Below, in pieces: positions 1-51,197 of a stretch of DNA of 51,197 bases; position 1 is the first letter of the stretch; every line of letters begins with the position of its first letter. Location of the stretch: assembly GCA_021773645.1 (NCBI GenBank), contig JAJFJU010000014.1, positions 1-51,197 on the forward strand, given 5' to 3'. Both the position numbers and the translations under genes were made by a program. This stretch comes from Gammaproteobacteria bacterium. Its GTDB lineage: Bacteria; Pseudomonadota; Gammaproteobacteria; HK1. The notes below the pieces were generated by a model, which was not told where the DNA came from, searched no databases, and saw only the letters and a program-made list of their open reading frames with translations.

Positions 1-12
1 CATGCAGACTCG

Positions 13-41
13 TTGACAATAAAACAGGTGGTGGGTAGAGT
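13..41 (+). promoter_or_regulatory. Sigma-70 promoter of the tRNA-Leu gene
   Basis: A perfect -35 hexamer TTGACA (13-18) is followed after 17 bp by TAGAGT (36-41), a fair -10. The bases just downstream (TGCGCGGC) form a G+C-rich discriminator, as in stable-RNA promoters under stringent control. It points at the tRNA about 50 bp downstream, which fits a short 5' leader removed in processing. No mapped start site is available. Confidence 0.7.
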
Positions 42-94
42 GCGCGGCTTCCCGTTCAGGTTAGCACTTCTTCAAGTGGCAACCAGTCCTCAAT

Positions 95-181
95 GCCGAG
101 GTGGCGGAATTGGTAGACGCGCTAGCTTCAGGTGCTAGTTATCGAAAGGTAGTGGAGGTTCAAGTCCTCTCCTCGGCACCA
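95..181 (+). tRNA. tRNA-Leu (anticodon CAG)
   Basis: The acceptor strands GCCGAGG (95-101) and CCTCGGC (171-177) pair over 7 bp, followed by discriminator A and an encoded CCA (179-181). The anticodon stem CTAGC/GCTAG encloses the loop TTCAGGT, giving anticodon CAG, which reads CUG codons. A long variable arm, typical of class II tRNAs such as Leu, precedes the T arm with its TTCAAGT loop. It is a lone tRNA with no other tRNA beside it in the window. Confidence 0.97.
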
Positions 182-215
182 ATCTCTAGATTGTCCCACC
201 TTGCGACACGAAAAG

Positions 216-239
216 CACTGTTTTTAAAAGTGATTTTTT
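216..239 (+). terminator. Possible weak terminator after tRNA-Leu
   Basis: CACT (216-219) can pair with AGTG (229-232), extended by A-T pairs across a mismatch, and a run of six T follows. The stem is short and A+T-rich, so this is only a candidate. A small hairpin CAATC/GATTG also lies immediately after the tRNA (180-193) but has no T-run. The rest of the 118-bp gap to the next gene shows nothing recognisable. Confidence 0.3.
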
Positions 240-299
240 CGCAACTATGTTCAGTTCGCGCTATCCCACTGCTTTATCTAGGCGGCAAATGACTTCTGA

Positions 300-1112
300 C
301 TAGAAGCGCCGACTCTCCCCTGGAGTCATTACTATCACGCGGGTCTTCGCATCACCCAAGGCATCAATAAATTGCTCCGGCGTGCCCTTGAGAGGCGGGA
401 AGGTGCCGTAGTGCATGGGAATCACCGATTTCGGTTTGAGCAGCTCTCGCACCGCATAGGCGGCGTGGGCCGGGTCCATGGTGAAATGACCGCCGATAGG
501 CAGTAGCGCGAGATCCGGGCGATAGTATTCGCCGATAAATTTCATATCCCCGAAGACTCCCGTATCCCCCGCATGGTAGAGGGTAAAACCGTTTTCCAAG
601 CGGATAATGTAGCCGGCGGGTTCTCCGCCCGGATAAACCCCCTTCTTTCCACTTTGCAGGTCCGTGTGAACGTAATCTGAACTGTGCTCGGCGCGCACCA
701 TGGTAATGCTGATGCCTTTGCCCAGCGGTTCGATGGGACCACTCTTGTTAAAGCGAACAAGCTGCTTGTAGGGCACGACACCTAGGATTCCGAGGGTATG
801 GCCAAAGTCAGCATTGAGCGCCACTTTAGCGCCGGTCATTTTTGCAATCTTTGCGGTATCCCCCACATGGTCACCATGGCCGTGGGTCAGCAAGATCAGA
901 TCCACTTGGTCAAGCTTGGCAAGATCCTTGTGGATCTCAGGAGTGACTGGATTAACGCTGATAAAAGGATCAATGAGGATGACCTTGCCGCTGGCCGTGG
1001 TGATCTTGAATGCTGCCTGGCCAAACCATTGGAGTTCCACGGCTTGGGCGGCACCCGCCATCACCAGACACATCATGCCACCCGCAAGACACAAAAGGAT
1101 TTTTCTTTTCAT
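300..1112 (-). CDS. Secreted metal-dependent hydrolase, MBL fold (UPF0173-like)
   Basis: The product of about 270 residues starts with a basic n-region, a hydrophobic stretch and AQA-V, a good signal peptide, so the enzyme is probably periplasmic. The metallo-beta-lactamase signature THGHGDHVGD is intact, with further metal ligands likely in the later AGDTG and MHYGTF motifs. This matches the UPF0173/YtnP-like metal-dependent hydrolases, whose substrates are mostly unknown; an RNase Z or lactonase role cannot be excluded. The start chosen is the second of two adjacent ATG codons because GAGGTGA lies 5 bases before it; the first ATG is only 2 bases from that site, and a longer reading begins at 1136. 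It is divergent from the ODP-like MBL gene. Confidence 0.85.
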   Translation of the reverse strand: MKRKILLCLAGGMMCLVMAGAAQAVELQWFGQAAFKITTASGKVILIDPFISVNPVTPEIHKDLAKLDQVDLILLTHGHGDHVGDTAKIAKMTGAKVALNADFGHTLGILGVVPYKQLVRFNKSGPIEPLGKGISITMVRAEHSSDYVHTDLQSGKKGVYPGGEPAGYIIRLENGFTLYHAGDTGVFGDMKFIGEYYRPDLALLPIGGHFTMDPAHAAYAVRELLKPKSVIPMHYGTFPPLKGTPEQFIDALGDAKTRVIVMTPGESRRF

Positions 1113-1139
1113 CATCGTCACCTCACTGCTCTGCACATA

Positions 1140-1239
1140 GCGCTGGAACTATAAGGGTGCGGAAAAGCAGCGCCTCTATACCCCACCCACCAAAGCCTAA
1201 ACTATCCCCACTAATGGCCGCTACCAAAGATAGTTAGGC
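1140..1239. promoter_or_regulatory. Two inverted repeats between divergent MBL genes
   Basis: The 152-bp gap between the divergent genes holds two inverted repeats. GCGCTG (1140-1145) pairs with CAGCGC (1168-1173). GCCTAAACTATC (1195-1206) pairs with GATAGTTAGGC (1229-1239), an 11-bp stem with one bulged base and a loop of about 22 bases. They could be operators or leader hairpins. No known regulator motif was recognised. Confidence 0.35.
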
Positions 1240-1264
1240 AGCTCCAAATTCAAAGAGAAATCCC

Positions 1265-2023
1265 ATGCAAGATATCTCCCTGTATAAAGGCCAATCTCAC
1301 CGTTTTATTCTGCTCAATGAAAGCGAGCCGGGGGAGGAAAACGGAATTCCCTCCAATCAATACCTCATCATCCACGAGAACACTGGCATCCTGCTGGATC
1401 CAGGTGGTTTCGGAGTCATGCCCCGGGTGTTGAGTGAGTTGCTGAAATACCTAAAACCGGAGCAAATCGGCGCCATCGTACTATCACATCAGGACCCGGA
1501 TATCGTCGGTGGCCTCAGCACCTGGATGGAATTAACCCAGGCTTCGGTCTACGTCTCCAGCATCTGGACACGTTTTATCCCCCATTATGGGATTTCGGAC
1601 ATGGGGCGCTTTATTGGCATTGCGGATGAAGGCGAGCTCACCACCCTGGCACCAGGATTTGAAGCCCGTTTTGTACCTGCCCACTTTCTGCATTCTCCCG
1701 GACACATCAACCTTTACGACCCTATTGCCAAAATTCTCTTTTCCGGTGATATCGGCGCCGCGCTGATGCCTGAGGGAGACGACACCATCTACGTGGATGA
1801 CCTCAGCACTCATTTGTCCCACATTGAAGGCTTTCATAAACGCTATATGGCCTCGAATCGCGCGTTGCGCTGTTGGGTTCAGCAACTGGAAAGCTTGGGG
1901 ATCGATATGATTGCGCCGCAGCATGGCCCGATATATCGGGGCAAGGCCGTATCACAGCTCATGTCCTGGTTGGCGCAGCTCCAATGTGGCAGTGATTTAA
2001 TGGAGCTCAGGAAAACCTCATGA
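1265..2023 (+). CDS. ODP-like MBL-fold protein, putative diiron O2/redox sensor
   Basis: The 252-residue protein has an MBL fold related to flavodiiron proteins but carries SHQDPDIVG (H75, D77, D79) instead of HxHxDH. Further likely ligands are H143 in HSPGH, D162 in FSGDIG and H220 in APQHGP. That set (His-x-Asp-x-Asp, His, Asp, His) is what I know from flavodiiron and ODP (oxygen-binding diiron protein) domains, described as an iron/oxygen sensor in spirochete chemotaxis. It lacks a flavodoxin domain, so it is unlikely to be an NO or O2 reductase by itself. There is no signal peptide, so it is cytoplasmic. Its last codons overlap the next gene (ATGA), which encodes a c-di-GMP enzyme, suggesting a sensor-effector pair. 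Sensing is inferred. Confidence 0.8.
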   Translation: MQDISLYKGQSHRFILLNESEPGEENGIPSNQYLIIHENTGILLDPGGFGVMPRVLSELLKYLKPEQIGAIVLSHQDPDIVGGLSTWMELTQASVYVSSIWTRFIPHYGISDMGRFIGIADEGELTTLAPGFEARFVPAHFLHSPGHINLYDPIAKILFSGDIGAALMPEGDDTIYVDDLSTHLSHIEGFHKRYMASNRALRCWVQQLESLGIDMIAPQHGPIYRGKAVSQLMSWLAQLQCGSDLMELRKTS

Positions 2024-4149
2024 GCTCTCCCCAAGCCCTTCCCTCCAGCCTGGAGGCATTGCGCTCTAACATTGTGGGGCAACTGACCACCCTGCTAGAA
2101 AATCATGTCCGTTCCCATGCTCTGGATAAAAACTTCTGGGGGCATCTGGAAGCAGAGTTGGCACAGCTCGGCGAGCAGCTAAAACAGCTCAAGGGTGGGG
2201 ATAATGGCAATCATGCCCAGCGTTGCGATATTAGCCGCACCCAACTGAACCTGCTTGAAGGCATCAACAACAACGCCTGGAGCAATAACTGCGCGCAGAT
2301 CAAATCCCTGATCGTGGAATTCCAGGACCTTATCGATCAAGTGAGCTCCGCGCTGGTAGACAAAACTCTATTTGAAAAACAAGGGCAAGTACTGGAACAG
2401 ATCATCCTGTCCCACGAAAAGGTGGCCCATTGGCAGGCATTCGTACAACAAATCCTCAATGACTTCTACGATATATTTCCCTTCAAATTTTTCACCATTG
2501 CCTTTGCCGAACAAGGCGGCATCTCCCTCTATCTCTATTATCTCGATAGCTACAGCGACGAACTCAAACAACAGGCACACACACGGTTGTGCCGAAAAAT
2601 GCTCAAAGACCTGCATCAACCACCCGACACCATCGTCAATTTTCAGGATTTTCAGGTCCGCGAGGGTAAACAAATTAATCAGGTCGCTGACATGGACCTG
2701 CTCACCGTTGGCGTGCCCTCTGACCAAACCGGAGTAGGTGGCATGCTCGGGGTGGGCTACAGCACCCTCTACCCCTTGAGTACCCAGGAAGAGATCATTA
2801 TTCGCTCCCTGCTTTCCGTCATGGTGATGGTGGTGGGCTCGGCAAAAACACTCAACAGCACTTTGCGGGAACTGGAATATTACGCCGAACACGACCCCCT
2901 AACTGGGCTCTATAATCGGCGGTATTTCAATCGCTTACTAGAGTATGAAATCGATCGCGCAGGCCGCCACACCCGCAACTTTTCTATCTTGATGATCGAT
3001 CTGGACAACTTCAAGATCATCAATGACAGCCATGGTCATGGCTGCGGTGATCGGGTGCTGCGCCAGATATCCCAGACTCTGGAAAATCGAGTGCGTAAGG
3101 GGGATGTACTGGCGCGCCTGGGCGGTGATGAATTTGCCATTATCCTGCCGGAAACCAATTTTGAGCAGGCCGCCATCGTTGCCGAGGACGTACGTAAAAC
3201 CGCAAGCAAACTTGAGTTCCACAGCGACGACAAAAGCCACCACTTTGGCATCACTCTGTCTTTGGGATTAATCAATTTCCCCAAGGATGCCACCACCATG
3301 AGCGAACTCATGTCCGGCGCCGACATTGCACTCTATCAGGCCAAAGCCGAGGGCAAAAATAGTGTTTGCACACTGGATTCTGTCAAAGATCGCATTGCCC
3401 TCGAACGGAAACAGCATAGCCTGACAGAAGGGCTGCGAAATGCCCTAGGCACCAATCGAATTATTCCCTACTTTCAGCCCATTATAAATTGTGAAGACGG
3501 CAGCATCTTTGCCTACGAGGCCCTTGCCCGATTAAAAACAGAAGACGGCCAGATCATCTCCGCCGGAGAATTCATTGAAGCCACCGAGAAAATTGGAATT
3601 AGCCTGGATTTAGACCGTGTGATCATGAAACACGTGGCGGAAAATCTGGCCGAATTCGTAGTCGAACACAGGCCCATACCTAAAGTGTTTATCAATCTGT
3701 CTCCACAACAAATCCAACACCGTGGAATTTTGCAATATGGCCAAACACTCTGCGAGGAATACGCCATTCCACCCGAAAACATAATTTTTGAGCTAACGGA
3801 ACGAGCGGCTATCAGCAATATGAGCAATGTGCGCAGATTCCTGGAACGCCTGCAGAAACGCGGTTTCTCATTCGCCCTGGATGACTTTGGCAGCGGCTAT
3901 AACTCCTTCCATTATCTGAGGGAATTACACTTTGACTATGTGAAGCTCGACGGCTCATTTATTTCCAACATGTTGCACTCAAAAGTTGATGATGCGCTGG
4001 TGGAAGCGCTGAGCGGGCTGTGTGGAAAACTTGGGATCGCGACTATTGCTGAGTTTGTGGAAACGCAGGAAATTATGGATCGGCTAGGTGAGTTGGGCGT
4101 TGATTATGCCCAGGGGTTTCATCTTGGCATGCCCAGAGAAGGCTTCTGA
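2020..4149 (+). CDS. GGDEF-EAL c-di-GMP synthase/phosphodiesterase
   Basis: The 709-residue protein makes and/or degrades cyclic di-GMP. Residues 1-120 look helical. Residues about 130-285 form a mixed region resembling a degenerate GAF-like sensor, without transmembrane segments. The GGDEF domain follows DPLTGLYNRR; its signature GGDEF (368-372) is intact and an RxxD inhibitory site (RKGD) lies five residues before it, so the cyclase half should be active and product-inhibited. The EAL domain has EAL at 500-502, DDFGSGY near 621 and KLDGSFI, so the phosphodiesterase half also looks complete. Which activity dominates cannot be read from sequence. Translation is coupled to the ODP-like gene by a 4-bp overlap, which suggests that protein is its partner. 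Confidence 0.93.
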   Translation: MSSPQALPSSLEALRSNIVGQLTTLLENHVRSHALDKNFWGHLEAELAQLGEQLKQLKGGDNGNHAQRCDISRTQLNLLEGINNNAWSNNCAQIKSLIVEFQDLIDQVSSALVDKTLFEKQGQVLEQIILSHEKVAHWQAFVQQILNDFYDIFPFKFFTIAFAEQGGISLYLYYLDSYSDELKQQAHTRLCRKMLKDLHQPPDTIVNFQDFQVREGKQINQVADMDLLTVGVPSDQTGVGGMLGVGYSTLYPLSTQEEIIIRSLLSVMVMVVGSAKTLNSTLRELEYYAEHDPLTGLYNRRYFNRLLEYEIDRAGRHTRNFSILMIDLDNFKIINDSHGHGCGDRVLRQISQTLENRVRKGDVLARLGGDEFAIILPETNFEQAAIVAEDVRKTASKLEFHSDDKSHHFGITLSLGLINFPKDATTMSELMSGADIALYQAKAEGKNSVCTLDSVKDRIALERKQHSLTEGLRNALGTNRIIPYFQPIINCEDGSIFAYEALARLKTEDGQIISAGEFIEATEKIGISLDLDRVIMKHVAENLAEFVVEHRPIPKVFINLSPQQIQHRGILQYGQTLCEEYAIPPENIIFELTERAAISNMSNVRRFLERLQKRGFSFALDDFGSGYNSFHYLRELHFDYVKLDGSFISNMLHSKVDDALVEALSGLCGKLGIATIAEFVETQEIMDRLGELGVDYAQGFHLGMPREGF

Positions 4150-4187
4150 TTAATAAAGCACTCCAGATAGAACCAGCTGATGAGAAT

Positions 4188-5843
4188 TCAGCTCGGCTTA
4201 GCCGATGTTTCGTCTGCCGATGCCAGCAGGGAAAGTGCGTAGTGCAAGGCCTTCAAGCGTGAGCGAAAGCGGGATCCTGATTGCAGGTCCTTTAATGCAC
4301 CAGTGGGGTTGAGCACCTTGGTAAGTTCCCGCCGCAAGCCCACCATCAATACCCGCCGGCCACTGCCCTCAAGCCGACGCACAATACTCTCAATGGCAAT
4401 GGCTGCACTGCCATCCAGATAAGAGCAGTCAGCGAAATCCAGCACCAACACCTCACAGCCACCCACATTGGCAAGGCGCCGGACCATGCCATTGGCCGCC
4501 CCAAAACTCAGTGCTCCCGCAAGATGCACGACTAGCACGCCTCCTCCGGCCTCACCAAGCAATGCACTTTCCTCATCACTAAAACGCGTTTTTGAACCCG
4601 GCTCGGCAATGAGCTCCATGCCCTCAAGTTCCAACTCCGCCATACGGTTTACAAACATCAGACTGGCGACAATGACACCAACGGCAAGCGCTGCAATCAC
4701 ATCGACAAACAAAGTCAGCAACAAAACGGCTAGCATCAGGAACACCTCAGCGCGGGGGGTGTGGCGTAACTGGCGCAGATAATTCCTATCAATAAGATCA
4801 AAGCCCGCCTTCAGCAGGATCGCTCCCAGCACCGCCTGGGGAATATGACCAACCAGTTCACTAAGCCCAAGGGCGACGGCCAACAACACCACCGAATGCA
4901 CCACCGCCGAGGCCTTGCCAACGCCACCGGCGCGGATATTGACGATGGTACGAACGGTTGCACCGGCTCCTGGCAGAGCCCCAAACAAGCCGGCAATCAC
5001 ATTCCCAATGCCCTGCCCTCGTAGTTCCCCATCGGAGTCATGCTGGGTATAGCGCACGCTATCGGCAATCATCGAGGTAAGCAGACTATCCACTGCGCCG
5101 AGAAAGGCGAGTGCAAAGGCCGCCTTGAGAACCGCCGGCAAGGCGGTGAGAGAAAAGCCGGGCAAGGCAGGATGGGGCAAGCCAGTAGGAATTTGCCCCA
5201 GGCTGGGTGCCATAGGAAAAATGGTCACTCCTACCAAGGTACCGACGATAAGTGCCGCCAGAGTGGCTGGCACAAAGCGGCTAATCCGCACCGGCAAGAA
5301 TATAACTACAGCGAGGGTGAGGGCAGCGGTTAACAATGCATGGAGATTGATGGCTTGCAGCATGGCAGGCAGACGAGTGAGGGCCCATAGATGTTTTCCC
5401 ACCATGGGTTCCCCCAGCACCGGAGCGAGTTGGAGAAACAGAATAATCAGCCCCACCCCACTCATAATTCCTGAGAGCACCGGGTAGGGAATGAGATTGA
5501 TATAGCGCCCGAGCTTGGCCACCCCGAAGGCGATTTGAAACAGACCGGCAAGCACTACCACACTCAAAGCCAGAGAGGGCTGTCCCGCAAATTGCACCAC
5601 TACGGCTGCCATTACCACGGTCATGGGACCAGTTGGCCCACTGATTTGACCGGGCGTACCACCGAATAGTGCTGCAAAAAAACCCGTGAGGATTGCGCTG
5701 TAGAGACCCGCGATGGGTCCCAGCCCGGAAGCTACGCCAAAGGCGAGGGCAAGGGGAAGCGCCACCACCGCAGCGCTGAGCCCACCATAGAGCTCACCCC
5801 GGAACGCCGGGAGAGAACAAAACTTCAGGGAAAATTGCGACAC
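4188..5843 (-). CDS. SulP-family anion transporter with STAS domain
   Basis: The 551-residue inner-membrane protein has many hydrophobic helices over residues 15-420, including the SulP signature region SGPTGPMTVV, followed by a cytoplasmic STAS domain (about 440-520; VLDFADCSYLDGSA). Members carry sulfate, bicarbonate or dicarboxylates, often with sodium or protons; the sequence does not decide the substrate, and no sulfur-assimilation or carbon-fixation gene is adjacent. It is the last gene of a minus-strand run after ctaA and DUF2970, with a 39-bp gap, so co-transcription is plausible. Downstream (4165-4183) AGCTGA/TCAGCT can form a hairpin but no T-run follows. Confidence 0.9.
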   Translation of the reverse strand: MSQFSLKFCSLPAFRGELYGGLSAAVVALPLALAFGVASGLGPIAGLYSAILTGFFAALFGGTPGQISGPTGPMTVVMAAVVVQFAGQPSLALSVVVLAGLFQIAFGVAKLGRYINLIPYPVLSGIMSGVGLIILFLQLAPVLGEPMVGKHLWALTRLPAMLQAINLHALLTAALTLAVVIFLPVRISRFVPATLAALIVGTLVGVTIFPMAPSLGQIPTGLPHPALPGFSLTALPAVLKAAFALAFLGAVDSLLTSMIADSVRYTQHDSDGELRGQGIGNVIAGLFGALPGAGATVRTIVNIRAGGVGKASAVVHSVVLLAVALGLSELVGHIPQAVLGAILLKAGFDLIDRNYLRQLRHTPRAEVFLMLAVLLLTLFVDVIAALAVGVIVASLMFVNRMAELELEGMELIAEPGSKTRFSDEESALLGEAGGGVLVVHLAGALSFGAANGMVRRLANVGGCEVLVLDFADCSYLDGSAAIAIESIVRRLEGSGRRVLMVGLRRELTKVLNPTGALKDLQSGSRFRSRLKALHYALSLLASADETSAKPS

Positions 5844-5882
5844 AGTTCGTTCATTTTGACTGGCCCCCAGCGGGGACTCTGG

Positions 5883-6104
5883 CTACACGCCGGCAAGATT
5901 AAGCACCAGTTGCACCACACCCACCAGGGTTAATATGAAAATAGTGGTGGCAATAAGACCGATGATGATGAACTGCATGGGTTTCCCATGCTGGAAATCA
6001 CGCGCTCTGTTTTTCTCGCTCTGAACCCCGAAAAAAGCGGCCCCCACACTACTCGCCACCGCCCGCAAAGAGGGCTTATGCCCCGATTCATCCGTCATTT
6101 CCAA
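5883..6104 (-). CDS. DUF2970 small membrane protein
   Basis: This 73-residue protein has a polar N-terminus, the family-typical segment FGVQSEKNRARDF, then one hydrophobic helix (about residues 43-70). That layout matches DUF2970, a family I know mainly from cytochrome c oxidase operons of proteobacteria. Its function is unknown. Here it lies 54 bp after heme A synthase, which keeps the link to cytochrome oxidase assembly although no oxidase subunit genes are in the window. Confidence 0.85.
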   Translation of the reverse strand: MEMTDESGHKPSLRAVASSVGAAFFGVQSEKNRARDFQHGKPMQFIIIGLIATTIFILTLVGVVQLVLNLAGV

Positions 6105-6158
6105 ACCCTTTCATAATCATTGTTGTCGTCCGCATAACTAACCCCAAAATAAGCGTCC

Positions 6159-7274
6159 TCAAATACCATGCTCTTTGGTACTCCAGGCGACTACCACATC
6201 ACGCTGGCGAAAGCAGTGAGCGAACCAGAGTGCCGCGTTCAGGGCCACCAGAGCACCGGCCTGATGGGCTGCGGCCAAAGGCACCGGGACATTCATCAAT
6301 AAGGTACTAACGCCAAGGCTCACCTGCAGCAACAGCGCTGCCATCAGGCAATGCATGGAAAGGCGAATGGCAAAGGGGCAGTCCCGAGGTAGCATCCACA
6401 GCCAGAACACGGCGGTCGCGAAAAAAGTGCCTAGGGCCAGCAAGCGATGATTGAACTGCACCAGGGCAATATTCTCAAAGAAGTTGCGATAGACCGGCTC
6501 CAATACAAAGGCACCGTCGGGAAACCATTGCCCGCCCATCAGTGGAAAGGTGTTGTAGGCAAAGCCTGCATCGGTGCCTGCAACTAGGCCTCCTGCCAAA
6601 GCGGTGTAAAAAACCGCATGCATCAACCGGATAGCCACTTTACGGCAGCCCGGCCAAGGCAGCGTTGTACTACGTGGCACACGTGGGGCCAACAGGCCCA
6701 GCGCCACCCAGAACATATAGGCATAAATAAGAAAGGCGAGCCCCAAGTGGGCGGTCAGCCGATAAGCGCTAACATCCGGACGGTCCACCAGCCCACTCTT
6801 TACCATGTACCAACCCATAAGGCCTTGCAGCCCCCCGAAAACAAACATCACGAGCAATTTCGGCGTTAATCCTGGAGGAATGCGTCGGCGCACGAGGAAC
6901 CAGATAAAGGGTAGAAAGAAAGCCAAGCCGATACTGCGTCCCAGCAAGCGGTGCAAATACTCGAACCAGAAGATCGACTGAAAGCCCGCCAGATCCATCT
7001 CTGTATTGATCTGCTGATACTCGGGAAACTGCTGATATTTGTAGAAAGCCTCATTCCATTCGGCTTCGTTCAGGGGCGGCAGAATCCCCATGATGGGCTT
7101 CCACTCCACCATGGAAAGGCCAGAATGAGTGAGGCGTGTAACGCCACCCAACACCACCATGCCGAAGACCAGGGCACATAGACAAAATAGCCAGATGGCG
7201 ATAGTACGTCGGTCCTTGGTAAGGCTTTCCGTACTCGCATTCTGGGGAAGCTGATGGTTAGTCACTGCGTGCAT
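6159..7274 (-). CDS. ctaA: Heme A synthase (COX15/CtaA family)
   Basis: The enzyme oxidises the C8 methyl of heme O to a formyl group, giving heme A for aa3-type oxidases, in the inner membrane. The 371-residue length and about eight hydrophobic segments fit the COX15 branch. Recognisable motifs are GGVTRLTHSGLSMVEWKP near the N-terminus, EYLHR (the ExxHR motif), HLGLAF, FNHRLLA and AAHQAGA, which together give the conserved heme-ligand histidines. AAGGTC lies just before the ATG. It leads the minus-strand run ctaA-DUF2970-sulP. Neither cox genes nor ctaB are present, so this is a locus separated from the oxidase operon or its edge. Confidence 0.95.
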   Translation of the reverse strand: MHAVTNHQLPQNASTESLTKDRRTIAIWLFCLCALVFGMVVLGGVTRLTHSGLSMVEWKPIMGILPPLNEAEWNEAFYKYQQFPEYQQINTEMDLAGFQSIFWFEYLHRLLGRSIGLAFFLPFIWFLVRRRIPPGLTPKLLVMFVFGGLQGLMGWYMVKSGLVDRPDVSAYRLTAHLGLAFLIYAYMFWVALGLLAPRVPRSTTLPWPGCRKVAIRLMHAVFYTALAGGLVAGTDAGFAYNTFPLMGGQWFPDGAFVLEPVYRNFFENIALVQFNHRLLALGTFFATAVFWLWMLPRDCPFAIRLSMHCLMAALLLQVSLGVSTLLMNVPVPLAAAHQAGALVALNAALWFAHCFRQRDVVVAWSTKEHGI

Positions 7275-7460
7275 TAAGACCTTGTCCTGTTCCTGTGGCC
7301 CGAAGGCGTGCTAGAAGCCGCGCCATCATAAAGCGGCGTAGTGCGCAGCTCCAACGAGATATTGGCCCTTAACCAACATTAAGAAACGTGGTTATGAAAG
7401 ACCTATAGGGAAATGACAGCGCAGCTCGCCTTTGTGGGAAATGATGATTTCCAGCTATTG
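7275..7460. other. Intergenic stretch upstream of ctaA
   Basis: No gene or RNA was recognised here. It contains GCCGC/GCGGC able to pair around 7318-7340 and a short perfect palindrome, GGAAAT-GATG-ATTTCC (7437-7452), next to the repeat copy that begins at 7461. A promoter for ctaA on the minus strand is expected in this stretch, but no convincing -35/-10 pair was found. Confidence 0.3.
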
Positions 7461-7621
7461 AGGAATCCCTGATTTATTCTGGGCGAAGCAGATTGCGATT
7501 CAAAATATCCAGCTTTGAGGCGCTGAGCGCACGTAATAGCTGGTTATTGCGAAGATCAGTAACAAAAAAGATGGGTATTTTGGACGCAAGATGCGAGTTC
7601 ACAAATAGATCATAGATTCCT
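7461..7621 (+). repeat. Dispersed 160-bp repeat with terminal inverted repeats, copy A
   Basis: The ends AGGAATCCCTGATTTATT and AATAGATCATAGATTCCT are imperfect inverted repeats. The whole length aligns with copies at 30984-31142 (opposite orientation) and 32105-32268; shared internal blocks include GATTCAAAATAT, CGCACGT and GATGCGAG. No open frame of note runs through it. The size, the inverted ends and the purely intergenic location suggest a MITE or other non-autonomous element. No clear target duplication is visible. It ends 11 bp from the stop of the MBL/cNMP gene. Confidence 0.8.
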
Positions 7622-7632
7622 AAAGTCGGGCT

Positions 7633-9810
7633 TTATCCACCACCGACAACACTTGCTTCCAAAGTCCAGGGCTGGCGCCCCGGGTGTTGCCGCTCGCGGT
7701 ACTGACGCAGGTGGAAATTAAATTGCGGGCTCTCGCTGAGCAGATCCTTCAACACACTGGCCGGCATCCCCAACAAACTGCATTTCTCACGTGCCTCGAT
7801 GCGCAACGCACCCGCCGAGGCATAGGGCTTGAAACCCGCCTCTCCCCCTACACTCAACACCTCACCACTAGCCGGATCGAGCACGCTGCCAGCAGCCACT
7901 ATCCCCCACCACCCACCATCATCATCCAGCCTCAGAACCTGGCCCGCCGCCATGTGTTGTTGCTCCACGATACTGCACAGGGCATCGGTCACGGTGGTGC
8001 TCAAGCCTTGAAACTGCGGTAAGCCGCCCACCATCTCCCGTAGATCCCACTGCGCCAACAGCGATGCGCGCAATCCCCGCTTCTCAATGAAAATATCAAA
8101 AGATGCCTCACGAAATTCACAAACCGTTACCGGAGTATCGGCGACGACACTGGCATTGCGATGCTCAGTACCAGAAACCACCGCCATTTCGCCAACAAAA
8201 TCACCCGCCTCGCGGGTTGCCAGAAAGTGCAACTGCTCGCCATCGTGATGGATTACCCGGCAATGCCCAGTGAGTATCAACAACACGGTACCGCGGGTCT
8301 CCCAACCCTGCTTGAGGATCACATCGTCGGTATTGAAGTGACGAATGGCAGTATCCGTAAACAAGCTGCTCAGCCAACGTCCGGAAAGCGCCTCGCCAAA
8401 ATTCTCTAACAGCAACTCAATAGCCCGCATGGTGTACAGATCTTCACCACCGTCCAGAATGGTGTAGCGCTTACCCGAACTAGCGAGTGAAAAGGTAGCG
8501 TTATAACGTTCGGGGAGACGATCCACATGCACAAAGATCACCCGCTCCGCTTCCGATTTAAGCGCATCCGCGGGGTCGCCGTGAATGAGGCCCATACCCC
8601 CGTCTGCCACCAGCATGTCAAAGGCATCACGGTAGAGATGTTTGAGGTAGGCCTCAGTCTCTGGTCGAATCAATTGCTGGGAACTCATTTGCTCGATTTC
8701 AGCAAAACTTTGATTGTCCCCCACCACGCAGATTTGATGCCTTCGCCCTTCTCGCGAAGCGGAGAAAACTGCCCCAATGGTCGGCACACTGTGAACTGCG
8801 CAATGGGCATCAATATTAAGGCCGTAATAACCAAAGGGGCGCCCGGGGGTAATCTCCAAAAAACGGAAATGTTCCTTCACCGCATCCACCGTCCAGCCCA
8901 AGCCCAGGGATAGTTTGCGCATGGCCATCTCCCAGATCGCACGGGTGGTGATCACCTCAATCCGGTGTGACATCTGCATCAACGGCAGCATGCTGCAATG
9001 GTCATCGTGGATATGTGTGAGAAACAATGCGCGAATCTGGTTCCTGGAAATCCCCCGTGCCCGCAGATGCCAATCTACGAAGGGGATAGAGTCGATAAGG
9101 ACATACCAGCCGTTGAAGCACAGCACCAGCCCGGTGGATGCCTCTTCTGGGGTGAATCCCGATGCCCCACCCAACACATCAATACCAAATTTGCACAACG
9201 GGCCCGGCAAATTGTCCGCGTATACCTCATAGGGAGGGGTGATTTCCGTGGTCTCATTGAGGTCGACTTCCACACTCTGGCTGCCCGTACTTAGGGCAAA
9301 GTGATCGCTCCCCAGACGCTCGATACGGTAACCCTCCAGCTCAACCCGATTTTGCTGAAACGGGATCGGCTCAATAAAACTCTCCACTCCCCGTACCGTG
9401 CCCTGTTCATCCTTGAGAGCAAAAAACTCGCCCGCATTGAGCCATTCCTCACGGATTTTTGCATCCGTACCCCAGGCCTCCAGTTCCTCCCGGCGCGGGC
9501 CGAGCAAGGTCAGGCGCAATTGTTCCAAGGCTTGGGCCAAGTGCTCGGGTTCGCCAATGAGCTTGAGACGACGCCCCTGTTTCAGGCCATCGGCTATAAA
9601 CAGGAAGTGATATAGGGGGAATTCGAGGTTGTTAAGCAGCACTCCGAAGCGCTCACGTACATCCGGTAGCACCATGGCATCCAGTGGACTGGCAGCAGAT
9701 TTTATCAGTGCCTTTAGCACCTCTGGCGGCTGGCCAAACAGCACGGTACGTCCCTGCACCTCCACCGCCTTGCAACCATCCATAGGACTAGTAAGTTCCA
9801 ACTCGGACAT
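7633..9810 (-). CDS. MBL-fold protein fused to cyclic-nucleotide-binding-like domains
   Basis: In the 725-residue protein, residues 1-215 form an N-terminal region I do not recognise. Residues about 225-450 are an MBL domain with THIHDDH (H266, H268, D270, H271), then H340 and D365 as likely further metal ligands. Residues about 480-580 are a cNMP-binding domain with the phosphate-cassette-like FVGEMAVVSGTEHRNAS. A second, weaker cNMP-like domain occupies about 595-690. There is no signal peptide or membrane helix. By analogy it may be a hydrolase or sensor controlled by a nucleotide; neither substrate nor ligand can be told. It is divergent from bcp, and its downstream side abuts a repeat element. 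Confidence 0.8.
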   Translation of the reverse strand: MSELELTSPMDGCKAVEVQGRTVLFGQPPEVLKALIKSAASPLDAMVLPDVRERFGVLLNNLEFPLYHFLFIADGLKQGRRLKLIGEPEHLAQALEQLRLTLLGPRREELEAWGTDAKIREEWLNAGEFFALKDEQGTVRGVESFIEPIPFQQNRVELEGYRIERLGSDHFALSTGSQSVEVDLNETTEITPPYEVYADNLPGPLCKFGIDVLGGASGFTPEEASTGLVLCFNGWYVLIDSIPFVDWHLRARGISRNQIRALFLTHIHDDHCSMLPLMQMSHRIEVITTRAIWEMAMRKLSLGLGWTVDAVKEHFRFLEITPGRPFGYYGLNIDAHCAVHSVPTIGAVFSASREGRRHQICVVGDNQSFAEIEQMSSQQLIRPETEAYLKHLYRDAFDMLVADGGMGLIHGDPADALKSEAERVIFVHVDRLPERYNATFSLASSGKRYTILDGGEDLYTMRAIELLLENFGEALSGRWLSSLFTDTAIRHFNTDDVILKQGWETRGTVLLILTGHCRVIHHDGEQLHFLATREAGDFVGEMAVVSGTEHRNASVVADTPVTVCEFREASFDIFIEKRGLRASLLAQWDLREMVGGLPQFQGLSTTVTDALCSIVEQQHMAAGQVLRLDDDGGWWGIVAAGSVLDPASGEVLSVGGEAGFKPYASAGALRIEAREKCSLLGMPASVLKDLLSESPQFNFHLRQYRERQHPGRQPWTLEASVVGGG

Positions 9811-9956
9811 TGCGCCTCCCTATGCCAGAATATTGGGGTCTATCTGCAACCCGCTATACCGAATATAGGTTGATGCCGGTTTCGGGACAACAAATCATTT
9901 CACAATGTAGGAATAACTCTCATCACATCACACTCAAGCAATCCTCTGGAGGCCTC

Positions 9957-10442
9957 ATGAGCAAAGTAAAACTTGGCAAAAAACTACCCGACTTCAGCCT
10001 CCCCGCAACCGGCGAGGGAACATTCAAACTCTCAGAACAGCGTGGGAAAAAGCTGGTGTTGTATTTCTACCCTAAAGACAGCACCCCGGGTTGCACCCGC
10101 GAGGGACAGGATTTTCGTGATGCGGCGGAAGATTTTGCTGCAGCAGGGGCGCTAATTTTCGGTATTTCGAGAGACACCATGCGCCGCCACGAGAATTTCA
10201 AGGCTAAACAGGAATTTAACTTTGAATTGCTCTCGGATGAAGACGAAACCGTCTGCCGATTATTCGATGTGATGAAACTGAAAAAACTCTATGGCCGCGA
10301 ATACATGGGCATAGAACGCAGCACCTTTCTTATCGACGCCGCCGGCGTATTGAGCCACGAGTGGCGTAAGGTGAAAGTGGCCGGCCACGTGGCCGAGGTG
10401 CTGGAGGCCTGTCGGGAAATCGAGGAGGTCAGTGCCGGCTAA
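9957..10442 (+). CDS. bcp: Peroxiredoxin, Bcp/PrxQ type
   Basis: This thiol peroxidase of 161 residues reduces H2O2 and organic hydroperoxides with thioredoxin-like reductants. The peroxidatic cysteine is C46 in YPKDSTPGCTREGQDF. The usual PrxQ resolving cysteine five residues later is Gln here; another cysteine in TVCRLF lies too far along for the standard arrangement, so it may work as a 1-Cys or atypical 2-Cys enzyme. The start is set by GGAGG six bases before the ATG; an upstream in-frame extension to 9810 has no ribosome-binding site and does not match the family. Confidence 0.93.
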   Translation: MSKVKLGKKLPDFSLPATGEGTFKLSEQRGKKLVLYFYPKDSTPGCTREGQDFRDAAEDFAAAGALIFGISRDTMRRHENFKAKQEFNFELLSDEDETVCRLFDVMKLKKLYGREYMGIERSTFLIDAAGVLSHEWRKVKVAGHVAEVLEACREIEEVSAG

Positions 10443-10456
10443 TAGCCTGCCAGGGA

Positions 10457-11584
10457 TTATTCCTTGCCGCTTTTCGGTGAGAGATTCAGGATTTGGGTTC
10501 TTTGAAGCTCGTCACTGTCTTCTACAGCCTCGCTCTTGGAATCTTCCGAGGCGGCACTGAATAAAGGATGTCCCGGCAACATTTCGTGGCCAACACTCTG
10601 TACTCGGCGCAGGGTATCCGAAAGCGGGCCATCCATCATCGTTGCCAGAATCTCCGACTCAGCCGCAGAGGCTTCCGTATCGCCTTGCACCGATTGCAGG
10701 TGTAACAGGCGCAGACGAAATTCGGGATTTTCCGGGTAGGCCTCAATCAACTCCAACAACCGGTTACCGGCACCCTCATAGTCCTCATAGGCAAGCAGGG
10801 TATCGATCTCCCGCAATTCCTGAGCAACGTCTACTATTGCGGGATCTTGAGCTGCTTCAACTACGGATTCAGTTGCTTGCTGGGAAACTTTCTCGGGAAT
10901 ATCCACAGGCTCGGCTAAAACCATCGTCTCATCGACGGGCTGAGTACTGCCCTCTTGTGTCATCTCGTGGTGACGCCGCTCCAACCTGCTATGGCGCCGA
11001 TCAACCTCGCCACGCAAAGCCGCAGCGACCAGCCGTCGCTCGGCAAAACGTGAACGAAAATAAAGCCCAAGACTCAGCAACAAAGCAATAACTAACAGGG
11101 CCGAGATATGAACCACAAACTCTTCGGGGGTAGTGCCCGCAATAGAACTTTCCGGAGCAACTAGCCGTCGTGCCCGAGAGCGGCCATCCCCCTGCTGCAA
11201 ACGTGACTTCAACATCCGTATTACGACCTCTTGCTTGGTAGCAAGATCCTCAAGTTCCGCCATATAGGCTTCGCGATCAGCAATTTGTTTGCTTAAAGCC
11301 TGACCTTCAACAGCTAGCTGGCGCGCTCCATTACGGCCTAGGTCACGACGACGCTCAAGGTCCAGCACCCCCAAAACAAAGGGAGGATAGGCATCCTCTT
11401 TTTTACCTGTGAGAGCTCGAGAAAACCCCGGCCCAATGGCCTGCTCCAGGCGTAAGCTGCCACTATCTAAATCCGCATGATAGCCTCCCTGGGCCCAGAC
11501 GAGCGGTATGAGAAACATGCCCGCCGTAAGCGCAAGCACCCGCATCCAGAAACCAGAAGGAAATCGTAAAATAGCTCTACCCAT
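10457..11584 (-). CDS. FimV-like membrane protein with C-terminal TPR-like region
   Basis: The N-terminal hydrophobic segment ending in VWAQ is a probable signal peptide or anchor. Then come a coiled-coil-prone stretch rich in Glu, Lys and Gln (about 70-130 in this numbering), one transmembrane helix (VHISALLVIALLLSLGLYF), an acidic linker, and a helical C-terminal part (DVAQELREIDTLLAYEDYE, ENPEFRLRLL) resembling the cytoplasmic TPR of FimV/TspA proteins. Those proteins organise polar type IV pilus machinery. The peptidoglycan-binding LysM of true FimV is not evident and the protein is short, so only similarity is claimed. The start is uncertain: TTG at 11617, ATG at 11584 and ATG at 11545 are all possible and none has a strong Shine-Dalgarno site. 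Confidence 0.6.
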   Translation of the reverse strand: MGRAILRFPSGFWMRVLALTAGMFLIPLVWAQGGYHADLDSGSLRLEQAIGPGFSRALTGKKEDAYPPFVLGVLDLERRRDLGRNGARQLAVEGQALSKQIADREAYMAELEDLATKQEVVIRMLKSRLQQGDGRSRARRLVAPESSIAGTTPEEFVVHISALLVIALLLSLGLYFRSRFAERRLVAAALRGEVDRRHSRLERRHHEMTQEGSTQPVDETMVLAEPVDIPEKVSQQATESVVEAAQDPAIVDVAQELREIDTLLAYEDYEGAGNRLLELIEAYPENPEFRLRLLHLQSVQGDTEASAAESEILATMMDGPLSDTLRRVQSVGHEMLPGHPLFSAASEDSKSEAVEDSDELQRTQILNLSPKSGKE

Positions 11585-11726
11585 AGTTTGAATAATTATC
11601 TGAAATTCAGCTACCAATACCCCTGTAGCGGCATTCGCCAGTCACTCTTGAATCGAATATGATGAAACCCGCGTCATCTCCTCCCCCGTAGCAAAAACTC
11701 TAGTCAAAGAAAGGGTTTAAGCCAAC

Positions 11727-14700
11727 ATGAATAAAACAGCACGCGTTGATTTGAAGTTGGGTATCCCGGGCTTCAGCTATGCCGACCTTTACCGTCCAGA
11801 ACGTCTCACCGAATTACTACAACACTTCGATGAGACGCTAAATACAGCCGATGACGCGCTGTTTACGCGTTTTAATCACTACCGTGAAAATGGTTCGGAG
11901 ATGGAGGCGCCAGAAGTTTCGAATCTGCTGGTGGCAGTGGCTCCCCATTTGGGAAATTTCTTGGCGACCCTCTTCAAGGTAGAGGACACACAGAAAAACA
12001 GTCGGGAAATTACCGAGCGCGAACTGGAATCTCAGGCGAATTTTCGCCGTGGCGTGGTGGCCGGCACCGCCAAACGCTTTAAGAAGGTCGATGTATCAGA
12101 GTGGGATCTCGCTCAAGTAGAAACACAGATGAAGCTGCTGCTCCAGGCCGGCTTTCTGGATCTCAACCCCGAGCAGGATCGAGAAGATGCCACCATGGTG
12201 GCGGGTGCACGCCTGTTGGCGTTGGCCAAACACTACGAGCGCATAGCGAAAAACAAGGCTGGCGAATACGGAGAGGGCGATCCGGAGCAGGACTGCGCTG
12301 CCATCCGAAGCGCACTGGCAGCCAATACCGAAGCAGCTGCCACCTTTGCCAACTCCCTCGCCGCCGAGACCTCCGAGGACTTTATCGAAGGCCTGATGGA
12401 ATGCCTGATGCGCTGGACCCATGCCGCCGGTGGCAATACCGCCATCAGCGCAACAGTCAAAGGCTGGGCGGCCTTTAAAAGCCCAAGCCGCACCAACTTC
12501 TCCGCCTTACTGCAAACCCAATGCGATGAATCTAGGGGCTACCCGGTGCTCACCGGTCCACTGGCGCTCAACCGCGCTCGTGATGGCTTTGCGCTCACCG
12601 ACCAACGCTATGATGCCCGTGCCATCCACTATGAGGTAGACCGCTGCATCTACTGCCACGAGCGGGATACCGACTCCTGCAACAAAGGCATTCGCAACAA
12701 GGACGGCAGCCCGCGCAGCAATCCACTGAACGTCCCAACCACCGGCTGTCCACTGGGCGAACGTATCTCCGAGGCCAATCTACTCAAGCGTCACGGCGAC
12801 AATATCGCGGCGTTAGCCATGGTCATCATCGACAATCCCATGGTGCCCGGCACCGGTCACCGTATCTGTAATGACTGCATGAAGGCCTGCATCTACCAGA
12901 AGGTGGAGGCGGTGAATATTCCGCAGATCGAAACCAATGTGCTGACTGATGTGTTGTTCATGCCCTGGGGCTTCGAGATCTATAGCCTGCTAACGCGCTG
13001 GAATCCGCTCAATATTGCGCGTCCCGTGGCACTTCCCTACAACGGCAAGAAAGTATTGGTGGTGGGCATGGGTCCTGCCGGTTACACCCTCAGCCATTAC
13101 CTGCTCAACGAAGGCTTTTCGGTTACCGGTATCGATGGACTCAAGATCGAACCCCTGCCCGAGTCACTTACCGGCAAAGCAGGCGAATGCCCGCCACCGT
13201 TACGGAATTTCAGTGAGATCTACGACGATCTCGACACCCGCATCATGGCGGGCTTCGGCGGTGTGGCCGAATACGGCATTACCGTGCGCTGGGACAAAAA
13301 TTTCCTCAAGGTCATCTACCTGACCCTAGCCCGCCGCAACGCCTTCCATGCCTATGGCGGTGTGCGCTTTGGTGGCACTTTGAGTATTGAGGATGCCTGG
13401 GCACTAGGCTTTGACCACATCGCCATCGCCTCCGGTGCCGGCGAGCCCACGGTCATCCGCATCAAGAACAATCTCATTCGCGGTATCCGCAAGGCCTCGG
13501 ATTTTCTCATGGGCCTGCAACTGACCGGTGCGGCCAAGCACAGCTCGCTGGCCAACCTGCAGGTACGCCTGCCGGCAGGGGTAGTGGGTGGTGGCTTGAC
13601 CGCCATCGATACCACCACCGAGTTGATGGCCTATTACCCGGTGCAGGTGGAGAAGATCCTCCATCGCCATGAAATCCTGTTAGCCCGTTACGGCAAGGAC
13701 ACCATCCGCGAGCGCATGGATCAGGAAGATTGCGAGATTCTTGACGAATTTATCGAACACGGCCGTGCTATTCGTGCCGAACGCGAACTCGCCAAGAGCG
13801 AGGGACGGGCACCCGACTTTGCACCGCTAGTAAACAGCTGGGGCGGGGTCACCCTGTACTATCGGCGACCACTGGAAGATGCCCCCTCCTATCGCCAGAA
13901 CCACGAGGAAATCCAGAAGGCCCTGGAGGAACAGATATCCATTGCCCCGTATATGAATCCGGTGGAAGCCACACCTGATGAGCACGGGCATCTGAGCACA
14001 GTGAATTTCGAACGCACCGAGTACCGTGATGAAAAGCTGGTGGGTACGGGCAAACATGTCACAGTGCCTCTGCGCGCCCTGTTCGTCGCCGCTGGTACCT
14101 CACCGAACATCATCTACCAGCGGGAAAATCCTGGCACCTTCGAACAAGACGGCAAGTTCTATCGCAGCCATGATCTTGATAGTTCAAAAGACGGTTTTCG
14201 TCTGGTGCCGGCAGAGCGTACCGGACCACCGAAATTCACCTCCCCGGCCCCCTTCACCTCCTACCAGGAGGTGGGTAAGTACATCTCTTACTTCGGTGAC
14301 AACCACCCGGTCTATGTAGGAAATGTGGTCAAGGCCATGGCCAGCGCAAAGCACGGTTACCCGCATATCGCACGCCTGTTTGAGGCTGAAATAGCGACAC
14401 TGAAAGCCTCGGGGCAAGCGGCACGTGATACCGCACTGGCCAACTTCCAAAGCCAACTTGATGGTCGACTTATCACCACCGTCGTCGAGGTCAATCGTCT
14501 CAGTCCCACCATCATCGAGGTAGTACTGCACGCCCCTCAACAGGCCGAGAAATTCCAGCCTGGACAGTTCTTTCGGGCCCAGAGCATGGAAAGCCTGGCC
14601 ACCACCATAGAGGGCACCCGCCTTGCCTCCGAGGGCATGGCGCTCACCGGTGCCTGGGTAGACCGTGAAAAGGGACTGGTAGCGGTCATCGTGCTGGAAA

Positions 14701-15455
14701 TGGGCAGCTCCTCACGGCTGTGCGCCACCTGGCAGCCGGGCGAGCGCATCATTCTCATGGGCCCCACCGGCTTGCCCACAGAAATCCCCCACAACAAGAC
14801 CATCCTGCTAGCCGGTGGCGGGCTCGGTAACGCGGTGTTGTTTTCCATCGGCAAGGCCATGCGTGATGCTGGCAATCGGGTGATCTACTTCGCCGGTTAT
14901 CGCCTCGCCTGCGACACCTTCAAAACCCAGGAAGTTGAGGATGCCGCCGACGTGGTGGTGTGGGCCGTGGACCCGTTACCCGGCAATGAAGCCATCATTC
15001 CACGCCGCCCTCAGGATCGAACCTTCGTGGGCAATATCATCCAGGCCATGGTGCACTACGCCGAGGGCAAACTGGGAAGTGCCGAGATTCCGCTGGATGA
15101 GGTGGATCATCTCATCGCCATCGGTTCCCATCGCATGATGGGGGCGGTGAAGGCAGAGCGTACTGGCCTGCTCAAGCCCTACTTGAAGAAAGATCCGCCC
15201 ATCGCCTACGGCTCCATCAACTCCACCATGCAGTGCATGATGAAAGGGGTCTGCGCCCAATGCATGTGCCGCCACGAGGATCCGGAGACCGGTAAGGAAA
15301 GCTTTGTCTATTCCTGCTTCAACCAGGACCAGTTGCTGGACGAGGTGGATTTCAATCACCTGGATGGGCGTTTACGACAAAACTCCGTACCGGAAAAGCT
15401 GTCGAATCTGTGGCTGACCTATCTCATGGAGCAGCAGGATATCCCCAGAATCTAG
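11727..15455 (+). CDS. 1242-residue FAD/Fe-S oxidoreductase, NfnB(GltD)-NfnA(PyrK)-like fusion
   Basis: Residues 1-300 are a helical domain I do not recognise. Cysteines C307, C310, C318, C341 and C381, C384, C388 resemble the two-cluster N-terminal domain of GltD/NfnB/DPD proteins; the second set has only three cysteines, so another residue (for example Q391) may be a ligand. A first dinucleotide fold has GMGPAG (447-452) and a second GVVGGG starts at 618. From about 915 comes a ferredoxin-NADP reductase-like module with LAGGGLGNAV near 1029, and a C-terminal cysteine group (C1170, C1176, C1179, C1181, C1197) suited to a [2Fe-2S] cluster as in PyrK/NfnA. It probably moves electrons between NAD(P)H and an unidentified partner; bifurcation is a hypothesis. 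AAAGAAAGG precedes the ATG. First gene of a five-gene operon. Confidence 0.85.
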   Translation: MNKTARVDLKLGIPGFSYADLYRPERLTELLQHFDETLNTADDALFTRFNHYRENGSEMEAPEVSNLLVAVAPHLGNFLATLFKVEDTQKNSREITERELESQANFRRGVVAGTAKRFKKVDVSEWDLAQVETQMKLLLQAGFLDLNPEQDREDATMVAGARLLALAKHYERIAKNKAGEYGEGDPEQDCAAIRSALAANTEAAATFANSLAAETSEDFIEGLMECLMRWTHAAGGNTAISATVKGWAAFKSPSRTNFSALLQTQCDESRGYPVLTGPLALNRARDGFALTDQRYDARAIHYEVDRCIYCHERDTDSCNKGIRNKDGSPRSNPLNVPTTGCPLGERISEANLLKRHGDNIAALAMVIIDNPMVPGTGHRICNDCMKACIYQKVEAVNIPQIETNVLTDVLFMPWGFEIYSLLTRWNPLNIARPVALPYNGKKVLVVGMGPAGYTLSHYLLNEGFSVTGIDGLKIEPLPESLTGKAGECPPPLRNFSEIYDDLDTRIMAGFGGVAEYGITVRWDKNFLKVIYLTLARRNAFHAYGGVRFGGTLSIEDAWALGFDHIAIASGAGEPTVIRIKNNLIRGIRKASDFLMGLQLTGAAKHSSLANLQVRLPAGVVGGGLTAIDTTTELMAYYPVQVEKILHRHEILLARYGKDTIRERMDQEDCEILDEFIEHGRAIRAERELAKSEGRAPDFAPLVNSWGGVTLYYRRPLEDAPSYRQNHEEIQKALEEQISIAPYMNPVEATPDEHGHLSTVNFERTEYRDEKLVGTGKHVTVPLRALFVAAGTSPNIIYQRENPGTFEQDGKFYRSHDLDSSKDGFRLVPAERTGPPKFTSPAPFTSYQEVGKYISYFGDNHPVYVGNVVKAMASAKHGYPHIARLFEAEIATLKASGQAARDTALANFQSQLDGRLITTVVEVNRLSPTIIEVVLHAPQQAEKFQPGQFFRAQSMESLATTIEGTRLASEGMALTGAWVDREKGLVAVIVLEMGSSSRLCATWQPGERIILMGPTGLPTEIPHNKTILLAGGGLGNAVLFSIGKAMRDAGNRVIYFAGYRLACDTFKTQEVEDAADVVVWAVDPLPGNEAIIPRRPQDRTFVGNIIQAMVHYAEGKLGSAEIPLDEVDHLIAIGSHRMMGAVKAERTGLLKPYLKKDPPIAYGSINSTMQCMMKGVCAQCMCRHEDPETGKESFVYSCFNQDQLLDEVDFNHLDGRLRQNSVPEKLSNLWLTYLMEQQDIPRI

Positions 15456-15465
15456 GAGTCTCTCA

Positions 15466-15996
15466 ATGATCGCGATAATGCCACAGCTAAAAGTACCTGC
15501 CCTCAATCTTAAGCTGCTGCCAGAACGGGCATGGCAGCCGAGTGACGATGCACCGGAACACTTCAGCCTGCTGGTGGCCTATCGCGGCCTGCACTGCCCG
15601 ATCTGCAAAACCTATCTGCAGGATCTGGAACGCCATTTGGATAAGTTCCAGCAGCTTGGGGTTGAGGCGCTAGCCTTCAGCACCGATACCAAGGAACGAG
15701 CGGAACAGACAAAGTCGGAATGGGCGCTCGATCAGTTGCGTATTGCTTATGATCTGAGCATTGATGAGGCGCGAGCGTGGGGGCTCTATATCTCCAGCGG
15801 ACAAGGCGTGACCTCCGCTGGTGTAGAGGAACCTACGCTATTCAACGAACCCGGCGTCTTTCTGCTCCGTCCCGACCAAAGCCTCTACGCCGCTACGCTC
15901 AGCACCATGCCCTTTGCCAGACCCCACTTTAATGAAATCCTCGGCGCCCTCGAATTCATTATAGATAAGGATTATCCGGCGCGTGGAGAGGCCTAG
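15466..15996 (+). CDS. Redoxin (AhpC/TSA-like) with CPxC motif
   Basis: The 176-residue protein has the thioredoxin fold of the AhpC/TSA superfamily. RGLHCPICKTYL gives a vicinal pair C44/C47, more like a thiol-disulfide reductase than a classical peroxiredoxin, where the second position is usually Thr or Val. The C-terminal part (EPGVFLLRPDQSLYAA) matches the superfamily. No signal peptide is seen, so it acts in the cytoplasm. It begins 10 bp after the large flavoprotein gene, with GGAG 8-9 bases before its ATG, and could be that enzyme's electron acceptor; this is inferred from position only. Confidence 0.85.
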   Translation: MIAIMPQLKVPALNLKLLPERAWQPSDDAPEHFSLLVAYRGLHCPICKTYLQDLERHLDKFQQLGVEALAFSTDTKERAEQTKSEWALDQLRIAYDLSIDEARAWGLYISSGQGVTSAGVEEPTLFNEPGVFLLRPDQSLYAATLSTMPFARPHFNEILGALEFIIDKDYPARGEA

Positions 15997-16819
15997 AACG
16001 CTAGCAGCCCCCTACTCCAAGCAAGATGCCGCTGACGGACACCTGAGCTCTGCCGGCTCCACCCGGCCGCTACAGCCTGCCCCATCTCCAGCGACAACCC
16101 CTATAGCAACGCGCAACGGGGTCCCGGAATATCTCATCCGCCACTATGGCTGGGCCTATCTATCGCCACGTGGGATGCGCTTCTTTGATCGCCCCGCGAT
16201 CATCAACCTCATCCTATTTGGCCAGTACCGCGTACTCAAGGAAGAAACTCTGCACTGCCTGACCCGCGAAGCGCCGGGTGAGACATTGCAACTCGCCAGT
16301 GTCTATGGTGACTTCAGTACCCGTATGCAGCAGGCTCTAGATAGCCAGCACTTCCATCTGGTAGACGTCCTGCCAGGCCAATTAAAACTCAGCCGCACGA
16401 AAATAAACGCAGACAAAGACGTCTATTTTAGCCAGATGGATGCGGCATCGCTCGCCTATCGTAATGACTCCCTGGACACCATCGTCGTATTCTTCCTGCT
16501 CCACGAACTTCCCCCGGAAGTGCGCGAAAGGACCCTCAATGAATGTCTGCGCATACTCAAACCCGGCGGTCGCCTGCTGATTACCGAATTCGCCTCGCCC
16601 ACGGGTTCTTTTTCCTATCTCGATCCCCGACGGCCCTTACTTGCCCGTGCCGAACCCTGGCTACAGGGATTTCTGGATGAAGATTTGAATCAACGTCTGG
16701 AGCAAATGGCAGCAACTCAGGGGGGAAACCTTATCCGCTCTCATCAGCGTCTGTTTGGCTGTGGCCTCTATCAGGTCAGTGTATTCAAACTCGAATCTCA
16801 GGCTGTCCATGAGTCGTAA
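15983..16819 (+). CDS. RquA-like SAM-dependent methyltransferase-fold protein (rhodoquinone synthesis?)
   Basis: The 278-residue protein has a Rossmann-type methyltransferase core in which the usual glycine-rich SAM loop is replaced by ASVYGDFS (106-112). Together with HYGWAYLSPRG (54-64), NLILFGQY and VVFFLLHELP (168-177), this is the pattern I associate with RquA, which converts ubiquinone to rhodoquinone for fumarate-reducing anaerobic respiration. RquA paralogues of other function exist, so the assignment is probable, not certain. The first 45 residues are Pro/Ala-rich and divergent. The start is GTG at 15983, overlapping the redoxin gene by 14 bases; no earlier alternative exists in frame. 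Confidence 0.72.
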   Translation: MERPRTLAAPYSKQDAADGHLSSAGSTRPLQPAPSPATTPIATRNGVPEYLIRHYGWAYLSPRGMRFFDRPAIINLILFGQYRVLKEETLHCLTREAPGETLQLASVYGDFSTRMQQALDSQHFHLVDVLPGQLKLSRTKINADKDVYFSQMDAASLAYRNDSLDTIVVFFLLHELPPEVRERTLNECLRILKPGGRLLITEFASPTGSFSYLDPRRPLLARAEPWLQGFLDEDLNQRLEQMAATQGGNLIRSHQRLFGCGLYQVSVFKLESQAVHES

Positions 16820-18665
16820 GAAAACGCTTTTTCCTGATACCGAAGACGAGGCCATCCCGCGTCAGCACACGAGTCCGTGCTTTGCGGAGCTCCTGGACCA
16901 ACACCTGTCACGACGCCACCTGCTGAAAGGAAGCGCGGCAGCGACCCTTGCCACCAGCCTCCCCAGATCGCTGTCAGCAAGCACTGACCATCCCTCTAGC
17001 CTAGGTTTTAGTGAGCTACCTCACGGTCTCGATAGCCAACTCCACGTTGCCGAGGGCTACGAGAGCCAAGTATTGCTGCGATGGGGTGATCCACTGTTTA
17101 GCAACTCCCCAATTTTCGATCCGGCTCGACAAACAGCAGCAGCGCAGCAACGCCAATTTGGCTACAACTGTGACTTCATCGCCTTCATGCCTTTGGCCAC
17201 GGACGCACAGGGCCGCCACGGCGGGCTGCTCTGTGTCAGCCATGAGTACAGCTCCTCGCGGATGTTTTCCCATAGCCCAAAGTTACCCCCAAAAACCCGC
17301 ACCGGGGTAGAACTGGCTACCCACGGCCACAGCGTGGTGGAAATACGCCAACGGCGTAATACTTGGTCCGTCATTATCAACAGCCCGCTAAATCGCCGTA
17401 TTAGCCCGTTAGACACCTGGATGCGCCTCGCGGGCCCCGCCGCGGGTCATCCCCGTCTGCAAACCACGGCCGATCCCAAGGGAACGCGGGTGCTCGGAAC
17501 CCTCAACAACTGCGCTGGCGGCACCACGCCCTGGGGTACCGTGCTGATCTGCGAGGAGAATTTTCAGGCCTATTTTGGTGGCAAACCCACAGACCGTTCA
17601 GAGCAAAGAAATTATGAGCGCTATGGTATCGGGCCACGGCATCGCTACGGCTGGGCACGCTTTCATCCCCGCTTTGGCCTGGCCCAAGAGCCACGAGAAT
17701 CCAACCGCTTTGGCTGGGTGGTGGAAATCAATCCCTACGACCCAACTTCCATGCCGGTAAAACGCACTGCCCTTGGGCGCTTCAAACACGAAAGTGCCAC
17801 GGTGGCACTGAATCCGGATGGCCGCGTGGTGGTCTACAGCGGTGATGACCAGGCCTTTGAATATCTGTATAAATTCGTCAGCGATGGACACTACGCCGCG
17901 GGTGCAGATACCAACCAACTGTTAGATAAGGGCGTGCTCCACGTCGCGCGCTTTGATGAGAACGGCAGCGTGGATTGGCTGCCACTCATCTATGGGCAGG
18001 GGCCGCTGACCGAAAAGAATGGCTTTACCAGCCAGGCCGAGGTGCTCATCGAAACCCGCCGCGCCGCCGACCTGCTGGGGGCAACCCCCATGGATCGACC
18101 CGAAGGCATCACCCTGCATCCCGATAACGGCCACATCTATCTGGCACTGACCAAAAATCATGCCCGTACACCGTGGCAGAAAAACGGACCCAACCCGCGG
18201 GCGCTCAATCGCTACGGTCATATCCTCGAAATCATTCCCCCTGGAGATAAGGCCGATCACGCCGCCACGGAAGCTCGCTGGGAAATATTTGCGCTGGGCG
18301 GCAAAGGAGCAAACAAAACTTCTGGGCTTGATCCTGCCGGCTGGTTTGCCTGTCCGGATAACCTCGCCTGCGATGCCCGTGGTCATCTGTGGATTGCCAG
18401 CGATGGCGCTACCTCCGCCAGTGGTATTGCCGACAGTCTATGGGCCTGCGACACCCTTGGTCCGGGACGCGCCTTAAGTCGTCACTTCCTACGTGCGCCC
18501 AAGGGGGCTGAAGTCACCGGCCCCTGTTTTAGCCCAGACCAACGCACCCTGTTCCTCTCCATCCAGCATCCGGGTGGGGGCTGGCCGGACTTCAGCCCGG
18601 GCATGCCTGCACGCCCAACGGTGGTAGCCATCCAACATCACGATGGCAGGAAAATTGGTGGCTGA
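16809..18665 (+). CDS. PhoX-family phosphatase (DUF839), Tat-exported
   Basis: The 618-residue protein begins with a long n-region and a twin-arginine signal, SRRHLLKG (R35, R36), followed by an Ala-rich hydrophobic stretch, so it should be folded with its metals in the cytoplasm and exported by Tat. HEYSSSRMFS, NNCAGGTTPWGTVLICEENFQ and HESATVALNPDGRVVVYSGDD are hallmarks of PhoX, a calcium/iron alkaline phosphatase active on phosphate esters. The start at 16809 overlaps the previous stop by 11 bases; an in-frame extension to 16755 lies inside the upstream gene and is less likely. No Pho-box was recognised; being inside an operon with redox genes is unusual for a phosphate-scavenging enzyme. 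Confidence 0.87.
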   Translation: MSRKKTLFPDTEDEAIPRQHTSPCFAELLDQHLSRRHLLKGSAAATLATSLPRSLSASTDHPSSLGFSELPHGLDSQLHVAEGYESQVLLRWGDPLFSNSPIFDPARQTAAAQQRQFGYNCDFIAFMPLATDAQGRHGGLLCVSHEYSSSRMFSHSPKLPPKTRTGVELATHGHSVVEIRQRRNTWSVIINSPLNRRISPLDTWMRLAGPAAGHPRLQTTADPKGTRVLGTLNNCAGGTTPWGTVLICEENFQAYFGGKPTDRSEQRNYERYGIGPRHRYGWARFHPRFGLAQEPRESNRFGWVVEINPYDPTSMPVKRTALGRFKHESATVALNPDGRVVVYSGDDQAFEYLYKFVSDGHYAAGADTNQLLDKGVLHVARFDENGSVDWLPLIYGQGPLTEKNGFTSQAEVLIETRRAADLLGATPMDRPEGITLHPDNGHIYLALTKNHARTPWQKNGPNPRALNRYGHILEIIPPGDKADHAATEARWEIFALGGKGANKTSGLDPAGWFACPDNLACDARGHLWIASDGATSASGIADSLWACDTLGPGRALSRHFLRAPKGAEVTGPCFSPDQRTLFLSIQHPGGGWPDFSPGMPARPTVVAIQHHDGRKIGG

Positions 18666-18957
18666 AGCCAAGACTTCGCCCACGCTCGCTGCTTTAGCGG
18701 ACGGCATGCTTTGCTTCGTGGTGACTGCTGCGGGGGGTTTTGCGGTACTCCTACCCATCGGCCTGCTACTCATCGGGGTGGAATGGGATGGGTTGCGGCA
18801 GCATCTCTGGGCCGGCCTTAGCGATCCGCTCGACTATTGGCGCTGGACCCAATCCATCGGCGATGGATTTACCCACGAACTCGCCTCCGCTTGGGCTGTT
18901 TCCCTGCTATTAGCCCTAATTGCCGGCAGCCTCCGTACCCGTAGGTTATTAGGGTAA
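18643..18957 (+). CDS. Small two-helix membrane protein, unknown
   Basis: The 104-residue product has two clear hydrophobic segments, about residues 23-46 (FVVTAAGGFAVLLPIGLLLI) and 82-97 (AWAVSLLLALIAGS), with a Trp-rich loop between. I recognise no family. Its ATG overlaps the end of the phoX-like gene by 23 bases, which supports it being a real coupled gene. It may anchor or serve the exported phosphatase; nothing further can be said. It converges with aroG, leaving only 9 bases between stops. Confidence 0.65.
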   Translation: MAGKLVAEAKTSPTLAALADGMLCFVVTAAGGFAVLLPIGLLLIGVEWDGLRQHLWAGLSDPLDYWRWTQSIGDGFTHELASAWAVSLLLALIAGSLRTRRLLG

Positions 18958-18966
18958 AAAGAAGCC

Positions 18967-20040
18967 TCAGGAGGCCGTCTTGCTGCTACCTTCACGGCGC
19001 TGACGCACCGCCTCGGCCAATTCCTCAAGCAACACCTCCGTATCCTCCCACCCCAGACAGGCATCGGTAATGCTCTGGCCATAGGCGAGGGCCTCCCCAG
19101 GGACAACCTTTTGATTTCCCGCTTTGAGGTGGCTTTCCACCATGCAACCAATGATGTGTCGTTCGCCCGCGGCAAGCTGCGCGGCGACATCACGACCCAC
19201 ATCCATCTGGCGCTGATACTTCTTGCTGCTATTAGCGTGGCTAAAGTCAATCATCAGGCCCGAGGGCAGATCCGCTGCTTCCAGACTCACTACCGCGTGC
19301 CGAACACTCTCGGCATCGTAATTGGGCTCGCGGCCGCCACGCAGGATGAGATGACAGTCTTTATTGCCACTGGTAGCGAAGATGGCGGAATGTCCAGCCT
19401 TGGTGACGGACAGAAAATTGTGTGGCTGACGGGCCGAGCCAATGGCGTCGGTGGCCAGTTTCACTGTGCCGTTAGTACCATTTTTGAAGCCCACCGGACA
19501 GGATAGCCCTGAGGCCAGCTCACGATGCACCTGACTCTCGGTGGTACGCGCACCGATAGCGCCCCAACTCACCAGATCGGTGACGTACTGTGGGGTGATG
19601 AGATCCAAGTATTCGGTACCGGCGGGCAGGCCTAATTCGTTGATATCAAGTAGCAGACGCCGGGCGATACGCAGCCCCTCATTGATATGAAAACTGCCAT
19701 CGAGATTTGGGTCGTTGATCAACCCCTTCCAACCTACGGTGGTCCGCGGCTTCTCAAAATAAACCCGCATCACCAACAATAAATCGCCAGAGAGACGCTG
19801 CTGAACCACGCGCAATTTCCTTGCGTACTCAAGGGCGGCTTCCGGATCATGAATGGAACAGGGCCCAACCACCGCCAACAGGCGATCGTCGGCCATAGCA
19901 AGTACCTGGCGTATGGCAAGCCGCGTCTCAGCCGTAGTCTGGGCCGCCTGTTCGGTAAGCGGTAATTCGGCGTGCAGCGCGGAGGGTGAAATGACCTCCT
20001 TGATACCGAGGATACGAAGGTCGTCAGTCTGGTGTTTCAT
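18967..20040 (-). CDS. aroG: 3-deoxy-7-phosphoheptulonate synthase, class I (AroF/G/H type)
   Basis: Condenses phosphoenolpyruvate with erythrose 4-phosphate in the first step of the shikimate pathway. The 357-residue length and motifs DDLRI, VVGPCSIHDP, YFEKPRTTVGWKGLINDP, GARTTESQ and MIDFSHANSSK match the E. coli AroG/AroF/AroH group closely. The N-terminal region needed for feedback inhibition is present; which aromatic amino acid it answers to is not decided. It starts 9 bp after the stop of the glycerate 2-kinase gene, so both are probably one transcript. No trp/tyr attenuator-like leader is visible in the short gap. Confidence 0.95.
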   Translation of the reverse strand: MKHQTDDLRILGIKEVISPSALHAELPLTEQAAQTTAETRLAIRQVLAMADDRLLAVVGPCSIHDPEAALEYARKLRVVQQRLSGDLLLVMRVYFEKPRTTVGWKGLINDPNLDGSFHINEGLRIARRLLLDINELGLPAGTEYLDLITPQYVTDLVSWGAIGARTTESQVHRELASGLSCPVGFKNGTNGTVKLATDAIGSARQPHNFLSVTKAGHSAIFATSGNKDCHLILRGGREPNYDAESVRHAVVSLEAADLPSGLMIDFSHANSSKKYQRQMDVGRDVAAQLAAGERHIIGCMVESHLKAGNQKVVPGEALAYGQSITDACLGWEDTEVLLEELAEAVRQRREGSSKTAS

Positions 20041-20049
20041 AAGGGCAAT

Positions 20050-21303
20050 CTAGTCGATAAAAATGGCACGAAAATCATTGACGTTGGTTCGAGTCGGCCC
20101 GGTCATCACCCGATCACCTAGGGCCTCGAAAAAACTGTCACTATCATTGTTGGCAAGACTCTCTCGAGGGTCTCGCTGCGATCGATGCAAAGTATCTGGA
20201 TACAGCAAGGCACCCGCATTGTCCCCCATGCCATCGATTCCATCGGTGTCACAGGCAATGGCATAGACCCCCGGCATTCCATCCAGAGCAATCGCCAAAG
20301 AAAGAAGGAATTCACCATTGCGACCGCCCCTGCCGGAGCCGCGCACGGTGACCGTGGTCTCGCCGCCGGATAATATCACACAGGGTGGTGATATCGGCCC
20401 CTCTCCGCGCTGGATTGTTGCTACCAGCGCCGCCTGTATTTGCGCCACTTCCCGTGCCTCACCCTCAATCTTGCCACCAAGCATCAGGGGCTCTATACCG
20501 GCTCTCTCTGCCAGCTGTTGCGCTGCCTGCAGAGCATCGTCGGCAGTGGCAATAATTTGTGTCCGGTTTGCTCTAAAACGTGGATCACCCCGCTTAGGGG
20601 TCTCGCCTTTGCCACTTTCCAACAATGCACACACCGCATCTGGAATCTGAATGCGGTAGCTATTCAAAATTTCCAACGCATCTTGGCAAGTGCTCACATC
20701 AGGCACCGTGGAGCCCGAGGCGATGATGGCGGGATCATCGCCACAGACATCAGAAATCAGCAGTGAAAATACCGGCGCCGGTGCGCAGGCAATGGCCAGC
20801 CTACCGCCCTTGATGGCGGACAGATGCTTTCGTACACAATTGAGCTCTCCCACGGTCGCCCCGGAACGCAATAAGGCACGGTTCAGGGCGCGCTTTTCCT
20901 CCAGAGTAATACCCGGTGCCGGCAGTGACATAAGTGCCGAACCACCACCAGAAAGCAGACACAGCACCAAATCTTCGGCATCCAATCCTTGCACCGATGC
21001 CAACATACTTTGTGCCGCCGCTACACCCGCAGCATCGGGTACCGGGTGGCCAGCCTCCAGCACCTCAATCTGCTGACAGTTCAGCCCGTGTCCGTATGCC
21101 GTCACCACCTGTCCGCTTAAGGGCCCAGACCACACCGACTCAACCACCCGCGCCATGGCAGCCGCCGCCTTACCGGCTCCCACCACCACCGTACGTCCCG
21201 CGGGAGGGATTGGCAGATAAGCAGGCAGGCAGCGTTCCGCCTGTGCTGCGGCAACTGCTGCGGCAAATAGTTCAAGCAACAACTTTTCTGCTTCAGCCCG
21301 CAT
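20050..21303 (-). CDS. Glycerate 2-kinase (GckA/TtuD, MOFRL family)
   Basis: The 417-residue enzyme phosphorylates D-glycerate to 2-phosphoglycerate. Visible motifs are VVVGAGKAAAAMA near the N-terminus, LCLLSGGGSALM, NCVRKHLSAIKGGRLA, SLLISDVCGDDPAIIASG and the C-terminal MOFRL part GGETTVTVRGSGRGGRNGE. It is cytoplasmic. The product is two steps from phosphoenolpyruvate, the substrate of the DAHP synthase encoded next, so the pairing could feed aromatic synthesis; that is inference from order. No glyoxylate carboligase or tartronate semialdehyde reductase gene is nearby, which would have marked a glyoxylate pathway operon. Confidence 0.93.
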   Translation of the reverse strand: MRAEAEKLLLELFAAAVAAAQAERCLPAYLPIPPAGRTVVVGAGKAAAAMARVVESVWSGPLSGQVVTAYGHGLNCQQIEVLEAGHPVPDAAGVAAAQSMLASVQGLDAEDLVLCLLSGGGSALMSLPAPGITLEEKRALNRALLRSGATVGELNCVRKHLSAIKGGRLAIACAPAPVFSLLISDVCGDDPAIIASGSTVPDVSTCQDALEILNSYRIQIPDAVCALLESGKGETPKRGDPRFRANRTQIIATADDALQAAQQLAERAGIEPLMLGGKIEGEAREVAQIQAALVATIQRGEGPISPPCVILSGGETTVTVRGSGRGGRNGEFLLSLAIALDGMPGVYAIACDTDGIDGMGDNAGALLYPDTLHRSQRDPRESLANNDSDSFFEALGDRVMTGPTRTNVNDFRAIFID

Positions 21304-21401
21304 TACCGGTATCCATCAGAAATCATCCCCCCATCCTATGCATCACCCCTGTTACAGGCAACCGATGCTTGCCTGCCCGAGGGGCAAAAGCTATGGTTCT
21401 G

Positions 21402-21562
21402 GGAGCCTTTCGGATTTAGGCGCTCGTAGCGAGGGAAAGCCATTTTGAAACATATTTTTTGGTCATTTGAGGAGAATAGTCATTCTATTAGACGAAAAGG
21501 ACCGGGACATATGGCCAAAATGGCTTTTCCGCAGTAGAGCAGTCCTAAGTCCGAAAGGCTCC
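21402..21562. repeat. 161-bp palindromic MITE-like element
   Basis: The ends GGAGCCTTTCGGATTTAGG (21402-21420) and CCTAAGTCCGAAAGGCTCC (21544-21562) are inverted repeats matching at 18 of 19 positions. Just inside, GGGAAAGCCATTTTG (21433-21447) mirrors CAAAATGGCTTTTCC (21516-21530), and the middle has AATAG/CTATT around 21476-21490. No second copy occurs in the window and no reading frame uses it. The 291-bp gap upstream of ubiK otherwise shows nothing recognisable. Likely a MITE or a large cruciform-forming intergenic repeat. Confidence 0.75.
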
Positions 21563-21594
21563 TAACCATCAACCTACGGAGTGCTACAACGATC

Positions 21595-21891
21595 ATGGTG
21601 AGTCCAAAATCCCTCGACGAATTAACCCGCAAACTCATGGATTCCCTGCCCGAGGGGCTTGGTCAAATTCAGTCCGATGTGAAGAAAAATCTGCGTGCTG
21701 CTTTAGAAGCAGCCTTGGGACGAATGGATCTTGTGACTCGTGAGGAATTTGATGTGCAAACTGCGGTGCTCGCACGCAGTCGTGAACAACTGACTGCGTT
21801 GGAAGAAAAACTCGGGCAACTGGAAAACGAATTGCAGGCACTTCAGCGCAGCGCATTGGAATCGGCAGGAGATACCACCTCCAAAGATTAA
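21595..21891 (+). CDS. ubiK: Ubiquinone biosynthesis accessory factor UbiK (BMFP family)
   Basis: The 98-residue protein has two helical parts: an amphipathic N-terminal half (SLDELTRKLMDSLPEGL, then VKKNLRAALEAALGRMDLVTREEFD) and a C-terminal coiled coil with a Leu/Glu repeat (EQLTALEEKLGQLENELQ). That is the BMFP/YqiC layout. In E. coli UbiK supports aerobic ubiquinone synthesis by binding UbiJ and lipids. It lies 51 bp before yifB in the same direction. The palindromic element lies directly upstream and may hold or displace its promoter. Confidence 0.9.
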   Translation: MVSPKSLDELTRKLMDSLPEGLGQIQSDVKKNLRAALEAALGRMDLVTREEFDVQTAVLARSREQLTALEEKLGQLENELQALQRSALESAGDTTSKD

Positions 21892-21942
21892 ACCCGACGC
21901 TTTTTTGGCCGCCAACGGCGGTCAGTTCTAAGGATGGAACAT

Positions 21943-23445
21943 ATGTCTCTCGCAGTCGTTTATAGCCGCGCCCAACTGGGCCTTGACGCGCCTCAGGTCA
22001 CCGTCGAGGTCCATCTTAGTGGTGGCTTGCCCCGCCTCTCCATCGTCGGGCTTCCTGAAATCGCTGTGCGTGAGGCCAAGGACCGGGTCCGCAGTGCACT
22101 ACTCAACAGCCGCTTCAGCTTTCCCGCGCGGCGCATCACCATCAATCTTGCCCCTGCCGATCTCCCCAAGGAAGGCGGGCGCTTTGATTTGCCCATTGCC
22201 CTCGGCATCCTCGCCGCCTCAGGCCAGATTCCTATAGAAACCCTGGCAGATTACGAATTTCTCGGGGAATTGGCCCTCACCGGTATGCTCCGCCCAGTGC
22301 ACGGCGTCCTGCCCGCGGCCCTGCAGGCCCAAGCCAGCGGACGCAGCCTGATGGTGCCCTTGGAAAATGCCAATGAGGGTGCATTGGTAAAAGATGCACG
22401 CATCCTCGGTGCGGATCATTTGCTGGCTATCTGCGCCCATTTTGGGGCAGGCCCGGAGATACCCGCCTTTAAGGCACAAGCGGCACCACCACAATCGGCG
22501 ACCGAGCTGGATATGGCTGATATTCAGGGCCAGTATCGCGCCCGGCGGGCACTGGAGATCGCGGCTGCCGGGGCCCATAACCTGCTTATGAGTGGCCCCC
22601 CTGGCACCGGTAAAACCATGCTGGCCTCGCGCCTACCCGGCATCTTGCCGCCCATGAGCGAAAGTGAGAGCCTGGAGTCGGCGGCCATTTTGTCGGTGAG
22701 TGGAGAGGGTTTTAAACCTAAACATTGGGGGCTACGCCCATTTCGCGGCCCGCACCATACCGCGTCGGCGGTAGCCCTGGTTGGCGGCAGCTCGCAACCG
22801 CGCCCAGGCGAAATTTCCCTGGCTCACCATGGGGTGTTGTTTCTCGACGAACTGCCGGAGTTCGAGCGACGAGTGCTTGAGGCCCTGCGCCAACCGCTGG
22901 AATCCGGCAGCATCTCCATTTCCCGAGCCGCTCGGCAAATGACCTTTCCCGCACGTTTCCAGCTTATCGCCGCCATGAATCCTTGTCCGTGCGGGCATCT
23001 CGGGGATCAACTCAAAGCCTGCCGCTGCAGCCCGGACACCATCGCACGCTACCGCAGCCGCATTTCAGGCCCACTGCTGGATCGCATCGATCTGCACGTC
23101 GAGGTACCACGACTCAAGCGCCCCCCCATCTCCACCAACAACATTAACCAGGAAGGCAGCCTGACGGTACGCGCTCGCGTCATTGCCGCACGAAACCGGC
23201 AACTGAAACGCTCGGGAAAATCCAATCAATTATTGGAAAGCCGCGAGCTAAGCGAGGCATGTCATCTGGGAACTAGCGAGCAATCGCTATTGGAACAGGC
23301 CGCGACCCGCTTGGCGCTCTCTCCCCGCGCCTGCCACCGGGTGCTCAAAGTAGCGCGCACCATCGCCGATCTTGCGGGTAGCGCAAGGCTTAATGACGAC
23401 CACTTGGGCGAGGCCCTAGGTTACCGGGGTTGGAACACACATTAG
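21943..23445 (+). CDS. yifB: YifB/ComM family AAA+ ATPase (Mg-chelatase-like)
   Basis: The 500-residue protein has an N-terminal Lon-like domain (residues 1-170), an AAA+ core with Walker A GPPGTGKT (218-225) and Walker B VLFLDELPEF, the NPCPCGHLGD motif, and a C-terminal Mg-chelatase-like helical part. ComM of competent bacteria is a branch-migration helicase used in natural transformation; YifB homologues in other species may not be tied to competence. The start at 21943 (MSLAVVYSRA) is chosen because AAGGATGG sits 5 bases before it; an in-frame ATG nine bases earlier is poorly placed. Confidence 0.93.
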   Translation: MSLAVVYSRAQLGLDAPQVTVEVHLSGGLPRLSIVGLPEIAVREAKDRVRSALLNSRFSFPARRITINLAPADLPKEGGRFDLPIALGILAASGQIPIETLADYEFLGELALTGMLRPVHGVLPAALQAQASGRSLMVPLENANEGALVKDARILGADHLLAICAHFGAGPEIPAFKAQAAPPQSATELDMADIQGQYRARRALEIAAAGAHNLLMSGPPGTGKTMLASRLPGILPPMSESESLESAAILSVSGEGFKPKHWGLRPFRGPHHTASAVALVGGSSQPRPGEISLAHHGVLFLDELPEFERRVLEALRQPLESGSISISRAARQMTFPARFQLIAAMNPCPCGHLGDQLKACRCSPDTIARYRSRISGPLLDRIDLHVEVPRLKRPPISTNNINQEGSLTVRARVIAARNRQLKRSGKSNQLLESRELSEACHLGTSEQSLLEQAATRLALSPRACHRVLKVARTIADLAGSARLNDDHLGEALGYRGWNTH

Positions 23446-23495
23446 CGCTCTCTACAGCGCTTGCGCCCCTCCCTTGGATGGGTTCCAATGAGTCC

Positions 23496-23876
23496 ATGGA
23501 TAAGGATACTTGTGATATTGAGGTAGAGGTTGAAAGCCGCTACATGGCGGCTGAATCCGTGCCCGATCAGGCGCGCTATGTGTTTTCCTACACCGTAACT
23601 ATCCGTAATATCGGCACCATCGCCGCGCGCCTGCACAGCCGCCACTGGATTATCACCAACGGTGATGGGGTGAGCCAGGAGGTCCGGGGAGAAGGCGTAG
23701 TGGGAGAGCAACCCCACCTGCAACCCGGCGAAGGCTTCCGTTATACCAGTGCAGCCATGCTGGAGACCCCAGTAGGCAGCATGCATGGGAGCTATCTCAT
23801 GGTCACCGATGATGGCCTCGAATTTGATGTTGCCATCTCACCGTTTAGCCTGGCTTGTCGCCAACAACTCCACTGA
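23496..23876 (+). CDS. apaG: ApaG protein (DUF525)
   Basis: The beta-sandwich protein of 126 residues, close to the 125 of E. coli, carries RYVFSYTVTIRN, RHWIITNGDG and the glycine-rich VRGEGVVGEQPHLQPGEGFRYTS. Its biochemical role is unsettled; it is usually co-transcribed with apaH, as here, and related domains occur in F-box proteins. The start is taken at MDKDTC because it gives the family length; upstream in-frame starts at 23430 and 23478 overlap or crowd the yifB end, and no strong Shine-Dalgarno site separates them. Confidence 0.92.
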   Translation: MDKDTCDIEVEVESRYMAAESVPDQARYVFSYTVTIRNIGTIAARLHSRHWIITNGDGVSQEVRGEGVVGEQPHLQPGEGFRYTSAAMLETPVGSMHGSYLMVTDDGLEFDVAISPFSLACRQQLH

Positions 23877-23923
23877 GGTATTTGTTGGCAAGTGGCAACA
23901 TGATCTTGGAACTCCGGCGGTAA

Positions 23924-24769
23924 ATGGCCACCTACGTCATTGGCGATGTACAGGGATGCATGGAGGCACTGGAACGCCTCATTGCCCGCATCAATTTTAA
24001 CCCCGCACACGACCAACTCTGGTTTTGCGGCGATCTGGTTAATCGCGGTCCACACTCCTTGGAAGTATTACGCTTTGTTCGCAAGTTGGGCCATGCAGCA
24101 CGCACCGTACTCGGCAACCACGACCTACATCTACTAGCCACCGCCGTGGGGGCTCGCAAGCCTCATCGCAAAGACACCTTGGACGCGGTACTCGCCGCCC
24201 CAGACTGCGAAGAATTACTCTCCTGGTTACGTCAACAGCCTTTACTCCATCACGATCCCGAAGGTAACTATCTGCTGGTCCATGCCGGTCTGCCGCCGCA
24301 ATGGGATCTGACGCTAGCGCTGGATTGCGCCGCGGAAGTGGAGGCCGTGTTGCGAAGCCCGGAGCATCCAAAATTCTTTGCAAAAATGTATGGAGATCAG
24401 CCCGATATTTGGTCGAAAGAGCTGAAGAACTGGAAGCGCTTAAGGATGATTACTAATGCCCTGACCCGCATTCGCTATTGTGACCTTGAGGGCAGAATGA
24501 GCCATGAGGAGAAAGGGGCACCGGATAGCCAGATATCGGGATTGCTGCCCTGGTTCCTGTTGCCAGAACGCAAGAGTGCTGGCCTGAAGATTCTTTTCGG
24601 TCACTGGGCTACGCTGCGTCTCGCCCCGGATATCTCTGCACGGGAACAGGTTTATCACTTGGATACCGGCTGTGTCTGGGGCGGACAATTGAGCGCCCTG
24701 TGCCTCGAAAATGGCCGCTACTATCGCATCCCCTGCGAAAGCTGTGCCGATATCAATCAATTCGTCTGA
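23924..24769 (+). CDS. apaH: Symmetrical bis(5'-nucleosyl)-tetraphosphatase
   Basis: Cleaves Ap4A to two ADP; as known in E. coli it also decaps Np4-capped RNA. The metallophosphatase signatures GDVQGC (7-12), GDLVNRGP (37-43) and GNHDLHL (64-70) are intact, as are VHAGLPP and FGHWATL. The 281-residue length fits. It lies 47 bp behind apaG in the usual order and ends the plus-strand run ubiK-yifB-apaG-apaH, converging on folA with a 20-bp gap that holds no evident terminator. Confidence 0.96.
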   Translation: MATYVIGDVQGCMEALERLIARINFNPAHDQLWFCGDLVNRGPHSLEVLRFVRKLGHAARTVLGNHDLHLLATAVGARKPHRKDTLDAVLAAPDCEELLSWLRQQPLLHHDPEGNYLLVHAGLPPQWDLTLALDCAAEVEAVLRSPEHPKFFAKMYGDQPDIWSKELKNWKRLRMITNALTRIRYCDLEGRMSHEEKGAPDSQISGLLPWFLLPERKSAGLKILFGHWATLRLAPDISAREQVYHLDTGCVWGGQLSALCLENGRYYRIPCESCADINQFV

Positions 24770-24789
24770 TAAGCAGCCAGCTCAAACCA

Positions 24790-25290
24790 TCAGGAATCTA
24801 CTGGGCTTAAACGCTCCAGCACCACAAAGCTAAAAGCGTGGGGATTATCGGCACCCGCCGGGTGCTCGCTGCGTGTCACCTCCCGCCATTCCTCAGCCGG
24901 AAGTGATGGGAAGTAGGTATCGGCAGCAACGACGCAATGTACCTCTGTGAGATAGATCCGCTGGGCCAAGGGTATGGCCTGCACATAGATGGAAGCGCCA
25001 CCCATTACCATCAGTTCCTCGCCAGATGGAAGCAGTGCACAAGCCTGGTCCAGGGAGGACACCACGGTACAACCCGCGGCCTGATAATCCGGGTCCCGAC
25101 TTAACACTAGATTTTTCCGTTGCGGCAGCGGCCGGCCAATGGATTCGTGTGTCTTGCGACCCATCACCACCACCTTGCCTATAGTCAGCTGGCGGAAATG
25201 CCGAAGATCGGCGGGCAGATGCCAGGGCAAAGTATTGTCAGCGCCAATGGCCCGGTTCTCGGCCATAGCGACAATCAAGGATATAGACAC
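24790..25290 (-). CDS. folA: Dihydrofolate reductase
   Basis: Reduces dihydrofolate to tetrahydrofolate with NADPH. Motifs over the 166 residues are IVAMAENRAIGADNTLPWHLPADL with the catalytic acid D28, VVMGRKTHESIGRPLP and VMGGASIYVQAIP. It restores the folate oxidised by ThyA, encoded just upstream. Between the two lies nsrR, whose stop is 18 bp before this start, so folA is more likely co-transcribed with nsrR than directly with thyA. Confidence 0.96.
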   Translation of the reverse strand: MSISLIVAMAENRAIGADNTLPWHLPADLRHFRQLTIGKVVVMGRKTHESIGRPLPQRKNLVLSRDPDYQAAGCTVVSSLDQACALLPSGEELMVMGGASIYVQAIPLAQRIYLTEVHCVVAADTYFPSLPAEEWREVTRSEHPAGADNPHAFSFVVLERLSPVDS

Positions 25291-25308
25291 GGATTCTAAA
25301 GCTGCGAT

Positions 25309-25764
25309 CTAATCTGGCCGCTCTGCTTGCTCCAGCGGTTTGAGCAAAACTTTCAAACGGGGAGCCGCCCCCAACACCGGAGCGAGGCTATAACTGTCCA
25401 GAACATCCATGAACCGGGCATTGGCCTGGGCCAAAATCCCCTTAATAGCGCAGGCGGGTTCAATAGGGCAGGTGTTTTTTTCCATATCAAAGCACTCCAC
25501 CAGATCAAAATTACTCTCAGTGGAACGCACCACCGCCCCGATATTGATCTCCTCCGGCGGATGGGCAAGGCGCATGCCACCCCCCTTACCCCGAACGGTC
25601 TGGATAAAACCCACCTGACCTAGATGATGTACCACCTTGACCAAATGATTACGGGAAATATTATAGCTTTCCGCGATCTCGTTGATGGTCACCAGGCGCT
25701 CAGGGTAGAGCCCAAGATAGATAAGTACTCGTAGGGAATAATCGGTGTAGAGCGTTAGTTGCAT
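25309..25764 (-). CDS. nsrR: Rrf2-family nitric-oxide-sensing repressor NsrR
   Basis: The 151-residue Rrf2 protein has a winged helix at residues 1-80 (MQLTLYTDYSLRVLIYL, ISRNHLVKVVHHL, VRGKGGGMRLA) and three cysteines, C91, C99 and C105, that can hold a [4Fe-4S] or [2Fe-2S] cluster. The opening MQLTxxTDY and SRNHxVK identify NsrR rather than IscR or RirA. NsrR represses nitrosative stress genes (hmp, norVW, ytfE types) and is released by NO. None of these targets is in the window. It lies between thyA (97 bp away) and folA (18 bp), an uncommon site. Confidence 0.88.
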   Translation of the reverse strand: MQLTLYTDYSLRVLIYLGLYPERLVTINEIAESYNISRNHLVKVVHHLGQVGFIQTVRGKGGGMRLAHPPEEINIGAVVRSTESNFDLVECFDMEKNTCPIEPACAIKGILAQANARFMDVLDSYSLAPVLGAAPRLKVLLKPLEQAERPD

Positions 25765-25861
25765 GCTGAGACCAGATGAAACAATAGATTACTTACAGCT
25801 TATCACTTCAGAGCCATATATTTAATAGCTCGAGCACTCCATACAAATTTACTTTCGCTCA

Positions 25862-26656
25862 TTAGACCGCCACTGGCGCACGGATAACTGCATGGCTCTG
25901 ATAAGCCTCTAAAGCAACGTCTTCGTAGCAAAAGGAAAAGAGATCCTTCACTTCAGGATTGAGCTGTAACTTGGCCAAGGGATACGGCTCCCGTGCTAGC
26001 TGGGTTTCTACCTGCTCCAAGTGATTCAGGTAGAGGTGGGCATCACCCAGGGTATGAATGAAATCCCCCGGCTCGTAGCCAGTGACTTGGGCCACCATGT
26101 GGGTAAGCAAGGCGTAGGAGGCGATGTTGAAGGGCACCCCCAGAAAGATATCCGCACTGCGTTGGTATAGCTGGCAGGATAAGCGACCTTCGGCAACATA
26201 GAACTGAAACAGCAGGTGACAAGGCGGCAAGGCCATGTGCTCCACTTCCGCCACATTCCAGGCAGACACCAGCATGCGCCGCGAATCAGGATTGTTTCGC
26301 AGGGTATCCAGCAGCGTCGTGATCTGGTCCACTGAACCGCCATTAGCTGTCGGCCACGAACGCCATTGAGCCCCATAAACCGGACCCAACTCACCATTTT
26401 CATCTGCCCATTCATCCCAAATACTGACCCCGTTTTCATGCAGATAACGGATGTTGGTGTCACCGCGTAAAAACCACAGCAACTCATGGATGATGGAGCG
26501 CATATGTAATTTTTTGGTAGTCACGGCGGGGAAGCCAGCGGCCAATGGGTAACGCATCTGATAACCGAATACGCTTAGGGTGCCGGTGCCGGTGCGATCT
26601 TCCTTGCGCACACCGTGCTCCAGCACGTGCCCCATCAAATCGAGATATTGCTTCAT
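25862..26656 (-). CDS. thyA: Thymidylate synthase
   Basis: Methylates dUMP to dTMP with methylene-tetrahydrofolate, leaving dihydrofolate for FolA. The 264-residue length is that of the E. coli enzyme, with catalytic C146 in [11 protein letters not shown], the phosphate-binding RTGTGT, and [18 protein letters not shown]. Its ATG overlaps the lgt stop by 4 bases (ATGA), so the two are translationally coupled, as is common in gammaproteobacteria. Confidence 0.98.
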
Positions 26657-27465
26657 TGTTTCAGACTCTGTGGCGCCAGCGGACGCTCATAGGCCCGCCA
26701 GACAAAAAATACCCCGAGCAGCACCATGGGAAGGCTCAATAGCTGCCCCATGGTCAACCAACCGAAGGCAAGATACCCCAGCTGAGGATCGGGGACGCGC
26801 ACAAATTCAACCAGCCCCCGAAAGATCCCATAGCCCAACAGGAAGCAGCCGGAGACCGCCATCAATGGCCGTGGCCGACGTGAGTACCACCACAGCAAGC
26901 CAAACAGCAACGCACCTTCCATAGCCGCTTGATAAAGCTGGGAGGGATGACGGGCAATATCCTCGGCCATAGCAGCAGGGAAAACCATGCCCCAAGGCAA
27001 GTCTGTGGGCGCCCCCCATAACTCACCGTTGATAAAGTTGCCGATGCGCCCGGCACAGAGCCCTAGGGGTACCAGTGGGGCAATAAAGTCGGTGGTGGCA
27101 AAAAAACTCTTTTGGTAACGCCGGCCAAACAACCACATCGCCAGCAACACCCCCAAAAGGCCGCCATGAAACGACATGCCCCCTTGCCAGATACGCAGAA
27201 TAGCCAGCGGATCCTGTAGATACTGTTGCGAACCATAAAATAGCGTGTAACCCACGCGCCCACCCAGCACCACGCCCAGGGCACTATAAAAAATCACATC
27301 ATCCACTTGGGCGGCCGTCCAACCACGGGCTTCATCCCGCGCCCGTACGCGCCCCAGCCACCAGGCCACGAGAAAACCCAGCAGATACATCAGTCCATAC
27401 CAATGGATCTTGAGCGGCCCCAGGGCTATGGCAACGGGGTCGATGTTCGGATAGCTAAACATCAA
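26653..27465 (-). CDS. lgt: Phosphatidylglycerol-prolipoprotein diacylglyceryl transferase
   Basis: This integral inner-membrane enzyme of 270 residues adds diacylglycerol to the lipobox cysteine of prolipoproteins. About seven hydrophobic helices are visible, with the Lgt signature [13 protein letters not shown], the SFHGG motif near the third helix, and HPSQLYQA. A double ATG opens the gene; either start is possible. It sits 6 bp after rlmI and overlaps thyA. Confidence 0.97.
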
Positions 27466-27471
27466 ACGGCA

Positions 27472-28680
27472 TTAGCTACCGCAGTGGACAAATTGTGCCT
27501 TCAGGTAGCTGCTCTCGGGCAGGGCCGGATGTACCGGATGATCCGCGGCCTGTCGCCCCTCGGCAAAGATCTGTACATTCCGTCGATTACCGTGGGCCAC
27601 CCGACCGATGAGTTCGGTGAGCTGCTCACGCGGCAGGTGATAGGAACAGGAAGCGGCCACCAAAATGCCACCATCATTCACCAATTGCATGGCCAGACCA
27701 TGGGCGCGGCGATAGGCGGTCAGGCCTGCGGTACGATCTTTTTTGCGGCGGATGAAGGCCGGTGGGTCAACGATGACCAGATCAAAACGCTCGCCCGCCG
27801 CACGCAGGGATTTAAGCACCTCGAAGGCATCGCCTTGGCGCACCTGCACCTTATCCGAAACGCCGCTCAACTCGGCATTGCGCGTCACCTGCTCAAGGGC
27901 ATCCGCCGAACAGTCCACACACAGCACTTCCCGCGCCCCAGCGACCGCCGCCGGCACTCCCCAGCCGCCACTATAACTGAATAGATCGAGCACCCGGCTC
28001 CCGGGGGCAAATTGCAAACTCAGGCGACGATTCTCACGTTGGTCATAGAACCAACCGGTTTTCTGACCACCATGGGGGGAAATCTCGAAGCGCGCACCGT
28101 TTTCCTCCATCAACACCGTCTCAGGGACGCTCCCGTGGGCTAACTCTACATAAGAATCGAGCTGCTCAAGGGAACGGCTGGATCCATCGTTGCGCAACAA
28201 AATCCCCTTGGGTTTGAGACACTCATCCAGGGCCGACACCACTATTTCACGCGCAGCTTCCATGCCAGCGGTACCAATCTGTACCACCACGATATCGCCG
28301 TAGCGATCCACCACCAGCCCGGGCAGACCGTCACCTTCGCCAAACACCAATCGATAAAATCCACCAGGAAACAGCCGCTCCCGCCACGCCACCGCACGGT
28401 GCAAGCGTTGCACGATTAACTCGTGGCTCAGTAGCTCCCCCGGGGTGCGACTGATGATGCGCAAACTGATCAGGCTATGGGGATTCACATAGGCATTGGC
28501 TAGAAACTTCCCACCGTGGTCCCGCACCTCCACATTCTGGCCCAACACAAAATCTTTGAGGGGGCTGCGACCGATGTCAATCTCATTGCTGAATATCCAC
28601 GGATGACCACCCCGGAGCCGGCGTTCCCTCCGTCTTTTCAAATAGATAGGGGCGGCATGTGATAAAATTGGCGCTTTCAT
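27472..28680 (-). CDS. rlmI: 23S rRNA cytosine methyltransferase, RlmI-like
   Basis: The 402-residue protein has an N-terminal PUA domain (RRRERRLRGGHPWIFSNEI), a central EEHUD-like region with FGEGDGLPGLVVDRYGD, and a C-terminal SAM-dependent domain with VLDLFSYSGGWGV and the catalytic VDPPAF. RlmI makes m5C1962 in 23S rRNA. The start at 28680 (MKAPIL) has AGGT seven bases upstream; an in-frame ATG at 28728 would add 16 residues unlike the family. First gene of rlmI-lgt-thyA on the minus strand. Confidence 0.9.
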   Translation of the reverse strand: MKAPILSHAAPIYLKRRRERRLRGGHPWIFSNEIDIGRSPLKDFVLGQNVEVRDHGGKFLANAYVNPHSLISLRIISRTPGELLSHELIVQRLHRAVAWRERLFPGGFYRLVFGEGDGLPGLVVDRYGDIVVVQIGTAGMEAAREIVVSALDECLKPKGILLRNDGSSRSLEQLDSYVELAHGSVPETVLMEENGARFEISPHGGQKTGWFYDQRENRRLSLQFAPGSRVLDLFSYSGGWGVPAAVAGAREVLCVDCSADALEQVTRNAELSGVSDKVQVRQGDAFEVLKSLRAAGERFDLVIVDPPAFIRRKKDRTAGLTAYRRAHGLAMQLVNDGGILVAASCSYHLPREQLTELIGRVAHGNRRNVQIFAEGRQAADHPVHPALPESSYLKAQFVHCGS

Positions 28681-28856
28681 TTTAAACCTGCATTCTTGAA
28701 GAAATGGTGGAAAAGCAGGATAGGACATCCTGACTCCGCAATGAGCGAGTGTAACGGAAAACTAAAGATAATCGGGCGACAGCCGCTAATGCTGTTGCTG
28801 CCTTTCTGGGAACGGGCACATTTTCGCCATAGGCTCCTACCTAGTGGCACACAAAA

Positions 28857-29741
28857 ATGAAAATAAGCCGGGAGCGTTACCACGCCATCACCGTGAAACT
28901 ACGTAAACTACAAGAATTACCACCCTTACCGCAGACTGCCCAGCGGCTACTTGCCCTATTTGGTGATGAAGACTGCGAGATTGAGGAAGTGGCCAAGACC
29001 ATTGAGGAGTGCCCGGCGGTCACCGCGCGGGTCGTCGGTCTGGCGGGTTCCGCCTATTTTGCCCAGACCCAGCCTGTACGCTCGGTCGAACAGGCCATTA
29101 TCCGCGTGCTCGGGCTGCAAACGGTAAAGAGCCTATCGCTCAGCATGGCGGTTAGCGATGCCTTTGATCCCAGCCGCTGCCCAGCCTTTAATATTGAACG
29201 CTTTTGGGGCAGTGCGTTATTTACCGCAAACCTATGCCGTCTGCTAGCGAGTGCGGTGCAAACCGACGAAGAACCCGTGGACCCAGAAGGCGCCTATCTC
29301 TGTGGCCTGCTACATAATCTGGGTGTACTGGCACTGGCCCACGTGGCTCCCCAGGAAATGCAGGTGGTCTTTAACACCACTGCCAAGGAGCCAGAACGCG
29401 GACTTGCGGAGGTGACCGATGAGCAACTTGGCCTCGATCACTATCGTGCTGGCGCTTGGGTCAGCAGCCGCTGGCACCTGCCGCCAGAAGTCACCACGGT
29501 CATCGAGCACTATCGGGAATACACTTACCGAGGGCGCAATTGGCCGCTCGCTCTACTGGTAGGTTTTGCCTCGCGCTGGACTCAGCAACTGCTGGTTGAC
29601 CCTGAACGACTGTGGCATGAACCTGATGCTATTGAGGCCCTAGGCATCCCGCACGGGCATATGGAGAAGGTTACCGCCCAAGTTCACCAACGCATCGGTG
29701 AAATTGCCGAGCTCACCCAGGTTTTCACAGGGGGGCGTTAG
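28857..29741 (+). CDS. HDOD domain signalling protein
   Basis: The protein has 294 residues, with HDOD spanning about 15-220: LPPLPQTAQRLLALF, the VTARVVGLAGSAYF segment, VEQAIIRVLGLQTVKSLSLSMAV, and LCGLLHNLGVLAL, where the HD pair is replaced by HN as expected for this non-catalytic HD relative. HDOD proteins act as scaffolds in signalling, motility and c-di-GMP output. The gene following directly encodes a GAF-GGDEF diguanylate cyclase with a 1-bp gap, so a functional pair is likely. The ATG lacks a strong ribosome-binding site. Confidence 0.9.
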   Translation: MKISRERYHAITVKLRKLQELPPLPQTAQRLLALFGDEDCEIEEVAKTIEECPAVTARVVGLAGSAYFAQTQPVRSVEQAIIRVLGLQTVKSLSLSMAVSDAFDPSRCPAFNIERFWGSALFTANLCRLLASAVQTDEEPVDPEGAYLCGLLHNLGVLALAHVAPQEMQVVFNTTAKEPERGLAEVTDEQLGLDHYRAGAWVSSRWHLPPEVTTVIEHYREYTYRGRNWPLALLVGFASRWTQQLLVDPERLWHEPDAIEALGIPHGHMEKVTAQVHQRIGEIAELTQVFTGGR

Positions 29742-29742
29742 T

Positions 29743-30963
29743 ATGGATAACGTCCCTTTCGCTGAGGCAAACCGGGTCATCCGGCGTCATTTTTTCTCCC
29801 TTGTTGATGCCCTCTCCGCACTCAAAAGTCTGGTCACACTAGAGGGCCATCGCCAAGATGAACACAGCCTAATGGCGGGGGTGCTGGACGTACTACTCCA
29901 GCATCAGGATCTGGAACGATGTTCAATCTTTACACTCCGCAACGGCTTACTAGAATGCAGTGTCGGACGGGATTGGCAGGATCTGACCGCCAGTGCCTTG
30001 GGAGAAGACACCCTGCGCGCAGGACGGGCTACGCTCACCTTTCGTGTCGGTGAAGGACTGATTGGTCAGGCGGCAGAAACGGGTGAAATGCAGCATTGTC
30101 GCAATTGCAGCACCGATGATCGTTTCAAACAGAAAGGTTCTGCTAACAACACACCCGCGAGCGGCTCATTAATCTGTGCCCCCATCTGCACCAGCGAAGA
30201 AGTACTCGGAGTGGTTAATGTTTATCACCCGAAAGCAGATTTCTTCGAAATCTGGCATGAACACCTGATCAACCTGTTCTGTGACATCCTTGCCCGCATC
30301 CTCGAAAACAACCGTCTGATGCGTAACATGGAAGACGCCGTTCGTGAGCGCACCGCACAATTGGAAAACGCCCTACAAGAAGCGGAAAATCTAAAAAGTC
30401 GCTATGAGCAGCTCTCCTTGGTAGATGAGCTAACCAGCCTCCACAATCGACGCTTCTTCTTTCCAGAGGCCGAAGCGGTGTTGGCCCGCGCCGCCCGTTA
30501 CGGTCATCCCTTTAGCATGCTGATCATCGATATCGACCACTTCAAGGAGGTCAACGATACCTTTGGACACTCGGTGGGTGATTCAGTCCTTCGAGACATC
30601 GCGGCAGAACTTAAAAAGGCCATCCGCGAAGGCGATATTATCGCCCGCTTCGGGGGGGAAGAATTTGTCTTCGCCCTGCATAACACCCCGCTGGCGGGTG
30701 CCCATCTGCTAGCCGAACGGATCCTCGAAAGCATTCGCAAGCTGCGCTGGAGTGGACCCGCCGCCGCCGTACGTACCACCATCAGCATCGGTATTTCCAG
30801 CCTGGGTGAACGCCGTAGCGCCGACAACAAATCGCTACTCGATGAAATCCTCCGTCAGGCCGATGTCGCCCTCTATTTCTGCAAGTCCCACGGGCGTGAT
30901 CAGTGCGCCAACTACATTGATGTGGAAAGCCAATCGGATGAAATCAGCCTGACGGAAAGCTAA
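29743..30963 (+). CDS. GAF-GGDEF diguanylate cyclase
   Basis: The protein of 406 residues has a GAF-type sensor (about 35-200; IGQAAETGEMQH, SGSLICAPI, LGVVNVY), with four cysteines around CRNC and LICAPIC, then a coiled coil (about 205-240) and a GGDEF domain whose signature is GGEEF (304-308). An RxxD inhibitory site (REGD) lies five residues before it, so a catalytically active, feedback-controlled cyclase is expected. The start is ATG at 29743, one base after the HDOD stop and behind a G-rich AGGGGGG site; an in-frame start at 29698 lies inside the HDOD gene and is less likely. The GAF ligand is unknown. Confidence 0.92.
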   Translation: MDNVPFAEANRVIRRHFFSLVDALSALKSLVTLEGHRQDEHSLMAGVLDVLLQHQDLERCSIFTLRNGLLECSVGRDWQDLTASALGEDTLRAGRATLTFRVGEGLIGQAAETGEMQHCRNCSTDDRFKQKGSANNTPASGSLICAPICTSEEVLGVVNVYHPKADFFEIWHEHLINLFCDILARILENNRLMRNMEDAVRERTAQLENALQEAENLKSRYEQLSLVDELTSLHNRRFFFPEAEAVLARAARYGHPFSMLIIDIDHFKEVNDTFGHSVGDSVLRDIAAELKKAIREGDIIARFGGEEFVFALHNTPLAGAHLLAERILESIRKLRWSGPAAAVRTTISIGISSLGERRSADNKSLLDEILRQADVALYFCKSHGRDQCANYIDVESQSDEISLTES

Positions 30964-30983
30964 TCGCCAAGACAATCCACCGA

Positions 30984-31142
30984 AGGAAGCTCTGATCTAC
31001 TCGTGAGCTCGCATCTTGCATCCAAAACATCCATCTTTATCGTTCCTGATCTTCGCAATAGCTAGCTCACGTGCGATCAGCACCTCAAAGCCGAATATTT
31101 TGAATCGCAATCTGCTTCGCCCAGAATAAATCAGGGCTCCCT
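30984..31142 (-). repeat. Dispersed 160-bp repeat with terminal inverted repeats, copy B
   Basis: This copy is inverted relative to copies A and C. Read on the minus strand it runs AGGGAGCCCTGATTTATTC to GAGTAGATCAGAGCTTCCT, and aligns with them along its full length. Its first two bases on that strand (AG) complete the TAG stop of the kinase gene, so the insertion fixed or replaced that gene's 3' end. The stretch 30964-30983 before it holds nothing recognisable. Confidence 0.8.
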
Positions 31143-32073
31143 AAAGCGCGCAACCAAATTCACGGCGAAAACTCGTAGCAAACTCCTGCTCGGTGAAGTG
31201 ATGATTTTGGGTGCCAGCGTGCGCCACCTTCATTGCCCCCATTAGAGACGCCACCCGGCCAGTGGTTTCCCAGTCACGACCATTCATCAAACCCCATAGC
31301 AATCCACCACGATAGGCATCACCACAGCCAGTGGGATCCACCACCTCGGTGGCCTTAGCCACTGGCATCTCTATGCACTGCCCATCGGCATAGATTGCCG
31401 AACCACGAGCACCACGGGTAATAATTAGCGCCTCCACCTTCGCCGCCACCTGTTGCTCGTCGAGCCCGGTACGCTCGTGGATCAGCTCCCACTCATAATC
31501 GTTTACCGTGACCCAATTAGCCTGATCGATAAAAGCATGAATCTCCTCGCCATCGAACATCGGCAAACCCTGGCCTGGGTCAAAGATGAAGGGGATACCC
31601 GCAGCGGCAAACTGGCGCGCGTGTTCAAGCATGCCGTCACGACCATCCGGTGCCACCATGCCGATAGAAACGCCCGCATCTAGGGGGATGGCCTGCTGAT
31701 GGGCATGATCCATGGCACCAGGATGAAAGGCGGTAATCTGGTTGTCATCCAGATCCGTGGTGATAAAAGCCTGGGCGGTATAGCTATTCTCAACTACCTC
31801 AATATGGGTACAGGAAATACCGCGCTGCTGCAGCCAGACACGATAGGGTTCAAAGTCCTTACCCACCGTCGCCATAGGTAAGGGATCGCCGCCGAGCAAG
31901 GTCAGATTGTAGGCAATATTACCGGCGCAGCCACCGTATTCCCGCCGTAGATCCGGCACCAGAAAACAGACGTTCAACATATGGATTTTGTCCGGCAGGA
32001 TGTGATTCCGAAACCGATCGTGAAACACCATGATGCTATCAAAGGCCATGGAACCGCAGATTAAAGCTGACAC
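31141..32073 (-). CDS. PfkB-family kinase, adenosine-kinase-like
   Basis: The ribokinase-fold sugar/nucleoside kinase of 310 residues has an N-terminal LICGSMAFDSIMVF, the substrate-lid GGCAGNIAYNLTLLG, and the PfkB signature DPTGCGDAYRGGLL with the catalytic Asp in GCGD. The opening and MLNVCFLVPDLRREYGGCAGN are typical of the group annotated as adenosine kinase in beta- and gammaproteobacteria; ribokinase or fructokinase activity cannot be excluded. The start is GTG with AGGAGA about nine bases upstream. It is bracketed by inverted copies of the dispersed repeat, and its stop codon overlaps one of them. Confidence 0.85.
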   Translation of the reverse strand: MSALICGSMAFDSIMVFHDRFRNHILPDKIHMLNVCFLVPDLRREYGGCAGNIAYNLTLLGGDPLPMATVGKDFEPYRVWLQQRGISCTHIEVVENSYTAQAFITTDLDDNQITAFHPGAMDHAHQQAIPLDAGVSIGMVAPDGRDGMLEHARQFAAAGIPFIFDPGQGLPMFDGEEIHAFIDQANWVTVNDYEWELIHERTGLDEQQVAAKVEALIITRGARGSAIYADGQCIEMPVAKATEVVDPTGCGDAYRGGLLWGLMNGRDWETTGRVASLMGAMKVAHAGTQNHHFTEQEFATSFRREFGCAL

Positions 32074-32104
32074 GCTGACTTCTCCTTTTATTACTCAGTA
32101 GATT

Positions 32105-32268
32105 AGGGAACCTCTGATTTATTCTGAGCGAAGTAGATTGTGATTCAAAATATTCAGCTTCGAGGCGCTGTTCGCACGTAATAGTTGTTCTATTGCAAAG
32201 AGCAGCAACGATAAAGATGGATGTTTTGGACGCAAGATACGAGTTCACGAATAGATCAGAGGTTCCTT
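32105..32268 (+). repeat. Dispersed 160-bp repeat with terminal inverted repeats, copy C
   Basis: This copy has the best-preserved ends: AGGGAACCTCTGATTTATTC (32105-32124) and GAATAGATCAGAGGTTCCTT (32249-32268), complementary at 18 of 20 positions. It fills most of the gap between the kinase start and the uvrA stop, ending 5 bases before the latter. No transposase frame is present. Together with copy B it forms a long inverted repeat around the kinase gene. Confidence 0.82.
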
Positions 32269-32272
32269 AGTT

Positions 32273-35140
<2,868 letters not shown>

Positions 35141-35192
35141 AAGGATGGCCTGAGTTGAAGGCAAACTGTTAATATTACGCGCCTCCGGCATC

Positions 35193-36590
35193 ATGAAGCA
35201 AAGGCCTACGCCCATTTCCAGTCCCGCCCGAATGTCCCCATCAGAGCGCCGCAGCGTTATTTCCCTTGCCGGGATCTACTCACTACGGATGCTCGGGTTA
35301 TTTATGATCCTCCCGGTGTTTGCGTTACATGCCACGAGCTACCGTGGCTACACTGCCACCCTGGCGGGTCTTGCTATCGGCGTCTACGGCCTCACCCAGG
35401 CCATTTTCCAGATTCCCTTTGGGCGGCTGTCCGACAAGATCGGCCGCAAGCCGGTTATCACCGCTGGCCTGCTGATCTTTTGCCTCGGTAGCATAGTCGC
35501 CGCTATGTCCGATAGCATGTTAGGTGTCATCACCGGCCGTGCCCTGCAGGGCACCGGTGCTATCGCCGCAGCAGTGATGGCGATGACAGCCGATCTCACT
35601 CACGAAGACAATCGCACCAAGGCCATGGCCATGATTGGTGCGAGCATTGGAGCCGCCTTTGCCCTAGCACTGATACTCGGCCCGATGCTCAGTGGCTGGT
35701 TTGGTATGGCCGGAATTTTCTGGTCCACTGCCGTACTCGCTCTGGGTGCCGTCATCCTTCTTCATCTGACGGTCAGCGACCCAAAGGACGAACATTTCCA
35801 CCGCGATACAGGGGCCGTACCCGGACAATTTTTTACCTTATTACGCGACCCACAGCTACTGCGTCTGTATCTCGGCATATTGCTGTTGCACTTGGTGATG
35901 ACCGCTACGTTCGTCGTACTTCCACTTAGCCTGTTGAAAGCCGGTCTGAGCAGCGACGAGCATTGGTGGATCTACCTGGTCGTACTGCTGGGATCAGTAC
36001 TACTGATGCTACCCGCCATCCTGTTAGCCGAACGGCATGGGAAATTGAAAGCCGTATTTCTAGGGGCTATCGGCTTGCTACTATTAGCTGAGACGGGGCT
36101 ATATGTTGCCCCTCCACACGCCACTACACTCATCATATTGATGCTGCTCTTTTTCACCGGCTTTAATGTTCTTGAGGCCAACCTCCCCTCTCTTGCATCA
36201 CGCCTAGCGCCAGCCGACAAAAGAGGCAGCGTACTGGGGATCTACTCCACGGCACAGTTCTTCGGGGCCTTTCTTGGAGGCCTTTTCGGTGGATGGCTAC
36301 ACAGCTTTAGTGGTCTGGAAGGTGTATTTGGCCTCTGTGCAGCGGCCTCGCTGTTGTGGCTAGCCTTGGCCAGTGGCATGCACCCACCGCGGAAGATGAG
36401 CAACCGAATACTTCGTCTTTCTAAACACACCGAGCCATTGAATGACCACGATATTGAGCAACAACTGCTATTGGTTAATGGCGTAATTGAGGCTGTAGTA
36501 CGCGGTAGCGAACACGTAGCCTATCTTAAGGTCGATCGTCTTCACCTAGATGAAGACTCACTGCGTGCAATCGCGTCCGCTGGAGGGTAA
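35193..36590 (+). CDS. MFS transporter, YajR-like, with C-terminal ferredoxin-like domain
   Basis: The 465-residue inner-membrane protein has about 12 hydrophobic helices over residues 20-400. [12 protein letters not shown] is the loop 2-3 signature of the major facilitator superfamily. After helix 12 a soluble tail of about 60 residues ([24 protein letters not shown]) looks like a small HMA/ferredoxin-like fold, the feature that sets YajR apart. The substrate is unknown. It is divergent from uvrA and precedes ssb by 110 bp. The start could also be the internal ATG in ARMSPSERR. Confidence 0.85.
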
Positions 36591-36653
36591 AGTTATTTTT
36601 CGCCTTGGCGGCAGCGCTCTTATTTCACCACATATACCAACACCCGCAATCCC

Positions 36654-36659
36654 TATAAT
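36654..36659 (+). promoter_or_regulatory. Putative -10 element upstream of ssb
   Basis: A perfect TATAAT lies 41 bases before the ssb ATG. No good -35 hexamer is at 16-18 bp spacing (CATATA at 17 bp), so the promoter would be weak or activator-dependent. No LexA operator is apparent around it. Confidence 0.4.
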
Positions 36660-36700
36660 CTGGTTGGCCAGGAAGGCCACCAAAATAATGGAGAAAACCC

Positions 36701-37156
36701 ATGGCGAGAGGCATTAACAAAGTCATCCTAATTGGCAATATGGGCGCCGATCCTGAAACACGCTACATGCCTAGTGGCGGCGCAGTATCTAATTTACGCG
36801 TAGCCACCACCGACAACTGGAAGGATAAACAAAGTGGTGAGCGCCAGGAACGAACTGAATGGCACCGTGTAGTCTGCTTCGGACGGTTAGGCGAAATTGC
36901 CGCCGAATATCTGCGCAAGGGCGCAAAGGTTTATATCGAAGGCCGGCTGCAAACTCGCAAATGGCAGGGCCAAGATGGCAATGATCGTTATTCCACTGAA
37001 ATTGTCGCCAACGATATGCAGATGCTTGATGGTCGCGGTGGTGAAGGTGGCTATGCGCCCGCACCACGCGCGGAATCCAGTTCCCGCCCAACAGCAAGTG
37101 CTTCCGCACCCGTAGCACCACCAAGCGAAGAATTTGACGACGATATCCCCTTCTAA
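36701..37156 (+). CDS. ssb: Single-stranded DNA-binding protein
   Basis: The protein of 151 residues has an OB fold at 1-110 ([53 protein letters not shown]), a Ser/Pro/Ala-rich linker, and the acidic tail EFDDDIPF that binds partner proteins such as exonuclease I, RecO and PriA. The tail is complete. GGAG lies nine bases before the ATG. It converges with rplQ on a shared terminator. Confidence 0.98.
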
Positions 37157-37165
37157 AATGTCTAG

Positions 37166-37191
37166 CCGTTCACGCTTGCGTGCGTGAGCGG
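37166..37191 (+). other. Hairpin after ssb
   Basis: CCGTTCACGC (37166-37175) and GCGTGAGCGG (37182-37191) form a 10-bp stem with one G-T pair and a 6-base loop, 10 bases after the ssb stop. No T-run follows, so it is more likely an RNA-stabilising or auxiliary hairpin before the real terminator. Confidence 0.5.
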
Positions 37192-37210
37192 AGAGCACTT
37201 TCAAGACAAA

Positions 37211-37237
37211 AAAAAGCCGGGCTCTGCCCGGCTTTTT
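37211..37237. terminator. Bidirectional terminator between ssb and rplQ
   Basis: AAAAAGCCGGGC (37211-37222), a TCT loop and GCCCGGCTTTTT (37226-37237) make a perfect 12-bp stem with T-runs on both strands. It ends 2 bases before the rplQ stop codon, so it can stop both ssb transcription and the long ribosomal transcript. Confidence 0.95.
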
Positions 37238-37239
37238 AC

Positions 37240-37623
37240 TTAATCTTCCGCTTCTTCTTCAGGCTCTGGACGATCCACCAGCTCGACAATGGCTATAGGA
37301 GCCTTGTCACCTGGCCTAAAGCCAGCACGTAAAATACGTAAGTAACCGCCAGGCCGATCACGATAGCGAGGCCCAAGCTCATCAAAAAGTTTGCCTACCG
37401 TGGCACGATCACGTAGCCGAGAAAAAGCCAAACTACGACGGCTAGCACCATCGACCTTCGCTGCTGTAATCAGTGGCTCAACAACGCGACGCAGTTCCTT
37501 AGCCTTCGGGACTGTGGTGCGAATAAGCTCTTCCTGTAACAGCGAGACAGCCATATTCCTGAACATCGCCTTACGATGGCTCGATGTGCGATTTAATTGA
37601 CGACCACTTTTCCGATGACGCAT
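37240..37623 (-). CDS. rplQ: 50S ribosomal protein L17
   Basis: The 127-residue protein binds 23S rRNA near the tunnel exit. [24 protein letters not shown] and the [17 protein letters not shown] segment are typical, with an acidic tail. Last gene of the alpha operon, 91 bp after rpoA; AGCCT/AGGCT in that gap can form a small hairpin. Confidence 0.98.
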
Positions 37624-37714
37624 ACCAAATTTTTCCAGAAAGTTCTGTAACCAGCCTACTGCAGGCTACAGTTTAAGTTTATAAAATGGGTTAATCGCAA
37701 TCAGCCTAAACAGC

Positions 37715-38722
37715 TTAGGCGGGCGCTTCAGCCTCATCATAGAGCCCAGGCGGCGGCCAGTTCTCCAAGCGAATACCCAACGATAGGCTGTGGGACGCAA
37801 GCACATCCTTAATCTCAGTCAGTGATTTCTTTCCGAGATTGGGAGTTTTGAGTAATTCCACCTCGGTGCGTTGAATCAGATCACCGACATAATAGATATT
37901 TTCAGCCTTTAAACAATTAGCCGAGCGTACCGTGAGTTCAAGATCATCAACGGGACGCAGCAAGATTGGATCAATCTCAGCACCTGCAGCCGGAGCTTCC
38001 TCTTCAGGGCTTCCTTCGAGATCAAAGAAAACCGCGATCTGCTGCTGCAACAAAGAGCTGGCGCGGCGAACCGCCTCTTCAGGATCAATGGTGCCGTTAG
38101 TCTCGATCTCAAGAATTAAGCGGTCCAGATCGGTACGCTGTTCAACCCGCGCACTCTCCACACGATAGGCAACCCGGTTTATCGGGCTGAAGGAGGCATC
38201 AAGCACCAGATGACCCACGGAAACTTCATCATCCTCTTCCGTTTCCGTCTTGCGCTGTGTTGCCGGCTGATAACCACGGCCGGTTTCAATGCGCAACTTC
38301 ATGCTTAGCTCACCCTCTTTGGTAAGATGGGCGATAACATGCTCGGGATTAATAATATCGATGTCGTGATCGACTTCGATATCGCCAGCAGTAACAACCC
38401 CAGGGCCCTTACGCTTAAGGCTAAGCTCAACTTCCGAATGCGCGTTTAAGCGCACCGCCACACCCTTAAGGTTTAGCAGTATTTCGGTAATGTCTTCCTG
38501 GACCCCTTCCAGAGTGGTGTACTCGTGCAAGGCACCATCGATATCAACATCAACGATTGCCTGCCCGGGTAGGGAAGACAGCAGCACCCGCCTGAGGGCA
38601 TTTCCCAAAGTGTGACCATACCCGCGGTCCAGTGGCTCAATGATGATTTTCGCGGTGTTCTTACCCAACTCCCGCACTTCCACCTGACGTGGCTTAAGCA
38701 GTTCGATTTCGTTAGCCTGCAT
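37715..38722 (-). CDS. rpoA: RNA polymerase alpha subunit
   Basis: The 335-residue protein has an N-terminal assembly domain (about 1-235; [20 protein letters not shown]), an acidic linker containing EEEAPAAG, and a C-terminal domain (about 250-320; [12 protein letters not shown] holding the Arg that contacts UP elements, then [14 protein letters not shown]). It is a little longer than the 329 residues of E. coli. Encoded between rpsD and rplQ as usual. Confidence 0.98.
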
Positions 38723-38756
38723 TTACCCTGTAACTCCTGATGAAGGAAACGATAAC

Positions 38757-39389
38757 CTACTTAGAATACAACTCAACCACGAGGTGCTCGTTAATATCCG
38801 CTGAAAGCTCTCCGCGTTCCGGACGTGCCCGGTAGATACCAGAAAGTTTTTCAGGATCGACATCTAACCAGTCCGCAAAACCACGTTGTCGCGCCATTTC
38901 CATAGAGGCTTTAATACGCAGCTGAACTTCGCTTGCCTTGGAAACAGTGATCGCGTCTTCGGGATTTACTTGATAGGAAGGAATATTGGTTTTGTTACCA
39001 TTTACCTCCACACCATTATGCCGGACCAGCTGCCGCGCCTCACTACGAGAGGCAGAGAAGCCCATCCGATAAACCACGTTATCAAGGCGACCTTCCAACA
39101 ATTGAAGAAGGTTCTCACCAGTAGAGCCCTTGCGACGATCCGCCTCTTGGTAATAACGCTTAAATTGATGCTCCAGCAGGCCATAGCTACGCCGAAGCTT
39201 CTGCTTCTCACGTAACTGAAGTGCATAATCCGACACCCGAGGCCGACGACGGCTTTGACCGTGTTGACCTGGGGGGAAAGGACGCCCTTCTATGGCGCAT
39301 TTACCGGAAAAACATTTCTCTCCCTTAAGGAAGAGCTTTTCATTTTCGCGCCGACAGAGGCGGCACTTAGGACCAATATACTTAGCCAA
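38757..39389 (-). CDS. rpsD: 30S ribosomal protein S4, zinc-binding form
   Basis: Primary 16S rRNA binder; in E. coli also the translational repressor of the alpha operon. The 210-residue protein has C9, C12, C26 and C31 in KCRLC and KCFSGKC, the same spacing as the zinc site of Thermus S4, whereas enterobacterial S4 lacks it. The S4 RNA-binding domain ([21 protein letters not shown]) follows. Confidence 0.98.
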
Positions 39390-39403
39390 CTTGGACTCCC
39401 GCG

Positions 39404-39793
39404 TCAGACGCGCCGTTTTTTGGGTGGCCTACAGCCATTATGGGGAATCGGGGTAACATCCATGATTCCAGTGATTTTAAAACCTGCGTTATTAAGCGCC
39501 CGGACGGCGGATTCCCGCCCTGGACCAGGCCCTTTAATACGCACTTCAAGATTTACCATGCCAAATTCTTTGACCATGTCACCAACACGTCCAGAAGCGA
39601 CCTGGGCGGCGAACGGGGTGCTTTTACGTGACCCGCGGAAACCGCTGCCACCTGCAGTGGCCCACGCTAGCGCATTACCCTGACGATCGGTAATGGTAAT
39701 GATGGTGTTATTGAAGGAGGCATGCACATGGGCAATGCCATCAGCGATATTACGCTTAACCTTCTTCTTACTGCGAACTTTTGCCTGAGCCAT
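39404..39793 (-). CDS. rpsK: 30S ribosomal protein S11
   Basis: The 129-residue platform protein carries [34 protein letters not shown] and the C-terminal basic [11 protein letters not shown], all conserved. It lies 17 bp after rpsM and 14 bp before rpsD in the alpha operon. Confidence 0.98.
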
Positions 39794-39810
39794 AGTCTTT
39801 CAGTCGCCGG

Positions 39811-40167
39811 TTAATTTCGAATGAGACGACGCGGCCCTTTACGGGTACGCGCATTGGTAGAGGTCCGCTGCCCTCGGGTAGGCAATCCGCGACGATGGCG
39901 TATACCTCGGTAGCTGCCTAGGTCCATAAGGCGCTTGATATTCATCGCCGTATCGCGACGTAAATCGCCTTCGATAACGTACTTGGCGACCTCCGTACGT
40001 ACTGACTCTAACTCAGCCTCCGTAAGGTCTTTAACCAATGTGTTTGCCTGGATACCGGCATCTTTACAGATTCGGTAGGCCCTGGTACGCCCGACTCCGT
40101 ACACCGCGGTGAGTGAAACCCACGCGTGCTTCCGGTCCGGGATATTTACGCCTGCAATACGCGCCAT
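39811..40167 (-). CDS. rpsM: 30S ribosomal protein S13
   Basis: The 118-residue head protein contacts the P-site tRNA and the large subunit through bridge B1. [11 protein letters not shown], the [17 protein letters not shown] motif and the basic tail are conserved. First gene of the alpha operon; the 80-bp leader after rpmJ can fold (CCCTT/AAGGG near 40218-40236) and is where an S4 regulatory structure would lie, though none was established. Confidence 0.98.
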
Positions 40168-40247
40168 ACGACTAGATTCCTAGAAACGCAAAAAAGCTTG
40201 TGATCTTAAAGTCTCGCCCTTTCTAAGGCAAGGGATATTGCCAGCTA

Positions 40248-40361
40248 TTAGCCCTGGCGTTGCTTGTGGCGTGCGTCCTTACAAATGACTCGCACCACAC
40301 CTTTGCGCTTGACGATCTTACAATGTCGGCAAAGTCGTTTTACTGATGCCCTAACTTTCAT
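40248..40361 (-). CDS. rpmJ: 50S ribosomal protein L36, zinc-binding form
   Basis: The 37-codon gene reads [17 protein letters not shown] and continues to a basic end, KQRQG. C11, C14, C27 and H32 form the zinc ribbon, so this is the C+ form. It lies 77 bp after secY and closes the spc operon in the normal gammaproteobacterial position. Confidence 0.96.
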
Positions 40362-40438
40362 CTTTCTTTCCCGTCTGTAGTCTCTATCCCAGGAGTGTGT
40401 AAACCGCCTCGAAGGGATATATAGCTCAGTCTCGGCCG

Positions 40439-41779
40439 TTACTTCAATTTAGCCTTGCGCAACAAACCATCATACTGCTGTGACATAAGGTGCGATTGCA
40501 CCTGGGCGGTAAAGTCCATAACCACCACCACGATAATCAGCAGTGAGGTGCCACCAAAATAAAATGGCACGTTCCATTTTAGAATCATGAATTCCGGCAA
40601 TAAACAAACCGCTGTTATGTAAGCAGCACCGGCCACGGTCAGCCGAGTCATTACCGTATCAATATATTTAGCCGTCTGGACCCCTGGACGGACGCCTGGA
40701 ATAAAAGCCCCGGATTTTTTTAAATTATCTGCTGTATCCTTGGGGTTAAACACCAATGCAGTATAGAAAAAGCAGAAGAAGATAATCGCTGCCGCAAACA
40801 TAACCACATAAAGGGGCTGTCCTGGCGCAATGGTCTGCGACAAATTCGCCAGCCATTCCATACCTTCACCGCTGCTGCCAAACCACCCACCCACCGTGGC
40901 TGGAAACAGAATGATACTAGAAGCGAAAATAGGCGGGATAACTCCGGCCATATTTAACTTCAGTGGCAAATGGCTTGTTTGCCCACCATATACTTTCCGC
41001 CCAACCTGTCGCTTAGCGTAGTTAACGGTGATGCGTCTTTGGCCCCGCTCGACAAACACTACGAAGGCAGTAACCCCAAGTGCGAGGGCAATTAAAACAA
41101 AAATCATTAGCACGTGCAGCTCGCCAGTACGGGCCAACTCAAGTGTGCCACCAATTGCAGAAGGCAATCCGGCAACAATACCCGCGAAAATGATAATGGA
41201 AATACCATTTCCTATACCACGCTCGCTAACCTGCTCTCCCAACCACATCAAAAATACCGTACCCGTAACCAGGGTTGCCACGGCGGTAATACGGAAGCCC
41301 AAACCAGCAGCAATAACCACCGATGCCCCCCCCGCCTGTTGGCTTTCCAGGGCGATAGCAACACCCAATGCCTGAACGGTAGCTAGTAATACCGTTCCAT
41401 AACGAGTGTACTGCGTGATTTTACGCCGACCGGACTCACCTTCCTTCTTCAGCTGCTCTAATTGCGGCGAAACCACGGTGAGCAACTGCATAATAATCGA
41501 GGCAGAGATATAGGGCATGATGCCTATAGCAAACAACGAGAATCGCTCAAGCGCTCCGCCCGAGAACATGTTGAACATGTCCAGGATAGTGCCGCGCTGC
41601 TGGTTGAACAGCGTTTCCAGAGCTACTGGGTCTATACCAGGAACCGGGATGAAAGTGCCAACGCGAAAGATGATAATCGCGCCCAAAACAAACCATAGCC
41701 GTTGTTTAAGCTCGCCCAAACCACCGCCGCTTTCGGCTCCAGCGCCTGGCGCGGCAAGCTTTTTATGTTTCGAAGCCAT
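40439..41779 (-). CDS. secY: Preprotein translocase subunit SecY
   Basis: The 446-residue core of the SecYEG channel has ten hydrophobic helices; [28 protein letters not shown] (lateral gate/plug area) and [11 protein letters not shown] are conserved. Lies 51 bp after rplO. Cytoplasmic loops with [11 protein letters not shown] and the basic C-terminal KAKLK are present. Confidence 0.98.
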
Positions 41780-41830
41780 GGTGGTTAATTAAATGATCAG
41801 GAAAAATACGGAAGTCATAAAAACCTCAGA

Positions 41831-42265
41831 TTAATCCTCGATCTTACCTCCGGCCTTCTCAATGGCCGCGCGGGCACCACGAGTTACCGCTATACCACGC
41901 AGTGTAACTGCCTTATTCAGCTCGCCGGCAAGGATGACCTTTACTTGGGTTACTGTCTGGCGAATAAGATTGGCCGCCTTAAGAGCCGTTAAATCAACAA
42001 CATCAGAATCGAAGCCCTGCAAAGCATCCAAACGCAGCTCGGCGTTATAACGAGCAGTACGCGAGGTAAAACCAAATTTTGGCAACCTACGCTGCAATGG
42101 CATCTGACCGCCCTCAAAGCCGATCATTGCGCCCTTGCCGTTACGCGACTTCTGCCCTTTGTGGCCTCGGCCAGCGGTCTTACCGAGCCCGCTACCACCA
42201 CCACGACCTACCCGCTTGCGATCCCGTTTGGAACCATCGGCTGGAGATATGCTATTTAAACGCAC
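41831..42265 (-). CDS. rplO: 50S ribosomal protein L15
   Basis: The protein has 144 residues. The basic glycine-rich N-terminus ([21 protein letters not shown]) that reaches into 23S rRNA and the [18 protein letters not shown] motif are conserved. Starts 1 bp after rpmD ends. Confidence 0.98.
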
Positions 42266-42266
42266 C

Positions 42267-42467
42267 TTATGCCTCCTCGACCTGCAACAGGTAGGAAATC
42301 TTATTAATCATCCCTCGATTACAAGGGGTATCCTCAACCACAACACTGTGGTGCATACGTCGCAGACCCAAGCCACGTGCACAAGCCTGATGTGCCGCGA
42401 GGCGTCCATGAAAGCTACGTACCAGCTTGACCCGGACCTGAGCGTTTTTCTTGCTTGCCTTAGCCAT
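42267..42467 (-). CDS. rpmD: 50S ribosomal protein L30
   Basis: The 66-residue protein has the L30 core [13 protein letters not shown] and [22 protein letters not shown], with a slightly extended basic N-terminus ([10 protein letters not shown]). It lies 3 bp after rpsE. Confidence 0.96.
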
Positions 42468-42470
42468 GCT

Positions 42471-42980
42471 CTACCCCAGTATCTGTTCGAGGGATTTGCC
42501 ACGCTTGGCGGCAACGTATTCCGGAGCTACCATATCGGTCAGACCCTTGATGGTCGCACGCACCACATTAATGGGGTTCTGCGAACCAATGCACTTGGCA
42601 AGCACATCCCGCACCCCAAGGACCTCAAACACCGCACGCATCGGGCCACCAGCGATAATCCCAGTACCATCAGATGCTGGCTGCATAAACACTTTGGCGG
42701 CCCCATAATTGGCCGTCAATGCATACTGCAGAGTGCCACCATTTAACGGGATGCTACGCATATTCTTGCGTGCATTCTCCATGGACTTCTGAATTGCCGC
42801 CGGCACCTCGCGGGCCTTACCGCGCCCAAAACCAACGCGCCCTTTACCGTCACCGACCACACTTAGTGCGGAAAAACCGAACTGACGTCCGCCTTTAACC
42901 ACCTTGGCAACTCGATTAATGTTGATGAGTTTCTCTTGAAAATCATCTGCTTTCTGTCGACCCTGGAACTGCTGCGCCAT
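42471..42980 (-). CDS. rpsE: 30S ribosomal protein S5
   Basis: The 169-residue protein acts in decoding fidelity near the mRNA entry site. The double-stranded RNA-binding-like N-terminal domain ([19 protein letters not shown]) and [21 protein letters not shown] are intact; the site of spectinomycin-resistance changes lies in this loop and looks wild-type. Confidence 0.98.
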
Positions 42981-42992
42981 CTCGGAAGACCC

Positions 42993-43346
42993 TTAAAACT
43001 TAAGACCGTTATCTCGAGCCGCATCGGCCAGAGCTTTAATTCGACCGTGATACTTAAACCCGGAACGATCGAATGCGATTTTTGCTATACCTGCCGCCAC
43101 TGCACGCTCGGCGACCAACTGCCCGACTATCTTTGCTGCCGCCACATTACCGCCAGAGGTATTGCGCTCTTTGAAGCTGGTATCGAGGGTAGATGCACTT
43201 ACCAGGACCTGCTGGCCGGTAGGATCAAAAACCTGAGCATAGATATGCCGAGGAGTACGATGCACGCCCAAGCGCGCCACCCCTAACTCGCTAATCTTTG
43301 CCCGGGTACGACGTGCGCGACGGGTACGGGATTGCTTTTTGTTCAT
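42993..43346 (-). CDS. rplR: 50S ribosomal protein L18
   Basis: This 5S rRNA-binding protein of 117 residues has [26 protein letters not shown] and the C-terminal [21 protein letters not shown]. Acts with L5 in the central protuberance. Confidence 0.98.
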
Positions 43347-43358
43347 CTCACAAACCTC

Positions 43359-43895
43359 TTACTTCTTTTTAGCTTCTTTTCGGACTACGTGTTCGTCGGT
43401 ATAGCGCACGCCTTTGCCTTTATAAGGCTCAGGCGGCCGATAACCCCGGATGGTCGCAGAAACCTGACCAACCAATTGCTTGTCAATACCGCGTACGACG
43501 ATTTCGGTATTAGTGGGCGTTTCGATATCGATACCAGCAGGAATAGCAAAATCCACCGGGTGGGAGAAACCCAACAACAGATTAAGCACTTTCCCTTTTA
43601 CTTGGGCACGGTATCCAACGCCGACTAGGGTAAGTTTTTTTTCAAAACCCTGACTGACGCCGAGCATCATATTATTTGCCAGCGCCCGAGTCGTACCGGT
43701 TAATGCGACCGCATTAGAGGCATTTTTAGAAGCTACTTTAAAGTGAAGCAACTGAGCTTCCTGCTTAACCACAACAGCACGATGTAGTTGATGACTAAGC
43801 GAGCCCTTTGCCCCTTTTATGGTGAGCACCTGGCCGTTAATCTTGGCCTCTACCCCAGTGGGGAGCGTAACGGGTGCGTTTGCTATTCTGGACAT
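43359..43895 (-). CDS. rplF: 50S ribosomal protein L6
   Basis: The 178-residue protein has two repeated L6 domains; [24 protein letters not shown] and the C-terminal [16 protein letters not shown] are typical. Sits near the sarcin-ricin loop. 12 bp gaps separate it from both neighbours. Confidence 0.98.
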
Positions 43896-43907
43896 ATCTA
43901 ATCAGCC

Positions 43908-44303
43908 TTAGGAAACGACACAGAGCACTTCGCCGCCGTGGCCAGCTTTTTGCGCGGCACGACCGCTCATCACACCTTTGGAGGTCGAAACAACGACCAC
44001 ACCAAGGCCGCCATCAACTACTGGCAACTCATCTTTGGAGCGATACACGCGCAAACCAGGCCGACTGACCCGCTTAATGCGGGAAATCACAGGCTTACCC
44101 TCGTAATATTTAAGGGAAACAGAAAGCGTTGATTTCCCGCTCTCCGTCTCAACCTCAAAACCCTTGATGTAGCCCTCATCTTTTAACACCGCCGCAACAG
44201 CGCCTTTTAACCGCGAGGAGGGCATAGAAACCCTAACCTTCCCAGCCATTTGGCCATTGCGGATTCGGGTTAACATATCTGCCACCGTATCCTGCATGCT
44301 CAT
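43908..44303 (-). CDS. rpsH: 30S ribosomal protein S8
   Basis: The 131-residue protein binds 16S rRNA in the central domain and, in E. coli, represses the spc operon at rpl[17 protein letters not shown] and the C-terminal [12 protein letters not shown] are conserved. The E. coli-type S8 site was not searched for in detail here. Confidence 0.98.
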
Positions 44304-44351
44304 CGAAATGATTCCCGCTTCATGTGTTCTATAGGCGCCCTTGTGGGCGTG

Positions 44352-44657
44352 TTACCAGCTAGCCATGACTAGGCCGGGGATGTCTCCCCGCATTGCTGCT
44401 TCACGCAGCTTATTACGTCCGAGACCAAATTTACGGTAGTAACCGCGAGGCCTGCCGGTAATTCGGCAGCGGTTACGCAACCGCACTGAGCTTGAGTCTC
44501 GTGGCAGCGCCTGTAATTTCTGACGAGCCAGGACGCGTTCCTCCATACCGAGGCTTGTATCGTTCGCCTGTGCGTTGAGCGCCTTGCGCTTTTCCGCATA
44601 TTTCGCAACTAAACAATTACGTTTCACTTCGCGTTGCAGCATTGATCGCTTTGCCAT
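44352..44657 (-). CDS. rpsN: 30S ribosomal protein S14 (long, zinc-free form)
   Basis: The 101-residue length and the absence of CxxC pairs mark the long zinc-independent type; [22 protein letters not shown] is the conserved C-terminal part. This contrasts with S4 and L36 in the same cluster, which keep zinc sites. Confidence 0.98.
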
Positions 44658-44669
44658 GAATATGAAACC

Positions 44670-45212
44670 TCAACTCGCCCTAAAAGGAAATTTAAACGCA
44701 GCCATCAAAGCCCGACCTTCTTCGTCGTTACGGCTGCTCGTACTGATAGTGATATCCATTCCACGAATGGCATCAATTTTATCGAAATCGATTTCCGGGA
44801 ACACTATCTGTTCACGAATACCGAGGCTGTAGTTGCCACGACCATCAAAGGCCTTAGCACTATAGCCACGAAAATCCCGGATACGCGGAATAGAAACATT
44901 AATAAGGCGATCTAGGAATTCATACATCCGGCTACGTCGCAGGGTTACCTTGCAACCGACGGGATAACCTTCGCGGACCTTAAAACCCGCTATAGATTTT
45001 CGAGCCATGGTAACGACCGCCTTTTGACCAGCAATCGCCTCCATATTCGCCACAGCGAAATCCATCACTTTTTTGTCCGTGAGTGCCTCGCCAACCCCCA
45101 TATTAAGGGTGATTTTATCGACCCTGGGAACCTGCATCACACTGGTGTACTTAAATTGTTCCATCAACTGTGGAACGACCTCCGTACGATAAAATTCCTG
45201 CAGCCTAGCCAT
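44670..45212 (-). CDS. rplE: 50S ribosomal protein L5
   Basis: The 180-residue 5S rRNA-binding protein contacts P-site t[19 protein letters not shown], the [12 protein letters not shown] segment and [24 protein letters not shown] are typical. Confidence 0.98.
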
Positions 45213-45269
45213 AACTTAAATATTCCTGAAGCTAATTACTCAATTCGACCGAACAGGTTAGAGAAAACT

Positions 45270-45587
45270 CTAGCCGTCGATAACCTCACCGTTGGACTTG
45301 AAAAAACGCACCTTAGTGCCGTCGTCCAAACGACGAATTCCGACTCGATCAGCCTTTTCGTTAGCCGGGTTATAGATGCCAACGTTGGAAATGTGAAGCG
45401 GACGCTCTTGCTCAACAATGCCCCCAGAAACACCTTTTTGGGGGTTAGGTCGAACATGCTTCTTGACAACATTTACACCATCCACGAGCACGCGATTATT
45501 GCTATACACCTGTTGCACGGCGCCGCGTTTACCACGATTTTTTCCTACTCGGACGATGACCTCGTCACCTTTACGAATCTTATGCAT
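45270..45587 (-). CDS. rplX: 50S ribosomal protein L24
   Basis: The 105-residue assembly initiator has a KOW motif ([20 protein letters not shown]). The start is set at MHKIRKG by family length; an in-frame extension to 45677 would run into rplN and is not credible. 57 bp separate it from rplE. Confidence 0.97.
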
Positions 45588-45603
45588 CTCTATGTTCTTC
45601 CTG

Positions 45604-45972
45604 TTACAACACTTCCGGTGCAAGGGAAATGATGCGCATGAACTTTTCGCCACGCAGTTCACGGGTGACCGGGCCAAAGATACGAGTACCGATGGGCTGG
45701 TCCTGATTGTTCAAAAGTACAACCGCATTTCCGTCAAAACGAATAAGCGATCCATCGGAGCGACGCACCCCCTTACGAGTACGTACTACCAGGGCATTGA
45801 ACACCTCGCCCTTCTTCACACGACCGCGAGGAATCGCCTCTTTAACGGTCACTTTGATGATGTCGCCAATCCCGGCATAGCGCCGATGGGAGCCGCCTAG
45901 CACCTTGATACACATTAAACGACGCGCGCCACTGTTATCAGCGGCATCGAGCATGGTTTGCATCTGAATCAT
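45604..45972 (-). CDS. rplN: 50S ribosomal protein L14
   Basis: The protein of 122 residues has [35 protein letters not shown] and VVVRTRKG regions as in all bacteria. First gene of the spc operon; the 60-bp gap before it holds a hairpin (45998-46019) and is where the spc promoter lies in E. coli. Confidence 0.98.
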
Positions 45973-45997
45973 TAAAATCTCTCCACCGACAAAGGAG

Positions 45998-46019
45998 CGC
46001 TCGCCCGTACGGCGAAGCG
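45998..46019 (-). promoter_or_regulatory. Hairpin between rpsQ and rplN
   Basis: CGCTCGCC (45998-46005) pairs with GGCGAAGCG (46011-46019) with one bulged A and a 5-base loop, 26 bases upstream of the rplN start. No T-run follows on the transcribed strand. It could mark the S10/spc boundary by attenuation or mRNA protection; no function is established. Confidence 0.35.
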
Positions 46020-46032
46020 TTTCCTCGGCGTA

Positions 46033-46293
46033 TTAATCAGCCTGAACGACGACCTTTACTAAGGACCAGGTCTTGGTCTTTGACAAGGGTCGAGTCTGAG
46101 CAATGCTCACCGTATCACCAATGTGACACTCATTATTCTCGTCGTGTGCACGTAACTTTGTAGACCGACGGATATATTTTTTATACAGGGAGTGCTTTAC
46201 CTTGCGCTCCACCACAACAGTGATCGTCTTATCCATTTTATCGCTAACGACACGGCCTACCAAAGCGCGCGCTTTTTTATCCTGATCAGCCAT
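46033..46293 (-). CDS. rpsQ: 30S ribosomal protein S17
   Basis: The OB-fold protein of 86 residues carries [24 protein letters not shown] and [19 protein letters not shown]. The start ATG (MADQDKK) is chosen over an in-frame GTG nine bases upstream because AGGTG lies 6 bases before it; it then overlaps the rpmC stop by 8 bases, coupling the two. Confidence 0.96.
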
Positions 46294-46489
46294 TTTCGGC
46301 ACCTGCTACCCGCTGGTTTAAAACTGTTTTGACCCGCGCAATATTTCTGCGCACTTTTTTTACTTCACTAGGCCTTGAAAGTTGCCCAGTTCCTTTCTGC
46401 ATGCGCAAATTGAAGGCGGCGCGTGCCAGCTCAAGCAACTCGGACTGTAGCTCTTCGGTGCTTTTTTCGCGTAATTCCTGTGCGTTCAT
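46286..46489 (-). CDS. rpmC: 50S ribosomal protein L29
   Basis: The small helical-hairpin protein of 67 residues at the tunnel exit has [20 protein letters not shown] and RMQKGTGQL. Two ATGs are adjacent at the start; the second aligns with the E. coli protein and is used here. It overlaps the rplP stop and the rpsQ start. Confidence 0.96.
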
Positions 46490-46902
46490 CATGCCACCGT
46501 ACGACTAACAAAGGTTGTTTTTACCGGAAGTTTTGCCGCTGCGCGCCGGAATGCTTCGCGCGCGAGATCTTCGTCAACACCTTCCATCTCGTAAAGCATC
46601 CGTCCCGGTTGAATCAACGAGACCCAATACTCCACATTACCCTTACCCTTACCCTGCCGGACTTCCAATGGTTTCTTGGTGATAGGCTTGTCAGGAAATA
46701 CTCGAATCCAGATTTTAGCACCACGCTTAACGTGCCGGCTAAGGGCGCGACGTGCTGCCTCAATCTGGCGGGCCGTCAAACGACCGCGGCTAACGGCCTT
46801 TAGGCCAAATTCGCCGAAGCTAACGGAGCTCCCGACATTGGCAAGGCCACGATTGCGACCCTTATGCTGCTTTCTATATTTTGTACGTTTTGGCTGAAGC
46901 AT
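46489..46902 (-). CDS. rplP: 50S ribosomal protein L16
   Basis: The 137-residue protein near the A-site tRNA elbow carries [41 protein letters not shown] and [18 protein letters not shown], all conserved. Confidence 0.98.
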
Positions 46903-46917
46903 GGTTCTAAAACTCTC

Positions 46918-47601
46918 CTAGGAGCGGGCCGCTTTTTCAGCGCCCTTTTTGCTGGGCTCACTCAGAACCCGCGGACCAAAAACCTCACCCTTGAAGATCC
47001 AGACCTTGACGCCAATGACGCCGTAGGTGGTGTTGGCCTCGGCCAGACCATAGTCAATATCGGCGCGCAAAGTGTGCAGCGGAACACGCCCTTCCAGGTA
47101 CCATTCTCCACGTGCGATTTCCGCGCCATTCAACCGACCAGCCACGGCGATTTTAATCCCCTGGGCCCCCAAACGCATTGCATTAGAGACAGCTCGTTTC
47201 ATTGCCCGTCGGAACATAATTCGACGTTCGAGTTGGTTGGCTACACCTTCAGCGACCAAATAAGCATCTAGCTCGGGCTTACGAATTTCCTCCACGGCGA
47301 TATGCACCGGCAGGCCCATCATCTTGCTCACGTCACGGCGCAGAGCATCAATATCCTCACCCTTTTTTCCAATGACGATACCCGGGCGTGCGGTGTGGAC
47401 CACAACACGGGCAGTGGTGCCGGGACGGCTAATCTGAATCTGACTAACCGAGGCGTGACTTAGACGCTCACGCAAAAATTCGCGCACGGCAATATCAGTA
47501 TTCAAGTAGTCGGCGAATTTCTGACGTTCCGCGTACCACGTAGAAGACCAATCCTTGACGATCCCAAGGCGGAATCCAATCGGGTTTACCTTATGTCCCA
47601 T
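46918..47601 (-). CDS. rpsC: 30S ribosomal protein S3
   Basis: The 227-residue protein forms the mRNA entry channel. The KH domain ([21 protein letters not shown]) and the C-terminal domain ([23 protein letters not shown]) are complete. Confidence 0.98.
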
Positions 47602-47612
47602 AGGGAATTCTC

Positions 47613-47945
47613 TTATCTGTCCGAAACAGTGACGGTGATGTGACTGGTGGGCTTGAGGATGCGGTTTGAACGCCCTCGTGCCCTGGCGCGCATGCGCTTG
47701 TAACAGGGACCCTCATCCACCTGCACTGCTGCAACCAATAATTCGTCAATGTCTGCACCCTCGTTATTTTCCGCGTTTGCGATAGCGGATTCGAGTACTT
47801 TTCGAATTATTTCTGCAGCCTTTTTATTACTAAATACCAAACGTTCTACGGCGCGTTCTACTGGCAGCCCGCGAATCTGATCCGCGACCAGCCGGCCTTT
47901 CTGCGGAGAAATACGCACCCGCCTGAGCTTTGCTCTAACTTCCAT
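47613..47945 (-). CDS. rplV: 50S ribosomal protein L22
   Basis: The 110-residue protein has a beta-hairpin that lines the exit tunnel ([25 protein letters not shown]), with no deletion of the kind that gives macrolide resistance in E. coli. [18 protein letters not shown] opens the protein. Confidence 0.98.
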
Positions 47946-47959
47946 TCGCCTGCTCCCGT

Positions 47960-48235
47960 CTACTTGGTCTTTCGGCCAGCGGTATGTCCGCGGAAAGTCC
48001 GGGTCGGAGAAAATTCGCCCAGTTTATGTCCAACCATGTTTTCCGTAATTAACACGGGAACATGCTGGCGGCCGTTGTGCACCGCGATGGAGAGACCCAC
48101 CATATCCGGTGTAACCATGGAACGACGTGACCAAGTACGAATGGGACGCCGACTATTTTCTGCCCGGGCAACCTCCACCTTCTTAATAAGATGCAGATCA
48201 ACGAAAGGCCCTTTCTTAATTGAGCGAGACACCAA
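47960..48235 (-). CDS. rpsS: 30S ribosomal protein S19
   Basis: The 91-residue head protein pairs with S13. [36 protein letters not shown] and [13 protein letters not shown] are canonical. Confidence 0.98.
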
Positions 48236-48246
48236 ATACTCCTAAA

Positions 48247-49077
48247 TTAACGCGAGGACTTGCGACGACGGACGATCATCTTATCCGTACGCTTGTTCCG
48301 ACGAGTCTTGTAGCCTTTAGTAGGCTGGCCCCATGGACTAACTGGATGACGACCACCTGAGGTACGCCCCTCACCACCACCATGCGGATGATCCACGGGA
48401 TTCATAACCACACCGCGAACCGTTGGACGCCGACCACGCCACCGCGATGCGCCGGCCTTACCAAGCGAACGCAGCGCATGTTCTGAATGACCTACCTCTC
48501 CGATAGTTGCACGGCAATCTACCGGCACTTTGCGCAATTCCCCGGAGCGGAGGCGGAGGGTAGCATGTACGCCTTCGCGGGCAACCAACTGTACGCTGGT
48601 TCCAGCACTTCTAGCGATCTGAGCGCCTTTCTTCGGTTTAAGTTCGACGCAATGCACTGTGGTGCCGACCGGGATATTGCTCAGCGGTAGGCAATTACCA
48701 GCTTTAATTGGCGAGGCCGCCCCGGAAACAAGTTCCGCACCAGCATTGACGCCCTTCGGCGCGATGATATAGCGACGTTCACCGTCTGCATACAGCACCA
48801 AGGCAATGTGCGCGCTACGATTCGGATCATATTCGATGCGCTCGACGCGACCCAAAACATCATCCTTCTGACGCTTAAAATCGATAATACGATAACGCTG
48901 CTTATGACCACCACCGCGGTGCCGCGTGGTAATGCGTCCATTATTATTACGTCCGCCCGTCTTATTTTTAGCAGTCACCAAAGGCGCATAAGGCTTTCCC
49001 TTATGCAGACCCGGCGTGACCACCCGAACGACAAAGCGACGTCCTGGAGAAGTAGGTTTGCTTTTAACTAGCGCCAT
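48247..49077 (-). CDS. rplB: 50S ribosomal protein L2
   Basis: The 276-residue protein is needed for subunit joining and peptidyl transfer. The conserved [16 protein letters not shown], with the histidine discussed for activity, and [20 protein letters not shown] are present. Confidence 0.98.
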
Positions 49078-49095
49078 CTGACAAATTCCTGGGAG

Positions 49096-49395
49096 TTATT
49101 CACCACCAACCGCGAAGTCAATATCATGACCCGGCTGGAGCCTAACGTAGGCCTTTTTCCAATCCGAACGACGCCCCTGAGTGCGACCCGAAGTTTTGCG
49201 TTTGCCCTTTTGATTAATCACCTGAACGCCGGCAACCTGAACCTCAAAAAGGCTTTCTACTGCCTTTTTGATCTCGGCTTTGCGGGCATCGGTGCGAACC
49301 TTAAAGACAACTTGCTGATGTTTATCAGCGACGCGCGTTCCCTTTTCAGAGATATGCGGCCCAAGTAGGACGCTCATAAGCCGTTCTTGATTCAT
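49096..49395 (-). CDS. rplW: 50S ribosomal protein L23
   Basis: The tunnel-exit docking protein for trigger factor and SRP has 99 residues: [24 protein letters not shown], then the basic loop [20 protein letters not shown]. Its ATG overlaps the rplD stop by 4 bases. Confidence 0.98.
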
Positions 49396-50006
49396 AGCAA
49401 CCTACCCTCTAGCACCCTCACGGCGTCCGCCGACATCAGTACTTTTTCGTAGCGAAGCAAATCAACCGGCCTTAAATTTGAGCTATCGGCAACGGCTACA
49501 TTCGCCAAGTTGCGTGCTGCCAGGGAGAGATTGTTATCGCTCTCCGCCGTCACGATAAGCACATCTTCAAGAGACAAGCCGCGTAGCTGACTCAACAATA
49601 ACTGGGTCTTGGGTGCATCAATAGCAACCTTATCCATCACTACCAAGCGCTCCTGACGAAGCAATTCGGACAAGATGGAACGCATCGCACCGCGATACAT
49701 TTTTCGATTAACCTTCTGCGAATGATCAGCCGGGCTGTGGGCAAATGTTACCCCGCCGCTGCGCCATAGGGGGCTACGTATGGTACCTGCACGGGCTCGG
49801 CCTGTGCCTTTTTGTGCCCATGGTTTGGCACCGCCACCACGAACCTGCGAGCGGCTTTTGCTTGCTCGAGTACCCGCGCGAGCGCCGGCCAAATAGGCGG
49901 TAACCACCTGGTGAATCAGCGCCTCATTATAATCCGCACCGAAAGCGCCCTCGGCGACCTCCAACTTGGACTGCGCGCCGTCACTATTATGTAGTGCCAG
50001 TTCCAT
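49392..50006 (-). CDS. rplD: 50S ribosomal protein L4
   Basis: In E. coli L4 also shuts down the S10 operon through the mRNA leader. The tunnel loop ([32 protein letters not shown]) is conserved. The start is the ATG of MELALHN, with AGGA eight bases upstream, sharing one base with the rplC stop (TGATG); a GTG one codon earlier is less likely. Confidence 0.97.
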
Positions 50007-50659
50007 CACACGCTTCCTGACTTAGCTTTGACTGAAGGACGGAGAATAATATTCCCGCCTTGCGGCCCGGGCACAGCGCCCTTAATAAGAATGCAGTTGC
50101 GTTCGCTATCAACCCGAACGACTTCTAGGTTTTGAATGGTCCGTTGCACATTACCCATGTGCCCCGCCATTTTCTTGCCCTTAAAAACACGACCTGGGGT
50201 CTGGTTCTGACCAATAGAACCCGGCGCACGATGCGACAAGGAGTTGCCATGCGTCGCATCCTGCATCGCAAAATGGTAGCGCTTGATAACACCAGCGAAT
50301 CCCTTACCGATGGTCGTTCCCGCAGCATCGACATGCTGGCCGGCCACAAAGCTATCAACCTTTATCTCACCACCCGCCTCAAGATCTTCGCCCTCGCCAT
50401 CGGCAAGACGAAACTCCCAAAGCCCAAGACCAGGCTCAACACCCGCCTTTGCAGCGTGTCCAGCGGCGGCCTTACTAACCCGCGAAGCCTTGCGAGCTCC
50501 TACAGTAACCTGCACCGCACGATAGCCATCGCGGGCCAAATCTTTGATCTGGGTAATTCGATTAGGCAGCACTTCGACCACGGTGACCGGGATGGCTAAA
50601 CCATCCTCGGTAAACACCCGAGTCATGCCTCGTTTTTGCCCTACGACTCCAATAGTCAT
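50006..50659 (-). CDS. rplC: 50S ribosomal protein L3
   Basis: The 217-residue assembly initiator contacts the peptidyl transferase centre. The loop [21 protein letters not shown], which holds the Gln methylated in E. coli, is present. The 67-bp gap to rpsJ is A+T-rich and shows no clear hairpin. Confidence 0.98.
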
Positions 50660-50726
50660 CGTACTTTTCCAGCTATCTGCCTGCAGTTAAGACCTAAGTT
50701 CAGGTTTAACCACAAAAATGAATTTA

Positions 50727-51038
50727 TTAATTAAGTTTGATCTGAACGTCTACGCCGGCAGCGAGATCTAATTTCATCAACGCATCTACCGTTTTTTCCG
50801 TTGGATCCAGAATATCCAGCAAACGCTTATGGGTACGGAGCTCGTACTGGTCTCGCGCATCTTTATTCACGTGCGGGGAGATTAAAATCGTATAGCGCTC
50901 TTTGCGGGTAGGCAGAGGAATGGGGCCCTTAATCTGGGCTCCGGTGCGCTTAGCGGTATTAACGATCTCCTGAGCAGATTGATCAATCAGACGATGATCA
51001 AATGCCTTGAGACGGATACGAATGCGTTGATTAGTCAT
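50727..51038 (-). CDS. rpsJ: 30S ribosomal protein S10
   Basis: The 103-residue protein also serves as NusE in antitermination with Nus[52 protein letters not shown] and RTHKRLLDI are canonical. Only 8 bases separate it from the tuf stop, so tuf and the S10 operon may be read together, leaving no room for an E. coli-like 170-base S10 leader. Confidence 0.98.
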
Positions 51039-51046
51039 GTTCGTCT

Positions 51047-51197
51047 CTACTCGATGATTTTGGCAACCACACCGGCGCCTACAGTACGGCCACCCTCACG
51101 GACCGCGAAGCGAAGACCTTCTTCCATCGCGATGGGGTTAATGAGGTTTACCTTGACCTTGATGTTGTCGCCCGGCATGACCATCTCTACGCCTTCG
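51047..51197 (-). CDS. tuf: Elongation factor Tu, C-terminal fragment cut by the window end
   Basis: The last 49 codons and the stop (TAG) are present: [29 protein letters not shown] and [11 protein letters not shown] are the C-terminal domain 3 of EF-Tu. The remainder lies beyond the window. EF-Tu brings aminoacyl-tRNA to the ribosome; position before rpsJ is the usual str/S10 junction. Confidence 0.97.

Follow-up and report, generated by a model that had tools for sequence, protein, structure and literature searches.

The window, the whole 51,197-nucleotide stretch of gammaproteobacterial DNA analysed here, carries on its forward strand a compact set of genes that includes one for an RquA-like protein (15983..16819; 278 amino acids, GTG start), the first ~40 residues of which are predicted to be disordered. 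The set begins with a 1,242-residue flavoprotein (11727..15455) in which GltD-like and PyrK/NfnA-like parts are fused, an architecture that we read as 'Nfn-like', followed by a 176-residue AhpC/TSA-family protein weakly related to SelL (15466..15996). The start of the RquA-like gene overlaps the stop of this upstream peroxiredoxin-like gene, and its own stop codon is overlapped by the likely ATG of a gene for a PhoX-family protein with a Tat signal (16809..18665); across these four genes, neighbours overlap or sit 10 bases apart. Downstream of PhoX lies a gene for a 104-residue protein, membrane-like by eye (18643..18957), which also follows PhoX in genome G002 and, after one further open reading frame (ORF), in locus L036. 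The order flavoprotein–redoxin–RquA-like–PhoX is preserved in all three genomes of the host genus (including G001 and G002), and the initial annotation was right to place the gene inside a redox operon. This operon is genus-specific. Relatives of the flavoprotein are widespread, being found in 69 of 369 genomes of the class at E 1e-100, and the protein scores 616 bits against the nearest NCBIfam model, far below the cut-off of 1,072. In six other genomes examined, the flavoprotein gene does not stand beside redoxin, RquA-like or PhoX genes. A flavoprotein partnership as a general rule was considered and is unsupported, because flavoprotein and RquA-family genes occur together in 7 genomes where 6.7 are expected by chance (69 and 36 of 369).

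The RquA-like ORF is a real gene. Over the same coordinates, the single reverse frame that was translated contains eight stops, and the gene is present in all three genomes of the host genus, the two other orthologues being 81 and 62% identical to it. Comparison with G002 gave dN of 0.106 and dS of 0.481 (dN/dS ~0.22), and comparison with G001 gave dN of 0.279 and dS of 1.063 (dN/dS ~0.26); the gene is therefore under purifying selection. A search of the host's own genome with the protein returned two further matches, one of them the UbiE gene; both have E above 5e-4, and the gene is therefore single copy. No match was obtained in a plasmid search at E 1e-15, and relatives were not found in the viral contigs searched.

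RquA converts ubiquinone to rhodoquinone (RQ), replacing a methoxy group with the α-amino group of S-adenosylmethionine (SAM) in a reaction that uses Mn2+. The NCBIfam RquA model NF038261 is the best model for the protein (E 1.1e-50, 172.4 bits, or 172.9 in a second scan, over residues 47–268 of 278), yet the score falls just under the curated cut-off of 175 bits. Relatives in named genomes number at least 538 confirmed records; the analysis retained the best 80, a sample biased towards the query; the nearest among these best 80 are metagenome-assembled genomes (MAGs) titled Gammaproteobacteria, and 14 of the best 80 of at least 538 bear Mariprofundus, Ghiorsea, Zetaproteobacteria or Gallionellaceae titles. 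In 56 chosen genomes, among which G049 and G096 are apparently one assembly, strong matches to NF038261 fell at 225–313 and 157–197 bits, with a gap at 197–225; weaker matches, at or below 119 bits, come from UbiE and other relatives. The same division appeared in a sample drawn evenly from the class: 36 of 369 genomes have a match at E ≤1e-25, 11 at 225–318 bits and 25 at 143–183 bits (three of them the host genus), with a gap at 183–225, and none of the 36 has two such matches. We call the upper group canonical, using the NF038261 score as a proxy. Besides the host genus, the lower band holds a second, larger RquA-like lineage (143–197 bits) comprising Mariprofundus, Ghiorsea, Zetaproteobacteria, Gallionellaceae and other Gammaproteobacteria. 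One Lysobacterales MAG from outside the class sample, G055, carries both a canonical-scoring RquA (L118, 272 bits, on a long branch) and a second-lineage protein (L037, 164 bits), and could be a mixed assembly.

As the initial annotation noted, the glycine-rich GxGxG loop of UbiE is absent, and the atypical SAM motif I VYGDFS (16301..16318, forward strand as for all features here; residues 107–112) stands in its place, with FFLLHE further on (16490..16507; residues 170–175). The His-Glu of FFLLHE is invariant in the canonical and second lineages and is lacking in all seven UbiE sequences compared. Asp128 (16364..16366) and Asp153 (16439..16441) are the probable counterparts of D118 and D143 of Rhodospirillum rubrum RquA, a mapping drawn from invariance and the 25-residue spacing in an alignment without the R. 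rubrum sequence. The available part of the study of that enzyme reports that joint replacement of D118 and D143 abolished RQ8 synthesis and that the first 40 residues are dispensable (PMC9814641). In family, VYGD, the two probable SAM-pocket aspartates, FFLLHE and the disordered N terminus, the host protein thus resembles RquA (NF038261; Neupane 2022, PMC9814641). It retains 28 of the 29 superfamily-invariant columns, defined as those at least 95% identical in both larger groups (46 and 50 rows, including a few identical copies), and 16 of the 17 such columns that none of the seven UbiE sequences shares, the exception being Tyr203, which is Phe.

These comparisons bear on whether the protein is an ordinary UbiE-type C-methyltransferase or some other class I methyltransferase. 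It does match UbiE models weakly (50.8 bits against a cut-off of 216), and it shares their general architecture: an AlphaFold2 model (pLDDT 86.4, confident except for the first ~40 residues) predicts a class I SAM-dependent fold that most resembles Coq5, a quinone methyltransferase, with SAM-bound yeast Coq5 at Foldseek PDB ranks 1–3 (TM 0.56–0.58 by query length). Sequence searches of the PDB gave distant methyltransferases only, with no entry named RquA among the matches listed. However, mean identity is 21% to the seven UbiE sequences versus 34% and 39% to the two RquA lineages, the GxGxG loop is replaced, the His-Glu is not in UbiE, UbiE sequences join the trees far away on a very long branch, and the genome has a separate UbiE gene. 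On the model scores and the residue comparison, we reject an ordinary methyltransferase, which we consider highly improbable, and the relatedness to RquA initially proposed is upheld.

The resemblance to RquA is incomplete at the conserved aromatic positions. HYGWAY, initially listed among the RquA motifs, is present at residues 54–59 but is not quite the RquA motif, since residue 56, Gly in all three host-genus proteins, is Trp in most canonical (86%) and second-lineage (98%) rows. W56G, W231L and F259G are changes specific to the host genus, in which two alignment columns near residue 209 are also deleted. This specific loss of aromatics favours a rival reading, less probable though to be taken seriously, in which an RquA-derived enzyme has changed its reaction, using SAM on ubiquinone, a biosynthetic intermediate or another lipid, and does not make RQ; against it stands the near-complete retention of superfamily-invariant residues, among them the His-Glu that is absent from UbiE.

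At the 20 columns that separate the two larger lineages, the protein is canonical-like at 6 (one a shared gap), second-lineage-like at 11 and like neither at 3. With the second lineage it further shares its score band, an HELP motif and a C-terminal insertion that is missing from canonical rows. By contrast, the canonical-like separating columns include Asp153, where 96% of second-lineage rows have Asn, and Ala105, where 88% have Thr; Asp110 of VYGD, which lies outside the 20 and is Ser in 66% of those rows, is likewise canonical-like, and the neighbouring genes differ from those of the second lineage.

Phylogenetic trees, from which R. rubrum RquA is absent, were used to place the protein. 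For a 62-row tree, its UbiE-free version and the constrained trees, the 46 canonical and 50 second-lineage rows were thinned by 18 and 23, respectively, by removing near copies and long or odd rows (for example L011, L118, L007 and L086). Three of 15 newly added loci lacked a usable ORF and were omitted. Without UbiE, the unrooted tree groups 28 canonical rows at 100/100 and 27 second-lineage rows at 99/87, with the host genus between them. With UbiE, the careful 62-row tree sets the host genus on the second-lineage side at 97/37 and supports the canonical rows at only 20/73. A quick tree with UbiE makes the host genus a third lineage apart from both others, and a careful 71-row tree again separates it from both. 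Approximately unbiased (AU) tests rejected placement of the host genus inside either of two canonical subgroups (p 0.0016 and 4.5e-5). The trees thus place the host-genus protein outside the canonical RquA group, and the membership of the RquA clade initially supposed does not hold. They indicate that the host genus is one of three lineages of the RquA superfamily; it could be the sister of canonical RquA, although the trees disagree on the sister. Both this placement and the score, which lies below the NF038261 gap in each sample, fit an altered reaction, whereas under a UbiE root the tree constrained to unite the host genus with canonical RquA outscores the unconstrained one by 9 log units (p-AU 0.80), which counts against it.

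Genomic context provides a further comparison. Of 54 canonical loci (9 of them second copies of one record), 19 have an FrdA-like gene in the retrieved flank, whereas none of the 51 second-lineage loci (two of them second copies) and none of the 3 host-genus loci has one; the counts are not independent, as 14 of the 19 belong to the Accumulibacter clade and the 19 represent ~5 lineages, and flank lengths vary. At the level of lineages, the contrast is suggestive only; it is in the direction expected of an enzyme that no longer makes RQ. Among 14 genomes from other genera of the same family, two (G006 and G007, both counted among the 19) have a canonical RquA gene ~2 kb from an FrdA-like gene, which in G006 scores over the fumarate reductase cut-offs, in agreement with the proximity of rquA to complex II described in the accessible part of a survey (PMC5953543). 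A pair of UbiU-like and UbiV-like proteins, called by Pfam U32 score, size and neighbourhood rather than by specific models, is found in 6 of 7 canonical-RquA genomes versus 2 of 15 others (p 0.002; p 0.04 after collapsing lineages by hand), the one genome with both RquA kinds being excluded.

The host was examined for the genes that such a system would draw on. UbiA scores above cut-off in all three host-genus genomes; among the five genomes searched, it is over cut-off in neither G006 nor G007, which are less complete and carry canonical RquA. The host's UbiE scores 355 bits, under the strictest cut-off (378) and over the subfamily cut-off, and is adjoined by a weakly matching UbiJ-like gene (59.5 bits, cut-off 275) and a UbiB-like gene that is cut off by the end of the examined stretch. 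MenD is over cut-off in none of the five genomes searched. Judged by gene content, ubiquinone is available in the host as a substrate for RquA. The initial annotation had proposed fumarate reduction with a low-potential quinone and advised looking for a fumarate reductase elsewhere in the genome; that search found one sdhCDAB set, the only other match being NadB. No Pfam U32 protein, and therefore no UbiU or UbiV, was found in the three host-genus genomes. A CtaD-like oxidase subunit is encoded in pieces on two contigs (the fragment scores 604 bits, below the cut-off of 671). A genuine RquA that works in anaerobic fumarate respiration, which the family resemblance and the ubiquinone genes would allow, is accordingly quite unlikely, given the sdhCDAB and NadB result, the oxidase, the absence of U32 proteins from the three host-genus genomes set against canonical-RquA genomes that mostly have the pair, and the same-family genomes in which it is a canonical RquA that accompanies the FrdA-like gene. 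Formate dehydrogenase, NuoG and an arsenite-oxidase-type protein are also encoded in the host genome, all over their cut-offs; the large subunit of the last is L193 (G000:C4:178000-182500).

We tentatively favour, at a little under even probability, the explanation that the host genus carries a third divergent lineage of the RquA superfamily whose enzyme would most simply perform the RquA reaction on ubiquinone. We weigh for it the RquA match, the invariant residues, VYGD with Asp153, the predicted Coq5-like fold, the ubiquinone genes, the operon and the dN/dS ratios, and against it the non-canonical placement, the changed aromatics, the lack of FrdA, UbiU and UbiV, and the chance-level flavoprotein overlap. 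The sequence comparisons suggest that the protein is probably a SAM-dependent modifier of ubiquinone and perhaps a rhodoquinone synthase; RQ production in the host is plausible, if unproven. Under the favoured explanation, the enzyme would bind SAM and act on ubiquinone, and an RquA-type methoxy-to-amino replacement would yield RQ or a close aminoquinone. More speculatively, this low-potential quinone might exchange electrons with NAD(P)H and iron–sulphur flavoproteins, such as the Nfn-like partner; the host seemingly makes ubiquinone only with O2, and anaerobic fumarate reduction would not be the role. When a Desulfobacterota rquA was expressed in Escherichia coli, it reportedly gave no RQ, in data that the source does not show (PMC13386864), and an RquA-like sequence is therefore no guarantee of RQ in that assay.

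In one gammaproteobacterial group, nine distinct loci have a gene for a membrane protein and pyruvate:ferredoxin oxidoreductase-type genes downstream of the second-lineage gene, and in one alphaproteobacterial MAG an NfnA-like gene and related oxidoreductase genes follow it. Together with the Nfn-like fusion of the host, these neighbours are suggestive, no more, of iron–sulphur flavoprotein partners. At L045, L054, L059–L063, L065 and L072, the membrane-like protein downstream of the second-lineage gene carries CxxCH. We consider it rather unlikely, though worth stating, that the host genus and the second lineage are unrecognised enzymes making a low-potential aminoquinone for ferredoxin- and NAD(P)H-linked enzymes or for reverse electron flow rather than for fumarate reduction; if so, the iron-oxidiser titles among the best 80 records would make iron oxidation one setting.

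RquA serves to infer RQ from genomes, and both the host protein and a large lineage score near the NCBI cut-off. Because the scores of the second lineage straddle it, automatic naming as RquA would split that lineage arbitrarily, and because 7 of the 25 non-canonical matches in the class sample pass the cut-off and 18 fail, surveys may over- or under-call RQ. At stake is either RQ chemistry in lineages without fumarate reductase or a second reaction of the RquA fold. According to the portions of published work available, a 2017 survey found rquA in 2 of 2,493 gammaproteobacterial genomes (PMC5953543), and a 2024 study recorded it in a single gammaproteobacterial species (PMC11707229). One gammaproteobacterial symbiont has been credited with a potential rquA (PMC8269255), and work from 2026 infers RQ in 24 orders (PMC13386864). 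Two papers mention both rhodoquinone and Zetaproteobacteria, and the portions available of them do not report RQ in that class. Literature searches for RquA-like or paralogous proteins led to two papers, one on ciliates and one on the RquA phylogeny, and did not find rhodoquinone and Gallionella together. Supplementary tables, which lay outside these searches, may list the second lineage. In Herbaspirillum and Noviherbaspirillum (L115, L116 and L117; G095 and G092), distant RquA-like proteins scoring 108–119 bits occur besides canonical RquA.
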